Source of the DNA: Thermoplasmatota archaeon
GTDB lineage: Archaea > Thermoplasmatota > Thermoplasmata > Thermoplasmatales > Thermoplasmataceae
Direction of reading: 5' to 3'
NCBI GenBank assembly: GCA_023484105.1
Contig: JAMDBD010000030.1
Location: 1 to 64,000 of the forward strand
Length of the DNA stretch: 64,000 nt
In this document: piece by piece, positions 1 through 64,000 of the stretch
Position numbering within the stretch: position 1 is the first letter of the stretch
How the letters are laid out: the number at the start of each line of letters is the position of its first letter
The notes under the pieces: generated by a model
Database searches by the model: none
What the model was told of the DNA's origin: nothing
What the model saw: only the letters and a program-made list of their open reading frames with translations
Program-made: the position numbers and the translations under genes

Positions 1-236
1 GTTTAAAGAAACTTTCAGAAAGTGGATGGATTTTACAATGATCTGGCCATGAAAGCAGAGACGATGTATTAGAAAATTAATGGCATGCGAAGAGAAGATT
101 TGCATTGGAAGAGATTGAGGCATTTCTAAACAGCATGCTAGTCAGTGCTTGGAATGTTGGTGGAGTATTCTGTTATCGTTGCCTCGAAAGATAATATAAA
201 TTCGGTAGAGAACTCGAGAGATCCAAAGTTATCAGA
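1..236. other. Window edge, no gene assigned
   Basis: No convincing gene was found. In frame 1, after a TAA at 4-6, a short open stretch ends at a TAG at 70-72 and reads like a protein tail, but it is too short to identify. It could be the end of a gene that starts before the window with a frame problem, or chance. Confidence 0.3.
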
Positions 237-695
237 TCAGGGGAGGAGATCCGCCTTCAGTATCACTACCTTCTCAAGCGGTTTATCCTCGGCATCTGTT
301 TGGACATTTGCTATTTTATCAACAACATCCATGCCTCCTACAACCTTTCCAAAGACCGGGTGCTTTTTATCAAGAAAATTGTTATTAACAAGATTTATGA
401 AAAACTGGGACCCCCCTGTATTTGGGCCGGCGTTAGCCATCGAAATTGTACCCCGGTCATTGCGATTGTTATGCATGAACTCATCCTTAATCGTATAACC
501 TGGTCCCCCCATGCCTGTTCCTGTTGGATCACCGCCCTGAATTACAAAATCTTTGATTACCCTATGGAATGTCACATTATCGTAAAAACCGCTCTTAACT
601 AATTTTTCAAAATTTCCTGCAGTGAGTGGTGCCTCCTTATCGAACATCTCAATTAATATCTCACCAAAGTTTGTTCTGAGTCGCGCTTTAGTCAT
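237..695 (-). CDS. Cyclophilin-type peptidyl-prolyl cis-trans isomerase
   Basis: A 152-residue single-domain cyclophilin that catalyses cis-trans isomerisation of Xaa-Pro bonds during folding. The signature is clear: FHRVIKDFVIQGGDP with Arg45, Phe50 and Gln53 (equivalents of CypA Arg55, Phe60, Gln63), a glycine-rich loop at 59-66, and SQFFI at 96-100. There is no signal peptide or membrane segment, so it should be cytosolic. The length matches minimal prokaryotic cyclophilins. An ATG start is preceded by a GGAGTG-like ribosome binding site. The gene is monocistronic, and its upstream region holds an inverted repeat around an A-rich TATA-like stretch. Confidence 0.95.
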   Translation of the reverse strand: MTKARLRTNFGEILIEMFDKEAPLTAGNFEKLVKSGFYDNVTFHRVIKDFVIQGGDPTGTGMGGPGYTIKDEFMHNNRNDRGTISMANAGPNTGGSQFFINLVNNNFLDKKHPVFGKVVGGMDVVDKIANVQTDAEDKPLEKVVILKADLLP

Positions 696-713
696 AGTCT
701 ATCACTCCTAACT

Positions 714-745
714 GGTGTCCTGTATTTTTTGAGTCCAAGGACACC
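714..745 (-). promoter_or_regulatory. Inverted repeat flanking a TATA-like stretch before the cyclophilin gene
   Basis: GGTGTCC at 714-720 and GGACACC at 739-745 form perfect 7-bp arms around an 18-bp spacer. On the minus strand the spacer contains an AAAAAATA stretch about 30 bp upstream of the cyclophilin ATG. The position would suit an operator or core promoter. This rests on symmetry and location only. Confidence 0.3.
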
Positions 746-885
746 ATAACATTAGGCTTATTGGAATCACACATTTATAGTATGCAGTCCCTTGAACTTA
801 AAATGGATAAATGTAACATAATCTGAATAAAAACTCGCCGAGTGTACTCATCTTATGGGATCTTGCCCAAAGTTAGGCTCATTTA

Positions 886-959
886 CGCCCGAGCCGGGAT
901 TTGAACCCGGATCAGAGGCTCCGCAGGCCCCGAGGATATCCATATTACCCCACTCGGGC
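886..959 (-). tRNA. tRNA-Arg (anticodon GCG)
   Basis: A complete cloverleaf reads on the minus strand. The acceptor arms GCCCGAG and CTCGGGC pair fully. The anticodon stem GGGGC/GCCTC (one G-U) encloses the loop CTGCGGA, giving anticodon GCG for CGC/CGT codons. The T arm CCGGG-TTCAAAT-CCCGG is perfect. The discriminator is G. CCA is not encoded and no intron is seen. Upstream on the minus strand (about 1000-1010) AT-rich TATA-like stretches are shared with the divergent transporter promoter. Confidence 0.95.
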
Positions 960-1032
960 TTTTTCTCTGGATGCCTTGGTTATGTTATAATCTTTCTTTG
1001 AGATTTTATATCCATTAGAAATTGGGGTAAGC

Positions 1033-2268
1033 TTGGAACCTAAAGCTGTAAGTAAGGATACCGATCTGAGATGCCTGATATACACTTCTTTATCACACAT
1101 GGCAAACGACGGTAATTTTCTCCTTTATTCCCTGCTTATAGTTTACTATAACACTGATATGGGGCTCAGCAAAGCGCTGCTTGGAATAGGTGCAGTCGGA
1201 TCTAACCTTCTCTCAGGCCTTATGAGCGGCCCTATTGGGATCCTTGCACAGAAGACAAATAGAATCGGGCATCTCATAGCACTTGGAATATCTATTGAGG
1301 GCATTTCAGCATTGATGTTTTCCCTGCCTTTTTTCTATCACTATCTGACTTACTGGTTCATATTTCTCTCTGCAGGAGTCCTTGGCATAGGTCAGGCTTT
1401 CTACCATCCTCTGGGAGCGTCGATGATAAACGAGACCTACGGATCTGACAGGGCACCCAGATACCTTGGAATTAACGGGTCTTTCGGCAGTATAGGCAGA
1501 TCAATATTTCCTATCATTGTAGGTTTATTTGTGCTGATATTCGGTTATGGTCATGGAATTCAGTACTTCGGAATAATCGCGTTGGCGCTTTCCCTGATCA
1601 TATTCACTGGACTCAGACCGCTTTCTACCGGTATTGCTCCGGAGGACAGAAAAAACAACAGTGAGGTCAGTCATGCCAGTACATCCCTTGGCAAATACAG
1701 ATTCTTCATATGGTACCTGACTGCTGTAGTCTTTGTCAGGTCGGCATTCTATGTTGGATCAACAACCTATCTTGCTGACTACATAAACAGCATTGTTAAC
1801 TCTGATTTTCTTACTTCACTGATTCTGACGGTATCTTTCATTCCCCCAATAATTGGCCAGCCTTATTTTGGAAACATGATGACACGAAAAGGCGGCAGAT
1901 ACGTGATACTACTGACAGGGTATGTCTCTGTCATTTCTTTTGCAATTCTCCTTCTCGTAAGGAACGATATTCTTCTCACTGCAGTTCTGGGTCTATACGC
2001 GTTTGTGGCGTTCACAGGTTTTCCGGTACTGCTGGGATACGTTGGACAGAGGGTTCCAAGACATATCCTTCCGTTTTCCAACTCAATCGTATGGGGTGTA
2101 GGAAATACAATTGGATCGTCAGCCGGTGCTGGAATAATGGTTGCTCTGCTTCAATTCACAACCCTGAAGAACAGTTTTTGGATACTTCTTATACTCGGTG
2201 TGGCATCTATGATAGCTTTCCAGTTTGAACCTGTCAGAAACAGAAAAATGGAAGAAATAAGATACTGA
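1033..2268 (+). CDS. MFS transporter, fosmidomycin-resistance-like
   Basis: A 411-residue major facilitator with about 12 hydrophobic segments. Near the N-terminus it has a HMANDGNF motif, and around residue 115-130 a GIGQAFYHPLGASM motif; both recall the HxxND and FHP motifs of the fosmidomycin-resistance (Fsr) branch of MFS exporters. It probably effluxes small organic compounds; the substrate is unknown. The start is TTG, chosen because it follows GGGGTAA and lies about 25-30 bp after TTTTATAT, so the message may be almost leaderless. The next gene begins a few bases downstream and may be co-transcribed. Confidence 0.8.
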   Translation: MEPKAVSKDTDLRCLIYTSLSHMANDGNFLLYSLLIVYYNTDMGLSKALLGIGAVGSNLLSGLMSGPIGILAQKTNRIGHLIALGISIEGISALMFSLPFFYHYLTYWFIFLSAGVLGIGQAFYHPLGASMINETYGSDRAPRYLGINGSFGSIGRSIFPIIVGLFVLIFGYGHGIQYFGIIALALSLIIFTGLRPLSTGIAPEDRKNNSEVSHASTSLGKYRFFIWYLTAVVFVRSAFYVGSTTYLADYINSIVNSDFLTSLILTVSFIPPIIGQPYFGNMMTRKGGRYVILLTGYVSVISFAILLLVRNDILLTAVLGLYAFVAFTGFPVLLGYVGQRVPRHILPFSNSIVWGVGNTIGSSAGAGIMVALLQFTTLKNSFWILLILGVASMIAFQFEPVRNRKMEEIRY

Positions 2269-2282
2269 AATGGGTGTTTCGT

Positions 2283-3116
2283 ATGGGACAGAGATCAGTG
2301 AAAGTACTGAGTGAAGTTCATTTGGATATACCGGAGAATCCACAGAGGATAGTAAGCCTCACGCCGTCCATAACTGAAATGCTCTGCGATCTTGGCCTGT
2401 TCTCCAGGATCGTGGGCGTTTCGGCCTTCTGCGCAAGACCTGAACAGATAAGAGAGAAAAGGAAGGTTGGAAGCTTTGGGTCTTTCAGAGATGAGGTGAT
2501 GGAACAGGTGAATCCTGATATTGTTTTCCTGGAATCAGGATTTCAGGATCCTCTTATGACCAGACTTTCTGAAAAGTACAAGGTAGTGAGCCTGCCACTT
2601 CCAAGGAATGTTGCCGATATTCTCTCGTGGATATGGAATCTGGGACTGATCACTGACAGACTTGAAAGAGCCAATTCGCTGATAGGGGAACTCTCTTTAC
2701 TGATACACCCACACGTGAAAAGGAAGGTGAGAGGTTATCTGGAAATTGACCTTGGAGGGCCCGTTACGTTCGGGTACTACAGCTACATTACAAACACTAT
2801 GTCCATGTACGGCATAGAAACACCTTACGAAAAAACTGCTGCGGAATGGATGAAGCCTGATGATGATGCACTCATAAGGTTTGATCCGGAGATCATATTC
2901 TATGAACCCAAGATGTTCTCCCGCTTCACTGAGAATGACCTGGAGAGAATAATAGAAGAAAGAGGGTGGGAAAACACCACGGCTTACAGGAATTGCAACA
3001 TATATTCAACGCCGGGTCCACTGGACTTCTTTGCCCACCATGGAACTTCGTTTATAACTGAGACAATACCATGGATGGAGAAGCATATCGAAGAATTATT
3101 CAATACGGTTAAATAG
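2283..3116 (+). CDS. TroA/BtuF-type substrate-binding protein
   Basis: About 277 residues with the fold signature of helical-backbone metal/vitamin B12 binding proteins: PQRIVSLTPSITEML at the start, VGSFGSF followed by PDIVFLES in lobe 1, and a second lobe ending in a GPLDFFAHHG segment. Members normally deliver cobalamin, haem or siderophores to an ABC importer. There is no signal peptide or lipobox and no permease or ATPase gene nearby, so it may be cytosolic or work with an importer encoded elsewhere. ATG at 2283 follows GGGTG at good spacing; a GTG at 2274 is an alternative. It sits directly after the MFS gene. Confidence 0.75.
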   Translation: MGQRSVKVLSEVHLDIPENPQRIVSLTPSITEMLCDLGLFSRIVGVSAFCARPEQIREKRKVGSFGSFRDEVMEQVNPDIVFLESGFQDPLMTRLSEKYKVVSLPLPRNVADILSWIWNLGLITDRLERANSLIGELSLLIHPHVKRKVRGYLEIDLGGPVTFGYYSYITNTMSMYGIETPYEKTAAEWMKPDDDALIRFDPEIIFYEPKMFSRFTENDLERIIEERGWENTTAYRNCNIYSTPGPLDFFAHHGTSFITETIPWMEKHIEELFNTVK

Positions 3117-3132
3117 TGTCTCTATATGCATG

Positions 3133-3150
3133 GTTGTCTTCTTAGACAAC
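3133..3150 (+). promoter_or_regulatory. Perfect hairpin before the ssb gene
   Basis: GTTGTCT, a TCTT loop and AGACAAC form a perfect 7-bp stem, followed by nine A residues and then the AAGGAAG ribosome binding region of the SSB gene. The A tract makes an intrinsic terminator for the upstream gene unlikely, so it may be an mRNA leader structure or a protein-binding palindrome. Confidence 0.35.
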
Positions 3151-3172
3151 AAAAAAAAAGGAAGTAAACGAA

Positions 3173-3625
3173 ATGGAAGGCACAACCAAAATAAAGGATC
3201 TGACTCCTTCTTCCAGAAGGGTCAATGTTTTAGGAAAGGTATTGTCAGTAGGTGAAAAGAAGGCCATAACCACCAAGTTCGGTGAAGAGAAAACCGTTAC
3301 TGAAGTGATAATAGCCGACGACACCGGAAAGATAACCCTGTCACTATGGGGAGATCAGGCTGACAAGGCTAAGGACGGAGAAGTGCTCTACATAGACAAC
3401 GGATATGTCTCCCTCGTGAGAGGACACATGAGACTTAACGTTGGAAAGTACGGTGCACTCAACCCTAGTACCGAGGACGTGGGGGAGCTCAACGACTCAC
3501 TCGACATGAGCGAGAAGGAGCATGAGAACCAGTTCAGAGGCTATAGAAGATTTGGTGGAAACGGAGGCGGATCCGGTGGCCATGGCGGCAGGAGATCCGG
3601 CGGTTTCCAGAGATCAGACGAATAA
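3173..3625 (+). CDS. Single-OB-fold ssDNA-binding protein
   Basis: A 150-residue protein with one OB fold at about residues 8-105 (IKDLTPSSRRVNVLGKV, then DDTGKITLSLWGDQA), followed by a flexible Gly/Arg-rich tail at 118-145 and an acidic end. This is the crenarchaeal/SOSS-B-like SSB layout: an OB domain that binds ssDNA and a disordered tail that contacts partners. It would protect ssDNA in replication and repair, and its convergent neighbour is a DNA ligase. An ATG start follows AAGGAAG. An RPA-related accessory factor is the main alternative. Confidence 0.85.
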   Translation: MEGTTKIKDLTPSSRRVNVLGKVLSVGEKKAITTKFGEEKTVTEVIIADDTGKITLSLWGDQADKAKDGEVLYIDNGYVSLVRGHMRLNVGKYGALNPSTEDVGELNDSLDMSEKEHENQFRGYRRFGGNGGGSGGHGGRRSGGFQRSDE

Positions 3626-3700
3626 AACATAAACGGTTATTCATAATTTTTACATTCCACGTAAAAGTGGTTAATTTTTACTTATTTGATTATTTTCTCT

Positions 3701-5455
3701 TCAGGCTCCCTTTTTCTTCTGGTTATTGAACATAGAAAGAACTTCTTCAGTGGTGGTGCACTGATCACCCTTCTTGTCCTTCCTGAAGTTTCCTGTGAAT
3801 CTTGGAAATCTGAGGGAAAGCCCTGATCCCGATACCACGCTTGAGAAGGCGCAGGTGTGTACCGGGCTCACGGTAATTTCAGCACCTCTCACTTCAAGAA
3901 CAATGGATGGATAGAACCAGACATCTGGCTCAAGTATGGAATTAACGTTGTTTGGCTTATTCGGACTTCTGTAATCAGCCAGAATCTTGGGAAGATTGAA
4001 CAGTACGTCATCAGTAAATCCGGTGCCAAGTTTGCACACGGTCTCAAAGATATCCCTCCTGTGATCATAAACCCCCATTAGAAGCGCGCCGTAAGTCCCC
4101 TTTCTTCTGCCATGACCTGAAAAGGCTCCAAGAACAACAAGGTCAAGAGAATCGCTCAGCTCCTTCTGGTAGTCCCTTTTGAATTTGATCCACTGCCATC
4201 CCCTTGCCCCTGCCCTGTAATAGCTGTCCGCTCCAACACTCTTGGCAACTATTCCCTCGCAACCGTCCGATATGGATCTTTCAAAGAACTCCATGATCTC
4301 ATGTGCGTTTGAGGAAACTATCCTTGTCGCAGGTTTGAAGTGATCGTTCTCAGTGAATAGCGATTCAAGTTTTTTCCTTCTTTCCGGATAAGGAACAGCA
4401 AGCAGAGAACTGCCATCCAGATAAAGGATGTCGAAGAGAAAGACAACAATTGGGATTTCATGCAGCTTGCCCTCCAGATCGTATTTTCTTCCCCTCCTCT
4501 GGGAAACCATCTGGAATGGATAAAGTTCACCGGTCTCGGGATTGTAGGGAACAGACTCTCCGTCCAGTATGCAGGATTTGCAGTGGAAAGTCTCGGTGAA
4601 AGCTCTCACTATGTCTGGAAAGTTACTGGTTGTTTCCTCTGTCCCGCGTGAAAATATCTTCACGGTTTTCCCGTCAAAATGTATCTGGGTCCTGAGTCCA
4701 TCATACTTGTACTCTGCAGCACAGGTTCCACCAAGCTTTTCAAGAATCTCATCAACACTTGTGAGACGCTCGGCCAGCATGACTTTGACCGGCACCAGAG
4801 GCTGCGGTGAAGCCTCCCTTATTTTATCAGTGAGACCTTTTCTGAGCAGCCCTGCAATGTAGCCCATGTCAGGATGGCAGTTGTATGCATTCTCAATCTC
4901 AGCCGGATCTCCTTCATAGCTGAAAGCGGCGACAAGGGCAGTAATTATGGTAGCATCGGATACGCCAAGCCTCATCTTTCCGGTTATTATTCTGGTGATG
5001 TACTTTGCCTCCACAGGAGTGCCATTCAGTACCAGGTCTTTGTAAAGTGCCAGTTTCTTTGTAACGCTTCCCTCCCCGGATGTCTGTGCTATCTCCGTAA
5101 GGGCATTGAATACACGTTTTACTGTAATATCCTGCTTTTCAAGTGTGGACTGTACTCTTTCTGCAATAACCTCCTGTGAGACTGTACCCATGTCACCGGA
5201 TCTGGCCATCATTCTGGCAATTTCCTTCTCATCCATGGAGGTAATTGAAACAAGGGCCTTTGCAATGAGCTTTTCTGACATACCAAGTTCAATTCCCTCA
5301 TAGTCCGGGGCAATCTTTCCCTGCACAAGATAGACAAGCATCTCAGTATCTTCACCAGCCTTTGAGAGGAGCTTTGAGAGCATATCTGTGAGCTCCAGCC
5401 TTTTGCTCGTTGCCTCCATTTTCTCGAATACTGAACACGCTTCAGAAAAGAGCAC
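3701..5455 (-). CDS. lig: ATP-dependent DNA ligase
   Basis: A 584-residue archaeal-type ligase that seals nicks through lysine adenylation, the usual length for archaeal replicative ligases. The N-terminal DNA-binding domain covers about residues 1-220. The nucleotidyltransferase motif I is EYKYDGLR with the adenylated Lys250. Further motifs are visible: SRGTEE, the ILDGE motif, EGIVAK and the WIKFKRDY motif, before the OB domain. It ends in a short Lys-rich tail. It is the last gene of the minus-strand run downstream of truA (25 bp gap) and converges with the SSB gene. Confidence 0.95.
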   Translation of the reverse strand: MLFSEACSVFEKMEATSKRLELTDMLSKLLSKAGEDTEMLVYLVQGKIAPDYEGIELGMSEKLIAKALVSITSMDEKEIARMMARSGDMGTVSQEVIAERVQSTLEKQDITVKRVFNALTEIAQTSGEGSVTKKLALYKDLVLNGTPVEAKYITRIITGKMRLGVSDATIITALVAAFSYEGDPAEIENAYNCHPDMGYIAGLLRKGLTDKIREASPQPLVPVKVMLAERLTSVDEILEKLGGTCAAEYKYDGLRTQIHFDGKTVKIFSRGTEETTSNFPDIVRAFTETFHCKSCILDGESVPYNPETGELYPFQMVSQRRGRKYDLEGKLHEIPIVVFLFDILYLDGSSLLAVPYPERRKKLESLFTENDHFKPATRIVSSNAHEIMEFFERSISDGCEGIVAKSVGADSYYRAGARGWQWIKFKRDYQKELSDSLDLVVLGAFSGHGRRKGTYGALLMGVYDHRRDIFETVCKLGTGFTDDVLFNLPKILADYRSPNKPNNVNSILEPDVWFYPSIVLEVRGAEITVSPVHTCAFSSVVSGSGLSLRFPRFTGNFRKDKKGDQCTTTEEVLSMFNNQKKKGA

Positions 5456-5480
5456 GGATAATAATGCCCAATGCGATTAA

Positions 5481-6269
5481 CTATTTTTCCATTTCAGCCT
5501 TTTCCCCGGTAAATCTATTATTCGTATTTTGGGACACATAGCGCTGAAGAATTGAAAATAACGTGTAGTCTGAAGCTGCCCTGTTACGCTCTCTGAAAAT
5601 GTTGCGCACAATAGGTTTTTCAAGAACATCAGTAAAATTAATATCCTCATATTCAACAGAGAGCAGTATCAGCCCACTGGGATCTGCAAGGTAAGGATAT
5701 CTGCCTTTCAGTGAAAATGGATCAGAATCCTCTTTGATGGAAAATGCCATGATGCCTCTTATCTGGTTCCACAGGAAACTCTTTCCAACGAACTCTACCG
5801 AAATCAATGTTCCACTTTTCATCAGGGAAATTCCGTCTATGGTCCTCACAGTGTTTCTGTGATCCTTCCTGCAAAAACTGGAAAAATCATGTGTTCCTTC
5901 AAATTTGCGTAGCCGTTTTTCCAGAAGACCAGCATCTATTCTCTGTGCATCAAGTATGTAAAGATATCTTCTCTGTTTGGCGTGCCTGGCATTGAATTTC
6001 TTATCCACAGAAGCAAACCCCCAGGCAAAAAGGCCATGAATTGAATTCATTCTGTGAATGATCATTCTTGGAGGCTTTTCTGTCTCAATCTGTACCACAT
6101 TGGCAACTGCGGATACGTCTCTGTCAGTTCTGGATGCACTTCTGATAAAGACTGCTTCATTGCCTAATGTTCTTATTATTTCGTCCTCAATGCTCCGATC
6201 ACCGTTGCCTTTCTGGAAACCTGTGAACATGTAGCCATGGTAACCTATCCTGATCAGATAACTTCTCAT
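5481..6269 (-). CDS. truA: tRNA pseudouridine synthase, TruA family
   Basis: A 262-residue TruA/Pus3-family enzyme that isomerises uridines 38-40 in the tRNA anticodon stem-loop. The catalytic motif SRTDRDVSA carries Asp49. IGYHGYMFTGFQ is the usual N-terminal strand, and GTHDFSSFCRKD plus SFLWNQIRGIM form the second conserved half. The C-terminal stretch after about residue 235 is low in recognisable motifs. An ATG start lies 6 bp after the aldolase-dehydrogenase fusion stop, so translation is probably coupled within the operon. Confidence 0.9.
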   Translation of the reverse strand: MRSYLIRIGYHGYMFTGFQKGNGDRSIEDEIIRTLGNEAVFIRSASRTDRDVSAVANVVQIETEKPPRMIIHRMNSIHGLFAWGFASVDKKFNARHAKQRRYLYILDAQRIDAGLLEKRLRKFEGTHDFSSFCRKDHRNTVRTIDGISLMKSGTLISVEFVGKSFLWNQIRGIMAFSIKEDSDPFSLKGRYPYLADPSGLILLSVEYEDINFTDVLEKPIVRNIFRERNRAASDYTLFSILQRYVSQNTNNRFTGEKAEMEK

Positions 6270-6275
6270 CTTTCT

Positions 6276-8240
6276 CTAAAGGATTCCACCATCGATCGGA
6301 ATCATGGCATCCGTAGTAGCCCCAAATATGCTCTCATCGAGAAGAACAGAAACAACACCTGCCACATGCTCCGGTAGAACCTCCCTTTGAAGGAGATTTG
6401 ATCTTTTATACTCCTCAACGGTCTGGTTCTTTGCCTTAGCCCTGGCCTCAAGTACACCGTTCTCCCAGATTTTGGAGCCCTTGAATATCTTGTCAGGATT
6501 TATGATGTTGGATCTAATGCCATACCGGCCACCTTCCCTTGCCACATAGCGGGATATCTGGGCGGCGAATGCCTTGGATGACCCATAGGCAGTCATACCA
6601 GGGCCAGGATGCGTGAGATTCTTGGATATGTTGAAAACAAAATTGCCACCAATTTTCTGTCTCTTCATTATCTTGAAAGCTTCCCTGGTAACAAGAAATG
6701 CCCCCCTCGCATTGATCCTGTAATGTGCGTCAAGCGAAGATACGTCAAGTTCATCAATGTTAGCCGATTTAAGTATGCCTGCATTGTTGAAAACATTGTC
6801 AACCCCTCCAACTTCTTTCAGTATTTCCGTAAACGATGAGATGATGGCTGTTTCATCGGAGATGTCAACATTAATTGGAAAGGTTTCTCCACCTGTAGAT
6901 GACGAAATTTCTGCTGTGGCCTCATATATTCTTGGATCTATATCGCAGCAAATAACTAAAGAACCTTCGCTGGCAAGACGTTTTGCAACCTCGTATCCGA
7001 TTCCGCTGGCCGCTCCGGTGATGATACTTATATGCCCCTGAAATTTCTTAGGTGTCGCTTTCTTGAGCTTTGCCTCCTCAAGTGGCCAGTATTCCATTTC
7101 AAAAGCCTGCTGTTTTGTCAGAAACCGATGTCCACCTATTGATTCAGCCCAGTGATTCACCCAGAATGAATGTATGAACTGATCCATGACTATACTGGCC
7201 TCCTTCCTGGAGATACCGGCCGTAAGAATGCCATATCCCTTCAGCACAATTATGGATGGAAATGGATCATGAGGTGGATACGCAATTCCGCTGGAACGGT
7301 AATCCTCCATATATTTTGCAGCGTATGTGTCTATGGCAGAAAGCCCCTTTTCAGGTGATTCCACATAGCAGTAATCGTATTTGGTGCGTATGAGCATGTC
7401 AGGAGTCGCAGGCCCGTATGAGGCGAACCTCTCCGCCTGGGAACTGGACGCTATCTCAACCGCTTCTCTTGTTCTGTTCAGGATGATTATCTTTCTCTTT
7501 AATGAAGAGAGTTTTCCCCTGATTTCCGGTATTACAGAAAGGAAATCGGAAACACCATCCGACTGTGCACGATCAAGTGCTTTTTTCCTTTCGTTTATGA
7601 AATCTTCAGCCCTGCTCACGATGCGCAGATGGTTCTCATAACTTTCCTTTGCACTCTTTCCAAAGGTAAAAAGTCCATGGTTTCTCAAGACGATGCCTTC
7701 AGTTTCCGGTGGCATTGAAGTCACCCTGTCGAAAACAACTCTGGCCAGCTTGAATCCAGGCGGTATATATGGGAAAATGATCACGCTTCCCAGTACGTTC
7801 CTGATCTCATCGTCCTGCATACCAGAATTAGTAAGAGCGAGGATTGCGTCCGAATGTGAGTGATCAACAAATCTGGCTGGAATGAAAGCATGGAGGAACG
7901 TTTCAACCGATGGCGAAGGCTCAGAAGGATCCACCATGCTTTTCCTCAGGTAATCAGCCATTTCAAAATCGTTCATGCTGTCTATTTTTGAAGCCGCGAG
8001 AAGATCATCTAATCTGAGTCCAGTGAATCCTTTTTCAGTGATCTCCGAGAGATCTGATCCGCTTCCTTTTACCCGCAACACCCTGATCTGCCTTCCTGTG
8101 TGATCCTTTTCGTCCCTCTTCAGCGAGGTGTTTCCGCCTCCATGAAGTACCAGACTCTTTTCTTTTCCAAGGAGCCTTGACGTGTAAACCCTCTCCTGCA
8201 GATCATTCTCAAAGTTCAACTGATTATATTTCGAATCCAT
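6276..8240 (-). CDS. Class II aldolase / short-chain dehydrogenase fusion
   Basis: A two-domain enzyme. Residues 1-395 are a class II (metal) aldolase of the rhamnulose-1-phosphate type: HGGGNTS near 36-42, VDHSHSD near 128-134 and RNHGLF near 189-194 hold the expected metal and substrate histidines. Residues about 405-654 are an SDR: TGAASGIG (near 411) binds NAD(P), with Ser542 and the YGSSK motif (near 555-559) catalytic; numbers count from the alternative GTG. Such fusions occur in deoxysugar (for example rhamnose) catabolism, cleaving a sugar and oxidising the product aldehyde. ATG at 8240 follows GGGTGA; a GTG at 8249 would overlap leuS by 8 bp. No other deoxysugar genes lie nearby, so the substrate is open. 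Confidence 0.85.
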   Translation of the reverse strand: MDSKYNQLNFENDLQERVYTSRLLGKEKSLVLHGGGNTSLKRDEKDHTGRQIRVLRVKGSGSDLSEITEKGFTGLRLDDLLAASKIDSMNDFEMADYLRKSMVDPSEPSPSVETFLHAFIPARFVDHSHSDAILALTNSGMQDDEIRNVLGSVIIFPYIPPGFKLARVVFDRVTSMPPETEGIVLRNHGLFTFGKSAKESYENHLRIVSRAEDFINERKKALDRAQSDGVSDFLSVIPEIRGKLSSLKRKIIILNRTREAVEIASSSQAERFASYGPATPDMLIRTKYDYCYVESPEKGLSAIDTYAAKYMEDYRSSGIAYPPHDPFPSIIVLKGYGILTAGISRKEASIVMDQFIHSFWVNHWAESIGGHRFLTKQQAFEMEYWPLEEAKLKKATPKKFQGHISIITGAASGIGYEVAKRLASEGSLVICCDIDPRIYEATAEISSSTGGETFPINVDISDETAIISSFTEILKEVGGVDNVFNNAGILKSANIDELDVSSLDAHYRINARGAFLVTREAFKIMKRQKIGGNFVFNISKNLTHPGPGMTAYGSSKAFAAQISRYVAREGGRYGIRSNIINPDKIFKGSKIWENGVLEARAKAKNQTVEEYKRSNLLQREVLPEHVAGVVSVLLDESIFGATTDAMIPIDGGIL

Positions 8241-8241
8241 C

Positions 8242-10992
8242 CTATTCACCCTTTACATTTATCAATGGACGCCCAGGCCATGCGTTTCTTCCACGGATAT
8301 CAGGATCGGCAACCCCTATTTTTACAGGCAGGCCTATGCTGCCTGATATGTAATCCTTGAACATATTAATCGCCTCATGTTCCCATGGAACATCCAGCCT
8401 TATGTATCTTCTCATTTTGTTTACCTGGGGAATCAGAGCCCTGTATTCATGCGGAATGTCGGCGATTTTACCATCAATCACTTTCTTTGCAATCTCATGA
8501 CCGACATTTCCAGACACAATTATGTCCACTTCCATCGGCCTTATCCGGATCGTTGAGAGAATTTCCCGTGCATCCGATATGACGGCATCCACGTAATTCT
8601 TCATATATAGTATTTTCTGGTCATCCTCATCGGGCGCGACAGGATCAATGGAGGAAAGTGAGGCATTCGAGGGAAAACCTCCAGCCTTCCAGTAATACTC
8701 TGAAGCAAATGGTATTATAGGAGAAAGGGCAACGAGCCAGTTTCGCCTTATCAGGCTGAGGGCTTCTGATTCCCCAAGACCTAGTTTTGAGGCCTCTCTG
8801 AGATCATTCATAACCTCGTAGAATATTGAAACGGTGGCATTTCTGATATCCATATTATCCATTAATCTGCGGTAGTCCTCCAGCCGTTTCCTGAAAGATG
8901 CCATGAACCACATCTTTCCTGTTTCATTAAAATGGCTGTCGTTACCTGCTGATGGTCTTTCCATTATTGTGCAGAAAGCATTGTATTTCTTGGAGAATGA
9001 CTCCAGCTCATCCTCAAGCCACTCCATCTCGGAAGCAGGGTCAGCCGCAGCGCATATTGCAAGTCTGTATACGTCTGCAGAGTACTGCTTTGCCACGTTG
9101 TACAGGGATACGGTATTCCCCTTGCTCTTTCCAATCTTGGAGCCTGCGGAGACAACCAGACCAACAACCATGATCGATCTTGGCCACATATCTTCAGGAA
9201 GAACAGCACAGTGATTCATTATGTAGAACAGAAGATGATTGGACAGGTGGGGTGTTGAAGTAACTCTCAGATCCACTGGATACCAGTATTTCAGACTCTC
9301 CCTTGCCGAATCGGCCAGAGATTCAACCTCCTTTCCGAATTTCTCCCTAATTCCAGTGCCTGTTCCGAGAATGATGTAATCCAGTATCTCAGTACTGACC
9401 TTGCCCGTGATCTTTCGTATCTCCCTCAGGTAATTTATAACAGTATAGAGCAGTGGATAGATTGTGGAGTCAGAGAGCGACTCAATGACCCATTCCCTGT
9501 CAAAGGGAAGCTTTGTTCCAAGTCCCCTCCTTCTGGCACATGGTCTTTCCCTCACCCATTCTATTGCATCATGCATGCTCTTTTTAATCTGATCTGGGTA
9601 GAATTTCATTCTCTCCACAGCCCTGTGGGCATTATCCTTCCACCACCTGATGGAATAATCAATGAACCACTGGTTATCAATCACTGCAACAGTTACCTTG
9701 GAATCGCTTCTCGTATAGGCCTTTCTGCTTGTTTCATAAATTGGAATCGCCATATGCCTATCCATCAGATATTTCCGAATCTCCTCCCTGGCATCGGCCA
9801 CGGTCATCCCGGAATATCTTCCGTTAAGGCTGTTCATCTTTCCTGAATAAAATTCCTCTCTGTAGATTTCAGCGGTCGCCTGATCTATCTTTTCCCTGTC
9901 GCCAGTTCCAGTGATACCGTATTTCTTAACAAGATATTCAACGGTGATATCACTTCTGCCCGGCATTTCTATAACCTTTATTGGAGAAATATTTTTCAGG
10001 GACTTCGCACCTACATAGTCCCATATTGAATGGCCGGGAACAGAAAATACAACGCCTGTTCCCACCGAAGGATCAACAAGTTCAGATTCAAAGACAGAAA
10101 GATCCCTGTCTACCATCTCTGTGCGGAATTTTTCTTCGAGTATCTCTTCTCTGCTTACTTTCCTGGTCTTGCTGATATTTCTGATCTGCAGCGAGATCTT
10201 CTCAAACCCCTCCTCAGAGACCACATAATTCATTCCATCCTTGGAGAATGATACATATTCTCCTGATGGGGAAACCCACAGATTGGTGACGCCGAATATG
10301 GTTTCAGGCCTGAGTGTTGCAGCAATCAAAGAGAATTTTTTTCCATGAAAAATTAGACCTGTGTATTCGTCTATGGTCACCTTGTCAGTATCTCCATCCT
10401 TTATGTCGTCCTCACCAACAGCATTACCATCCTCCACAGAGTAAAGGACAGGATAGCTTTTCTGCACCAGCAGCCCCTTTTCCATGAGCTTCTGAAACTG
10501 CCATTCTACGAAGTCCTGGTAAACATCCTCGCCACTGGCGAATGAGCGTGTCCAGTCTATGGAGTATCCCATCCTTCTGAAATCTGAACTGATCTTATCT
10601 GCAAAGAAATCAGCGATATTTTTTGGATCCTCGAAGTCATGAATCAGCTGATCTATCTGGTTTGGGTTATCAATATAAATGGAAAGATAATCCCTGTAGG
10701 TTTTGATTATATTCTTCTCCCCGGCTCTTATCCTCTGAGAATAGGCTATGAGTGGTGTCCCACTCTGATGAAATGCCATTGGGTAAAGAACGTTAAACCC
10801 CTGGATTCTCATGTATCTTGCAATTACATCGGTTAAAGTATAAGTTTTACCGTGGCCAACGTGCAGAGAGCCGTTCACATATGGATATGGAACTGTGATG
10901 AAGAATTTCCTCGCACGGCTGTTTATGTCAGCGACAAAGATTTTCCCTGCGTTCCACCCTCTCTCGAGGGATCTTTCAATGCTGTCTTCCAT
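8242..10992 (-). CDS. leuS: Leucyl-tRNA synthetase, archaeal type
   Basis: A 916-residue class Ia synthetase charging tRNA-Leu. The HIGH-type site is the HVGHGKTY segment in the VPYPYVNGSLHVGHG region, followed by YPMAFHQSGTPL. The inserted editing (CP1) domain spans about 200-470 with TLRPETIFG near its start. The KMSKS-type motif is KIGKSKGN in the last third. The C-terminal anticodon-binding and archaeal extension domains follow. Length and motif order match archaeal/eukaryotic LeuRS rather than the bacterial form. It begins 6 bp after the arginine decarboxylase stop, so it is part of the operon. Confidence 0.97.
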   Translation of the reverse strand: MEDSIERSLERGWNAGKIFVADINSRARKFFITVPYPYVNGSLHVGHGKTYTLTDVIARYMRIQGFNVLYPMAFHQSGTPLIAYSQRIRAGEKNIIKTYRDYLSIYIDNPNQIDQLIHDFEDPKNIADFFADKISSDFRRMGYSIDWTRSFASGEDVYQDFVEWQFQKLMEKGLLVQKSYPVLYSVEDGNAVGEDDIKDGDTDKVTIDEYTGLIFHGKKFSLIAATLRPETIFGVTNLWVSPSGEYVSFSKDGMNYVVSEEGFEKISLQIRNISKTRKVSREEILEEKFRTEMVDRDLSVFESELVDPSVGTGVVFSVPGHSIWDYVGAKSLKNISPIKVIEMPGRSDITVEYLVKKYGITGTGDREKIDQATAEIYREEFYSGKMNSLNGRYSGMTVADAREEIRKYLMDRHMAIPIYETSRKAYTRSDSKVTVAVIDNQWFIDYSIRWWKDNAHRAVERMKFYPDQIKKSMHDAIEWVRERPCARRRGLGTKLPFDREWVIESLSDSTIYPLLYTVINYLREIRKITGKVSTEILDYIILGTGTGIREKFGKEVESLADSARESLKYWYPVDLRVTSTPHLSNHLLFYIMNHCAVLPEDMWPRSIMVVGLVVSAGSKIGKSKGNTVSLYNVAKQYSADVYRLAICAAADPASEMEWLEDELESFSKKYNAFCTIMERPSAGNDSHFNETGKMWFMASFRKRLEDYRRLMDNMDIRNATVSIFYEVMNDLREASKLGLGESEALSLIRRNWLVALSPIIPFASEYYWKAGGFPSNASLSSIDPVAPDEDDQKILYMKNYVDAVISDAREILSTIRIRPMEVDIIVSGNVGHEIAKKVIDGKIADIPHEYRALIPQVNKMRRYIRLDVPWEHEAINMFKDYISGSIGLPVKIGVADPDIRGRNAWPGRPLINVKGE

Positions 10993-10998
10993 CGAACG

Positions 10999-11547
10999 TC
11001 ACGACACTATCAGCACGGCAGCAGCCACAGTGGTGGTCCATTCACCTGCCTTCAATACAACGGCAGTCGAGCAGATGTTCTTTGTTGTTAGGATTTTGTC
11101 GCTCAGTACGTATTCATTCCTTTTCTCATCCCACTTGAGCTCTTCCAGCAACCCCATGGTGCTTGCCAGCATTTCTGCGGCCAGTTTTTCAGCAAAATAG
11201 CCGGCAACCTTTTCCGTCTGACCGAAGCTATGGTGCTCACTGAGATACCCCCATCTGTTTCTGTCTTTAGGTATGGCATATCCTATTGCAGAAGATATCA
11301 TTCTGTTAAGTTCATCTGATGAATTTCTTGCCAGAACTGTGAAGATTATCTGTCCGTCGCCAAGTTCTTTAAGGCCTTCCTCAGTGCTGACAACTTCACA
11401 GTTGGGAGGAAATATTGAACTTATACTTACCAGGTTGTATTGGGCAATTCCCGCATCCCTGAGAGCATGTTCGAAGGATGTCAACTGGGAATCACCCCTG
11501 CCAACGCCTCTTGTAAAAAATATCTTTTTCGGGACCATCGAAGACAT
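10999..11547 (-). CDS. pdaD: Pyruvoyl-dependent arginine decarboxylase
   Basis: The protein converts arginine to agmatine, used for polyamines and, in many archaea, for agmatidine in tRNA-Ile2. The self-processing site is [11 protein letters not shown]: cleavage between the two serines makes the beta chain and a pyruvoyl group on the alpha chain. The proline pair and the following [13 protein letters not shown] region match the family (M. jannaschii PvlArgDC type). I place the start at ATG 11547 because a TATA box lies about 28 bp upstream, as for a leaderless mRNA; a TTG at 11586 directly after the archease stop would add 13 unconserved residues. Product about 182 residues. Confidence 0.92.
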
Positions 11548-11571
11548 TAAACCGGTAAGGGGTACTTGAAA

Positions 11572-11581
11572 TAATAAATTT
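11572..11581 (-). promoter_or_regulatory. TATA box of the pdaD gene
   Basis: On the minus strand the stretch AAATTTATTA is centred about 28 bp before ATG 11547. That is the archaeal TATA-to-start-site distance, suggesting an internal leaderless promoter between the archease gene and pdaD. Confidence 0.5.
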
Positions 11582-11586
11582 CCCAA

Positions 11587-12009
11587 CTAAAGGTCAAGTG
11601 TGATCTCTATGCTGTAGGGATTCTCCCTGTAATTCAGGTTGTGGAATGTCGCCGCCTTCACTATGTCTCCGGAAACATTTTCTCCAGGTGAATAGCCGAA
11701 TGCCTGGAATGAAACCCTTTTCGTGTCTATAGAAATGTCTTCAGCATGGCGAATCAGGAAGTTTTCTGTATCAAATATCATTATTGCGCGGTTAAGTGTT
11801 CCAATAAGGATATTTTTGAAATCACTACCATATATTTTGAGATAACCGTAGTTCTGATCCTCTATCCTGCCATTACCATCTATTATACAGGCAAGTGCTC
11901 TAAGAGATCTGCTCAGAAGATCCTCCCTAGTTTCACCAGCTACCCTGAACGAAACGTCAGCAGTACTCTCAAGAACTTCAAATTCGCTATGACAGTCTTC
12001 CAATGGCAT
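11587..12009 (-). CDS. Archease family protein
   Basis: A 140-residue archease. Archeases speed guanylylation and turnover of the RNA ligase RtcB, which splices tRNA in archaea. Family features are visible: EVLESTADVSFRV at the N-terminus (the metal-binding Asp of the TADV motif), a central AIMIFDTENFL helix region and the C-terminal KAATFHNLNY motif with the metal-linked His. Both the start (TTAATG context) and the size fit. It lies between tes and pdaD; rtcB itself is not in the window. Confidence 0.9.
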   Translation of the reverse strand: MPLEDCHSEFEVLESTADVSFRVAGETREDLLSRSLRALACIIDGNGRIEDQNYGYLKIYGSDFKNILIGTLNRAIMIFDTENFLIRHAEDISIDTKRVSFQAFGYSPGENVSGDIVKAATFHNLNYRENPYSIEITLDL

Positions 12010-12042
12010 TAAAAAAGGGAATTGAAAATAGGGGATTAAAAA

Positions 12043-13863
12043 TTACTCCGGCTTTTCTGATGAGATAACCGGAATCTTCTCCTCAAGATTGAGGCCTATT
12101 TCATTCTCAGTGAGTTTTCTGCCAATACTCCTTTCGTAGAATGCGATTATCCTCTTCTTGTCCTCCAAGCTGTATTCCCTGAAGTATTTCTCTTTCTTAA
12201 GGATCTTTCCAGTCTTCTCCTCATAGAGCTTTGCCGGTATGGAGTATTTTCTCTGAGTTGCATCCCTGTACAATTCTGGAATTACGTTGAAGGCACAGAA
12301 GGGAACAACTCTTCCGTCCGGCATTGCATAGTGTATATCACATCTTTCAACTCTGTCAACATCGTACGTATACGGATCCATGAAGTGCATGAAACCTATG
12401 AACATACTCTTGTAATGGAATGCCTTTAATCCGTGATAGTCTCCCTCTGTAAATGCATTGTAAACCATGTCCTTTAGCTTGAAGTCCTTCGGTGCCTTTT
12501 CATAGTCCACGAACCTCCTCAGGCTCAGAAGCAGTTTTGAAGTTGATTCAACCTTCTTGAGTCTCTTAAATGAAGAGGTCTTAATTTCATCACCCAGTTC
12601 ACCGATATACTCAAACATTCCTCTTACATCAATGAACCTGGTTATGGGTATGATCTTTTCGTCGTCCTTGAATATGTATGTACCCATTCCACAGGCAAAG
12701 TGTATGGACAGTTTGTATGTGTCCTTTCCCTTGAGGGCTTCAACGAAGTTTGAAACCTTGGTGGTAGAAGGAACTGTAAAGAAGTCCTCTCTTCCAATCA
12801 TACCATCTGTCTGCTGCTCGATCTTCTTTATGCATCCAGGAATGGTCACTCTCTGTTTTTCCCTCATCCTGTCAGGCATCCTTCCGACAAGGCTTACAGG
12901 CTGGAAATTCACCGCACGGACAGCGTCAATGTTTGAAAGCCCAAACCTGATTATGTCACCCAGATAGTGATCGTTGACACCACCTATTACGGTTGGAACG
13001 AGAACTACACCCAGCGGGGCCTTTTTGTAATTTTCAAGAGCTGCAGGAATCTCCCAGAAGTTCTTTGGGTTGGATCTTGGTGTAGGACCGTCAAAGCTTG
13101 TATATATGACGTTTGACCCGGCAGCCCTGATCTGCTTTGGAAAGTCTGGGTCAAAGGCAGCCCTTATACTGTTTGTGTTGAGCTGGATATGCTCATAACC
13201 TTCCTCCCTTGCTATTTTGATTACATCTATTATGTCATCCCTGATAGTTGGCTCCCCACCAGTTATTTGAACGGCGTTTGCACCAACAGGCTTCTCATTC
13301 CTCATCCTTCTTAGCATCATTCTTATCTGATCCTGTGATGGCTCGTATATAGGCTCATTCTCCTTGGCATAGAAGAAACAGTACCAGCAAGACAGATCAC
13401 ACCTATTTGTGACCACTACATTACCAAGCCCGGTGTGAGACTTGTGTTTAACACAGAGACCGCAGTGTGTGGGGCATACTATCTTTTCCTCGAGTAGGGC
13501 AACGTTTGGATTCAGTATCCTTACCCCACGATCCTGCCACTTTTTTGCCTCCATGTACATATCGTAATCTTCCCAGTATTTTTCCCTAGTTATACCGTGT
13601 TCAGGACACTCCTTAATCAGCTTTACCTCTCCTGCATTCTCATAAACGATCGCAGGTATTCTCATCTGATCGAATTTCTCTTCGTCAGCGCAAAGTGGGC
13701 AGAGGCTTTCTGTGACACGGAGAACTAGCATATCGTCGTTTATCAGGTGACCCATTGCCTTAACAAAATCATCAACGGTCTTGAACGAAGCGTTCTTGCT
13801 TATTTCGAAGTCAGACGCAAACCTGATCTCTGGGAATCTGTTTATCTCTTCTGCAACTATCAT
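12043..13863 (-). CDS. tes: Radical SAM protein, probable tetraether lipid synthase (Tes)
   Basis: A 606-residue radical SAM enzyme. The SAM cluster motif is C155-x3-C159-x2-C162 in CDLSCWYCFFYA, followed by TGGEPTIRDD. Extra cysteines sit before it: C55/C58, C86, and C130, C134, C137 in CPTHCGLC; more lie near the C-terminus in FACGMG and the RCDIHY...PFCAFN region. This many metal ligands and the layout match Tes (M. jannaschii MJ0619 type), known to hold three 4Fe-4S clusters plus a rubredoxin-like iron and to couple two archaeol chains into membrane-spanning lipids. Tetraethers are the hallmark lipids of Thermoplasmatales. Another MJ0619-related radical SAM function cannot be excluded. 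First gene of the minus-strand run. Confidence 0.7.
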   Translation of the reverse strand: MIVAEEINRFPEIRFASDFEISKNASFKTVDDFVKAMGHLINDDMLVLRVTESLCPLCADEEKFDQMRIPAIVYENAGEVKLIKECPEHGITREKYWEDYDMYMEAKKWQDRGVRILNPNVALLEEKIVCPTHCGLCVKHKSHTGLGNVVVTNRCDLSCWYCFFYAKENEPIYEPSQDQIRMMLRRMRNEKPVGANAVQITGGEPTIRDDIIDVIKIAREEGYEHIQLNTNSIRAAFDPDFPKQIRAAGSNVIYTSFDGPTPRSNPKNFWEIPAALENYKKAPLGVVLVPTVIGGVNDHYLGDIIRFGLSNIDAVRAVNFQPVSLVGRMPDRMREKQRVTIPGCIKKIEQQTDGMIGREDFFTVPSTTKVSNFVEALKGKDTYKLSIHFACGMGTYIFKDDEKIIPITRFIDVRGMFEYIGELGDEIKTSSFKRLKKVESTSKLLLSLRRFVDYEKAPKDFKLKDMVYNAFTEGDYHGLKAFHYKSMFIGFMHFMDPYTYDVDRVERCDIHYAMPDGRVVPFCAFNVIPELYRDATQRKYSIPAKLYEEKTGKILKKEKYFREYSLEDKKRIIAFYERSIGRKLTENEIGLNLEEKIPVISSEKPE

Positions 13864-14238
13864 CTTTTCACCGACTTGTTGGGTTAGTAAGCCTATGAGT
13901 ATTAAAACTATTTTGTAGTTTAATCTACTAAGACTTTTATGGTGATGATTATTTATTATGCTGTAAAAGCTAGGCCCTTAAAAGGCTTTAATAAATTTAT
14001 CTGATGAATGGCTAAAATTTATCACATAAGATCGCCGGCAAAGGATCCATTCTTTCGGAAGAAATAATCAAGATTGATTTTTTGCACAATGGTAATACTG
14101 CGTATATTATTTTAATTGCCAATATTTGTGAAATCGGCCTCATTCAGATAATAAGAATCTGAAAGTGTGTTATACTTACCATGAAAGCTTCAGTTTTGAC
14201 AAATGACACATTAACTGGCTTTTTTGGCTTTGGTAAAG
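13864..14238. other. AT-rich intergenic region, no gene
   Basis: This stretch separates tes from the divergent secreted-protein gene. It is clearly richer in A/T than the flanking genes and has stop codons in all frames. It presumably holds the tes promoter close to 13880-13930. I see no RNA gene or strong long repeat. Confidence 0.5.
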
Positions 14239-14246
14239 TTATTATA
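14239..14246 (+). promoter_or_regulatory. TATA box of the secreted-protein gene
   Basis: TTATTATA is centred about 24 bp upstream of the GTG at 14267, the geometry of a leaderless archaeal promoter. This is the main support for starting the gene with the signal-peptide segment rather than at the later GTG 14447. Confidence 0.5.
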
Positions 14247-14266
14247 CAGTCAGTAGATCGTTTTAG

Positions 14267-14437
14267 GTGAAAATAAAGAAACATAGACTTTTTGCTATAT
14301 TTGCCACCTCGGTATTCCTGATTTCCGAGTTAATTGCACTCGATAATTTCATCGGAGGCGGTACTCAAATATCCGCAACATCCAATCATGCAACAACCTC
14401 ATCAGGAGCTGCGTTGTTTGGAGCAGCATCTCAGTAA
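14267..14437 (+). CDS. Signal-peptide segment, stopped by an in-frame TAA
   Basis: From GTG 14267 there are 56 codons before TAA at 14435-14437. The product starts with a basic KIKKHR, a hydrophobic LFAIFATSVFLISELIAL core and then a Ser/Thr/Ala-rich stretch, which is a typical signal peptide plus linker. It is in the same frame as the 242-codon reading frame that resumes at 14447 after only three sense codons. The pair most likely represents one secreted protein broken by a nonsense codon, read through, or affected by a base error. Alternatively it is a separate small secreted peptide. Confidence 0.45.
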   Translation: MKIKKHRLFAIFATSVFLISELIALDNFIGGGTQISATSNHATTSSGAALFGAASQ

Positions 14438-14446
14438 TGGTTCAGT

Positions 14447-15175
14447 GTGAGTAATGTATCTGTAACAATAGAACACCGGTCTGGCTTAGTAAAGGAAACC
14501 ATTATTGTGGCTCACATTATATATTCTTGTTCTGTCGGGCATGGCATAATTCTGGGAAATAAACATTACACCACATCGTACGGAAACATAAATGTTAACG
14601 TTAACAGAGCAGGGAGAGATTTCACGCTAACAATTCACGAGTTTCAGGGTGTTAAGGGGTCAGCGTCAAGCGCCTCTGAAGTTACGGCGTATGATACTAT
14701 ATGGGAGGTAAACATTTCCAAACATTTCAAATACAAATCGGGACATGAAGCTCTACTTGTTGTTTCAAAAATTGAGGTCATGCAACTCGTTGGATTCACA
14801 GTCGGAGAAGTTGTTGTAACCTTTGGAGTCTATGTGGGCGTAGAGGTTGGTGCAATCGAAACAACGAATCCGGAGGCAACACCGCTACTGCCTGCGGTTG
14901 TAGCGGTTCTTGCAGCAGACTATGCATATTTGTGCGGCTATGCACTGTGTAATAACTATCCAACAATATACTTTGATATAGGCTTTAGCTGGGGTATTTA
15001 CTGGTACAACTTCTATCAGCTTGGAGCTTATGGGGAGGAGGGCGTATTCACCGGCAACTATGATTCAAGCAACGGGTTCTGCGTTCCGTTGGCTATAACC
15101 TCTAGCAACTTCATGGCCTGCTTCTGGCATAGCAGTGTATGGAACCCAAATACAGAGCCTCCGTGGACAATCTGA
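14447..15175 (+). CDS. Unrecognised protein, probable mature part of a secreted protein
   Basis: 242 codons from GTG 14447; I do not recognise the family. The first 95 residues look like a beta-rich extracellular domain (SVTIEHRSGLV, TSYGNINVNVNR). A long hydrophobic, Gly/Val/Ala-rich stretch covers about 110-165, and the end is rich in Tyr, Trp and Cys (GIYWYNFYQLGAYGEEG). It has five cysteines. No ribosome binding site precedes this GTG, and the frame is continuous upstream, across a TAA, with a signal peptide starting at 14267. A small membrane protein follows 10 bp later. A secreted toxin (archaeocin-like) or surface protein are both possible; no motif decides. Confidence 0.5.
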   Translation: MSNVSVTIEHRSGLVKETIIVAHIIYSCSVGHGIILGNKHYTTSYGNINVNVNRAGRDFTLTIHEFQGVKGSASSASEVTAYDTIWEVNISKHFKYKSGHEALLVVSKIEVMQLVGFTVGEVVVTFGVYVGVEVGAIETTNPEATPLLPAVVAVLAADYAYLCGYALCNNYPTIYFDIGFSWGIYWYNFYQLGAYGEEGVFTGNYDSSNGFCVPLAITSSNFMACFWHSSVWNPNTEPPWTI

Positions 15176-15185
15176 ATGGTTTCAA

Positions 15186-15458
15186 ATGACTAATTTCATT
15201 AACAATTTTTACAGTCTTTTACCTTTATTGTGGATAGCTTCTGATTTTTTATATGCCTACTATTATACGACCTTCTTCTCTAGAAAACGGAGATTCAGGG
15301 AAGTCCTGCCATTTCTCATACTTATTTGCGTGTTTAGCGTTATTTACCTTAATATACTTGGCGTGATTTTTCTTCTGATACTTGTTCTACCTACCCAGGT
15401 AAACATATATTTGAAGCTCAGGCGCAGGAAGCCGCAGAATCCAAGTCCTCATACTTAG
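15186..15458 (+). CDS. Small membrane protein of unknown function
   Basis: 90 codons from ATG 15186, 10 bp after the preceding stop. Three hydrophobic segments are visible: LLPLLWIASDFLYAYYY, VLPFLILICVFSVIYL and LGVIFLLILVLPT, separated by basic SRKRRFR and ending with a basic LKLRRRK tail, so the basic loops would face the cytoplasm. No family is recognised. Its tight placement after a secreted protein suggests a linked role such as immunity, anchoring or export, but this is inference. An upstream in-frame ATG at 15135 would overlap the previous gene and looks less likely. Confidence 0.5.
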   Translation: MTNFINNFYSLLPLLWIASDFLYAYYYTTFFSRKRRFREVLPFLILICVFSVIYLNILGVIFLLILVLPTQVNIYLKLRRRKPQNPSPHT

Positions 15459-15595
15459 AGATAAAGAATAATAATTTATTTGCAGGTTCCCTGAATATAC
15501 GGCAGATTGAGGCAGATTTTATAAACCAGTCGCTGCGTCTTTGCTGCAATTGGGATAAAATTAATAAGAAGACTCATCCTTCCCAGATTACTTCT

Positions 15596-15668
15596 GCGGG
15601 TGTGGTGTAGCCTGGTAACACGCGAGCTTGCCAAGCTCGTGCCTCGGGTTCAAATCCCGGCACCCGCA
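15596..15668 (+). tRNA. tRNA-Gly (anticodon GCC)
   Basis: A complete cloverleaf: acceptor GCGGGTG with CACCCGC, anticodon stem CGAGC/GCTCG around loop TTGCCAA giving anticodon GCC, T arm with TTCAAAT, and discriminator A. CCA is not encoded and there is no intron. A TATA-like AAATTAATAA lies about 30-38 bp upstream. Confidence 0.96.
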
Positions 15669-15925
15669 TGAAATCATGGTTTTCGATCTCCCTATTTCTC
15701 AAATCCGCTTGGGCTAAAAGCCAGGAAATATATTGCCCAGAGTAAGGACAGGCCAGATACTGATATTAACGCGTTGATTGCCCACTAGTTTTCTGGATTA
15801 TTCTAATCTTAAATGCCGGTACTTTCGGACTTCAAACAAGCTCTGCAGTGCTTAAGATAATGGATGCTGTAAAATAAGTTGGAATGTGGCAAATCGTTAT
15901 GCAATTTATCGTTTAAAATCTTATG
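15669..15925. other. Intergenic region with a possible degraded membrane-protein tail
   Basis: No intact gene. On the minus strand about 30 codons ending in a TAG at about 15690 encode a hydrophobic stretch (ALISVSGLSLLWAIYFLAF) that looks like the last helix of a transporter, but it is bounded upstream by a stop. It may be a relic, or chance. No repeat of the tRNA-Gly 3' end was seen, so there is no direct sign of an integrated element. Confidence 0.3.
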
Positions 15926-16774
15926 TTACAGTAGATCGACCACCGCAGTTGCCATGTATGCATTGGTAACGATCGAATACTCACTCTCTGATACGGCGAT
16001 GATCCCTGTTGGAGAATTGAAATTCGAAATGTGTGTGTCCAGGATCTCTTGCAGTGGCTTCTTTCCTATTTCAAGATAAACAGAAAGCGAAAGCATCCTC
16101 CTTATTATCTCCTCTCCGTTACCAGATACGGCAACGGCACCTTTATCACCTGCATATATTCCGCATCCCGGAAGTGGGCAATCACCAACCCTTCCCCGAA
16201 GCATTGGCAATACGCCTCCGGTTGATATTGCTGCAGCAAAATTTCCATCTTTTCTCGCTATGGCACCCACAGTATCTGAATAAAGATCCGCATATTTTCT
16301 GAATGTAGAGTATCTAGCTGTTTCATCTTGAGAGTTCTTATCCAGTGCCTCCTTCATCTTTCTGTAAACTTCCATTGTCCTTTCCGTCCTCGGATCATAT
16401 GGATCATGGCCAAGCTTTCTGGCGAATCTTATTGCACCATCCCCAGAAAGAATTGAGTGCGGAGATTTGTTCAGAACATCTCTTGCAACCAGTATCGGGT
16501 TTTTCACATTCTCTATGGATATGACTGAGGCAAACCTGTTACCGGACATTACGGCAGCATCCATCTGAACAGACCCGTCGACTCTAATAACCGATCCTGT
16601 ACCAGCGTTGAATCTTGTGTCATTCTCCATGAGTCTCACAGCCTCGATCACTATCTCTTCGACAGTGTTCATTTTAGATGCATCTTTTCCGATTTTTCTG
16701 AGTGCTTCTGAATTCTTGTTCTGAACTTCCAGGCTTCCCCCTGCCCCTCCATGAAGAATTAAGATATTCTCCAT
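15926..16774 (-). CDS. Isoaspartyl peptidase / L-asparaginase (Ntn-hydrolase)
   Basis: A 282-residue plant-type asparaginase precursor. Autocleavage before Thr168 in SDTVGAIA frees the catalytic N-terminal threonine of the beta subunit. LHGGAGG at the start, FNAGTGSV near 55-62 and DAAVMSG near 72-78 are family landmarks. STGG (near 190) and the GCGIYAGDKGAVAVSGNGE segment build the substrate pocket. Members hydrolyse isoaspartyl dipeptides and L-asparagine, useful in protein turnover. The usual HGTVGA motif reads SDTVGA here. It is divergent from the ABC exporter genes. Confidence 0.9.
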   Translation of the reverse strand: MENILILHGGAGGSLEVQNKNSEALRKIGKDASKMNTVEEIVIEAVRLMENDTRFNAGTGSVIRVDGSVQMDAAVMSGNRFASVISIENVKNPILVARDVLNKSPHSILSGDGAIRFARKLGHDPYDPRTERTMEVYRKMKEALDKNSQDETARYSTFRKYADLYSDTVGAIARKDGNFAAAISTGGVLPMLRGRVGDCPLPGCGIYAGDKGAVAVSGNGEEIIRRMLSLSVYLEIGKKPLQEILDTHISNFNSPTGIIAVSESEYSIVTNAYMATAVVDLL

Positions 16775-16858
16775 TCTGAATCAATCGCATAGTTAACTAA
16801 AATATTTGGTATATCGCAGATCCGTATTCCGGTAAAAACTAAAGTGTGTTTTAAGCAA

Positions 16859-16868
16859 TCTATAAATA
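16859..16868 (+). promoter_or_regulatory. TATA box of the ABC exporter operon
   Basis: TCTATAAATA lies about 34 bp upstream of ATG 16898, giving a leader of only a few bases. Confidence 0.45.
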
Positions 16869-16897
16869 CAGGACTTTTATCGGAAAGCGATAACACT

Positions 16898-17890
16898 ATG
16901 GCCTCCATCATAAAGACTGAGGATCTCACTAAGGTCTATAATGGCAGGGTAAAGGCACTTGATAAGCTCAACATAGAGATAGAGAAGGGGGAAATATACG
17001 GATTACTCGGCCCAAATGGAGCGGGAAAGACAACAACGATAAATCTGCTTGTGACAAGAATATATCCAACTTCAGGCACTGCCATTGTCAACGGCTTCGA
17101 TATCAGAAAAAATTCACTGGATATCAGGAGGACAATTGGCGTAGTACCGCAGGACCTCACCACTGATGAGGATCTGACAGGAATTGAGAACCTGAAGCTT
17201 GTGTCCAGATTTTATGATGTGCCACAGGCAGAGGCTGAGGAAAGGATCAACAGACTGATATCCATGGTTAATCTGGATGATGCAAAGGACAGGCTGGTGA
17301 GACAGTATTCTGGAGGGATGAGAAAGCGGCTGGAGCTCATAGCTGGTCTAGTGAATGACCCAGAGATACTCTTTCTGGATGAACCAACTCTCGGGCTTGA
17401 TGTCACAACCAGAAATCACATGTGGCAATATGTAAAGGAGATTCAGGAAAAGCTCGATGTAACAATAATACTTACCAGCCACTATCTGGAGGAGGTGGAT
17501 GCCCTATCCGATCGCATCTCGATCATTGACCATGGAAAGGTGATGGCGACCGGTACATCTGAGGAACTGAAAAGCAATCTGCGTGGCGATGTAATACAGG
17601 TAACAGTCAAGAGTGAGAATGATGTTGAGAAGGTGATGGCATTTCCGGAGTCTGTGGATTCAAAGCTTACTGAACCAAACACTGTCAGACTTAAGGTTTC
17701 GAACTCTGACGAGGAACTACCTAAACTCATATCATACATAAACGCGAATTCAATACAGATCACAAAACTCTCTGTTCAGAAACCATCCCTTGATGACGTT
17801 TTCCTTGAAATAACAGGTAAGGATATACGAAAGGAGGATCCAGCGGATTACAGGCAGGTTATGTTCAATATGAGGAGGTTGAGAAGATGA
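16898..17890 (+). CDS. ABC exporter ATP-binding subunit (DrrA-like)
   Basis: A 330-residue ATPase with Walker A GPNGAGKTT, signature YSGGMRKRLE, Walker B ILFLDEPTLGLD and the ILTSHYLEE switch region, then a C-terminal domain of about 90 residues typical of daunorubicin-resistance/ABC-2 exporters. It powers the permease encoded next (stop and start overlap by 4 bp, ATGA). The start was set at ATG 16898 because the homologous region begins with MASIIKTEDLTKVY and the TATA box is close upstream; an upstream ATG at 16844 lies before the TATA box. Substrate unknown. Confidence 0.93.
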   Translation: MASIIKTEDLTKVYNGRVKALDKLNIEIEKGEIYGLLGPNGAGKTTTINLLVTRIYPTSGTAIVNGFDIRKNSLDIRRTIGVVPQDLTTDEDLTGIENLKLVSRFYDVPQAEAEERINRLISMVNLDDAKDRLVRQYSGGMRKRLELIAGLVNDPEILFLDEPTLGLDVTTRNHMWQYVKEIQEKLDVTIILTSHYLEEVDALSDRISIIDHGKVMATGTSEELKSNLRGDVIQVTVKSENDVEKVMAFPESVDSKLTEPNTVRLKVSNSDEELPKLISYINANSIQITKLSVQKPSLDDVFLEITGKDIRKEDPADYRQVMFNMRRLRR

Positions 17891-18681
17891 GTGGACTCGG
17901 CCCGCTGACTTCCAGGGAACTCAAAAAATGGTACCGAAACCCTATTTCGCTGTTCACCGGTCTCATACAACCTTTATTCTGGCTCGTTCTGTTCGGAAGT
18001 GCCTTCAGCAAAATATCAGACTTCGGCCCAGCAATCCTTGATGGAGCTCCAAATTACATCACTTATATACTCGGCGGTGTTCTTACAATAATCGGCCTAT
18101 TCACTGCCCTTTTCTCAGGGGTGAACCTGATATTTGACCGCAGGCTTGGTGTACTTGGCCGCTTTCTGATTGCTCCAATAAGAAGGAGTTCCATCGTATT
18201 TGCCAAGATATTCTCATCCTCTTTCAGAATACTGATAAACGCTGCTATACTTATAGCTGCAGCTCTAATCATACCCAACGGACTCAAGTTTGTCCATGGG
18301 TTCACGGTTCTGGATGCCCTGATCCTGGTTACTGCTGTGATTCTGACTTCTCTGATTTTCTCATCCATCTTTACAACGATAGCTGTCAGAATAACTAGAC
18401 CAGACACTATATTTGGAATCATTAATCTGGTCAATCTGCCGTTGCTGTTCGTTAGCTATGCCATGTTTCCACCCGACCTGATGGCAGGCTGGCTCAGCGA
18501 CATGGCAAAATACAATCCAGTTTCATGGTCTGCTGAGACTATAAGGACGGTGATCATAAACGGAAGTCTTAGCGCTTCCCAGGCATATCATGTTTCTGTA
18601 TGGCTTGGAGGTCTGGCTGCACTTGCCGCTTTTCTGCTTACACTGACCTACTTTGTTTCAGAGAAGGAGATAAGGGAATAA
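17887..18681 (+). CDS. ABC-2 type permease
   Basis: A 264-residue membrane subunit with six predicted helices and the ABC-2 pattern: an N-terminal amphipathic segment (SRELKKWYRNPISLF), a first helix at FTGLIQPLFWLVLFGSAF, the FDRRLGVLGRFLIAPIRRSS loop and a C-terminal helix before EKEIRE. With the overlapping ATPase gene upstream it forms a drug/lipid-type exporter. It converges with the tRNA methyltransferase gene; an AAAGGAT/ATCCTTT inverted repeat at 18680-18710 spans the junction and could help termination. Confidence 0.9.
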   Translation: MSGLGPLTSRELKKWYRNPISLFTGLIQPLFWLVLFGSAFSKISDFGPAILDGAPNYITYILGGVLTIIGLFTALFSGVNLIFDRRLGVLGRFLIAPIRRSSIVFAKIFSSSFRILINAAILIAAALIIPNGLKFVHGFTVLDALILVTAVILTSLIFSSIFTTIAVRITRPDTIFGIINLVNLPLLFVSYAMFPPDLMAGWLSDMAKYNPVSWSAETIRTVIINGSLSASQAYHVSVWLGGLAALAAFLLTLTYFVSEKEIRE

Positions 18682-18701
18682 AGGATCAGAACGTCACAGA
18701 C

Positions 18702-19676
18702 CTATCCTTTTCTAATAACATAAAAGAATCTGGTGAGAGATCTGTGCTGTCTAATCCCTAATTTGTTCATAAGTGAGAATTCTCCGGAAATCTGGTCCTG
18801 AGCATTCGCGGAGTTTGTGATAAGGACACAAAACCCACCTAATCTGATCAATGAGGCAAATTTCTCAGTGATTCTGCTGATGAAGTCGTTCCCTATATCT
18901 ATCTTTGGTGAGCTTCTTCCGTAAGGAAGATCTGTAACTATAGCATCCACTTCCTCATTCAGCTTCAGATCAAAAGCGCTCGACAATATGATCCTGGAAT
19001 CCTGTATGCCGTAATATTTCATATTCATTCTTGCGCCACTTACCATCTGAAGCGAGGCATCACTACCAATTACCTTTCTTCCGGAAAGGGCAGCTTCAAG
19101 AAGTATTCCCCCAGTTCCGCAAAATGGATCGAGTAAGGTTTCGCCTTTCCTCGTCCTTGAGAGATTTACTGCTGCCCTGGCTATAAAAGGATGTAGAGAA
19201 ACTGGTGAAAAAAATGGCCTCATGGGAGCTGTTCTACTCAGCATCTCAGATCTTTTACCAAGGCTTACCTGGAGAGTGACATACCATCTGCCGAGAAAAT
19301 AGGCCCTTATCGTAAAATCAGGGTTTTTGAACTGAATCCTGCCCTCTCCGTGCAAAGATTTTCCTATGATCTGTTCTGCCCTGGTGGATTCTCTTCCGTC
19401 ATCGGTCCATGCCCTGACATGAAAAGTTCCTTCCGGTATTCGAATGGCATCCATCTCCAGGTGGTTAAGGTCATCACCCTGCCATATGATTTTTCCCAGA
19501 TATCTGAGAAATGCAGATTCTGTTATCGCATCGACTTTTCCGCGTGCCAAAACAATGTTATCTCTTAAAAAATCATAGGAAAAAATGGTACTATCAGAAC
19601 TCAGTGCAGCAAGTTCCAGAGGCAGTATTCCCGGATAATCCTTTGAAAATTCCGCGATATAAAGAGTCTGATCCAT
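18702..19676 (-). CDS. tRNA (guanine-10-N2) methyltransferase, Trm11/TrmG10 type
   Basis: 324 residues: an N-terminal THUMP-like RNA-binding part (about 1-150) and a Rossmann methyltransferase domain (about 165-324) with LLDPFCGTGGILLEA as the SAM-binding motif and TDLPYGRSS as the N6/N2-type catalytic motif (D-L-P-Y in place of NPPY). Archaeal TrmG10 makes m2G/m2,2G at position 10 of tRNA. It starts one base before the end of rpoL, so the two are transcribed together. Confidence 0.85.
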   Translation of the reverse strand: MDQTLYIAEFSKDYPGILPLELAALSSDSTIFSYDFLRDNIVLARGKVDAITESAFLRYLGKIIWQGDDLNHLEMDAIRIPEGTFHVRAWTDDGRESTRAEQIIGKSLHGEGRIQFKNPDFTIRAYFLGRWYVTLQVSLGKRSEMLSRTAPMRPFFSPVSLHPFIARAAVNLSRTRKGETLLDPFCGTGGILLEAALSGRKVIGSDASLQMVSGARMNMKYYGIQDSRIILSSAFDLKLNEEVDAIVTDLPYGRSSPKIDIGNDFISRITEKFASLIRLGGFCVLITNSANAQDQISGEFSLMNKLGIRQHRSLTRFFYVIRKG

Positions 19677-19976
19677 CTAGTGCTGGGCAGATGTCTTCTT
19701 TTTTTCCTTCTCAAGGTCAGCAAGCAGGCTTTCGTAAACCTTTGAAAGCTTTCTGATGGCCCTTTTAACAGCTGCCTGAGGCTTGCCAGATTTGACCTTT
19801 ACAAAGATTGCAGGATTGTCTATGACCGGATGCTTGATGAAGTACCTGGACTCCTCGACCTGATCATCCCTGAGGAGTTCCTCAACCAGCGGCCTCAATA
19901 TGGTGTTATCATAATTCACCATCTCAATGGTGATTGTGTTTTTGTCCTTGCTGACTACCCTGAGTTTGGGTTCCAT
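19677..19976 (-). CDS. rpoL: RNA polymerase subunit L (Rpb11 homologue)
   Basis: A 99-residue subunit L, partner of subunit D in the assembly platform of archaeal RNA polymerase. The family pattern is present: NTITIEMVNYDNTILRPLVEELL, then SRYFIKHPVIDNPAIFVK and a C-terminal amphipathic helix with a Lys/Glu tail. The usual length is about 90-100. It lies directly before the Trm11-type gene on the same strand. Confidence 0.93.
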   Translation of the reverse strand: MEPKLRVVSKDKNTITIEMVNYDNTILRPLVEELLRDDQVEESRYFIKHPVIDNPAIFVKVKSGKPQAAVKRAIRKLSKVYESLLADLEKEKKKTSAQH

Positions 19977-20125
19977 TCAGCGCCTATGCCACAGAGATAT
20001 ATATCCATTATGGCAACCGGATAAAACTCCTGAAATAAGAAGGGGAATTGATTTTTACCTTCATTAATGCGGTTATACCAAAGTAGCCAAAGTAAATTAT
20101 AATAGAGGATATTGTTCCTCTAAAT

Positions 20126-20632
20126 ATGAACAAGCCCACATGGGATCAGTACTTTATGAGGATGGCATATCTGGCAGCCTCCAGGTCAAACTGCATCAGG
20201 AGAAAGGTAGGAGCTGTCATCGTGAAAGACAGAAATGTCATTGCCACAGGATACAATGGCCCTCCAAGTGGGTCAGCTGACTGTGATATTGCCGGATGTG
20301 TACGTAATGATCTCAATATTAAATCAGGTGAAAGACACGAACTGTGCAGAGGGCTTCACGCGGAGCAGAATGCTATCATTCAGGCGGCAGTTCATGGATC
20401 AAGCATAAGTGGCGCGGTTATATATGTCACAACGCACCCATGTTCAGTATGCTCCAAGATGATAATGAATGCCCAGATAAAGGAAATTATTTACGCGGAT
20501 GGATATCCGGACGAGCTTTCAGAACTTCTGATACTTGACAGCAATCTGAAACTCAGGCAGTTCCAGATTAGTGAGAAGGAGGTTCGGGCGATGATAGGAG
20601 AGGAGTATGCCTCGCTCACAGGTGAAGACTGA
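20126..20632 (+). CDS. dCMP / cytidine deaminase family protein
   Basis: A 168-residue zinc deaminase of the ComEB/dCMP type. The zinc ligands and proton shuttle are HAE (His78-Glu80) and PCSVC (Cys106, Cys109). [12 protein letters not shown] and YNGPPSG are typical of deoxycytidylate deaminase, which makes dUMP for thymidylate synthesis. The His71/Cys74 region also matches that branch. An ATG start; the DedA gene follows 3 bp after the stop. Confidence 0.9.
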
Positions 20633-20634
20633 GC

Positions 20635-21282
20635 ATGGGAATAGTAGCTGAGGTCTTCAACCTTACAACAGGAATCATCTCCGCAATAGGATATCCTGGT
20701 ATATTCGGATTGATGCTTCTGGAAGGGATGTTGCTCCCAATACCGTCAGAGGTGGTAATGGCATTCGGAGGCTATCTGATCTATACAGGGCAACTCACCG
20801 GTTTCCTTTATGTACCAGCGTTCCTGATTCTGTTGCTTGTTGGTACGTTTGGTAATTTATCCGGAGCAATGATAGCATATTACATAGGATACTATGGAGG
20901 TGAGCCACTAATAGTCCGCTATGGAAAATACGTGTTTCTTGATGAAGCGTCGGTTAAGCACGTTCAGAGGTGGTTCCAGAAATATGGTCCTGAGAGCGTT
21001 TTTGGTACGCGCCTAGTTCCAATATTCCGGACATTCATTTCGATACCTGCAGGGATAGGAAAAATGAACATCAGGCTCTTTGCCTCCCTGACGTTTCTCG
21101 GGTCATTGATCTGGGATTCTGTACTTATCTATTTTGGGATTTCACTGGGGCGAAACTGGCAGAAAATAATATTGTTTTTCGATCAGTATCAGTATGTTGC
21201 AATTGGAGCTATTATTGTTCTGGTAGGGCTATTCTTCATCAATAAACTTGCAAAGAAAAGAACGGGAAATAGCGTGCAATAG
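20635..21282 (+). CDS. DedA family membrane protein
   Basis: A 215-residue DedA/VTT-domain protein with about five hydrophobic segments. Family landmarks are LLEGMLLPIPSEVVMAFGG (re-entrant loop with the acidic residue), YYIGYYGG and the GTRLVPIFRTFISIPAGIG motif with its conserved Arg residues. DedA proteins are thought to move or flip lipids (for example polyprenyl carriers) using ion gradients; the exact role in archaea is unknown. Probably co-transcribed with the deaminase upstream. Confidence 0.9.
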   Translation: MGIVAEVFNLTTGIISAIGYPGIFGLMLLEGMLLPIPSEVVMAFGGYLIYTGQLTGFLYVPAFLILLLVGTFGNLSGAMIAYYIGYYGGEPLIVRYGKYVFLDEASVKHVQRWFQKYGPESVFGTRLVPIFRTFISIPAGIGKMNIRLFASLTFLGSLIWDSVLIYFGISLGRNWQKIILFFDQYQYVAIGAIIVLVGLFFINKLAKKRTGNSVQ

Positions 21283-21375
21283 GTTGCAGATATTGAAGCT
21301 GGCCGGCAGCACGCTTATCCTCATGCATTATTCAGGATTTTTAGTAATATTCATTAAAATCCGCATACCCCGAAA

Positions 21376-21384
21376 GTTATAAAT
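21376..21384 (+). promoter_or_regulatory. TATA box of the sdh operon
   Basis: GTTATAAAT is centred about 33 bp before the sdhA ATG at 21413, implying a leader of fewer than 10 bases. Confidence 0.5.
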
Positions 21385-21412
21385 GAAAACTCGCAATCCC
21401 TTTTAAGTCCTT

Positions 21413-23137
21413 ATGTCAAGCAAACACGAGTTTTCCAGGCTTAAAACTGATATTCTGATCATAGGAGCAGGCGGTGCCGGGCTCAGAGCCGCAATTTCTG
21501 CGGTTGAATCCGGTTGTTCGGTTATTATAGCAACGAAGTCCCTGCTGGGTAAGGCACATACCGTCATGGCCGAAGGTGGAATTGCTGCCTCTCTTGGAAA
21601 TGTGGACCCGCAGGATAACTGGAAGGTTCACTTCAAGGACACTTATGAAGAAGGTGTATTTCTGGGCAACTGGAAAATGATAGAAATTCTTGCAAAGGAG
21701 GCAGCAGACAGAGTATACGAGCTTGAGAGATATGGCGCACTTTTTGACAGGACCCCAGATGGAAAGATAATGCAGCGTGCCTTTGGAGCACACACTTACA
21801 GAAGACTCTGCTACGTTGGTGATAAAACGGGCCTTGAACTCATCAGGACCCTGCAGGATAAGGTTGCACATAGCAACGCAATGGTGCTTGATGAATTCGT
21901 TGTATCGAAAATAATAACAGTGAACAACAGGGTTGCAGGTGCTTTTGGCATCTCCATGAGGGATGGCACTTTCAAGCTTATAGAATGCAAATCTCTCGTA
22001 ATGGCGTCTGGAGGTCTTGGAAGGCTGTTCAAGGTCACATCAAATTCATGGGAGTCCACTGGAGATGGTCTTGCACTTGCGTACCGTGCGGGTGCAGTCC
22101 TGATGGATATGGAAATGGTACAGTTTCACCCTACAGGAATGGTATGGCCCCCTGCAGTCAGAGGGTTGCTCGTGACTGAAGGTGTCAGGGGCGAAGGTGG
22201 TCTTCTGTACAACAAGGAGGGTGAAAGATTCATGCTTAGATATTCTCCTCAGAAAAAGGAGCTGGATGCCAGGGATGTTGTGGCCAGATCAATATACCGT
22301 GAAATTTTGGCGGGCAGGGGAACAGAGCATGGTGGCGTATATCTCGATATAACTCACCGTGGTGCAAAGTACATCAAGGAAAAGCTGCCAAGCATGTACA
22401 TGCAGTACAAGGAATTTGCAGGAATAGATATATCGAAGGAAAAAATGGAGGTTGCACCGACAACCCATTACCATATGGGTGGGATAAGGGTTGATCCGGA
22501 TACCAACATGACAAACATTGAGGGTCTTTTTGCTGCAGGAGAGGCGGCATGTGGAGTTCATGGCGCAAACAGGCTGGGAGGGAACTCACTGGTTGATCTT
22601 CTCGTATTCGGAAGGCGCGCGGGAATATCTGCATCTGAGTATGCAAAGAAAGTAAAGCAGATGAAGTTTGATGATTCGATTGTTAATGAAGAGATAGATC
22701 GTATCATTTCATTCACGGAAAATCCGACTTCAACAAATCCATATATTCTGATAGATCAGCTCAGGGAGACCATGTCAAAATATGTTGGAATACTGAGAAG
22801 TGCCGAGGATCTTCAGAAAGCCCTTGACACAATCACCGGACTGAAGGGAAAGGCAAGGAATGTGGGCATACTTGGAGGCTTACGATTTAATCCTGGTCTT
22901 ATTGCATGTCTGGAACTGAACAACCTTCTGCTTTCCGCTGAACTTGTGGTGCGTGGTGCAATGGAAAGGAAAGAGAGCAGAGGAGCGCACTTCAGAAATG
23001 ACTATCCAAATCTCTCGGATGAATGGCATAAAAATATCCTTTTTACCTACAATGAAGGTAAGAACGATATTACGTTTCAGGATGTTCCGGAACTTCCGGA
23101 CTATCTCAAAGATCTTTTTAAAGAGGGTCAAGCATGA
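21413..23137 (+). CDS. sdhA: Succinate dehydrogenase flavoprotein subunit
   Basis: A 574-residue SdhA/FrdA. The FAD-binding motif is IIGAGGAGLRAA (17-27). His49 in KAHTVMAEGG is the expected covalent FAD attachment site. FHPTG, TEGVRGEGG and the NRLGGNSLVDLLVFG motif form the dicarboxylate site and the FAD cap. It oxidises succinate to fumarate on the inner membrane face and passes electrons to SdhB. First gene of sdhABCD, overlapping sdhB by 4 bp. Confidence 0.97.
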   Translation: MSSKHEFSRLKTDILIIGAGGAGLRAAISAVESGCSVIIATKSLLGKAHTVMAEGGIAASLGNVDPQDNWKVHFKDTYEEGVFLGNWKMIEILAKEAADRVYELERYGALFDRTPDGKIMQRAFGAHTYRRLCYVGDKTGLELIRTLQDKVAHSNAMVLDEFVVSKIITVNNRVAGAFGISMRDGTFKLIECKSLVMASGGLGRLFKVTSNSWESTGDGLALAYRAGAVLMDMEMVQFHPTGMVWPPAVRGLLVTEGVRGEGGLLYNKEGERFMLRYSPQKKELDARDVVARSIYREILAGRGTEHGGVYLDITHRGAKYIKEKLPSMYMQYKEFAGIDISKEKMEVAPTTHYHMGGIRVDPDTNMTNIEGLFAAGEAACGVHGANRLGGNSLVDLLVFGRRAGISASEYAKKVKQMKFDDSIVNEEIDRIISFTENPTSTNPYILIDQLRETMSKYVGILRSAEDLQKALDTITGLKGKARNVGILGGLRFNPGLIACLELNNLLLSAELVVRGAMERKESRGAHFRNDYPNLSDEWHKNILFTYNEGKNDITFQDVPELPDYLKDLFKEGQA

Positions 23138-23874
23138 AAGAAGTGACAATAAGGATCAGGAGATCGGAACCGTCTGTTAGCAGCGACGTTCATTATGATG
23201 AATTCAAGGTTCCGGTTGGCGAGGGGATGGTGGTTCTTGATGCTGTGCATTATATTCAGCAAAATATGGATCAGACGCTTGCAGTAAGATGGAACTGCAA
23301 GGCTGCAAGGTGCGGTTCATGTTCCGCTGAGATAAACGGCAGACCGAAACTCATGTGCAAGACAAGAATAGATTCCGTGGGAGATAAAATAACGATCAAC
23401 CCTATAAAGGCGTATCCGGTGGTGAAGGATCTCGTCACGGATGTCAGCCACAACTACGAGATTGCCAAGAAGATACCACCATTCACCCCGAAGGAAGGTT
23501 TGTCTGCACCTTTTAAGATGTTTCAAATTGATGTCACCAGATCAAAGGAGTTCAGAACCTGCATAGAATGTTTCCTGTGCCAGGATGTGTGCCATGTCAT
23601 CAGAGAGCACCATTCTAACTACTTTGGCCCAAAGCATATGGTCAAGGTTGCAGCACTTGATATGCACCCTATTGATGCCATAGACCGGTCAGAGCTTCTG
23701 CACGGAGAAGGTGGAGTGGGTTACTGCGATATTACCAAATGCTGCCAGAATGTCTGTCCTGAAGACATACGGATAACGGATAATGCCATAATTCCAGAAA
23801 AGGAAAGGATAGTGGATCACGCATATGACCCAATAGGTATTCTTATCAAAAAAGTGAAGAATAGGAGGTGGTAG
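23134..23874 (+). CDS. sdhB: Succinate dehydrogenase iron-sulfur subunit
   Basis: 246 residues carrying three clusters: C55, C60, C63 and C75 for the 2Fe-2S site; C143, C146, C149 (CIECFLC) with C208; and C198/C203/C204 with C153 for the other two clusters. Extra cysteine pairing (KCCQNVC) leaves the exact ligand choice open. It relays electrons from SdhA to quinone at the membrane subunits. The stop codon overlaps the start region of the next gene. Confidence 0.96.
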   Translation: MKEVTIRIRRSEPSVSSDVHYDEFKVPVGEGMVVLDAVHYIQQNMDQTLAVRWNCKAARCGSCSAEINGRPKLMCKTRIDSVGDKITINPIKAYPVVKDLVTDVSHNYEIAKKIPPFTPKEGLSAPFKMFQIDVTRSKEFRTCIECFLCQDVCHVIREHHSNYFGPKHMVKVAALDMHPIDAIDRSELLHGEGGVGYCDITKCCQNVCPEDIRITDNAIIPEKERIVDHAYDPIGILIKKVKNRRW

Positions 23875-24596
23875 AAACGATCAAAAATTCGGATCCGTCC
23901 CTGACGCTTTTTCCGCCAGAATTCAAGGAATTTAACTGGAGACTCTGGGCATTCATCTTTGTAATAATACTTGCTGGCGGTGCCCTTTTCCTATATCCCG
24001 TGGGAATATACAAGGGATACGTAGACCCATTTTATTCCCCAACCGTTCTTGTCATACCGGTTGTCGCACTTTTCAGGATCTCCTGCTATGCTTACAGAAA
24101 GGACTACTACAGGCATGTTTTCAGGCATCCCCTGGCATGCATTGACGGAATAAGATTTGATGACAACAGGAAGGGCTACAGCGGTGAAAAAACCTTCTTC
24201 GGACTGAACAATTATCACAGGTACTTCCTTTATGCAGGAATAGCTTTGCTCCCGTTCTTTTATTATGACTTTTACGTTTCACTGACGTATATACCTGGTG
24301 AATTCGTACTCAGGCTTGGCAGCCTTCTGATCATAATCAATGCAATATTCCTTACTCTCTGGACGCTTTCCTGTCATGCTTTCAGGCACCTTACAGGTGG
24401 ACATATAGACTGTTTCAGCTGCAAGGCTGCTGGTAACGGCAGAAAGAAGTTCTTCAACGGACAGTCAGCACTGAACAGATATCACGAACAGTTTGCGTTT
24501 ATCAGTCTAATAATAGTGATCGGTGTGGATCTGTATATAAGAGGGTTGATGGCTGGTCTGCCACTTGACTTCACGTTCCTGAAATTTGCAATATGA
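23868..24596 (+). CDS. sdhC: Succinate dehydrogenase membrane subunit (SdhC)
   Basis: About 240 residues with five likely helices (WAFIFVIILAGGALFLY, VLVIPVVALFRI, FLYAGIALLPFFYY, LGSLLIIINAIFLTLWTL and FAFISLIIVIGVDLYI). Conserved-looking histidines (NNYHRYF, CHAFRHLTGGH, RYHEQF) could bind haem or shape the quinone site, and CFSCK is a Cys pair. It anchors SdhAB. Start problem: the only standard codon is GTG 23868, but that GTG lies inside the strong AGGAGGT site at 23863-23869, so initiation may occur at ACG 23877 or ATC 23880, 8-12 bases downstream. Confidence 0.85.
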   Translation: MVETIKNSDPSLTLFPPEFKEFNWRLWAFIFVIILAGGALFLYPVGIYKGYVDPFYSPTVLVIPVVALFRISCYAYRKDYYRHVFRHPLACIDGIRFDDNRKGYSGEKTFFGLNNYHRYFLYAGIALLPFFYYDFYVSLTYIPGEFVLRLGSLLIIINAIFLTLWTLSCHAFRHLTGGHIDCFSCKAAGNGRKKFFNGQSALNRYHEQFAFISLIIVIGVDLYIRGLMAGLPLDFTFLKFAI

Positions 24597-24606
24597 GGTG
24601 AAAAGG

Positions 24607-24807
24607 TTGTCAAACGGATTAAACGAAAGGAGTAGATTTCCATTATTTGTTATAGGATCACTTATGATGATACTGCCGGCATATATGATCAAGGCCAATC
24701 TCCCAATACCGACTGTAGCCTATGAGTTCTCGGTGGGAATAGGGTTCCTGCTGTTCATTGTGTCCATTGTAATGTCACTTTTCGGGCAGAAGATCAGTTA
24801 TGAGTGA
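24607..24807 (+). CDS. sdhD: Small membrane subunit of succinate dehydrogenase (SdhD-like)
   Basis: 66 residues from TTG 24607, which follows GAGGTGAAAA at good spacing; an in-frame TTG at 24586 overlaps sdhC. Two hydrophobic helices are visible (FPLFVIGSLMMILPAYMI and FSVGIGFLLFIVSIVMSLF). Position as the last gene of the sdh operon and the two-helix layout suggest the second membrane anchor. Sequence similarity cannot be judged by eye, so the role is inferred from context. Confidence 0.65.
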   Translation: MSNGLNERSRFPLFVIGSLMMILPAYMIKANLPIPTVAYEFSVGIGFLLFIVSIVMSLFGQKISYE

Positions 24808-24827
24808 ATAATACACACTTTACCATA

Positions 24828-25652
24828 TTATTTTATTTCGTCTATGGAAAGTGGTATTTCTTTTTCAAATGTGAATTTTCTTATCGCCCTCTCAAGAGAA
24901 CGTAAATAAAGCTCCTGGCATCTTATGGAGATGTGTAAATGATCAGATCGCAAAAGCAGGAAAATACCATTGGTGCAGAGCGGGTAATCTGCGAACATCT
25001 CCAGCAGATCACCAAGTAGAGTGCTTTTTATGGGAATCTCGGAAACCTTTCTACTATCGGGAAGAATGCCCCTCAGGCTGTTTTTGTCACCCAGTATCTT
25101 CAGTTCAATCTTCACGCTTTTTCCAGAATGATCTGATCTTCCCAGGCGGAACATTATTTCGGAAAGATCATCCCGGTTTGTTCTGAATGGATATGCCCCA
25201 GAATATGATTTAGTGCTGCCAAGAAATTCCAGACTATAGGCGTCATTCTCCTGTAATAGCTGTAAAACGGCATCGCTAACCTTCTCAAGAATGACGTGCG
25301 GGAAACAGAAGCGGACATACTTGGCAGATACATTCAGCTCTCCAGACGTAAAGGCAACTCCATCAAGCGCCAGTATATTCCGGATCCCTCTGAATTCATT
25401 AACGTCAGCCTCGTCCTGAAATATGTAAAAATCATCAATTTTTTTGGCATTTGCAGCATCCGCAAGAATTCTGTAGTCCCTGCTCTGATAATCTGAAAAA
25501 GGCATGAAATAGAATACATTCATTTCTGGCCCATGCAACACAATGCTGAACTGAACCGTTATTCCGAGATTTTTGGCCATTTTTCCAATCCTGCCCTCAG
25601 AACGGATCCCAATTACTAGCGAGTAATCCAGAAATTCCTCTGCTTGGATCAT
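24828..25652 (-). CDS. Unrecognised 274-residue protein
   Basis: I do not recognise this protein. It has no signal peptide or membrane helix and a mixed alpha/beta composition. The N-terminal part (FLDYSLVIGIRSEGRIGKMAKNLG) could carry a short helix-turn-helix-like pair near residues 17-30, but this is weak. A Phe-rich strand region (FYFMPFSDYQSRDY) follows. It starts at an ATG 22 bp after a strong TTTATAAATA box, so it has its own leaderless promoter just downstream of gyrA. It is convergent with the sdh operon. Confidence 0.75.
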   Translation of the reverse strand: MIQAEEFLDYSLVIGIRSEGRIGKMAKNLGITVQFSIVLHGPEMNVFYFMPFSDYQSRDYRILADAANAKKIDDFYIFQDEADVNEFRGIRNILALDGVAFTSGELNVSAKYVRFCFPHVILEKVSDAVLQLLQENDAYSLEFLGSTKSYSGAYPFRTNRDDLSEIMFRLGRSDHSGKSVKIELKILGDKNSLRGILPDSRKVSEIPIKSTLLGDLLEMFADYPLCTNGIFLLLRSDHLHISIRCQELYLRSLERAIRKFTFEKEIPLSIDEIK

Positions 25653-25674
25653 AATAGGCAGTTATTTACAACTG

Positions 25675-25684
25675 TATTTATAAA
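25675..25684 (-). promoter_or_regulatory. TATA box for the 274-residue protein gene
   Basis: TTTATAAATA on the minus strand is centred about 27 bp from ATG 25652, a textbook leaderless archaeal promoter inside the 50-bp gap after gyrA. Confidence 0.6.
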
Positions 25685-25702
25685 GTGTTTCAAGAGACAG
25701 TA

Positions 25703-28087
25703 TCATTCCTGTGTTATCCTTGCCACGGACATTACGCGATCATCGTCTTCCAGATCTATCAGTTTGACGCCTCCGGCATATCTTCCCTGTATACTTATAT
25801 CACTGATCTTAACCCTTATAGCTTTGTTGAGTGACATCACCATGACCTGATCTTCTGAACTGACTGGAAGGGCGAAAGCGATTTTTCCGGTTCTTTCTGT
25901 CTCCTTGAAAATTATTATTCCTCTGGTGTTCCTGTGGGTTACCCTCAACTTATTCACCTCAACCCTTTTACCGAGCCCTGTGGTTGAAACGCACAGAATC
26001 TCACTCTCTTCCCGTATCGGCAGGGCGGTTAAGACGAAATCATCCCGAGTGAGCCTCATACCTCTGTTCCCCCTCGCCTGTCTTCCCATCACCCTGGCTT
26101 CCTTTTCAGGGAATGCGCTTATTTTTCCGTTGCTTGAAACTATGGCAATGAGATCTCCCTCTTTGACATATTCCACGGAAACTACTTCATCAGAAGGTTC
26201 GAGACTGATTATCCTGAGACCTGATGACCTGATCTCCGAAGGGTTAAAACCTGAGATTTTCTTCACAAAGCCCCTTCTGGTAACTATCATCAGGCTGTTT
26301 GAAGTCTGGCTTCCGGTCATCATCTGCCTCACTGTCTCACCTTCCTGCAGCTTGAATAGAGAATTCACTGTGTAACCGGATGAAGTGCGGGATCTCCGAT
26401 CAATTTCGTAAGCCTTGGCTACTAGCACTCGCCCTGTACTCGTAAAAAAGCATACGGGATCTCTTGCCCTGCAGACAAGTGCCATTCTGATTGGCTCGGA
26501 TTTATGAGCTATATTCAATAGGCCTTTACCCCCACGCTTCTGTTCCCTGTATTCATCTAGTGAAACCCGTTTTATCATTCCGGATTCGCTCAGCAGAAGC
26601 ACTGATGATTCGTTCGGTATCAGCTCTTCCATGTCCCGTCGCACTGAACTTCGAACAATAACCTCAGTACGTCTATCATCACCGTATTTCTTTATCAGGT
26701 AATCCATTTCCTCCTTCAGAATCCTGGCTCTTTCTTCAGGCAATTCTATGATCTTTTCCAGGAGTCTTATCTCATCCCTGACCTTTTTAAGATCATCCAG
26801 TATCTTTTCCCTTTCAATTGTTGTCAGTCTCTGCAGCCGCATGTCAAGAATCGCAGTGACCTGTTTCTCAGAGAAGCCGAATTTTTCAGTCAGACCTGCT
26901 TTTGCACCAGCTGCATCTCTGGATTTCCTGATTACAGATATCACCTCATCCAGGTTATCAAGTGCTCTGACAAAACCCTCCAGAATATGTTCGCGTTCTT
27001 TATTCTGACTCAGATCGTATTTTGATCGTTTGAGTATTATTTCGAGGCGGTGGTTTACAAATATCTCTATGAGTCCCTTCAGCCCCAAAGTCCTTGGCTG
27101 ATTGTTAACAAGCACCAGATTGTTGATGCTTAAGGAGCTTTCAAGCTGCGTGTGAGTTAGAAGCTGGTTGACGATCATTGACTTCATGTCATCGTCCTTT
27201 ATCTTGATGATGACTCTTATGCCGTCCCTGTCGCTTTCATCCCTGATATCGGTTATTCCTGAGATAACATCATCCCTTACAAGATTGGCAATATGCTCAA
27301 CCAACTGGGCTTTGTTCACCCCGTAAGGTATACTCTCAACTATGATGCGCTTATCCTCGTCCAGGTTCAGGATGGACTGGGTTATTACCCTTCCCCTGCC
27401 TGTCTCATACGCAGCAACGAGTTCATCGTTGTGGAATATTATTCCCCCTCCGGGAAAATCTGGACCTCTGACAAACTTCATCAGATCTATAGTTGAGCAG
27501 CCTGGATTGTCAACGTAATGCTTTATGGCATTACATATCTCAACTATGTTGTGCGGGAGCAGGTTGGTTGCCATCCCTACGGCAATACCTGTGGAACCGT
27601 TAAGCAACAGTTGGGGGGCTTTTGACGGAAAGTATTCAGGTTCGCTCATGGATCCGTCGAAGTTGAGTCTGAACGGAACTGTCTCCTTCTCCATGTCCTC
27701 CATCAGATCTTCTGAGATCTCTGTCAGCCTTGCCTCGGTATATCTCATTGCGGCAGGTTCATCACCGTCTATAGACCCGAAATTCCCCTGCCCATCCACT
27801 AGAGGATAACGCATTGAAAAAGACTGCGCCATCCTTGCCAGCGATTCATATATTGCACTGTCTCCATGGGGATGGTACTTACCCATGGTTTCCCCTATTA
27901 TCCTTGCAGATTTCTTGTATGGCTTATTGTGTGCAAGAGAAAGTTCCCCCATTGCATAAAGGATCCTTCTCTGTACCGGTTTGAGCCCATCCCTTGCATC
28001 AGGAATAGCCCTGCTTACTATCACGCTCATCGCGTATTCAAGATAAGACTGTCGTATTTCCTCCTCAATTGCTCTCTTCTGAACCAT
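25703..28087 (-). CDS. gyrA: DNA gyrase subunit A
   Basis: About 794 residues. The breakage-reunion domain holds [27 protein letters not shown] and the catalytic tyrosine in [10 protein letters not shown] (Tyr119 counting from the alternative GTG 28096). The C-terminal beta-pinwheel has a GyrA box QKRGGKG near residue 535, which separates gyrase from topoisomerase IV and implies negative supercoiling. Gyrase is of bacterial origin in Euryarchaeota, where Thermoplasmatales use it instead of topoisomerase VI. ATG 28087 is preferred; GTG 28096 overlaps the gyrB stop by 4 bp. Confidence 0.96.
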
Positions 28088-28092
28088 AAAAA

Positions 28093-30033
28093 TCACAGAT
28101 CAATATTTGTAACAGCCGCAGCATTTTCCTCTATAAACCTTCTTCTGGGTTCCACCTTTTCACCCATCAGGATGGAGAAGAGTCTGTCTGCTTCAGCAGC
28201 GTCCTCAATTGTAACCTGGGCGAGCTTTCTGGTTTCCGGGTTCATGGTTGTCTCCCACAGCTGTGCGGGGTTCATCTCTCCAAGACCCTTAAATCTCTGG
28301 ACAACAGCATTTCCACCCAATCTGGAAAGGATCTGATCTTTTTCGGCCTCTGTGTAAACGTATTCGACCTTATCCCCTTTCTGGATTCTGAACAGAGGCG
28401 GTTGCGCAAAATATACATTGCCTCCGGAGATTATCTCCCTTGCATACCTGTAGAAAAATGTCAGTAGCAAGGTTCTTATGTGTGCCCCATCAACGTCGGC
28501 ATCGGTCATGATTATGATCTTGTGGTATCTCAGCTTTGAAATATCCAGATTTTCCTTTATGTTTGTACCGAGTATTGTGATCAGGTTCCTTATCTCCTGA
28601 TTTCCAAGTGTCTTTAGATCGTTGGCTTTCTCAACGTTGAGTATCTTGCCGCGCAGAGGCAGTATTGCCTGAAATTCTCTGTTTCTTGCCTGTTTGGCTG
28701 TTCCGCCGGCGGAATTACCCTCGACAATGAATACCTCAGCCTTCTCAGGATCGCTGGTAGAGCAGTCAGCCAGTTTGCCCGGAAGCCCACCGCTGTCAAG
28801 GGCCGATTTCCTTCTGACCAGGTCTTTGGCCTTTCTGGAAGCTTCTCTGGCCATTGCTGCCTGAATCACCCTTCTGACTATCTGATCTGCCACATTCGGG
28901 TATGTTGAGAAATAATCCTTCATGTACTTTTCAGTAATGGATTGTACGATCCCTCGAACCGGGGCATTTCCAAGCTTGGCCTTTGTTTGCCCCTCGAACT
29001 GGGGTTCCCTTATCTTTACGTGCAGAACTGCCACAAGACCCTCTCTTGCGTCCTCACCGGCTATGGAATCAATACCTTTTATCATGTCCTTGTTTTTGGC
29101 GTAGTCTGAAATTGCCCTTGACAGACCTGCCCGAAATCCTGCAACGTGCGTTCCCCCATCGACGGTATTGATATTATTCACGTAGGACTGAAGAATCTCT
29201 GAAGTTGAGGTTGTATACTGCAGCGCAAACTCAACCTGTGCATCCTCAGTCTCCTCGCTGCAGTGCAGAGGTTCCCTGTGTACGCTGTTGTATCCTTCTC
29301 CAAGATACTTCACGAATTCGGTTATGCCTCCGTCATAATGAAGTGTGTCCGCATTATTCGAAATTTCATCCTTCAGATTAATGGTCACCTGCGGATTCAG
29401 GAATGCCAGTTCCCTCATCCTTGCAAGTATTGTCCGGTAGGAGAACTGAGTCTCGGAAAATATTTCCGGATCAGCCTTAAACCGGATGATCAGTCCTGAT
29501 TCTGCCGAAAGTTTAACATCCACCCCAGAAACAGCAGGATCATTCTGCTTTTTTATGTCGTCGGCAGCTATCTCTACAAGGCCCCCATCCGGAACGCCTC
29601 TGGAAAAGGTTTCATAGAATATTTTGTTGCCCCTCTTGACAAGTGCTGCAAGTCTTTCCGAGAGAGCGTTGACAACGTGAACACCAACGCCATGAAGCCC
29701 TCCTGTTATCTTGTATACTTTTTTGTCAAACTTTGCGCCGCTGTGAAGTTCTGTGAGAACGATCTCAAGGGCAGGTCTGTTATATTCTGGATGCATATCA
29801 ACTGGAATTCCGCGTCCGTCATCCTCTATGCAAATCCACCCGTCCTTCTGCAGTGTGATGTATATGTTTTTACAGAATCCGGCCACAGATTCGTCAATAC
29901 TGTTATCAACAACCTCATATACGAGATGGTGAAGGCCCCGCTCATCTGTGGAGCCTATATACATACCAGGGACTTTTCTGACTGCCTTTAATCCCTCTAA
30001 TATCTGAATCTGTGAAGCATCGTATTTTTCCAT
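28093..30033 (-). CDS. gyrB: DNA gyrase subunit B
   Basis: A 646-residue ATPase subunit. GHKL motifs include [10 protein letters not shown] (Mg-binding Asn), DDGRGIPVD and [23 protein letters not shown] contains the transducer lysine. The TOPRIM domain has EGNSAGG and [15 protein letters not shown], and the C-terminal tail carries [19 protein letters not shown]. The length is that of compact bacterial GyrB without the large insert. It is the first gene of gyrBA and diverges from the KDG aldolase gene across a 137-150 bp promoter region. Confidence 0.97.
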
Positions 30034-30185
30034 ATCGTTTTACCTTTTTCTGGTACCCTATGCATTCAATAGCCTAATATTTTCGTATTTGAACAGGGAA
30101 ATATCCTTTTTGTGGTCAGTGAAACGGTACATCATCATTTATTAAGTTGAATCAGTTTAATTAACGATGGTTGCATCCAATTCCT

Positions 30186-31070
30186 ATGTCCAGGATCATT
30201 ACGCCTCTACTGACTGCATTCAGGCGAAATGGGGAAGTAGACTATGAATTAATGGATGCGCTGGTTGAGAAGATCGACTCGTTTCATGTTGACGGGATTT
30301 TTCCGCTTGGATCAACCGGGGTGTTTCCGTGGCTGTCTTATGATGAGAGAAAGAGGGTTCTTTCAATTGTACGGGAAAAAACAAAGACCAGCATATATGC
30401 AGGAATAGAGTCATCAAATATCAAGGAGGTTATAGAATACGGAAAATATGCCAGAGATCTTGGATGTGAATACGTGGTTGTTACACCGCCATACTACATA
30501 ACTCCAGGCCCGGATGAGATCGGATCATTCTTCCGAACTGCCCTCGAATCCATCGACCTGAATGTGTTTATTTACAACATTCCTCAGTTTGTTGGCACAT
30601 CGATCCCGCTACAGCTCGTGGAGAACCTTTCCAGAAATTTTTCCAACCTGGCTGGAGTCAAAGACAGTTCCAAGGATATCAGATATTTCTCAAGACTCAT
30701 TTCAATGCCTGATAGAAAGATAAAGGTATACCAGGGACAGGATGACATTCTGTTGCCTTCTCTTGTTCTCGGGGCAGATGGAGGGGTCTGCGGAACATCC
30801 AATATATCTGATGCTATCGTAAGTGTCAGAGATCATTTCGATAATGGGGAGATAAAGAAGGCGTCTGAAATAGATATCAACGTGATCAATCATTTTATGG
30901 ACTTGCTGAACAGTGCAACATTTCCCTCAGGTTACTATTATGCACTATACAGATCCATGGGTGTGGATGGTGGCTACAGAGTACCTATGATTGAGCCGGA
31001 AGACGCAGTTAAAAAAAGCATAGACAGGTTCCTTAGAGACCATGAACTGCTCCCAGGGAATAAGCGCTAA
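30186..31070 (+). CDS. kdgA: 2-keto-3-deoxygluconate aldolase, DHDPS/NAL family
   Basis: About 294 residues. Family motifs are GSTGVFPWLS (substrate carboxylate loop), YNIP with the catalytic Tyr, and GVKDSS with the Schiff-base Lys164 (numbering from a TTG at 30171). It resembles archaeal KDG/KD(P)G aldolases more than lysine-pathway DapA, and the gene for glyceraldehyde dehydrogenase follows at once. It would split 2-keto-3-deoxygluconate into pyruvate and glyceraldehyde in the non-phosphorylative Entner-Doudoroff route. ATG 30186 is preferred because the conserved start is SRIITPLLTAF. Confidence 0.82.
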   Translation: MSRIITPLLTAFRRNGEVDYELMDALVEKIDSFHVDGIFPLGSTGVFPWLSYDERKRVLSIVREKTKTSIYAGIESSNIKEVIEYGKYARDLGCEYVVVTPPYYITPGPDEIGSFFRTALESIDLNVFIYNIPQFVGTSIPLQLVENLSRNFSNLAGVKDSSKDIRYFSRLISMPDRKIKVYQGQDDILLPSLVLGADGGVCGTSNISDAIVSVRDHFDNGEIKKASEIDINVINHFMDLLNSATFPSGYYYALYRSMGVDGGYRVPMIEPEDAVKKSIDRFLRDHELLPGNKR

Positions 31071-31113
31071 CCGTCTGAATTCTGCCGTTCTGCATATTAA
31101 TTCATCTACCTAT

Positions 31114-31124
31114 CTGATAATCAG
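31114..31124 (+). promoter_or_regulatory. Short palindrome upstream of the glyceraldehyde dehydrogenase gene
   Basis: CTGATAATCAG is a perfect 11-bp palindrome (one central base) 15 bp before ATG 31140. It could be an operator; short AT-rich palindromes also occur by chance. Confidence 0.25.
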
Positions 31125-31139
31125 GAAATGTTATAACAC

Positions 31140-32624
31140 ATGCAGAATTATCTAAATATGAAAAATTATATAGATGGTAAGTGGGTTGAATCATCTACAG
31201 GATCGACGCTGACAAAACTCAATCCTTCAAACGGAAAAGTTCTCTATAAATTCCCGGCGGCTTCAAAAGAGGATGCATCAAGGGCAATAGATTCCGCTGA
31301 GGATGCACTCGAAAATTGGAAAGGTATAGGCTCAAGAGAGCGTTCAGCAATTCTACTTAAGGCTGCGGACCTTATATCTTCAGAAAGAAAAGAACTCGAA
31401 GATATTCTGATCAGTGAGAACGGAAAGATACCGGTTCAGGCTTCAGAGGAAGTTGATGGGGTCATTGATCAGATCAGATATTATGCTGGTTTTGAGAGAA
31501 AGATAACCGGAGATGTGGTGGAGGGAGAGGGGCGTCTAAGAAAAATATTCCAGTACAAAGAGCCATACGGCGTGGTTCTTGCGCTTACCCCATGGAATTT
31601 TCCGGCTGCAATGGTCGCAAGAAAACTTGCACCTGCCCTGCTTACCGGAAATACCGTTGTTTTGAAACCAAGTTCTGATACACCTGGAAGCGCTGAATGG
31701 ATAGTTCGTAAATTTGTAAGAGCAGGAGTTCCACGTGGCGTACTTAATTTTATAACAGGTAAAGGCTCAGAGATAGGCGATTTCCTGACATCACATTCTA
31801 AGGTTGCATTGATTACAATGACCGGATCAACCTCCACTGGCCAGAGAATAATGGAAAAGGCATCGGCGAACATGGCAAAGCTTGTACTGGAGCTTGGTGG
31901 TAAGGCCCCATTTATGGTGTGGAAGGACGCTGATCTGAAGTCTGCGGCCAGGGCGCTCATATGGGCAAAGTTCTGGAACGCCGGACAGTCTTGTATAGCC
32001 TCCGAAAGACTCTATATACACGAAGACGTGTATGAGAAATTCATGAAGATTTTCCTTGAAGCTGTAAGAAAGATGAAGGTTGGAGATCCTATGAAAAGTG
32101 ATATTGGTCCACTGATAAACGCTGATGCACTTTCTACAGTTGAGAAATTCGTCAAGACGGGGATGAATTCGGGTGCGAAGCTGGTGTATGGTGGCAAGCG
32201 TCCAAAACTTACTGGCGACTTGAGAAACGGTTTCTTCTTCGAACCTACAGTAATGGAGAATGTCAAACAGAAATCACTGCTGTTTCAGGATGAGATTTTT
32301 GGTCCCATTATAGGAGCAAAACCGGTTAGTGATTTCAATGAAATGATAAGGGAAGCTAACGATTCAAAGTACGGACTCGCATCATATTTGTATACCAGGG
32401 ATTACGAAACCTTTCTGAAGGCTGCTGATGGAATCAGGTTCGGGGAACTCTACGTGAATATGACAGGTCCTGAGGCTAGCCAGGGATACCACACAGGCTT
32501 CAGGATGACAGGTCAGGCCGGAGAGGGGAGCAGGTACGGAATCGAGGAGTATGTAAAACTCAGAAACGTATACGTGGATTACTCCGGAGAAGTGAAACTT
32601 AAATCGTTCCGGACATCTTTATAA
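31140..32624 (+). CDS. NAD(P)-dependent glyceraldehyde dehydrogenase (ALDH family)
   Basis: A 494-residue aldehyde dehydrogenase with all catalytic parts: PWNFP (Asn153), Lys176 in KPSSDTPGSAE, ITMTGSTSTGQ, Glu251 in LELGGKAPF and nucleophile Cys285 in NAGQSCIASER. Long stretches, including the C-terminal YHTGFRMTGQAGEGS and VDYSG, agree with the Thermoplasma acidophilum NADP-dependent D-glyceraldehyde dehydrogenase as I remember it. It would oxidise glyceraldehyde from KDG cleavage to glycerate. Its neighbour kdgA supports that role. ATG 31140 or in-frame ATG 31158 could start it. Confidence 0.87.
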   Translation: MQNYLNMKNYIDGKWVESSTGSTLTKLNPSNGKVLYKFPAASKEDASRAIDSAEDALENWKGIGSRERSAILLKAADLISSERKELEDILISENGKIPVQASEEVDGVIDQIRYYAGFERKITGDVVEGEGRLRKIFQYKEPYGVVLALTPWNFPAAMVARKLAPALLTGNTVVLKPSSDTPGSAEWIVRKFVRAGVPRGVLNFITGKGSEIGDFLTSHSKVALITMTGSTSTGQRIMEKASANMAKLVLELGGKAPFMVWKDADLKSAARALIWAKFWNAGQSCIASERLYIHEDVYEKFMKIFLEAVRKMKVGDPMKSDIGPLINADALSTVEKFVKTGMNSGAKLVYGGKRPKLTGDLRNGFFFEPTVMENVKQKSLLFQDEIFGPIIGAKPVSDFNEMIREANDSKYGLASYLYTRDYETFLKAADGIRFGELYVNMTGPEASQGYHTGFRMTGQAGEGSRYGIEEYVKLRNVYVDYSGEVKLKSFRTSL

Positions 32625-32649
32625 TATATTTGCAGAGACAAATATCATG

Positions 32650-32675
32650 ACCTGATATTCTCTTTTTTATCAGGT
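32650..32675 (+). terminator. Hairpin after the glyceraldehyde dehydrogenase gene
   Basis: ACCTGATA and TATCAGGT form an 8-bp perfect stem around a T-rich loop, 26 bp after the stop codon. The T-rich stretch lies in the loop rather than after the stem, so transcription may end in the T run itself. Confidence 0.4.
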
Positions 32676-33076
32676 TGGAGCTCCCACTTTTATATTTTAT
32701 ATTCAGCATAAGCGGTGAACAAGCTGAAACGCCGGCAAGTAGCATAATATTCATCATAAACATCCAGTTTCATTCATAAGATCGCACGCAGGTGGAACTG
32801 AAAAGTATGGCGTACTGACATTGAACTTTCAGGGCGTTGTATCGTCCTGTCCATGGATGATCGATTCTTTGATGGTCATCCAAATGCGATGAATTAGACA
32901 ATGACAAATCTATCTTGAACCATAAAGCGCCGTTAAATCAGCTGTGGAAAAATAAGGACTTCAGAAATGCTACCTCTTGCCTGAAAATCTGTATCCTGTC
33001 AAAGAATGACGTTTTATTCCTCATGAGAAGTGGTGAAAATTGTGAAGGTTAATTATATTTCTTTGAAAAGGTTGAT
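32676..33076. other. Intergenic region without a recognisable gene
   Basis: About 400 bp between the dehydrogenase gene and the 3' end of the sugar porter. All frames have stops. A 24-codon open piece around 32820-32900 looks protein-like but matches nothing I know. There is no RNA gene or repeat that I can support; it may be decayed coding sequence. Confidence 0.4.
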
Positions 33077-34486
33077 TCATTTTAAATTCTCAAACATCTT
33101 TGTGATCTCCTCAACGGACTTGCCCTTAGTCACTGGCATTATGAAGTAAAAGGTCAACGCGGCAACTACTGAGAGCAGCCCAAAGACAAGCAGAGAACCG
33201 GCTATATGTATCCTGTCATCCATATACGGGAAGATTTCTATTATCGCAAAATTAGAAATCCAGTCTATGAAGGCAATCATTGAGGCCAGGGATCCCCTGT
33301 ATTCTGTTGGGAAATATTCACCCTGAATGATCCATCCGGTGCCTCCGACGCCAAAGGCGAAAAATACTATGAAAATAGCCAGAGAAACAAGCATGGCAAC
33401 ATCCATTCCGTCGTACTTGAACAGGGCACCGACAATGGCAAAGATTGCCATACCCGAGTAACCGAATATCGCCAGAGTTCTTCTTCCAGCCTTATCTATC
33501 AGCCTGAATCCAATGTAAGTTGCGGCAACGTTGACAACTGCAAGTATAGAGGCTGCTTCCACAGCAAGTATTTCTGCCGATACAGCACTGGTTCCTGAGG
33601 AAAATATATGAAGAGAACTTATAATTTTTGGACCGTAGTAGAATGGAATGTTAATTCCCGTAATTTGCTGAAACACCATAAAAAGCCCTACAACGAGAAA
33701 TGCTCTCTTCACTCCAGGACTCATCCTTGCCTTTGTAGTATGACCCGCAGGAAACTGCAGTCTGAGTTCGTCCTCATTGGTATCCACCCCTAATTTCTTT
33801 AGAGCTTCAACGGCCTTCCTGTACTTCCCTTTTAATACAAGCCATCTTGGAGATTCCGGCATAACAAACCTGAACGCAAGGCCGATTATAGAGGGAATTG
33901 CCGCAATTCCCAGCATTATCCTCCAATCCTCGGAATAGGCCATGGATGGCAGCGAATAAAGCACTGCAAGGCCGAACATATAAGCACCTAGAATTCCTAC
34001 AGTTATCATCCACTGCTGAAGTATACTTAGGCTTCCGCGCCTATTCTTTGGAGCCCACTCGGATATGTAGGCAGTAGCAATGGCAGAATCAGCTCCAACA
34101 GCAATACCTATAATAGTCCTTGACGCGAGAAGCATAAACAGATCCACTGTGAGCGCAGATAGTATCGCGCCAATGCTGTAAAGTAAGGCATCGAATATCA
34201 GCATTGATTTCCTTCCATACCTATCGATTAGTGAGGCAGCCAGAAGCGCGCCTACAGCAGCTCCCAGCGATACCCCGGAAAAAAGGTATCCTGTTATAAA
34301 TGGATTTGTGGAAGTGTATGACACTGGAAGGAATCCCTGCACTATGCCTATGTTAGAAGTGTCATACCCAAATAGGAATCCTCCTATTGTGGCAAGGAGG
34401 GTTAGGAGCCAGAAGAAGCCAGATGTCTTCCCGGTATCAAGCCTATCCAGAACTGTTTGATTCGAGTGCTCTTGGTCAGAGGCCAT
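33077..34486 (-). CDS. Sugar porter family MFS transporter
   Basis: 469 residues with 12 helices and clear sugar-porter marks: GGFLFGYDTSNIG in helix 1, DRYGRKSML after helix 2, RTIIGIAVG, PESPRWLVLKGK before the central loop, QQITGINIPFYYGP in helix 7 and DKAGRRTL after helix 8. It is probably a proton-coupled importer of a hexose or pentose, well suited to an acid environment. It lies close to kdgA and the glyceraldehyde dehydrogenase gene. The ATG start is 25-47 bp downstream of a palindromic AT box. Confidence 0.92.
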   Translation of the reverse strand: MASDQEHSNQTVLDRLDTGKTSGFFWLLTLLATIGGFLFGYDTSNIGIVQGFLPVSYTSTNPFITGYLFSGVSLGAAVGALLAASLIDRYGRKSMLIFDALLYSIGAILSALTVDLFMLLASRTIIGIAVGADSAIATAYISEWAPKNRRGSLSILQQWMITVGILGAYMFGLAVLYSLPSMAYSEDWRIMLGIAAIPSIIGLAFRFVMPESPRWLVLKGKYRKAVEALKKLGVDTNEDELRLQFPAGHTTKARMSPGVKRAFLVVGLFMVFQQITGINIPFYYGPKIISSLHIFSSGTSAVSAEILAVEAASILAVVNVAATYIGFRLIDKAGRRTLAIFGYSGMAIFAIVGALFKYDGMDVAMLVSLAIFIVFFAFGVGGTGWIIQGEYFPTEYRGSLASMIAFIDWISNFAIIEIFPYMDDRIHIAGSLLVFGLLSVVAALTFYFIMPVTKGKSVEEITKMFENLK

Positions 34487-34511
34487 TGTAAACTTATAGG
34501 TGCTTTGAATA

Positions 34512-34533
34512 TATAAAAATTATAATTTTTATA
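34512..34533 (-). promoter_or_regulatory. 22-bp AT palindrome in the sugar porter promoter
   Basis: A perfect palindrome of 22 bp with arms TATAAAAATTA and TAATTTTTATA lies 26-47 bp upstream of the sugar porter ATG. It includes a TATA box on both strands at the right distance for a leaderless transcript. It may serve as core promoter and regulator site together. Confidence 0.5.
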
Positions 34534-34909
34534 CATGGTCTCATCAGAGTAATAGGATGAGGCGCGTTCAGGTGTTTGATCGAACAATCTTTTCACCTCC
34601 AGCGTCCTCTGTCCGGATTTCACCTGTCCATGTTATTTAGAACCTGTATTTCATTGAATAACTCGCTGGTTTCTGAAAGAAAGATCTATTCATGTTTACT
34701 CGATCAGCTATTCTTTGCACAGACAACATTAGCAAGTGAATGCCTGACCATAATTATTCTGGAACAGTTCTTAGAGATATCCCTGCAGTTACAATATCCC
34801 CTGTTATGCCGGGACATCCATATAATGTTTGACGATTGGCAGACACAGTTTATCCAGAGAAATAGATTGTGTATGGAGAATGGCTATTGCCAGTTGATAA
34901 TGAAAAGTA
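34534..34909. other. Intergenic region, no gene supported
   Basis: The plus strand stays open from about 34576 to 34947, but the predicted protein is low in charged structure, has no known motif, no ribosome binding site, and runs into the inserted element at 34918. I treat it as non-coding. Confidence 0.4.
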
Positions 34910-34917
34910 AAAAAGAT

Positions 34918-35107
34918 GGATCTCTTTGGTCTAGTGGGGGTAAATGAACCCATTTTTCTTCTCAGTAGAGTCTGTATTTAAGCCCATAACACTTAGTTCT
35001 CACTGGACTGGCCTAATCATTAGTCAAACTTGTTTCCGAATAGGAATCTTGCTTTATCCGGATAAAATAGTATTCCTTTGCTTACCCCCGAAGAGTTAAA
35101 GAGATCC
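34918..35107. mobile_element. MITE-like element with terminal inverted repeats and 8-bp target duplication
   Basis: A 190-bp element. Its 26-bp ends match as inverted repeats at 18 of 26 positions: outer GGATCTCTTT (10/10) and inner GGGGGTAA (8/8), with a divergent 8-bp middle. It is flanked on both sides by the identical direct repeat AAAAAGAT (34910-34917 and 35108-35115), as expected for an 8-bp target duplication. Inside, at 35042-35077, AGGAAT and ATTCCT flank the perfect palindrome TTTATCCGGATAAA, giving a strong hairpin. It has no coding capacity, so it would depend on a transposase elsewhere. The family is not assigned. Confidence 0.75.
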
Positions 35108-35184
35108 AAAAAGATCATGAATGTCGCTGTCTGACATGTATTTGAATACCCTAAAAGTTAAAGATTGATTCGCTATCACTGAAT

Positions 35185-37566
35185 ATGAAAATAGAGAGTT
35201 ATGAAATAGAGCTTGATGTTGATTTTCCGCGTGCATTTTATACAGGAAAGGAAAAGATAAAACTGGAGGATGCAACAGAAAGCCTAGTTCTTAACTGCAA
35301 CGGGCCTGTGATTGACAGTGTAAGGATAGATGGTGCCACCGTTGAACATTCAGCAGGTGGAAGGAGTGATGAAATTATAATCGCAACAAAATCTGGAAAA
35401 TTTAGGGAGGTGGATATCACATTTCATGCTGAGATATCAAAGTCCCTGATGGGTTTTTACGCTGCAAGAACGTCAGACGGCAAGACTATGCTAACCACCC
35501 AGTTCGAATCAACGGGGGCGAGGATGGCCTTTCCATGTGTGGATGACCCAAGTGTGAAGGCTGTTTTTAAACTCACGCTCCGGATCGGCAGGGAATTTGA
35601 CGCAATATCGAATATGCCAGTCCTAGAACAAAAAGAGGAAGGGGAGAAAAAGCGGATAAAGTTTCATGACACACCAAGGATGTCAACATATCTGCTTTAC
35701 ATAGGCATAGGAAAGTTTGAAACGATGAAGGGAAAGTACAGGGACATTGACATTCTTTTCAGTGGTCTGAAAGGCTCCCTCGATTCAACAGAATTCCCAA
35801 TTACGGTTGGAGCACAATCCCTTGAATTTTTCGAAGAATATTTTGGAATAAGTTATGCTCTCCCGAAGATGCACCTGATCGCCGTACCTGAATTCGGGGC
35901 CGGTGCTATGGAAAACTGGGGTGCCATAACGTTCAGGGAAACCGCAATTCTCGTTAACGAAAATACGAGCGGAATAACGAAGAAAAGGGTTGCTTCTGTG
36001 ATCGCCCATGAGATTGCACACCAGTGGTTTGGTGATCTGGTCACGATGAAATGGTGGAATGATCTCTGGCTGAACGAGAGTTTTGCAACATTCATGATGT
36101 ACAAGGTTGTTGACAGGTACTACCCACAGTGGAACATAATAGGTGAAATGCTTCAGAGCAGGGCTTCAGGTGCACTCACTGACGATTCTCTTAAATCCAC
36201 TCACCCAATCAATGCAGACGTAAAGGATCCTGAGACCGTTGCGCAGATATTTGATCAGATAAGCTACGGTAAAGGTGGAATGATACTGCGAATGATCGAG
36301 AGCTATGTCGGTTATGACGTGTTCAGGGCAGGAATTCATGACTATCTTTCAAGGTTCTCATATTCAAATGCAACTGGTGCGGATCTTTGGAAGAGTATTG
36401 AAGAAAAATCAGGCAAGCCAGTCAGCAGAATAATGGAGGCCTGGATAAACAGGCCCGGTTATCCGTACCTGCAGGTGAGAAGAAATAGAGACAGGATAGA
36501 GATCACCCAACAGAGGTTTTACCTCGACGGTTCCTCTTCCGATGAAATATGGCCAATTCCCCTTTCCATTGTCAGGAAGAGCGGTGTTGAATCTGTGCTG
36601 ATGGATGATAAAAAGATGGAGATCAGCAGCAGAGACTTTGTCAAGTTGAATTTTTCTGAGACCGGATTTTACAGGGTGCTTTATGATGATTCCATCTACA
36701 CAGATCTTTTTTCAAATGTTAAGTCGCTTAGCTTCGAGGATCGATGGGGTATTGCTTCCGATCTTTTCGCATTTCTTGTTTCAGGACATATCGGCCTTCC
36801 AAGATACCTCGATTATGTCAAGAATTTCGAGGATGAGGAGGAGTTTGCCGTCGTTCAGGAGGTCGCTTCCAATCTTCAGCACCTTTTGCTTGTGAATCCA
36901 AAGAACAGCAGAATTAAACAGGTAGCCATTGACTTCTACCGCAGGCAACTTGAGAGAATGAACAGGAAGACTGAAAGGGATATTAACACGGGAATTCTCT
37001 CTGGAATGCTGAACTCCCGCCTTGCTGATCTTGATACGGATCATGCAGCCAGGCTTTCACAGCTGTTTTCTTCCATTGAAAAGCAGGATCCTGACATGAG
37101 ATCAGCCATCGCTATAGCGGCAGCCAGAACATTGAAAAAAATAGATCCAATGGTTGATAAACTGGCTTCACTGAAGAGTGATGAGGATCGTGTCAAGGTT
37201 ATCTCTGCAATGGGTATGATTCCAGGTGAGGATGCCTTTACCAAGGTCGTTCATCTGATGGATGAGGGGAAAATAAAGAAGCAGGACATAACCTCCTACT
37301 TCATGTCAATGGGCACCGAGCCTCTGAACAGAGATCTTGCTTTCAGAAAGTTCCCGGAGATAGTAAAAAGGATGAGCGAAGTGTTCATTGGTACTGGAAC
37401 TCCATCCAGGCTTGTATATCAGCTCACACAGTATATTGGCCTTGGAAGAATGGATGAAATGAAATCGCTTCTCGAAAGGATAAGATCACCGCTAATTGAC
37501 CAGGGGATCTCAAAGGGCATGGAGAGTCTTGCAGTGAATGAAAAACTTCTTTCAGTAATAAAATAA
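35185..37566 (+). CDS. M1 aminopeptidase, tricorn protease interacting factor F2/F3 type
   Basis: A 793-residue zinc aminopeptidase that trims peptides released by the tricorn protease/proteasome. The exopeptidase motif is GAMENWGAITFRE; the zinc site is HEIAHQWFGD followed 18 residues on by NESFATF, giving HEXXH-x18-E. DTPRMSTYLLYIGIGKF, and a C-terminal helical domain with GMESLAVNEKLL, resemble F3 of T. acidophilum best, though F2 versus F3 cannot be settled by eye. A second paralogue lies at 52.4 kb. The start ATG gives the expected N-terminus. It sits just downstream of the small mobile element. Confidence 0.93.
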   Translation: MKIESYEIELDVDFPRAFYTGKEKIKLEDATESLVLNCNGPVIDSVRIDGATVEHSAGGRSDEIIIATKSGKFREVDITFHAEISKSLMGFYAARTSDGKTMLTTQFESTGARMAFPCVDDPSVKAVFKLTLRIGREFDAISNMPVLEQKEEGEKKRIKFHDTPRMSTYLLYIGIGKFETMKGKYRDIDILFSGLKGSLDSTEFPITVGAQSLEFFEEYFGISYALPKMHLIAVPEFGAGAMENWGAITFRETAILVNENTSGITKKRVASVIAHEIAHQWFGDLVTMKWWNDLWLNESFATFMMYKVVDRYYPQWNIIGEMLQSRASGALTDDSLKSTHPINADVKDPETVAQIFDQISYGKGGMILRMIESYVGYDVFRAGIHDYLSRFSYSNATGADLWKSIEEKSGKPVSRIMEAWINRPGYPYLQVRRNRDRIEITQQRFYLDGSSSDEIWPIPLSIVRKSGVESVLMDDKKMEISSRDFVKLNFSETGFYRVLYDDSIYTDLFSNVKSLSFEDRWGIASDLFAFLVSGHIGLPRYLDYVKNFEDEEEFAVVQEVASNLQHLLLVNPKNSRIKQVAIDFYRRQLERMNRKTERDINTGILSGMLNSRLADLDTDHAARLSQLFSSIEKQDPDMRSAIAIAAARTLKKIDPMVDKLASLKSDEDRVKVISAMGMIPGEDAFTKVVHLMDEGKIKKQDITSYFMSMGTEPLNRDLAFRKFPEIVKRMSEVFIGTGTPSRLVYQLTQYIGLGRMDEMKSLLERIRSPLIDQGISKGMESLAVNEKLLSVIK

Positions 37567-37671
37567 AATTTCCACGTGCCAGAATTTCTGCATTTCCCGC
37601 TCTCCATTGAAATTTGAATTTTTCACTTTCTTTATGTAAAATTCTATCAATGATAAAATTATGCAGAGTAG

Positions 37672-38259
37672 ATGATAGACATCAGCTTACCCCTGTCAGG
37701 TGGTATTATAACATTCCCTGGGGACCGCCCGTACGAGGAATATGCATACAAGACCCATGACGTAGATCACGTGCACATAACCAGAGTTATAATGGAAACA
37801 CACAGTGGCACTCACTTTGACGCTCCATACCATATGATCAAGAATGGAAAAAAGGCCAGTGAAATTGACCTTGAAAGGTTTATGGGTAAAGCATCAGTTA
37901 TTCAGGTGGATGGAGACGCCATAGGCCCTAATGACATCCCCGATGATGTGAAAAGCATAGTGCTCTTCAAAACCAGAAATTCCGATCTGTATGGTGAGTT
38001 CAGGACGGATTACACTTACCTGACATTTGAAGCGGCAGAAAAGCTGATCAGCAGTGGTGTAAAGGTGGTCGGCATAGATTATCTCTCCATTGAGAAGTTC
38101 AACGGAGACAGGAGCGTCCACATAGTGCTGCTTTCAAATGATGCCGTCATTATCGAGGGCCTTTACTTGAAGGATGTCAAACCTGGAGAATATAATTTTA
38201 TATGCCTGCCACTGAAGATGGGCATTGATGGGGCTCCATGCAGGGCGATATTGATCTGA
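37672..38259 (+). CDS. Cyclase family protein (kynurenine formamidase-like metal hydrolase)
   Basis: A 195-residue member of the cyclase/arylformamidase family. The metal motif HSGTHFDAPYH is intact, as is the start IDISLPLSGGIITFPGD. VVGIDYLSIEKF and the ending GIDGAPCRAIL are also typical. Members hydrolyse N-formylkynurenine, isatin or related cyclic amides with zinc or manganese. No tryptophan-degradation genes lie nearby, so the substrate is unknown. It is convergent with the MqnA-like gene. Confidence 0.88.
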   Translation: MIDISLPLSGGIITFPGDRPYEEYAYKTHDVDHVHITRVIMETHSGTHFDAPYHMIKNGKKASEIDLERFMGKASVIQVDGDAIGPNDIPDDVKSIVLFKTRNSDLYGEFRTDYTYLTFEAAEKLISSGVKVVGIDYLSIEKFNGDRSVHIVLLSNDAVIIEGLYLKDVKPGEYNFICLPLKMGIDGAPCRAILI

Positions 38260-38278
38260 GGGATCGTGTACCTGACAA

Positions 38279-39028
38279 TCATCGGCTCTCTGCAGGAGCT
38301 GAAATGAAAATCCCATGTTCTGCTTCTATGGATCTTTTTACGGCACCATTGTAATCGTACATGATTGAAGAGTAGTAAGCCCTCATGATCTGTAATGGAA
38401 TCCCCAGCCTCTCTGAATTTTCCTTCGCGAATCTATCAACGTGGTTGGGTGAAATTGCAACTGCCCTGTCCAGCGCCGCCTTAAGATCCTCATCCCTGAG
38501 CCCATTTTTTGAAACAGTGACGGCAAAGACCGGAGGTCTTCTGTAAAGTGCTGTATATTCATATCCTACATCCATAAGTATTCTGAGGTTCGTACGGAAT
38601 ATTTTCAGGGCATCATCTCCTATGACAAGGGCCGCATCAAATTCAGAGAGTATTTCATCTGCCTCTGACAAATTTGTCTTTATGATTTCGAGGGAATAGC
38701 CAAGGTCCCTGCAAACCCTGGAAGCGTACCACACTGTGGTTTCAGTGTGCCTGGTCACTCCAACCGTTCTGCATTCCGAGAGGCTGGACTTTTTCGAAAC
38801 TATCAGTGTGGAAAGCGTACTCCCTGAAGAATGTATATTGGCGCTTTCAATAAGCTGAATATCCTTCAAATTGCGGAAGTACTCAATGAGGGAGATCATG
38901 CCGGCTTCATACCGGCCGGATATAACGCCTGTTAAAATTTCAGATGGATCTGATCTGCACTTGTTCCATGTTAAGGCCTCATAGAGCGGGTCTGAGTGCA
39001 TGTAGTTTATCAGTGCAAGTCTGCACAT
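38279..39028 (-). CDS. mqnA: MqnA-like chorismate dehydratase (futalosine pathway)
   Basis: About 249 residues of the MqnA/MqnD periplasmic-binding-protein-like fold: RLALINYMHSDPLYEAL at the start, then GVISGRYEAGMISLIEYFRN, which parallels the G-x-D-x-x-L-x-S-x-x-E-Y motif of MqnA, and LVIGDDALKIF in the second lobe. MqnA dehydrates chorismate to 3-enolpyruvyl benzoate, the first step of the futalosine menaquinone route; Thermoplasma makes menaquinone-type quinones, and SDH is encoded here. MqnD is the main alternative. ATG 39028 follows GGTGAG; a GTG at 39040 is also possible. It starts 12 bp after tdh. Confidence 0.7.
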   Translation of the reverse strand: MCRLALINYMHSDPLYEALTWNKCRSDPSEILTGVISGRYEAGMISLIEYFRNLKDIQLIESANIHSSGSTLSTLIVSKKSSLSECRTVGVTRHTETTVWYASRVCRDLGYSLEIIKTNLSEADEILSEFDAALVIGDDALKIFRTNLRILMDVGYEYTALYRRPPVFAVTVSKNGLRDEDLKAALDRAVAISPNHVDRFAKENSERLGIPLQIMRAYYSSIMYDYNGAVKRSIEAEHGIFISAPAESR

Positions 39029-39040
39029 GCCAGTTCTCAC

Positions 39041-39964
39041 CTACGATATATGCTTGAGCATATCATCAATCATACTGCTAAATCCATATGCAGGAGAAAA
39101 ACCCCAGTCCCTGGCAGATTCTGAAACATCAAGAGACTCAGGCCACTGATCTGCTATCTCCTGCCTGTAGTCCGGCTTAAAGGTGACTGTGAATTCCGGC
39201 CTCCGCTTCCGGAGTTCAGCATACAGTTCTCCCGGGGTGAAACTGAAGGCGCTGACGTGATAATCCATCCTTCTCTTCAGTGATTTCGGATCTGCCTCGG
39301 AAAGACTGATCAACGACGAGATTGCATCAGGCATGTACATCATCGGGAGACGGGCATCTTCCTTCAGAAAGCACTGGTAGCTTTGTCCCCTTGCCGCTGC
39401 CATGATCATCTCAATGGAATAATCAGTTGTTCCACCCCCTGGCGGGGAACTGTAACTGATCAGTCCTGGAAACCTGAGTCCTCTGCAGTCGAGTCCAAAC
39501 CTGTCTGAAAAATACTGCCCAAGAAATTCAGACGCAAGTTTGGTTATCCCATACATTGTCCTGGGCCTTATGATGGTTTCAGGAGGTACCATCTTCTTTG
39601 GTGTATCGGGGCCAAACACCCCGATCGTGCTGGGAATTATCACCTTTTTAACATCGTTGTCCCTTGAGGCTGCAAGTATGTTCCAGGTGCCATTCATATT
39701 GACGCTGTATGCCAAATCCGGGTTTTTCTCTCCATTTGCTGAAAGAATTGCGGCAAGATGAAAGACCTCTTCAATGCCTTCATCCCTGATCAGTTTTTTT
39801 AATGAATCCAGTGAAGTTACGTCCATCTTAACCATTCTCACGCCTTTCAGATTGCCTTCCCTGACATCAGTGGCCAGTATAGAATCAAAGCCGTATCTTT
39901 CTCCAAGGGAAGGTATGAGTTCTGAACCCAGCTGCCCGAGAGCACCTGTCACGAGAATCTTCAT
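39041..39964 (-). CDS. L-threonine 3-dehydrogenase, SDR/epimerase-like type
   Basis: A 307-residue extended SDR. TGALGQLG (6-13) binds NAD, IPSTIGVFGPD (110-120) holds the catalytic Ser/Thr, and YGITK (Tyr138, Lys142) is the active pair. It closely resembles the short-chain type threonine dehydrogenase known from Thermoplasma volcanium: DLAYSVNMNGTWNIL and YSSPPGGGTTDYS are characteristic. It oxidises L-threonine to 2-amino-3-ketobutyrate. The gene for the next step, kbl, is divergent across a 94-bp shared promoter region, which strongly supports this assignment over a sugar epimerase. Confidence 0.88.
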   Translation of the reverse strand: MKILVTGALGQLGSELIPSLGERYGFDSILATDVREGNLKGVRMVKMDVTSLDSLKKLIRDEGIEEVFHLAAILSANGEKNPDLAYSVNMNGTWNILAASRDNDVKKVIIPSTIGVFGPDTPKKMVPPETIIRPRTMYGITKLASEFLGQYFSDRFGLDCRGLRFPGLISYSSPPGGGTTDYSIEMIMAAARGQSYQCFLKEDARLPMMYMPDAISSLISLSEADPKSLKRRMDYHVSAFSFTPGELYAELRKRRPEFTVTFKPDYRQEIADQWPESLDVSESARDWGFSPAYGFSSMIDDMLKHIS

Positions 39965-40058
39965 GCTACGGTAGCGAGAGGATTTTAAAAAATATATGCA
40001 GAATCAGAAAAATAAAAGCGATGGAAAGTTATTTGTGCTGTTTTGGCTAAACTAACAC

Positions 40059-41240
40059 ATGACTGAAAGAACCTTATGGGCAAGGGATGAACTGAACAGA
40101 ATGCGTGAGGAGGGAAGAGTAGTACCTATCAGAACAATAGAGGGTCCTCAGGGTGCCTATGTAACCATAGATGGCAGGAAGATGCTTAACATGTGTTCAA
40201 ATAATTATCTGGGCCTTGCAAACCATCCTGAGGTGAGAAAAGCAGCTATCGAGGCCATTGAGAAGTTTGGAGTTGGGGCAGGTGCCGTAAGGACAATCGC
40301 TGGAACCAACACGCTGCATGTTGAGGCAGAGAGGAAACTTGCCAGATTCAAGGGGATGGATGCCTCCATAGTATTTCAGGGAGGGCTGCTTGCAAATTCC
40401 GGGACCATTCCTGTGATGGTCAGTAAAGATGATGTAGTCTTCAGCGAAGAACTGAATCATGCAAGCATAATTGACGGGGTAAGGCTCAGCGGTGCAAAGA
40501 AGATCGTCTACAGGCATCTTGACATGGATGATCTGGAGACAAAGCTGAAAGAGAACAGAAAGGATGGTAAGAAAGCGCTCATTATAAGTGACGGGGTTTT
40601 CAGCATGGATGGTGATATTGCCCCGCTTGATGTCATGACCGAACTCGGTGAAAAGTATGACGCCATGATTTATGTTGATGATGCTCATGGTGAGGGTGTT
40701 CTGGGAAAAAATGGCAGAGGAATAGTGGATCATTTCGGTCTGCATGATCGGGTGGATATTGAAATGGGAACGTTTTCCAAGGCCCTTGGAACAATGGGCG
40801 GATTTTCTGCAGGCTCCTCTGATATTGTAGAACTGCTGCACCAGCGGGCAAGACCATTTCTCTTCAGCAGCGCCCTGAACCCTGCGGATACCGCTGCTGT
40901 CCTCAAATCCATCGAAATTCTTGAGAGAGACGATTCCTTGGTCAGGAAACTCTGGAAGAATGCAGAAACCCTGAAGAAAGGCCTGAATGAATTGGGTTAC
41001 AACACGGGCAGCAGCAAGACGCCTATAACGCCTGTCATAGTAGGTGATGAGAAGAAGACCCTTGAACTCAGCAATTCCCTTTACAGGGAAGGTATTTTTG
41101 CGTCGCCTATTGTCTTTCCGACTGTTGCTCGGGGATCTGCAAGGATAAGGCTGATGCCCTCCGCTGTTCATTCAGAAGATGATATCGGTCTGGCCGTAGA
41201 AAAGTTCAGAAGCATAGGGAAATCCATAGGTGTAATCTGA
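40059..41240 (+). CDS. kbl: 2-amino-3-ketobutyrate CoA ligase (glycine C-acetyltransferase)
   Basis: A 393-residue PLP-dependent alpha-oxoamine synthase. The PLP lysine is Lys241 in GTFSKALGTMGG; DDAHGEG (207-213) contacts the cofactor; His134 in ELNHASI stacks on it; MCSNNYLGLANHPEV is the family N-terminal motif. It cleaves 2-amino-3-ketobutyrate with CoA to glycine and acetyl-CoA. BioF and serine palmitoyltransferase share the fold, but the divergent threonine dehydrogenase and lack of biotin genes favour Kbl. Confidence 0.88.
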   Translation: MTERTLWARDELNRMREEGRVVPIRTIEGPQGAYVTIDGRKMLNMCSNNYLGLANHPEVRKAAIEAIEKFGVGAGAVRTIAGTNTLHVEAERKLARFKGMDASIVFQGGLLANSGTIPVMVSKDDVVFSEELNHASIIDGVRLSGAKKIVYRHLDMDDLETKLKENRKDGKKALIISDGVFSMDGDIAPLDVMTELGEKYDAMIYVDDAHGEGVLGKNGRGIVDHFGLHDRVDIEMGTFSKALGTMGGFSAGSSDIVELLHQRARPFLFSSALNPADTAAVLKSIEILERDDSLVRKLWKNAETLKKGLNELGYNTGSSKTPITPVIVGDEKKTLELSNSLYREGIFASPIVFPTVARGSARIRLMPSAVHSEDDIGLAVEKFRSIGKSIGVI

Positions 41241-41241
41241 T

Positions 41242-41934
41242 TTGTACTGGCCATTCAGGGACCCTGATCCTGGTTCACTTCTCTACCAGTTCAATGATAC
41301 CTTTGTAGCCAAGGTGGTTGAAAGACCGAACCGGTTCATTGTCATCACCAGACGCGACGGTGAACTTCTGAGATGCCACCTGCATGATCCGGGGAGGCTA
41401 AAGGAGCTGATCTATCCCGGCAACAGAATATTGCTCAGGAGATCTGCAACAGGGAAAGTTCCATACAGGGTTATAGCTGCAGAAAGGAACGGAATCTGGG
41501 TGCTCATCGATGCAGGCATACACCCTTTTCTGGCGAGATCGTTCCTTAAAGACGGTTTCATAGCGGAATACAGCTTTCTAGGAAAGAGGTTCGATTTTGC
41601 GTATCTGACCGGTGAAACACCTGTGATAATTGAAGTTAAGGGCTGTTCGCTTTCAATTGACGGTATCGCTACATTTCCAGATGCCCCCACCGCCAGGGGT
41701 ACGGATCAGTTGAGGAGACTTACCGGATATGTAAAGGAAGGGGGCACAGCATTCATATTTGTTCTGGTGTTTGCGCCAGAGCCTAAATGTTTTACCACTA
41801 ACAGGGTGACAGATGCTGCCTTCGATAGTGCATTCCGTGAATTTCTCAATTCAGGTGGCTTGTTCAAGGCGTCTGCATTCCTCACTTATGACAGTGGGAT
41901 TCGCTACTCTGGTGATATTGAGTTATGCCTGTGA
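41242..41934 (+). CDS. sfsA: SfsA family nuclease-like protein
   Basis: A 230-residue SfsA. It has an N-terminal OB-like part (FVAKVVERPNRFIVITRRDGE, then HLHDPGRLKELIYPGN) and a C-terminal restriction-endonuclease-like core with RFDFAYL, VIIEVKGCSL and FPDAPTARG. The role is unsettled: DNA binding and a link to sugar fermentation were proposed in E. coli. The start is TTG 41242, one base after the kbl stop, and the end overlaps nth by 10 bp, so kbl-sfsA-nth are likely one transcript. Confidence 0.92.
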   Translation: MYWPFRDPDPGSLLYQFNDTFVAKVVERPNRFIVITRRDGELLRCHLHDPGRLKELIYPGNRILLRRSATGKVPYRVIAAERNGIWVLIDAGIHPFLARSFLKDGFIAEYSFLGKRFDFAYLTGETPVIIEVKGCSLSIDGIATFPDAPTARGTDQLRRLTGYVKEGGTAFIFVLVFAPEPKCFTTNRVTDAAFDSAFREFLNSGGLFKASAFLTYDSGIRYSGDIELCL

Positions 41935-42629
41935 AATCAAGATTCGATGAAAGGACGATCAGGATCATGCTGGCCAGGATAAAGGAACAGGTACCGCCAC
42001 ATCACTTTGAGTTTCATGATCCTTTCTGGGTTCTCATAACAACAGTTCTTTCACACAGAACTAAGGATGAAATTACCGATTCCTCTGCCAGATCCCTGTA
42101 TAATGCATATGGAACTGTTGAAGGACTTGCATCTGCATCCACTAAAGATATAGAACTGCACATAAAGAGAGTTGGATTCTACAGAGTCAAGGCAGAGAGG
42201 GTTAAGGAGATCTCAAAAATTATCCTTGAAAAATACTCAGGGAAGGTTCCTGACAACATTGATGATCTGACAAAGCTGCCAGGTGTTGGCAGGAAGACCG
42301 CGAACGTGGTGCTTTCAGATGCCTTGAGGATTCCTGCAATTGCTGTGGATACGCATGTTCAGAGAATAAGCCGAAGAATAGGCTGGTCAAGACATGATGA
42401 TCCTGAAAGGACAGAAGAATCTCTCAGGAAGATAATTCCAAAGGACATGTGGATAGGGTTCAACCCGATGATAGTTGAGTTCGGCAAGAAGATATGCAGA
42501 CCTCGTAATCCACTCTGCAGTGAATGCAGTGTCAGTGAATACTGTGACTATTTTCAGAAAGCGCAGTCCAAAAAAATGAAAACTTCTAAGTTAACTGCCG
42601 GCATTACAAAAAACAAATATATCACCTGA
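41925..42629 (+). CDS. nth: Endonuclease III (DNA glycosylase/AP lyase)
   Basis: A 234-residue base-excision enzyme removing oxidised pyrimidines. The helix-hairpin-helix LPGVGRKTANVV carries catalytic Lys124, and Asp142 lies in VDTHVQRIS. The 4Fe-4S site is C191-x6-C198-x2-C201-x5-C207. A Lys-rich tail of about 20 residues extends past the cluster. It overlaps sfsA by 10 bp. The length is slightly above the bacterial enzyme. Confidence 0.95.
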   Translation: MPVKSRFDERTIRIMLARIKEQVPPHHFEFHDPFWVLITTVLSHRTKDEITDSSARSLYNAYGTVEGLASASTKDIELHIKRVGFYRVKAERVKEISKIILEKYSGKVPDNIDDLTKLPGVGRKTANVVLSDALRIPAIAVDTHVQRISRRIGWSRHDDPERTEESLRKIIPKDMWIGFNPMIVEFGKKICRPRNPLCSECSVSEYCDYFQKAQSKKMKTSKLTAGITKNKYIT

Positions 42630-42676
42630 AGCTTTATCGCTAACCCTAGCGCGATCTAAATTGATGAGTGGGTAAG

Positions 42677-42889
42677 ATGGTTGAGGTCAAGGTAAAGAGC
42701 GAAATGGATGTAGACAGGAGTCTCTGCAACTACTGTGGAGCATGCGTTGGAATGTGCCCTACTGATGCGATATTCATGGACGACACCGTGATAGAGATCC
42801 ATGAAGAAAAATGCATAAAGTGCACATTCTGTGTGATAGGATGCCCTACTGGAGCAATATCAGCGGAGTGGTTCCATGCAAAACTATGA
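42677..42889 (+). CDS. 2[4Fe-4S] ferredoxin, probable electron donor to GGR
   Basis: About 70 residues with two complete cluster motifs: C20-x2-C23-x2-C26-x3-C30-P and C49-x2-C52-x2-C55-x3-C59-P (numbering from GTG 42668). ATG 42677 is preferred, after GGGTAAG. The last 14 bp overlap the start of the geranylgeranyl reductase gene, so the two are translationally coupled. A ferredoxin encoded beside GGR is known to supply electrons in Methanosarcina acetivorans, which supports this role. The upstream region has a short CGCTA/TAGCG inverted repeat. Confidence 0.9.
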   Translation: MVEVKVKSEMDVDRSLCNYCGACVGMCPTDAIFMDDTVIEIHEEKCIKCTFCVIGCPTGAISAEWFHAKL

Positions 42890-44066
42890 CGTTCTGGTTG
42901 TCGGCGCAGGCCCAGGAGGAAGTTCAGCAGCAAGGTTTGCTGCCAGATCAGGGCTTAAGACGCTTCTCATAGAGAAGAGACCTGATATAGGCTCTCCTGT
43001 CAGATGTGGAGAAGGTCTTTCCAAAGAGTGGATGAAGGAGGGTGAGATAAAGCCAAACCAGCACTGGATATCGGACGAGGTCAAGGGTGCAAGGATTTAC
43101 GGACCTTCTGAAAAGAAGCCCATTATGCTGACTGCCGAAAAGGCTGGAAATGAGGTCGGCTTTGTTGTTGAGAGAGACAAGTTCGACAAGGAGATGGCAG
43201 CGCTGGCTGCTGAAGCTGGATCTGACATATGGGTTAAGTCCCCGGCACTTCAGGTTATAAGGGAAGGGGGAAGAATAGCCGGTGCCAGAGTGAGGCATAA
43301 CGGAAACATGGAGGATGTCAAGGCAAAGATAGTTATCGCTGCTGATGGTTTTGAAAGCGAATTTGGAAGATGGGCAGGGCTGAAGTCCATAATCCTTGCC
43401 AAGAACGACATCATATCATGTGTGGAATATAGAATGAAGAACGTCGATTCTGATGTGGATTTCACGGACTTCTATCTTGGATCATGTGCTCCTGCCGGCT
43501 ACATTTGGGTATTCCCCAAGGGAGAGAAGGAAGCCAATGTCGGTATAGGAGTTACGATAACCCAGATGAAGGACAGATTTGACGTCAGGAACTATCTTGA
43601 CACATGGATCAGAAAACATCCAGGATATGCAAAGGGAAGGACCATTCAGTACATAACTGGCGGTGTCTCTGTCTCAAAGGTAAAAGAGAAGATTACCCTC
43701 CCTGGCCTAATGCTCGTGGGAGATGCTGCAAGGCTCATTGACCCTATCACAGGAGGCGGTATAGCCAACGCATATATTTCCGGGAAATACGCTGCATCAG
43801 TGGCAAGCCAGGCGATAGAGGCTGATGATTTCTCCCAGGAGATGATGTCCAGGTATGAGCAGATGGTGAAAGAAAAGTTCCAGAAGAAACATCTCAGGAA
43901 CTGGATTGCAAAAGAAAAGCTCGGTACTCTGTCTGATGAGACGCTTGACAAGCTTGTTGATGTTCTGTCTGATGTGAAGGTAAATGACATATCAGTGCAG
44001 GCAGTACTGCAGGCGGTGCAGGAAAAGTATCCTGAAATGATAAGCGAACTGGAAGATCTTATCTAA
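42876..44066 (+). CDS. Digeranylgeranylglycerophospholipid (geranylgeranyl) reductase
   Basis: A 396-residue flavoprotein that saturates the isoprenoid chains of archaeal membrane lipids. The FAD motif is VVGAGPGGSSAARFA (8-22). PVRCGEGLSKEW matches the conserved PVxCGEG of GGRs, and GYIWVFPKGEKEANVGIG and GDAARLIDPITGGGI complete the FAD and substrate pocket. It is near the T. acidophilum GGR in length. It follows and overlaps the ferredoxin gene, and its 3' end overlaps the convergent srp54 by 4 bp. Confidence 0.94.
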   Translation: MQNYDVLVVGAGPGGSSAARFAARSGLKTLLIEKRPDIGSPVRCGEGLSKEWMKEGEIKPNQHWISDEVKGARIYGPSEKKPIMLTAEKAGNEVGFVVERDKFDKEMAALAAEAGSDIWVKSPALQVIREGGRIAGARVRHNGNMEDVKAKIVIAADGFESEFGRWAGLKSIILAKNDIISCVEYRMKNVDSDVDFTDFYLGSCAPAGYIWVFPKGEKEANVGIGVTITQMKDRFDVRNYLDTWIRKHPGYAKGRTIQYITGGVSVSKVKEKITLPGLMLVGDAARLIDPITGGGIANAYISGKYAASVASQAIEADDFSQEMMSRYEQMVKEKFQKKHLRNWIAKEKLGTLSDETLDKLVDVLSDVKVNDISVQAVLQAVQEKYPEMISELEDLI

Positions 44067-45442
44067 TTCTCATCATTCATTGCGCCTTCCAGATTCTCCA
44101 GCCCAAAATTACCTCCCTTCATCTGGCTGCGCAGCATCTTCTTGAATCCCCTGTTTCCCTGAAGCTCCTTAAGATTCTTCTTCATGCTCTTGAACTCCTT
44201 CAACAGAGAACGGACGTCCTGCTCGTTCTTTCCGCTTCCCCTTGCTATTCTAGTTATTCGTGACGCGTTTATGATTTCAGGTTCCTCAAGTTCAGAATAG
44301 GTCATTGAATCCATTATAGTCCTGTAAACCCTAAGCTTTGTCTCCGCCGTCTGCAGGGTGTTCATATCAACCTTCTTTGCGCCTGGAACTTTTGCAATTG
44401 GAAGCGCATCAAACAGCTTTCCTATGAGCCCAGGTTTTGAAAATCTCTCCCAGACATCATACATGTCTTTGAGATTGAATTTTCCGGTCATCAGCTTGTT
44501 TATGGATTTTTCAGCCTCCTCCTGTGTGAAATTTGCGTCGCTGACCACCTCAAGCAGTGAATCCAGATCGCCAAGGCCAAGCATCCTTGACAGGAACCTT
44601 TTTGCGTTGAAGATTTCCATGTCCTCCATGTGCTCGCCTGTACCTATGAAAAAGACAGGCTTTTTTATGGCAGAAATCGCGCTGAGTGCACCGCCACCCT
44701 TACCGGTTCCGTCCATCTTGGATATTATCACACCGGTTATTCCGACGGCAGAGTTGATTGTCTCTGCCTGGGGGCCAGCCTGTTGACCCATGGTAGCGTC
44801 AATTACCATCAGAGTCTCATCCGGCTGCACAACTTTCTTGATCGCAGAGATCTCTTCCAGTAGATCCTTGCTGAGAGAGTCTCTACCGCTGCTGTCGATT
44901 ATGACTACGTCTGTCTGTAGAGAATCAAGGGCGTTTCTGCATATCCTCACAGGATCGCCGGAACCTTCCTCACCATAGAATTTCGCACCGACCTGCTTTG
45001 CTATCTGTTGAAGCTGATGGTATGCGGCAGGTCTGTGTACATCCGCTGCAGTGAGACCCACAGAAAGGCCCTTTTTGATGAAAAATCTCGCGAGTTTGCC
45101 TGCAGAGGTGGTTTTCCCCTGCCCGTACAGGCCGACAAGAAGTATCTTCTGTGGCCTGATCTGCAACCTTGAGTCCTCACCCAGCAGTTTCAGAAGTTCT
45201 TCATAGAGAATGCGGACGATAAAGTCCTGTTCAACCATTCCTGGTGGAGGTTTTTCCTCGGCCGCCCTTTTCTCAATAGTACTGGTAAGCGAAAGGACGA
45301 GCTTGACGTTGACATCCGACTTGAGAAGGATTCTCTGAAGTTCCTTTGAAACATCCTTTATGGTATCCTTGTCTATGTAGGATGCCCCGCTGATCTTTCT
45401 TATTGTTTCTCTCAGGGACTGTGACAGGTTTTCCAGCACCAT
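44063..45442 (-). CDS. srp54: Signal recognition particle protein SRP54
   Basis: A 459-residue GTPase. The N domain comes first, then the G domain with GLYGQGKTTSAGKLA (G1), VDVHRPAAY-type TAADVHRPAA, VIIDSSGRDS (G3) and ISKMDGTGKGG (G4), and finally the Met-rich M domain that binds 7S RNA and signal sequences, ending around MLRSQMKGGNFG. It targets membrane and secreted proteins to the translocon. Its start lies 26 bp downstream of the tfs stop. Confidence 0.96.
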   Translation of the reverse strand: MVLENLSQSLRETIRKISGASYIDKDTIKDVSKELQRILLKSDVNVKLVLSLTSTIEKRAAEEKPPPGMVEQDFIVRILYEELLKLLGEDSRLQIRPQKILLVGLYGQGKTTSAGKLARFFIKKGLSVGLTAADVHRPAAYHQLQQIAKQVGAKFYGEEGSGDPVRICRNALDSLQTDVVIIDSSGRDSLSKDLLEEISAIKKVVQPDETLMVIDATMGQQAGPQAETINSAVGITGVIISKMDGTGKGGGALSAISAIKKPVFFIGTGEHMEDMEIFNAKRFLSRMLGLGDLDSLLEVVSDANFTQEEAEKSINKLMTGKFNLKDMYDVWERFSKPGLIGKLFDALPIAKVPGAKKVDMNTLQTAETKLRVYRTIMDSMTYSELEEPEIINASRITRIARGSGKNEQDVRSLLKEFKSMKKNLKELQGNRGFKKMLRSQMKGGNFGLENLEGAMNDEN

Positions 45443-45468
45443 TGCGATCTCAGATTGTTATCCTTCTA

Positions 45469-45774
45469 TTAGTACTCTCTCCATCTGTGGCCGCAGTGAG
45501 AACATGTGTAAAACTTGGTTTCCGGTTCATCTGCAGATCTTGTCTGTTTCAGAAGGAAATATGCGCCTGTTTCATGGCACTTTGGACAAACGGCATCAGA
45601 ATCCAGAGGTTCTGCCGTCTTCTCCTCGGATATCATTATGACCTCCTTTCCGGAAGCCTTGTTCACTATCATCGTTTTTTCCACATTCTTCTTCTGTATC
45701 CTGTACTTGCAGGAGGGACAGACGAAACCATCTTCAGACCTGACCAGCATGGTTCCACAGTTTGGACAGAACAT
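45469..45774 (-). CDS. tfs: Transcription factor S (TFIIS-like)
   Basis: A 101-residue TFS. The N-terminal zinc ribbon uses C3, C6, C19 and C22; the C-terminal one uses C63, C66, C91 and C94. The acidic pair Asp82-Glu83 in RSADEPET enters the polymerase active site and triggers cleavage of backtracked RNA. Both ribbons and the acidic pair are intact, so it is an active TFS rather than an RpoM-like inhibitor variant. Confidence 0.95.
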   Translation of the reverse strand: MFCPNCGTMLVRSEDGFVCPSCKYRIQKKNVEKTMIVNKASGKEVIMISEEKTAEPLDSDAVCPKCHETGAYFLLKQTRSADEPETKFYTCSHCGHRWREY

Positions 45775-45822
45775 TTTTCAAATATTTCATGACGCTATAT
45801 AAATATGCACAATTTGTGGAAT

Positions 45823-47448
45823 TCACACAGCGCTGTTTCCACTGGCAGATCTAAAGAGTTTGAAAACTGCATAAACCATAATAATGAAAACTATGGAGGC
45901 GATGACGAGGATTTCCGCCTCCATGCCCATAATGGAAAATGGCCTGTCTGAGGAAATCCCCCTGTATATCTCAATCCCTGCCACCACAGGAATTATGGTG
46001 AAAAGCATTGTTCTGACAAAGGTGATGATCAGTCCCAGGTTCCCGCCAAATGAATCCGGTGTTATCCTGGTTACCTCCTCGGGCAACTTCCTGACGATGC
46101 CGGAGAAATTGAATATTGAGGAGTACAGGAATATGAATATCAGCGCCATGGGGATAATCGGGTAATACAGAAATGGCGCGGATATCTCGTAAAGCCCGAA
46201 GAATGAGGCAGGAACCATGAATACTGAGAATATGATCGTATCCAGCGTGATCTTTGACCATACCATCTGCCTTCTCGTCACTGGAAGTGATTTCAGCAAA
46301 CCTATCCCTTCAGTTTCCGAGAGCATTGACATTACGGGGAAAAAGGCCGCACATATTGCGCTAAGAGAGAGCATTGTCAGCAGTATACCAAGAGGATCGA
46401 ACACACTGCCCCCGCTGTATGCAAACGGAAGAACAAGGGGAATTGCGACTATAGCCGGGACGATCATCACTATACCATTATTCGTGTTCCTCGTGAGATA
46501 TCTTGCATCTTTGGAAACAAATGATCGTGTTACACCATGTTTCCGCACACCATTCAGAAAGGTGTCCCGGTAGGAGATGATCCTTGCCTCCGTAAGAAGA
46601 GGGGATGTCTTTCTGCAGACCTCAAAAAATGCCAGTGCAAACACAAGCAGGTACACAACAGATGCTGAAATGTTGAGAAGAGTGCCGGCGAAGGACTGGC
46701 TGGAAAAGAAAAGGATGTAGGGCACTCCAGCCAAAAATGTAAGATATGAGTAACTGCCTATTCCTGAGAACTGAAATGCCAGGATGGCAGGATCGAACAG
46801 TATTAGCTCAAATCCGCCAAAGACAAGGACAATGGCTGCCAGTTTCGCAATACCAAGCAGATAATTTCCCCTGCCTGCGGCTCTTTTAACCCTGCCCATT
46901 GTTACCATTGCAATCCATATACCGAGGGAACCTCCGGCAAGCACCGAAGTGATCGCCCATATTGCTCCGGAAAAGAGAAAAGCTATCCTGCCAAGGAAGA
47001 TATAATCAAGTACAAGAGATGGTATGACTATTGCCAGTGCCGTTGATCCATAATAAACAAGGTAACATATGGCAAAGATCCTCCATGGGCTTCCTAGAGG
47101 GAGTGCCTCAAGGGGCCTCATAGTGCCATTATCCACAACTGAATTGAACAGGAGCAGGGCATTGTACATCGATATGAAAAATGCATATATCATCACCATC
47201 AGCGTGATGTTGGAGATATCCTGCAGATCGATTGCACCGGAGCTTCTGAAATAAAACAGAATCAGGGAGATTATGGAAAATGATATCCATGAAACAACAT
47301 AGTTAATCCTGACGTATCTTTTCAGAGAGCGCGGATCAAGTCCTGCAGGTTTCCCGCGTGACCTTCTGTATACCATTCCGCGAACAGAAAGATATCTCTG
47401 CTCGACCATTATCTGTCTTGCAGCTCTCATTTCAAAACTTATATTCAT
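45823..47448 (-). CDS. ABC exporter membrane subunit, large
   Basis: A 541-residue polytopic protein with about twelve hydrophobic segments, for example ISFSIISLILFYF, LMVMIYAFFISMYNALLLF, IVMIVPAIVAIPLVLPFAY and VLVIASIVFIIMVYAVF. The N-terminus is basic (RRSRGKPAGLDPRSLKRY). It overlaps the ATPase gene by 17 bp, so the two form an ABC-2 style exporter. No substrate motif is seen. The duplicated helix pattern suggests a fused pair of six-helix halves. Confidence 0.8.
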   Translation of the reverse strand: MNISFEMRAARQIMVEQRYLSVRGMVYRRSRGKPAGLDPRSLKRYVRINYVVSWISFSIISLILFYFRSSGAIDLQDISNITLMVMIYAFFISMYNALLLFNSVVDNGTMRPLEALPLGSPWRIFAICYLVYYGSTALAIVIPSLVLDYIFLGRIAFLFSGAIWAITSVLAGGSLGIWIAMVTMGRVKRAAGRGNYLLGIAKLAAIVLVFGGFELILFDPAILAFQFSGIGSYSYLTFLAGVPYILFFSSQSFAGTLLNISASVVYLLVFALAFFEVCRKTSPLLTEARIISYRDTFLNGVRKHGVTRSFVSKDARYLTRNTNNGIVMIVPAIVAIPLVLPFAYSGGSVFDPLGILLTMLSLSAICAAFFPVMSMLSETEGIGLLKSLPVTRRQMVWSKITLDTIIFSVFMVPASFFGLYEISAPFLYYPIIPMALIFIFLYSSIFNFSGIVRKLPEEVTRITPDSFGGNLGLIITFVRTMLFTIIPVVAGIEIYRGISSDRPFSIMGMEAEILVIASIVFIIMVYAVFKLFRSASGNSAV

Positions 47449-48220
47449 TGAAATGCCTCATCATTTCATTCTGAAGCCTGTCCACATCTGCCTGCCCTGT
47501 CATGCTCAGGAACAAATCCTCTGTGCTGACCCCCTTTTCTGCAGCATTTTCTCTCAGCCTCGCAAATGTATCAGAGAAGATTATCTTTCCATTGAGAATT
47601 ACAGATAGACGGTCGCTGATTGCTTCTGCTATCTCAATTATGTGCGTGGAGAAAACGATCAGCCTGCCAGATCTGGCAAGCGATATCATGAGCCTCTTAA
47701 GCAGGTTGAATGAATGCGGATCGAGGCCCTTGTATGCCTCGTCAAGAAAAATTGCCATGGGGTTGTGAAGCAGTGCAGCCATTATGGCCACCTTCTGCTT
47801 TGTTCCAAATGACAGTGAACCTATAAGTTCCCCGTAATACTTTCCTAGTTCAAACCCCTTCATCAAAGATTCGGATCTCTCTGAAGCCTCGTTTCTGTCT
47901 ATATTTCTAACAGATACGAGAAAATCAATATACTCTCCCACTGTCATTGACGAATAGAGGGCTGGATTTTCCTCCACCATTCCGCATATCCCCCTTATCT
48001 TCAGGGCATCCATTTCCGTTGAAAGACCAAAGACGCTCACCATACCGCTTGTCTGCCTTGATATTCCAGAGGCTATTCTGAGCATTGTCGTCTTTCCTGA
48101 TCCATTCGGGCCCAGGACTGCGTGAATCTCCCCAGTGTTGAAGGCAATGTCAACACCATCAAGTGCCCTCTTCTCACCGAACATCTTGGTGACATCCCTG
48201 AAGACGATCCTGTTGTCCAC
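47432..48220 (-). CDS. ABC exporter ATP-binding subunit
   Basis: A 262-residue ATPase with Walker A LGPNGSGKTTML, signature GSLSFGTKQKVAI (a variant of LSGGQ), Walker B MAIFLDEAYKGLD (Ala for the usual Pro after Glu) and VFSTHIIEIAE. It pairs with the overlapping large permease gene downstream. The variant signature is typical of ABC-2 exporters. It is divergent from rnhB across 57 bp. Confidence 0.92.
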   Translation of the reverse strand: MDNRIVFRDVTKMFGEKRALDGVDIAFNTGEIHAVLGPNGSGKTTMLRIASGISRQTSGMVSVFGLSTEMDALKIRGICGMVEENPALYSSMTVGEYIDFLVSVRNIDRNEASERSESLMKGFELGKYYGELIGSLSFGTKQKVAIMAALLHNPMAIFLDEAYKGLDPHSFNLLKRLMISLARSGRLIVFSTHIIEIAEAISDRLSVILNGKIIFSDTFARLRENAAEKGVSTEDLFLSMTGQADVDRLQNEMMRHFNEYKF

Positions 48221-48277
48221 ACACCAAAAGCAATATTTGCGTTATAACTATTTGTCCTTTGGAAGGAAGTTCAGTTG

Positions 48278-48907
48278 ATGCAGTGTGGCATAGATGAGGC
48301 CGGACGGGGACCGGTGCTCGGACCGATGGTTATAAGCATGGTGTGCGGTGACCAGAATCTTCTCCTCAGTATGGGTGTCAGAGATTCCAAGGAACTGAGT
48401 CCCGGTAGAAGAGAGAAGATTTATTCTGATATCATTAAGTCCGGCTGCTCTGTTCATTCTGAGATCCTCACTTCCGTTGAGATTAACAGGCTGATGAAAA
48501 TCAAGTCGCTGAATGAGATTGAATACGATTCTGTTCTCAGACTTGTGAAGTTAGCTAATGCTCCTGTATTTATTGATTCTTTCGACACAAATGAAAGGAG
48601 GCTTTCGGAACGCATCTTCAGAGAGACCGGAAGAGAGGTGGTCTGCAAACACAGGGCAGACAGTATATTTCCAGCAGTCATGGCTGCATCCATAGTAAGC
48701 AAAGTCAGAAGGGATTCCATAATAAGTGATCTGCATGTCAGATACGGTGATTTCGGATCTGGATATCCTTCAGATCCAAGAACAATCAATTTTCTCAGGA
48801 ATTCAGTGACAAAGGGGGAGGATATTTCGGAGATTGTGAGAACTGAGTGGATTACTTACAGAAAGCTAATCCAGGAAAACAGGAAAAACAGTGCTTACAG
48901 ATTCTAA
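48278..48907 (+). CDS. rnhB: Ribonuclease HII
   Basis: About 209 residues. GIDEAGRGPVLGPMV holds the first catalytic Asp-Glu pair; VFIDSFD and HRADSIFPAVMAASIVSKV carry the other acidic residues. Archaeal RNase HII removes RNA from RNA-DNA hybrids and ribonucleotides from DNA. ATG 48278 is preferred; a TTG at 48275 just precedes it. TTATAACTA at 48242-48250 may be its TATA box. Confidence 0.95.
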   Translation: MQCGIDEAGRGPVLGPMVISMVCGDQNLLLSMGVRDSKELSPGRREKIYSDIIKSGCSVHSEILTSVEINRLMKIKSLNEIEYDSVLRLVKLANAPVFIDSFDTNERRLSERIFRETGREVVCKHRADSIFPAVMAASIVSKVRRDSIISDLHVRYGDFGSGYPSDPRTINFLRNSVTKGEDISEIVRTEWITYRKLIQENRKNSAYRF

Positions 48908-48995
48908 AAGCATGCGCTATTCCAACATGCATCAAATGTTATTCTGTCTGCAATTTCACTAAAAAATTTCAAATAATGGTTAATATTGCGTAACG

Positions 48996-49703
48996 GTGAC
49001 TGCTATCTCTCCGGGAATTGACAAAACTGACCAGGCAGACGACTACAACGAAAGAGGCATTTCTTTCTTCAATCTGAAGAAATATCCAGATGCAATAAAG
49101 GAATTTACCAAAGCCATAAAACTGGTTGGTAACGATGCAGATTACTACTACAACAGAGGTCTGTCCTATTATTCCATGAAAATGTACAAGGAGGCAATGG
49201 ATGATTACAGAAAGGCAACTGAGCTTAACCCTGACAATCCGGACTACCTGAACGCACTTGGATCAGTTCTTGAGGATACTGGAGATGTTGATGGGGCGAT
49301 TGAACAATTTAACCGAGCCATATCCATAGAAAATGATGTTCCTGATTTTTACTACAACAGAGGTAATGCATATTACAGAAAGAGGGAGCTTAATTCCGCC
49401 CTTAATGATTATTCAATGGCTATCAGGTTGAACAGCGCAGACCAGATATTTCTTTTCCGCAGATACAAGCTTTTCGTTGAGATGCGAAGGCCTGAAGATG
49501 CCCTGAACGATATAGATGCACTGATAAAGCTCTCTCCCTCCAATATTTTTTTCCTTAAGAAAAGGGTGGAGACGCTCATGGAACTCAAACGAAATAGTGA
49601 AGCGGAAAAAACCCTTCAGATGGCTGAGGAGATCAACCCGGATGATGAGGAACTGGCAAAGCTGAGGGCTGCTCTGAACCCAAAAGAGGATTCAAAAGAA
49701 TAA
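48996..49703 (+). CDS. TPR repeat protein
   Basis: 235 residues made of about six tetratricopeptide repeats from residue 15 on (ADDYNERGISFFNLKKYPDA, ADYYYNRGLSYYSMKMYKEA, PDFYYNRGNAYYRKRELNSA and so on), each with the usual Gly/Tyr/Ala spacing. It is probably a cytosolic scaffold for protein-protein contact. The start is GTG 48996. The last 12 bp overlap the convergent purK gene. Partners are unknown. Confidence 0.9.
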   Translation: MTAISPGIDKTDQADDYNERGISFFNLKKYPDAIKEFTKAIKLVGNDADYYYNRGLSYYSMKMYKEAMDDYRKATELNPDNPDYLNALGSVLEDTGDVDGAIEQFNRAISIENDVPDFYYNRGNAYYRKRELNSALNDYSMAIRLNSADQIFLFRRYKLFVEMRRPEDALNDIDALIKLSPSNIFFLKKRVETLMELKRNSEAEKTLQMAEEINPDDEELAKLRAALNPKEDSKE

Positions 49704-50768
49704 ATCCGCTTTATTTCCGTAGAGTATTCTGTCCGTTTCCCTGATCTTTTCGGAAAGTGCAGAGAATGAAAGACTGCAAACATTGACGTGTCCCAGTTTT
49801 CTGCCTTTACGCGCCTGCTTGAAGTAATTATATATGGTTGTCCCTCCCATACTGATTATTCTTTTCTCTGCCTCATTATCAGGCCAGTTCCCTATAATAT
49901 TCACTACCCCTGAGGGAACAAACTGCTCTGGCTTTATAATTTCAGACCCTGTTACTGCCAGAACGTGCTGCTCAAACTGAGATACAGAGAATCCTCTTAG
50001 GGTATGGTGCCCGGTGTTGTGAACTCTTGGGGCAATTTCGTTGATCATGTAATCCGCACCGTCCCTGAAGAACTCTATTCCCATTGTACCGACATAATCA
50101 AGCTCCTTCACGAGCCTCAAGGCTATCTCCTCCATCTTCCTGCCGCGCAGTGGGGAGTATGAATATCGGAGTTTGCCTGCATAGTTGAAATTTAATGACG
50201 GTCTGTAGCAGTAGGTGGTTCCGGTTATGTCTCTGGAAACTATAACAGACGCCTCATAGTCGAACGGAACAAATTTCTCAACAACAAACTCCTGATCAAC
50301 CGGCCTTTCGCCGGTATACTGGCCATGACGGACACGAAACTGGCCTTTGCCGTCGTATCCCTCGCTTGAAGTTTTTATGACCGCGTCTCCAAATGATGCG
50401 GCCCTGTCCAGGGCTTCATCAAATGTGCCACATACATGATATGGTGCAACTCTGAATCCCTTCCCTGCAAGATAGTCCTTTTCGGTCGACCTCTTCTTTT
50501 TTATCCTTATTGCATCGATGGATGGGAGAAGTTTTCCTTCATCGCTGGCGGCCTCCAGTATTTCCATTGGAATGTTTTCAAATTCATAGGTGACAACATC
50601 GCACTCCCTGAGAAACTCTCTGTAGCTCTCATTGCTGTAGCTTTTATCAGCAATTTCAGAAGCAGGCCCTTTAGCAGAGTCCATGACAAGGAATCTATGG
50701 CCGAGCCTTCTTCCCTCCAGAATGATCATCCAGCCAAGCTGACCGGAGCCGAGAATTCCGATCTTCAT
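49692..50768 (-). CDS. purK: N5-carboxyaminoimidazole ribonucleotide synthase
   Basis: A 358-residue ATP-grasp enzyme converting AIR, bicarbonate and ATP to N5-CAIR in purine synthesis. [20 protein letters not shown] is the N-terminal signature; the ATP-grasp core has [15 protein letters not shown] and [15 protein letters not shown], both diagnostic for PurK. It overlaps purE by 4 bp, and purE lies upstream in the same operon. Confidence 0.96.
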
Positions 50769-51238
50769 TTCAGATCTTCGCCCATCACTTTCTCAGTCTG
50801 ACGCTTCATATACTCCGCCATATGCCTGGCCAGATCACTGTATTTCAGGGATAAAATTCTTACTGCAAGCAGCCCTGCATTCTGAGAGTTTCCTATCGCT
50901 ACGGTTGCAACTGGAATGCCAGATGGCATCTGGACTATGGATAGAAGGGAATCTATACCGTTGAGATTCTTTGAAGGCACTGGCACTCCTATCACAGGCA
51001 GGTCGGTCAGTGATGCCGTCATTCCAGGAAGATGAGCTGCGCCTCCAGCTCCTGCTATTATCACTTCTATCCCGCGTTCTCTGGCGCTGGTGGCAAATTC
51101 CATCATCAGCCTCGGAGTTCTGTGTGCAGAGACTATTTTGATCTCTTGATCCACGCCAAATTCCCTGAGGACGTCTATCGCCCCCTTCATTGTATCATAA
51201 TCGCTTCTGCTTCCCATGATCACTGCCACTTTGGGCAT
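50765..51238 (-). CDS. purE: N5-CAIR mutase
   Basis: A 157-residue class I PurE moving the carboxylate of N5-CAIR to C4. [24 protein letters not shown] and [12 protein letters not shown] are the nucleotide and substrate motifs, and LPVIGVPV followed by [13 protein letters not shown] completes the family pattern. The partner purK follows with a 4-bp overlap, as expected for the two-step class I route. Confidence 0.96.
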
Positions 51239-51272
51239 GACCTTACATTGCGGATTCTCTATAAATATATCC

Positions 51273-52262
51273 CTAAATTTCCACGGACGCTTTTTTGATC
51301 CTGTTCATTATACTGTAGCCAATGCCATTTTCAGGAAATCCATGTATGTATGCTTCGCTGTAACTTGAATTGTCGAACTCATTCATAGCGGCAAAAAGCC
51401 TCTTTGCCACATTGTACATATCTGAATCATTCCCCAGAGAGATGTAATCCATTTCAAGTGAACGGCCTATCCTGTCAGAGCATATGGGTACAAAGTTACC
51501 CGTAATGGAGGAAACCATGTTGATGAATCTCTCTTCGTCCCTGATCAGATAGAGAGGCTTTGACGGAGAATAGTGCCTGTATTTCATCCCAGGTGTGCTG
51601 GGCTTTTCCATGTAGCCGGAAAAATATTCCGCATGACCGAAGGCTGATGAGATGTCATCTATTGTATATGCTCCTGGTCTCATTATAACCGGAAAATCCC
51701 CTGAAACATCTATCACGGTGGACTCTATGCCATATTCCGGTTCCTCGCCCAGCAGAATGGCGTCAGTCCTTCCCATAAACTGACTGACTGCATCTTCGTT
51801 TCTGGTTATGCTGGGCCTCGTTGCCATGTTAGCCGAAGGTGCAGCAACAGGAACGCCCGCAAATTCTATCATTGCGGCTGCATCTGGGCCTGCCGGCATC
51901 CTTACGGCGACAGTATCCAGTCCGGCCGTTGCCACTGTTGAGGCTCCTCTGTTTCTCATTATTACTGTAAGAGGGCCAGGCCACATCTTCTTCAGCGCTG
52001 GAATGATCCTTGCCGGAATTTCTGCCACCTTACCAGCCATTTCATAGGACGATACATGAACGATGAGGGGATTGTCGGGTGGCCTCCCCTTGGCTTTGAA
52101 TATCCTTCTGCACGCCTCATCAGAAAATGCGTTTCCTCCAATGCCGAAAACAGTCTCTGTTGGAAACACGATCAGCCCGCCCCTTTCCACAATGGATCTT
52201 ATAAGCTCTGCATCTGCGTCCCTTTCTTTCCGGTTCCGCCAGTCTATAAGAATCGTCTCCAT
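51273..52262 (-). CDS. sua5: Threonylcarbamoyl-AMP synthase (Sua5)
   Basis: A 329-residue enzyme making threonylcarbamoyl-AMP for the t6A37 tRNA modification. The YrdC domain covers about 10-205 ([47 protein letters not shown]); the C-terminal Sua5 domain follows [13 protein letters not shown], the linker motif that closes the active site. The full length distinguishes it from short YrdC proteins. Confidence 0.95.
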
Positions 52263-52388
52263 TACATCCGCTCATTTTTAACGCCATTAAATCTCTTTCT
52301 ACATTCCAGAGACTGTGGCTTTCTCCATATTTCTACTGCCCTGATGTTTCAACAAATCAATTAAATAATCAGGATGACATCATCCAGA

Positions 52389-54776
52389 ATGGAGTTTTCA
52401 ATCAGCAGATATAAGCTGTTTCTTGATCTGAGCGGTTCCGGCAACGATTACACTGGCAACGTGGAGATTTTCATCTCAGGAAAGGCAAAACGCCTTGAGC
52501 TTGATGCGAAAAGGCTTAAAGTGGACAGAGTCCATTCAGGCGGCAGAAACATAAAATTCGAACAGAATGAGAATGAATCCAGAGTGATCATTGGCGAAGA
52601 GATAACGGATTCTTCCATTAAAATAGAGTTTCACAACACAATTTCTGAAAGCCTTCATGGAATCTACAGGGCAGGAAAGGGTGATGAGGAGATGATTTCG
52701 ACACAGTTTGAACCCAATTCAGCGCGAGAGATGTTTCCATGCATCGATCATCCTGCCTATAAGTCAGTATTTTCACTAACCCTGAAAATAAAGAAGGATC
52801 TCGAGGCAATTTCAAACATGCCCGTGAAGGACGAAAAGGAAACTGGTGAGACCAAGCTTGTATCCTTTATGGATACGCCAAGAATGTCCACTTACCTGCT
52901 TTACGTGGGCGTTGGCAAATTTTCCAAAATTTCCAAAAAACACGGCGATGTGGAAGTCATTCTTGCGGTTCCTGGCAAAGATATCAAGAGCGATGAATAC
53001 CCTGTCGACACAGCAATAAAATGTATCCGGTTCTACGAAAATTACTTCGGGATCAAGTACGCACTGCCAAAGATGCATCTGATCTCCGTTCCGGATTTTG
53101 CTGCAGGTGCCATGGAAAACTGGGGGGCAATAACCTTCAGAGAGGCAGATCTTGTCACGAACGAGTCGTCCAACACGTCCACAAGGATCAACGTGGCAGA
53201 GGTCATAGCCCATGAGATTGCACATCAGTGGTTCGGCGATCTGGTCACCATGAAATGGTGGAACGATCTCTGGCTGAATGAGAGTTTTGCCACTTTCATG
53301 TCGTATCTTTGCGTTGACAGCATATATCCGGAATACGAGGAATGGAAGAGGCTCTATTCCAGAGAAACTCTCTGGGCAATGGGTGGAGATGCACTGAAAA
53401 GCTCCCACCCGATCCAGGTGGAGGTGAAGAGCCCCGATGAAATACAGCAGATCTTCGATGAAATAAGTTACGGGAAAGGCGGAAGCATACTCAGAATGAT
53501 GCACGAGTTCGTCGGTCCCGAAAAATTCAGAGCCGGAACATCAAAGTATCTCTCCGATTACAGATTTTCCAATGCAGAGGGAATCAACTACTGGCAGCAT
53601 ATCGAGGAGGCCTCCGGTCTTCCAATTGTGGCAATTGCCAGTGAGTGGATAGTCAAGGTAGGTTTCCCGTACCTCTCGCTCAGCAGAAACGGTGATCGGT
53701 TCGTGATAAAACAGAACCGTTTCCTGCTTGACGGGAGTCAATCCGACGAACTCTGGACTGTTCCGGTAATAGTGAAGAGGGAGAAAGGCGAGGAAAGAAT
53801 ATTGATGAAGGAAAGATCGCAGGATATTTCTGCAGAGAGGTTTGTGAAGCTCAATTCTGACGGCTCAGGATTTTTCAAAACCCTGTATCCGGGCGAAGTG
53901 TACAGGATTCTTGGCGGCCGCCTGAAATTCATGAGCGACATTGATCGTGCCGAGATAGCCAGCGACAGCAGTTCTTTTTTCGTTCGTGGTGATCTCGATC
54001 TTGACACCTATTTCAGCATAATAGAAAAACTGACTGAAGAGTTGAGCACACCGACATTTGGGATAGTTGCAGGTAATCTCAACTCTTTCAGTCTTATACT
54101 GGGCGAAAGTAAAACCTTCAGAGAAAAGACTGTTGAGATCCTCAGAAAAATGCTGAAACTGCTGGGAGAGAAGAAACCTGATGAAAACAAGAGCATAACG
54201 ACAACGAGGAGCTCAGCCATGGAGCTCATGGCCATCTACGACAGAGATTATTCCGCAGAACTGGCCAGGAAATTTGATGATTTCTTCACAATCGATCCGG
54301 ATATACGTACCGCTGTGGCAGTCGCAAAAGCAAGGAACAGCAGCAGCATCGATCCGCTGGTTGCAAAGATGAACATGGCATCAACGGATGAGGACAGAAA
54401 TAGGATTATTAACGCCCTAGGTTGGGTTTCTGGCGAGGAAAACTATGAGGGAATACTGAAGCTGATCGATTCTGGAGATATAAAGAGGCAGGATTCACTG
54501 TTTGCTGTTCTCTCACTGGTAAGGAATCCCGATTCCAGAAGCTTCGTCTTCGCTATTTTCAGTGAGATGATCCAGACCGTGAGAAAGTTCTTTCAGGGAA
54601 GCGGCTACGCCTCCACTGCAGTTGAAATGACCGTGCCTCTTATCGGGCTGGGAAGGATGGAGGAGATGAAAGCAAAGCTTAATGAGATGAAGAGTCCGGA
54701 CATATCAAGAGGCATTATGAAGGGGCTTGAGCAGCTGGAAATATATGAAAAGTTGAGAAAGAAATACAACCGCTGA
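52389..54776 (+). CDS. M1 aminopeptidase, tricorn interacting factor F2/F3 type (second copy)
   Basis: About 795 residues with the same layout as the enzyme at 35.2 kb: TQFEPNSAREMFPCIDHPAYK, DTPRMSTYLLYVGVGKF, GAMENWGAITFRE, HEIAHQWFGDLVTMKWWND and NESFATFMSY (HEXXH-x18-E). It would complement the other copy in clearing tricorn products, since F2 and F3 differ in residue preference. ATG 52389 is preferred because it lies 26 bp after AATTAAATAA and matches the usual N-terminus; ATG 52374 is an alternative. The C-terminal helical domain is intact. Confidence 0.93.
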   Translation: MEFSISRYKLFLDLSGSGNDYTGNVEIFISGKAKRLELDAKRLKVDRVHSGGRNIKFEQNENESRVIIGEEITDSSIKIEFHNTISESLHGIYRAGKGDEEMISTQFEPNSAREMFPCIDHPAYKSVFSLTLKIKKDLEAISNMPVKDEKETGETKLVSFMDTPRMSTYLLYVGVGKFSKISKKHGDVEVILAVPGKDIKSDEYPVDTAIKCIRFYENYFGIKYALPKMHLISVPDFAAGAMENWGAITFREADLVTNESSNTSTRINVAEVIAHEIAHQWFGDLVTMKWWNDLWLNESFATFMSYLCVDSIYPEYEEWKRLYSRETLWAMGGDALKSSHPIQVEVKSPDEIQQIFDEISYGKGGSILRMMHEFVGPEKFRAGTSKYLSDYRFSNAEGINYWQHIEEASGLPIVAIASEWIVKVGFPYLSLSRNGDRFVIKQNRFLLDGSQSDELWTVPVIVKREKGEERILMKERSQDISAERFVKLNSDGSGFFKTLYPGEVYRILGGRLKFMSDIDRAEIASDSSSFFVRGDLDLDTYFSIIEKLTEELSTPTFGIVAGNLNSFSLILGESKTFREKTVEILRKMLKLLGEKKPDENKSITTTRSSAMELMAIYDRDYSAELARKFDDFFTIDPDIRTAVAVAKARNSSSIDPLVAKMNMASTDEDRNRIINALGWVSGEENYEGILKLIDSGDIKRQDSLFAVLSLVRNPDSRSFVFAIFSEMIQTVRKFFQGSGYASTAVEMTVPLIGLGRMEEMKAKLNEMKSPDISRGIMKGLEQLEIYEKLRKKYNR

Positions 54777-54779
54777 GAA

Positions 54780-55976
54780 ATGGAAAACAGCCTGAAAGAT
54801 AACAGAGACAGGACCTTCAGATTCCTTATTCTCTCCAGGACCCTCAGGAGCATCGCAACAATATTTGCTGTGCTATCATTGCCACTTTACCTGTTATATT
54901 TTACGGACGTTGAGACCATAGGGATTGTCTTTGCCATCTCAGGCCTTGTCACTCTCTTCATAACCCTTGGTGGCGGTTTCCTTGGAGACAGAATAGGATA
55001 CAAGAAGGTCCTGATGCTGGTTGAGCTTCCTTCAATCGCAGGATTAACCATCCTTGCACTGTTCCAGAGCCATCTGCTGATACTTCTGGCGGTTGCGATT
55101 GGAGGTACAGCAGGCACTCCCGGTGCAATGAGGGGTGCATTCTCGCCCGGAATTACACCATATGTGGCGACGCTGTGGAAGGATCAGTCACAGAGGGTGA
55201 AAAAACTGTCAATGATCACGGCAGTAGGTTCTTTCTCTGCTCTGGGGGGATCAGGCCTTCTCATAATGAAAAACTTCATATTTGCAGGCCTTCCGGGCGA
55301 TGAGTCGTTCCGTTTCCTTTATGGTGTATCTGCGGTCTTGATGGTTGCGTCGCTTATCTCGCTTTCAATGATGATAACCGATCGGCCTAAAAAGAGAAAT
55401 GTTCTAATAATGCAGAAGAGCAGCGGAATATACACGATGAAGGTTGTTGCAGGAAACATGTTTAACGGAGCAGGCCTCGGCCTTGCAATAGCACTGCTTC
55501 CCGCCTGGCTGTCTCTTCGCTTCGGCGCCAGCAGCCAGACTGTGGGAGAGATATTCACCGGCTCCTATCTGTTCACAGGCATCTCCTCCTATCTGGCGTC
55601 GAGGCTTTCGGATCTTGGACGAGAAAAGCACGTACTAATCGGTGGCCTTTCCAGGACTTTTCAGGGTATACTTCTGGTTGTAATAGCCTTCATGCCAAGC
55701 CTTCTACTCGTAGCTTCTGTCTACTTTGTCAGATCTCTGATAGCTGGATATGGCGCCCCCCTGAGGACTGCAGTAAATGTGCAGGGGATATCCGAAGGTG
55801 ATTACGGATCAGCCTCAAGCATTCAGGGGGTTTCCATGAGGGCAGCACAGACAACCTCAGGTGCATCCGGATATCTAATGGCTTACGATATTTCACTTCC
55901 ATTGCTTGGCGGAGGGATACTGCAGGGAATCGGCGGGCTTGTCTATTACTGGATACTCAAATCCAGAGATCAGTGA
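54780..55976 (+). CDS. MFS transporter
   Basis: A 398-residue major facilitator with about 12 hydrophobic segments and a GGGFLGDRIGYKKVLML loop after helix 2 (the G-x-x-x-D-R-x-G-x-R/K motif). The final RDQ tail is short. It begins 3 bp after the aminopeptidase stop and is likely co-transcribed, which would fit a peptide, amino-acid or drug exporter, but the substrate cannot be told. It ends overlapping the convergent metG by 7 bp. Confidence 0.87.
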   Translation: MENSLKDNRDRTFRFLILSRTLRSIATIFAVLSLPLYLLYFTDVETIGIVFAISGLVTLFITLGGGFLGDRIGYKKVLMLVELPSIAGLTILALFQSHLLILLAVAIGGTAGTPGAMRGAFSPGITPYVATLWKDQSQRVKKLSMITAVGSFSALGGSGLLIMKNFIFAGLPGDESFRFLYGVSAVLMVASLISLSMMITDRPKKRNVLIMQKSSGIYTMKVVAGNMFNGAGLGLAIALLPAWLSLRFGASSQTVGEIFTGSYLFTGISSYLASRLSDLGREKHVLIGGLSRTFQGILLVVIAFMPSLLLVASVYFVRSLIAGYGAPLRTAVNVQGISEGDYGSASSIQGVSMRAAQTTSGASGYLMAYDISLPLLGGGILQGIGGLVYYWILKSRDQ

Positions 55977-58087
55977 ATCTCTGATCCTTCAGGCATCTCC
56001 CTGTCCGGAACCACTTTAGCGTTACCTGCCTCCAGCACACATACCCTGCCCCCTATTACTGCCGTCGCAACATTCGTTCCGCCGCTATTCCTGATACGTA
56101 GATCGTATTTCTTCAGATCCTCTATCTCCACTGTTCCCTTCCTGTTGTATCCATCTCCACCTATTTCAACCTGAGTGCCTTCAGGAACGTCCTCTGAAGG
56201 AACTAGAACGCCTGTGCGATCACCATTTGAAGCTGCAAGAAGCATTCCGTTCGATTCCTCCCCCCTTATTTTGGTCCTCTTGAGATTTGCAACCACAACG
56301 ATCTTTTTTCCGATCAGCTCCTGTATGGAGTATGAGCTTCGCAGCCCGGCCACTATCTGCCTTTCCTCAGAGCCCATGGAGATCTTCAAAACGTAGAGCC
56401 TGTCTGCATTTGGATGTTCCCTGGCATCCTTTACCTTTGCTATGACAAGGTTGAGTCCATTTGAATTGTCCTGAACTGCAGAAAATGGCGTAAATGGTAT
56501 CCCCTGATGCGATATTCGAAACTGTATCTTTCCACCTTTGAGCATTTCCATTGCCTCTGAATCCATAGGAACTGAGCAGCCCAGATGATCTTTCCAAATC
56601 CTCTGGGAGGATTCAGGAAGGAAAGGATACAGTGAGAGGGTCATTATTGCTCCGTAGGTTGCCAGAATATGCAGATCAGATGCACATTTTTCCTTATCCT
56701 CTTTCTGGGTCCTCCATGGCTGCAGCTGGTTGAACATCTGATTTCCAACCTGCACAAAGTCCACCCAGCGACGTATCGCCTTCTTAAACTCCACTCCTTC
56801 CATTAGTTTTCCATATTCATCAATAAAAGAGAGAGCAGGCTGCATTTTTTCCATATCATTAACGCCAGGGTGCAGATCAATACTATTTGCACTTACAAAG
56901 GAAGTGAGCCTGTTGATGAAATTTCCGAATTTGCTGATAAGTTCGCTGTTCACCCTTTCCTGCAGATCCTGCATAGAAAAATCGCTGTCTCCTGTGTCCG
57001 GCAGTATGGTCGAAATGTAATAGCGAAGGTAATCACGTGGTATTCTTGCCAGTGCATCATCCACAGAGATTCCTATGCCCCTGCTCTTGGAAAAGTACTG
57101 GCCGTCCATGCGCAAATTCTCGTTGGCGGGTATGTCGTAGGGAAGTACGAAACGGCTGTCTGCAATAAGTATTGAGGGCCATATTATTGAATGGAATGTT
57201 ATGTTATCCTTTCCGAGAAAATAATAGGATTTCGTCTGAGGGTCTTCCCAGTAACGCCTCCAGAGGTCCAGTTCATTTCTTTTTTTAGACAGGACTATTG
57301 AGGCTGAAATGTAGCCCATAAGCGCTTCAAACCATACGTAGATGCGTTTATCCTCATAGCCTTTCAGAGGCACTGTCACGCCCCAGTTTATGTCTCTGGT
57401 TATTGGCCTCTCCTTTAGACCCTCTTCTATAAACTTCAGGGAAAATGATCTGACGTTTTCACGCCAGTAACTCTTTGAGGATATGTATTTTGCCAGCTTC
57501 TCGGAAAACATGTCAAGCCTGAAGAACAGATGCTTGGTCTCCCTGAATTCAGCCCTGTCCCCAGAAATTGCACATACAGGATTTATCAGTTCGGTTGGAT
57601 CGAGCGTCTTTCCGCACTGATCGCACTGATCTCCCCTGGCTTTTTCGTTTCCGCAGTAGGGGCATGTCCCCTCAACATATCTGTCAGGCAAAAATCTGGC
57701 GCAGGTTTCACAGTAAGGGGATATCATCTCCCTTTCATTGAAGTATCCGCTTTTGTAAAGCCTCATGAATATTTCATGCACGAGTTCTGTGTGTTCCTTG
57801 TACGTTGTTCTTGAGAATATGTCGAACTGTATTCCCATTGCTTCAAATGATCTCTCATGCTCCCTATGGTATCTGTCCACTATCTCTTTAGGTGTGACAC
57901 CCAGTTTTTCTGCAGTAATGCTCACAGGAGTGCCGTATTCATCGCTTCCGCAAAGAAAGATTATGTCATCACCCATCATCCTCCTGTATCTCACAAAAAT
58001 ATCCCCCGGCAGATAAGCCCCGGCTATGTGACCGAGATGCAAAGGTGCATTTGCATAGGGAAGCGCGCAGCATACGATCGCCTTCAT
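55970..58087 (-). CDS. metG: Methionyl-tRNA synthetase with C-terminal tRNA-binding domain
   Basis: 705 residues. PYANAPLHLGHIAGAYL contains the HIGH-type motif; the zinc knuckles lie in YCETCARF and CPYCGN...CDQCGK; YFSKSRGIGIS is the KMSKS-type loop; the anticodon domain follows. From about residue 545 an EMAP/Arc1p-like OB domain (VIAKVKDAREHPNADRLYVLKI, then NLKRTKIRGEESNGM) binds tRNA nonspecifically. In many archaea this domain is a separate gene, so the fused form is a lineage feature. Divergent from the Ehr-like operon. Confidence 0.96.
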   Translation of the reverse strand: MKAIVCCALPYANAPLHLGHIAGAYLPGDIFVRYRRMMGDDIIFLCGSDEYGTPVSITAEKLGVTPKEIVDRYHREHERSFEAMGIQFDIFSRTTYKEHTELVHEIFMRLYKSGYFNEREMISPYCETCARFLPDRYVEGTCPYCGNEKARGDQCDQCGKTLDPTELINPVCAISGDRAEFRETKHLFFRLDMFSEKLAKYISSKSYWRENVRSFSLKFIEEGLKERPITRDINWGVTVPLKGYEDKRIYVWFEALMGYISASIVLSKKRNELDLWRRYWEDPQTKSYYFLGKDNITFHSIIWPSILIADSRFVLPYDIPANENLRMDGQYFSKSRGIGISVDDALARIPRDYLRYYISTILPDTGDSDFSMQDLQERVNSELISKFGNFINRLTSFVSANSIDLHPGVNDMEKMQPALSFIDEYGKLMEGVEFKKAIRRWVDFVQVGNQMFNQLQPWRTQKEDKEKCASDLHILATYGAIMTLSLYPFLPESSQRIWKDHLGCSVPMDSEAMEMLKGGKIQFRISHQGIPFTPFSAVQDNSNGLNLVIAKVKDAREHPNADRLYVLKISMGSEERQIVAGLRSSYSIQELIGKKIVVVANLKRTKIRGEESNGMLLAASNGDRTGVLVPSEDVPEGTQVEIGGDGYNRKGTVEIEDLKKYDLRIRNSGGTNVATAVIGGRVCVLEAGNAKVVPDREMPEGSEIH

Positions 58088-58479
58088 GCTTTCACCGGAC
58101 TCACAGTAGATCGTCCTATTTTATTGTATTACCTTCAGGATCGTGGCATTGTGTTATGTTTTGCCATTGGTACGGTGATGATCATTGAAAATTCCATATT
58201 TTGAATGATACTGATATCCACGAAATGTTGCAATCCCTATTTTCAGTACAACTTCTGTCTTAAAGACACCTTCTACTGTATCTTGGTAACTTACAGACCT
58301 TTAATAAATGCGAAGAACGCAAAAAGATAAAGGCGGCAATAAACCAGGACTGGAGCTGTATACTTTATTTCTTCATTCAGCAATACGCTTATCCGTTCAA
58401 TGCACTTTTATTATGTGGTACGAGCAGAAGCTATTGATTGTCTATCACTACTAATCTCTGCCATAGTCCATTGAAAAAA
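58088..58479. other. Long intergenic region between metG and the Ehr-like operon
   Basis: About 390 bp without a gene. It is AT-rich, with stops in all frames, and presumably holds the metG promoter near 58110-58140 and upstream control sites of the Ehr-like operon. I see no RNA gene. Confidence 0.45.
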
Positions 58480-58490
58480 TTAAAATATAG
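58480..58490 (+). promoter_or_regulatory. TATA box of the Ehr-like operon
   Basis: TTAAAATATAG would place transcription start near 58510, leaving a leader of about 58 nt before ATG 58568. That is unusually long for this genome, where most starts look leaderless. Confidence 0.45.
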
Positions 58491-58508
58491 TCTTGATTTC
58501 AGCCTTCT

Positions 58509-58553
58509 GGCTATGACGTTAGCCGATAAATGCCCGCAGGGGATGATAACGTC
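58509..58553 (+). promoter_or_regulatory. Leader with two mutually exclusive hairpins
   Basis: Hairpin A pairs GGCTA (58509-58513) with TAGCC (58520-58524). Hairpin B pairs GACGTTA (58515-58521) with TAACGTC (58547-58553), enclosing a small CCC-GCA-GGG stem. The two share bases and cannot form together. Hairpin B ends just before the TTGGTGAT ribosome binding site. The arrangement resembles an attenuator or riboswitch-like control, but no known class is recognised. Confidence 0.35.
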
Positions 58554-58567
58554 TTTTGGTGATAATC

Positions 58568-59518
58568 ATGGATACAACTCTGTGGGCGGAGACTGGCATA
58601 CAGATAGCCGGCGTACTTTTACTTGCACCCCTCGTAGAGGGTATTCTTGAGTCACTGAAGGCCAAATTTGAATCCAGAAAAGGACCATCAATATTTCAGC
58701 CATACTATGATCTGAGAAAATATCTTTCCAAGGAGAACCTGTTTTCCGCAAAGAGTTCAATTTTTTTCATGGCTGCCCCGTTTGTCACGTTTTCAATATA
58801 CCTGACAATATCCTTCGTAATACCTGTAGTATTGCCATTTCCAGTATTTTTCACCCCTGTCGTAGATTTCCTTGGAGGAGCCATACTGTTCACGTTCGCC
58901 TCTGTGATACAGATCATTGCTGCTATAAAGTCTGGCGATAACTTTTCTACCATGGGTGCCAGCAGAATAGCCACCTTTTCAGCTTTCGCAGAACCAACTC
59001 TTATAACTGTGTTTTTTGCGGTTGCAATAATCAGCAACAGCAACAACCCATACCTGACAGAGTCAGTACTTGTATCGAATCGGTCACTGTACCTCTCCCT
59101 TACTCATATTCTTGCAACGATAGCCTTCTTCATGCTGCTTCTGTTTGAAACCGGCAGGCTGCCGGTGGAAAGCTCCGGAATGATGGAACTTGGAATGATA
59201 GACGAAGCAAAGTCCTTTGAGTACAGTGGTCGGAGCCTCTTTCTCATCAGATATTCATCAATGATAAAGCAGTACCTGCTTGGCTCTGTCTTTCTGAATG
59301 TATTCATAATGCCATGGTTTATGCTTGACGGCTTAGCCGGTGCGCTGCTTGACATCCCGATAATGCTTGGTAAGTGGCTAATTCTTATATTAGCCGTTGT
59401 CCTGATAGAGGAAACTTTTGCCAAACTGAGACTTTTTAAGATTCAGGAATACCTTACAGTCTCTTTCGCGATGGCGATATTTGCAGTCACTTCGTTTGTT
59501 GCGGGGGGAATCATATGA
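58568..59518 (+). CDS. NuoH/HyfC-like membrane subunit
   Basis: About 316 residues with eight hydrophobic segments. It matches HyfC/HycD/NuoH: LLAPLVEGILESLKAKFESRKGPSIFQPYYDLRKYL near the N-terminus (the RKGPSxxQPYxDLxK motif), FETGRLPVESSGMMELGM in the loop (the conserved acidic ETxRxPxE-like segment) and DEAKSFEYSGRSLFLI. In complex I and group 4 hydrogenases this subunit joins the soluble arm to the proton-pumping arm. ATG 58568 follows GGTGAT. First gene of the operon, overlapping the next by 4 bp. Confidence 0.9.
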   Translation: MDTTLWAETGIQIAGVLLLAPLVEGILESLKAKFESRKGPSIFQPYYDLRKYLSKENLFSAKSSIFFMAAPFVTFSIYLTISFVIPVVLPFPVFFTPVVDFLGGAILFTFASVIQIIAAIKSGDNFSTMGASRIATFSAFAEPTLITVFFAVAIISNSNNPYLTESVLVSNRSLYLSLTHILATIAFFMLLLFETGRLPVESSGMMELGMIDEAKSFEYSGRSLFLIRYSSMIKQYLLGSVFLNVFIMPWFMLDGLAGALLDIPIMLGKWLILILAVVLIEETFAKLRLFKIQEYLTVSFAMAIFAVTSFVAGGII

Positions 59519-60135
59519 TTGCAGTTGAAATAGAAGGTATACTCAGCGTTCTCATGATCATTTCAGCACTATCGGTTCAGATGAGGATCTTCATAAACCC
59601 CATGCTTGACAGCGTCATCGTCCAGAGCTTCATCCTTGCTGCCATTGCAGTTTTTGTCGGAGTGTACGAAGCAAGTTACATGCTCATATTTCTTGCAGTA
59701 CTCATAGTTCTGCTGAGAGGCTTCCTGATCTCATTCCTACTCAAAAAAAAGATGCCGGCAGATCCTTCCACCCTGCGGGAAGATTACATAACGACAGCTA
59801 CAGTAATAGTCTCCAGCATCTTTGTTTTCATCATCTCACTCTTTATTTACCGGGTACTTTTATTTCCACTTATTGGACATCCACTTGGCTCAATAGGGCT
59901 TTCTCTGATTGCTCAGGGTATACTTCTGATAGTTACAAGGAAAAACAGCTTTGCACACGTCATCGGGTATATAGAGGAGGAAAACGGGATCGTGCTGCTC
60001 AGCCTTCTAGTGGTTCCCCTGCCGCTGCTGATAGAGATCAGTGCTTTGCTGGACGTTTTTGGAATAGTTCTTGTCAGCGTTATTCTAGTTAGAGAGGACA
60101 TAACGCACGATATCTTTGAGGAGCTGATTGGATAG
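59515..60135 (+). CDS. HyfE/NuoK-like membrane subunit
   Basis: 206 residues with about six helices. The C-terminal half contains VIGYIEEENGIVLLSLL, the NuoK-type membrane glutamate motif as found in HyfE. It belongs to the antiporter-linked part of hydrogenase-4-type complexes. The ATG overlaps the previous gene by 4 bp and its stop shares a base with the next GTG start. Confidence 0.88.
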   Translation: MIAVEIEGILSVLMIISALSVQMRIFINPMLDSVIVQSFILAAIAVFVGVYEASYMLIFLAVLIVLLRGFLISFLLKKKMPADPSTLREDYITTATVIVSSIFVFIISLFIYRVLLFPLIGHPLGSIGLSLIAQGILLIVTRKNSFAHVIGYIEEENGIVLLSLLVVPLPLLIEISALLDVFGIVLVSVILVREDITHDIFEELIG

Positions 60136-61484
60136 TGATTTATATCAACGTTCTTGTTGCACTCATATTCATTTTGCCCGCTACACTTTCTCTGAGCTAC
60201 TTTTTCAGAGTTTTCAGGAGCATAAATGTAACGGGGTCTTTTTTCACTGTTATTCTGGCAGTTGTCGTTCTCCTCTTCAGAATTCATTCTTCTGGCCTTT
60301 TTTTAATCGATTATTTAAATCGCCCACTGATACTTGCCTCTGCATCTGTATTTTTCCTGTCTTCGGTATTTGGCATAGGATATCACCACAGACTCGGTGA
60401 ATCCAGAAACATGCGCCTTCACTATGCTATGATGGATCTTTTTGCTTCAGCCATAATTTTTTCGCTGGAGATAAATAATCTTGGACTTTTGTGGATAGGC
60501 ATAGAGCTCACAACCGCTTCCAGTTCGCTACTGCTTGTGATAGAAAGAGGGAAGCTGCAGATAGAAGCGGCCTGGCGCTACACTATAATTGTTTCTGCAG
60601 GTCTTTCCATTGCACTCGTATCTGTAATAATACTCTTCTTTGCGTACGGCACTCTCACCATTTCCACCATGATAGCTGATGCCAGAGTATCAGAGTTTGG
60701 CGAAATAGCTGCTGTTGCAGCGGTTGTCGGCTTTGGAACAAAGGTTGGGATATTTCCATTCGGAACATGGCTTCCTGATGCCCACTCTCAGGCTCCTTCT
60801 GAAATAAGTGCAATGTTCTCCGGCATTCTTCTTCCCGTGGCACTCTATGCACTTTACAGGATTTACCAGATCACAGGCGGGAGCTCTGTTATGTCCCTTT
60901 ACCTGATATTTGGACTGCTTACAGTTCTTGTTGCAGCTATACTCATTCCTTCACAGAGGGACTACAAGAGAATGTTTGCATACTCCAGCATGGAGAACAT
61001 GGGTATTGCTTTCATAGGCTTGATCACTGGTGGAATTGCGGTTTATGGGGCAATACTGCTCCTGTTCTCTCATGCCTTCGGCAAGGCTGGAGCATTCTAC
61101 TCATCCGGTAATGTACTGGAAGCCTGCGGCACGAAGGAGATCAACAGGGTAGGTGATCTCAGAGATTCGATGCCTACCACAGCTGCCACACTGACACTTT
61201 CTGGGCTTTGCGTTACAGGAACTCCTCCCTTCGGAACATTTGTTGGAGAATTCCTGATAATCATAGGCATGGTCAGTGCAGGACTTTACCTGGAAGTTGT
61301 ATTTCTAACAATAGCCATTGTGATATCCTTCGCCTCTGTGAACTATTTCACCACGGCTATGGCATTTGGAATTGAAAAAACGCGCATCGTAAAAGATGTT
61401 TCAGCTTCCCAGAAATCTGTAGCCCTGGTTTCGGTGGCTGTTGCGTTACTATCATCCCTGATTTACTTTCTGGGGGTGATGTGA
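60135..61484 (+). CDS. HyfF/NuoN-like proton-channel subunit
   Basis: A 449-residue antiporter-like subunit with about 14 helices. The key ion-path residues are present: Glu124 in WIGIELTTASS, Lys203 in FGTKVGIFPFGTW and His217 in WLPDAHSQAPSEIS. These are the Glu/Lys/His relay of NuoL/M/N and HyfF, implying proton or sodium translocation. The start is GTG 60135. The gene for the large subunit starts one base after the stop. Confidence 0.93.
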   Translation: MIYINVLVALIFILPATLSLSYFFRVFRSINVTGSFFTVILAVVVLLFRIHSSGLFLIDYLNRPLILASASVFFLSSVFGIGYHHRLGESRNMRLHYAMMDLFASAIIFSLEINNLGLLWIGIELTTASSSLLLVIERGKLQIEAAWRYTIIVSAGLSIALVSVIILFFAYGTLTISTMIADARVSEFGEIAAVAAVVGFGTKVGIFPFGTWLPDAHSQAPSEISAMFSGILLPVALYALYRIYQITGGSSVMSLYLIFGLLTVLVAAILIPSQRDYKRMFAYSSMENMGIAFIGLITGGIAVYGAILLLFSHAFGKAGAFYSSGNVLEACGTKEINRVGDLRDSMPTTAATLTLSGLCVTGTPPFGTFVGEFLIIIGMVSAGLYLEVVFLTIAIVISFASVNYFTTAMAFGIEKTRIVKDVSASQKSVALVSVAVALLSSLIYFLGVM

Positions 61485-62696
61485 TTGGATTCTCATATTC
61501 TTTCAGCCGTAGTTACTCTCAATGGCAAAAAGTACTGCCTTCATAGAGAAGACATGGGACTGAAGGTTTGCAGTATCAGTGAAATTCAGTCGCATGAAAA
61601 CTATCAGTTTCTGAACGGTACATTCCCTGATCCGGCAAAGGGTGAGAGCGTATTCAACCTGACGTTCGGCCCGGTTGCCAGTGGTCTGTTCGAATCCATA
61701 AAATTTAATATCAGAACTTATGGAGAAAGAATACTATCAGTCACGCCTGAATGGGATTTTAAGAAAAGAAAAATAAAAATCAGTTCAGAGCCGAATGACC
61801 GCGCACTTCTTAAGATAGAGAGAATCAATGCCCTGTACTCTGCCTCATACTCATCGCTTTACTGTCATCTTATAGAAAAGATGGCTGAAACAGATCCATC
61901 GTACGATGTGCAGCTTGCCCGGATAATCATGATAGAGGCCGAGAGGATCGGATCGCACATTCTCGTTATACAGAGGCTGGCAGAAGCCGCATCTCAAAAC
62001 GTTGCTAAACATCATTTGTCTGCTTTAAGGGAAAGGTTGCTCAGAACAATTGCAGTTACCTTCGGTCATAGATATTTCTTCGGCATGAATGCTGTGGGAG
62101 GATTGGCCAGAAGCGTTGAACTGGAAAAGTTTAGAGATGAGATCGCCGCCATTGCCAGAGAGTTCTCAGATATATGGGAGCTAATCAAGGTGAGCAGAAT
62201 TTTCATTGACAGGATCATTGGAGTTGGAAAAACGTATAGAGAATGGTATGTAGGCCCAACTCTAAGGGCATCCGGAGGCAATTTTGATTCCAGAGCCTCA
62301 GGATGGCTACCGTATTCAGACTTTGGATTCTCCGTTGTAAGCGGTGGCAGCGGTGATTCTTTTGCAAGAGCAATGGTAAGAGCAGAGGAAATTATGGAGT
62401 CTGCAAGGATCATAGATGAAATAATTTCAAGTAAGAGGCAAATTATCAAGGAACAGAATATTTCTAATACTGCGGCATCAGGATATGCCTTTGATGGAGT
62501 TGAATCCCCTGGTGGAGAGCTGATCATGGGGATCGAACTCAATGGCGGCAGAGTTTATCAACCATTTATAAGGAGCTCTTCATGGTGCAATCTCCCCGCA
62601 TTCACAGAAGGTATCAGGGGAGGAATACTTACAGATTTTTCATTCGGATTGGAGAGCCATGGATTATTTGCGTGTGAAATGGGTGATCTGCTGTGA
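61485..62696 (+). CDS. NuoCD/HyfG-like large subunit lacking NiFe-site cysteines
   Basis: 403 residues. The core aligns with hydrogenase-4/NuoD large subunits: FNLTFGPVASGLFESIKF, then GERILSVTPEWDF, IMIEAERIGSHILVIQRLAEA and GFSVVSGGSGDSFARAMVR (like GRGDAYARLLVR). But the N-terminal RxCGxC of hydrogenases reads RINALYS (Asn115 and Tyr118 replace both cysteines), and the C-terminal DPCxxC is absent, the protein ending in SHGLFACEMGDLL. It therefore cannot bind the NiFe centre in the known way. This matches the Ehr type of complex. TTG start. Confidence 0.88.
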   Translation: MDSHILSAVVTLNGKKYCLHREDMGLKVCSISEIQSHENYQFLNGTFPDPAKGESVFNLTFGPVASGLFESIKFNIRTYGERILSVTPEWDFKKRKIKISSEPNDRALLKIERINALYSASYSSLYCHLIEKMAETDPSYDVQLARIIMIEAERIGSHILVIQRLAEAASQNVAKHHLSALRERLLRTIAVTFGHRYFFGMNAVGGLARSVELEKFRDEIAAIAREFSDIWELIKVSRIFIDRIIGVGKTYREWYVGPTLRASGGNFDSRASGWLPYSDFGFSVVSGGSGDSFARAMVRAEEIMESARIIDEIISSKRQIIKEQNISNTAASGYAFDGVESPGGELIMGIELNGGRVYQPFIRSSSWCNLPAFTEGIRGGILTDFSFGLESHGLFACEMGDLL

Positions 62697-63322
62697 GGGG
62701 ATGGGTAAGGCGCGGGATAGAAAAAGGTAGCTTAACAACGCGGTTCCCTGGCGATAAGCCGGAGACAGTCTCTCCATGGGTCTCAGAACTGGCTAGGGTG
62801 GCCCCGGGGAATGCAGATTGCCCAACCGATGCAATAACGGGCGATACCGTCAACAGGTTCAGGTGCATAAGCTGCGGAAGATGTTCCCCTTTCTTTGCAC
62901 CTTCCGGGAATCTGAATCTTCCGGATACAAAGGTAAAGTACGCTCTTTTCAAAAGATCTATGAAGCTGTACTTGATTGATACGGGCAGCTGTGGCGGATG
63001 CAACTCAGAAGTTCAGCAGCTCTGGAATCCTGTTTACGATCTGAGCAGGCTCGGGATTTTTTTCACGAACACACCCAGGCACGCAGATGCACTTCTTGTC
63101 GTTGGGGTGCTGACTGAAGGCATGGAAAAACCGCTTCTTGACGCTTACAATGCCATTCCGGAACCTAAACTTGTCTTTGCAGTGGGTGCCTGCGCCGCGT
63201 CCGGAGGAATTCTAGGTAGATCCATCTCTTCTCTGCTGGAGTGCCAGATTATAGTTCCGGGTTGCCCGCCAGATCCTTTCGCCATAATAGATGCGATCCA
63301 AAAATCCAGAGGGGTAGAATGA
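62693..63322 (+). CDS. Ferredoxin-like domain fused to NuoB/HyfI-like small subunit
   Basis: 209 residues. The C-terminal domain (about 88-209) is NuoB/HyfI-like with cluster ligands C100, C103, C167 and C191 (GSCGGCNSE, VGACAASGG, VPGCPPDP). The N-terminal 75 residues look like a shrunken HyfH/NuoI: C43 in ADCPTDAI plus C58, C61 and C64 in CISCGRC. That is exactly the ligand set for one of the two usual 4Fe-4S clusters; the ligands of the other are gone. GTG 62693 overlaps the upstream stop by 4 bp. Confidence 0.87.
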   Translation: MRGWVRRGIEKGSLTTRFPGDKPETVSPWVSELARVAPGNADCPTDAITGDTVNRFRCISCGRCSPFFAPSGNLNLPDTKVKYALFKRSMKLYLIDTGSCGGCNSEVQQLWNPVYDLSRLGIFFTNTPRHADALLVVGVLTEGMEKPLLDAYNAIPEPKLVFAVGACAASGGILGRSISSLLECQIIVPGCPPDPFAIIDAIQKSRGVE

Positions 63323-64000
63323 TAACTCTTCTTATCCTCCTTCTTTATGCTGTACCTGTAATTCTCGGAACTGTATACTCCAGAATTGCTTATTCAGCAG
63401 GCATTCTTGTAGGCATTTTCACTTCAACATTTTCTCTTGTGGGTTTAATTTACAGCATGAGTAGCGGCATCTCGTTTGGTATCTTTTCTCTTTCTCTGGA
63501 TCCTATGTCTTTGTTTTTTTTACTTATAGTTTCCGTAGTTTCCACTCTGGTGAATTCCTATTCTCTCTCATATCTAACCGGGGAAGGAAAAGCGGCATGG
63601 CCCATTGAAGGATCTGTATTTTCAATGATCCTGGTCATCCTTTCAGCCTCTATGTTTCCATTTTTAATAGGATGGGAGGCCATGACGGTTTTTGGTTACT
63701 ACCTTCTCGGCTTCAGAACCAGATCAGGAAATATCCCTCCATATGTGTTTCTCGTATTCGGAGAGTTAAGCACACTTTTCATAATCCTTGGATTTGCAGG
63801 CATGTACAGCATGTTTCAAACGTTTGCGTTCCTTCCTGGAATTTCATTGGTATCCATTCTCCTGCTGGTTATAGGCTTCCAGATAAAGATGGGGATAATT
63901 CCATTCCAGATAACAGAGTGGCTTCCAATTGCACACGGGCAAGCGCCTGCTAATGCATCCGTGATATTCAGTGCTGGCATGACAACTGTTGCCATATATA
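63319..64000 (+). CDS. NuoL/HyfB-like membrane subunit (partial, runs off window)
   Basis: 227 codons are visible from ATG 63319, which overlaps the previous stop. Several helices and a proton-channel layout are seen: DPMSLFFLLIVSVVS, Glu120 in IGWEAMTVFGYYLLG, Lys190 in GFQIKMGIIPF and His206 in EWLPIAHGQAPANASVIFSAGMT. These match the HyfB/NuoL family. A second antiporter-like subunit beside the HyfF-like protein fits a hydrogenase-4-type membrane arm. The rest of the gene and any further subunits lie outside. Confidence 0.92.
   Translation, partial: MITLLILLLYAVPVILGTVYSRIAYSAGILVGIFTSTFSLVGLIYSMSSGISFGIFSLSLDPMSLFFLLIVSVVSTLVNSYSLSYLTGEGKAAWPIEGSVFSMILVILSASMFPFLIGWEAMTVFGYYLLGFRTRSGNIPPYVFLVFGELSTLFIILGFAGMYSMFQTFAFLPGISLVSILLLVIGFQIKMGIIPFQITEWLPIAHGQAPANASVIFSAGMTTVAIY

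Follow-up and report, generated by a model that had tools for sequence, protein, structure and literature searches.

A 190-bp gene-less archaeal MITE of a new element family, most likely moved in trans by an ISL3-family transposase

The intergenic region between the genes of an MFS sugar transporter and an M1 peptidase in a Thermoplasmatota archaeon, located within a 64,000-nucleotide stretch of DNA analyzed here as a whole (the window), contains a segment of 190 bp enclosed by short direct repeats. The question raised by this locus is whether a mobile element has inserted here and, if so, which transposase would have moved it. A reading of the sequence confirmed the perfect 8-bp direct repeats, as well as the agreement of the two ends in their outer 10 and inner 8 bases, on which the original prediction of a 190-bp non-autonomous transposon was in part based. 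Together, these bases account for 18 of the 26 positions of each end, and the 8-bp spacer that separates the outer box, GGATCTCTTT, from the inner box, GGGGGTAA, differs between the left and the right end. The segment carries no transposase gene, its longest stop-free stretch being 51 codons. A 123-aa open reading frame (34576-34947) runs into its left end, has no match in Pfam, and is probably not a gene. The coordinates of all features are collected in Table 1.

Table 1. Features of the 190-bp element, its surroundings in the window, and related copies elsewhere.
Feature	Position	Strand	Remarks
Left 8-bp target-site duplication AAAAAGAT	34910..34917	.	Perfect match to the right copy
190-bp MITE	34918..35107	+	Copies at C19 and C34, each 185/190 identical
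Left terminal inverted repeat GGATCTCTTT-GGTCTAGT-GGGGGTAA	34918..34943	+	ISL3 elements share both boxes and have a different spacer
Imperfect internal palindrome	35042..35077	.	Equalled by 17/500 shuffles; no conservation in relatives
Right terminal inverted repeat GGATCTCTTT-AACTCTTC-GGGGGTAA	35082..35107	-	27 bp identical to the end of the interrupted ISL3 element of G030
Right 8-bp target-site duplication AAAAAGAT	35108..35115	.	Sequence read
M1 aminopeptidase gene, downstream neighbor outside the element	35185..37566	+	PF01433, PF17900, PF11838; start 77 bp past the element
Close copy	C19:74625-74814		185/190 identical to the window copy
Close copy	C34:127124-127313		185/190 identical to the window copy
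Diverged copy	C3:112113		68% identity to the window element
Family B, a further family of 190 bp with ends of the same type	C6:6177 and C3:44528		
Family C	L049 3273-3463 and L051 1747-1936		

The further copies that were to be expected of a transposon are present in the same genome, two of them close (on contigs C19 and C34) and one diverged (on C3). At least three close copies of the element, including that in the window, are found there, and a profile search gives nine matches in this genome. The C19 and C34 copies have one and the same sequence, which departs from that of the window copy at five of the 190 positions; they are flanked by the perfect 8-bp duplications AAAAAGCT and AAATAATG, respectively, both unlike the duplication in the window. 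Since the same 190 bp recur at sites with different perfect duplications, the ends and duplications of the window element are not a product of chance. Thus, the prediction of a MITE-like non-autonomous transposon is borne out by a multicopy element with its own perfect duplication at each close copy, and the segment, as judged from its sequence, is a real gene-less passenger transposon of the MITE type. In the second family of the same genome, the family B copy at C6:6177 also has a perfect duplication, which reads ATTTTTCA or TGAAAAAT depending on the strand. The right end faces the start of the downstream gene in the window (C29:34918) and at C19:74625, C34:127124, C3:112113, and C6:6177, an observation made post hoc with mechanical ORF calls; the orientation toward neighboring genes is mixed for copies in other genomes.

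The original prediction also envisaged an empty site and an influence on the neighboring gene. An effect of the MITE on the promoter of the M1 peptidase gene is possible. At the loci examined for an empty site (window, C19, and the copy in genome G014), none that was exact to the base was found. In the C19 locus, 346 bp separate the upstream gene from gatD, a distance that would be 148 bp when computed without the element and one duplication. Two congeners, G003 and G001, have the same pair of genes close together and lack a C19-type insertion, at a divergence too great for a base-exact junction. The closest orthologue of the M1 peptidase gene (G004, 63%) is preceded by a different upstream gene, and because of this difference in gene order an empty site reading through AAAAAGAT is not demonstrable at the window locus. 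For the G014 copy, homology to the corresponding region of G030 stops short of the junction.

The nature of the transposase is indicated by the ends. In two relatives, G005 (the E-plasma scaffolds KI542675/KI542674) and G019, a search with the window element led to a transposase gene enclosed by a pair of matching ends. Thus, an insertion sequence with the same ends, which the original prediction had proposed to look for, is present in relatives, belongs to the ISL3 family, and creates 8-bp duplications. In G005 and G019 these insertion sequences are 1265 bp long, with ends of the form GGATCTCTTn-N8-GGGGGTAA, and their A/T-rich 8-bp duplications are perfect in all seven copies examined. The transposase of the sole copy tested, from G005, matches DDE_Tnp_ISL3, HTH_Tnp_ISL3, and Zn_ribbon_ISL3. 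One end of an ISL3 element of 1895 bp in another genus (G030) agrees with the window element's right end in 27 of 27 bp. A second transposase-like ORF appears to split the G030 element (L047 846-2740, on G030:C8), whose outer 8-bp duplication, ATATTTTC, is intact. The window element and the ISL3 elements have their ends in common, but not their interior. Additionally, the spacer of the left end (GGTTTAGT type), sought with at most one mismatch in 61 genomes, was found in MITE copies only and in no ISL3 element. Since both the interior and the left-end spacer are absent from the ISL3 elements seen, the window element is not just a known insertion sequence with an internal deletion.

These comparisons suggest that a gene-less MITE, inserted with an 8-bp target duplication, was in all likelihood moved in trans by an ISL3-family transposase. 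The element would have inserted between the MFS and M1 peptidase genes, with duplication of 8 bp of the target, and a DDE transposase of the ISL3 family, provided in trans, would recognize both boxes of each end, outer GGATCTCTTT and inner GGGGGTAA. It is the matching ends, as well as the duplications, that point to an ISL3 transposase as the enzyme that does the moving. No match to an ISL3 transposase (PF01610) was found in the genome of the organism itself, the assembly of which comprises 34 contigs and is 94.85% complete; the source of the transposase may have been lost, may have been missed by the assembly, or may have come from outside. Both this result and the confinement of the left-end spacer to MITE copies would also fit a driver from a different transposase family that likewise makes 8-bp duplications. 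Such a driver is improbable, since both conserved boxes, the 8-bp spacing between them, and the length of the duplication all agree with those of ISL3 elements, and since 27 of 27 bp at the right end agree with the end of an ISL3 element.

Relatives of the MITE extend across the archaeal family. Nine copies were used to build a profile from sequence alone; with partial and weak matches counted, it finds the element in 20 of the 77 genomes of the family, spread over 12 of the 19 genera. Full-length matches are mostly 183-193 bp long, with one of 208 bp, although the profile, having 191 positions, is biased toward matches of that length. Identity to the interior of the window element is 75-82% in G014, G030, and G029, and perfect duplications also flank the G014 copy and two copies in G083. 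Families A (that of the window element), B, and C have a common length and common types of ends; their interiors are only weakly similar. An exact pattern scan of the genome collection of the species gave no match, nor did a search of plasmids and phages for the element. Among viral contigs there were two pattern matches, with the next 200 bases unlike the element, and no relative of ISL3.

The conservation of the interior between genera, as well as the nearly constant length of about 190 bp, could also be explained if the segment were a conserved non-coding RNA, or a conserved regulatory element, with only a superficial likeness to a transposon. We consider this very improbable, as it is contradicted by the different target duplication at each site; furthermore, an alignment of 23 copies yielded no consensus structure, and searches found no tRNA and only chance-level matches in Rfam. 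The internal 36-bp hairpin that was part of the original prediction is located exactly where it had been placed, but is barely above chance and is not conserved in relatives. Of 500 shuffles that kept the dinucleotides of the interior, 17 gave a palindrome as good as the best internal one of the window element, copies outside this genome have no significant internal palindrome, and the folding of the whole element as single-stranded DNA is not unusual (z = -1.05). The hairpin was rejected as a functional feature on account of its marginal score and lack of conservation, and the palindrome probably has no function. A decayed, internally deleted ISL3 element, never mobile in its 190-bp form, would account for ISL3 ends without a gene but merits hardly any credence, since the interior is unlike ISL3 DNA and the identical C19 and C34 copies, with their different duplications, indicate that the 190-bp form itself has spread.

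With movement by an ISL3 transposase as the preferred reading, a broader proposal may be put forward as a speculation, which we regard as rather unlikely. MITEs of about 190 bp with their own left end might persist across many genera of one archaeal family while the source of transposase comes and goes and the transposases of neighbors spread them, with the fixed length and conserved interior under selection. If so, length and interior might be selected, for example, for the pairing of both ends by the transposase. The orphan state of the element in its own genome raises the question of the origin of the transposase, and the bipartite ends suggest which bases an ISL3 transposase reads. An archaeal family of ISL3-associated MITEs with defined ends, together with named scaffolds that carry the likely driver, should aid the annotation of genomes in this archaeal family.

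A literature search that covered few subscription papers found no description of this 190-bp MITE family. The element adds a new family to a class of transposons that is well known. Prokaryotic MITEs, including archaeal ones, have been reviewed (PMC10969869); among them, SM1-SM4 of Sulfolobus are present in 25 (SM2) to 44 (SM3) copies per genome (PMC10969869). Compared by description only, the window element resembles SM1-SM4 in being an archaeal non-autonomous element, with Sulfolobus belonging to another archaeal lineage. The ISL3 insertion sequences (E-plasma KI542675/KI542674, as well as those of G019, G003, and G030) have in common with it the bipartite 26-bp ends and A/T-rich 8-bp duplications, whereas they differ in their length of 1265 bp, in a transposase of about 400 aa, and in the left-end spacer and interior.

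In kind, the window element is ordinary; an ISL3-driven MITE of 187 bp has already been described in Microcystis. This 187-nt element of Microcystis aeruginosa PCC 7806 was attributed to ISL3 and is flanked by 8-nt direct repeats (PMC11448079). It has its ends in common with an ISL3 element of 1,215 bp and is mainly intergenic; its 9-nt ends match GGCTCTTCG, and 31-33 identical copies per genome are accompanied by an ISL3 transposase in the same genome (PMC11448079). The likeness to the archaeal element, drawn from the description only, lies in the nearly equal length, the lack of a transposase, the 8-bp duplications, and the ISL3-like ends, whereas the Microcystis MITE differs in being cyanobacterial, in its many identical copies, and in the presence of an ISL3 transposase in the same genome.
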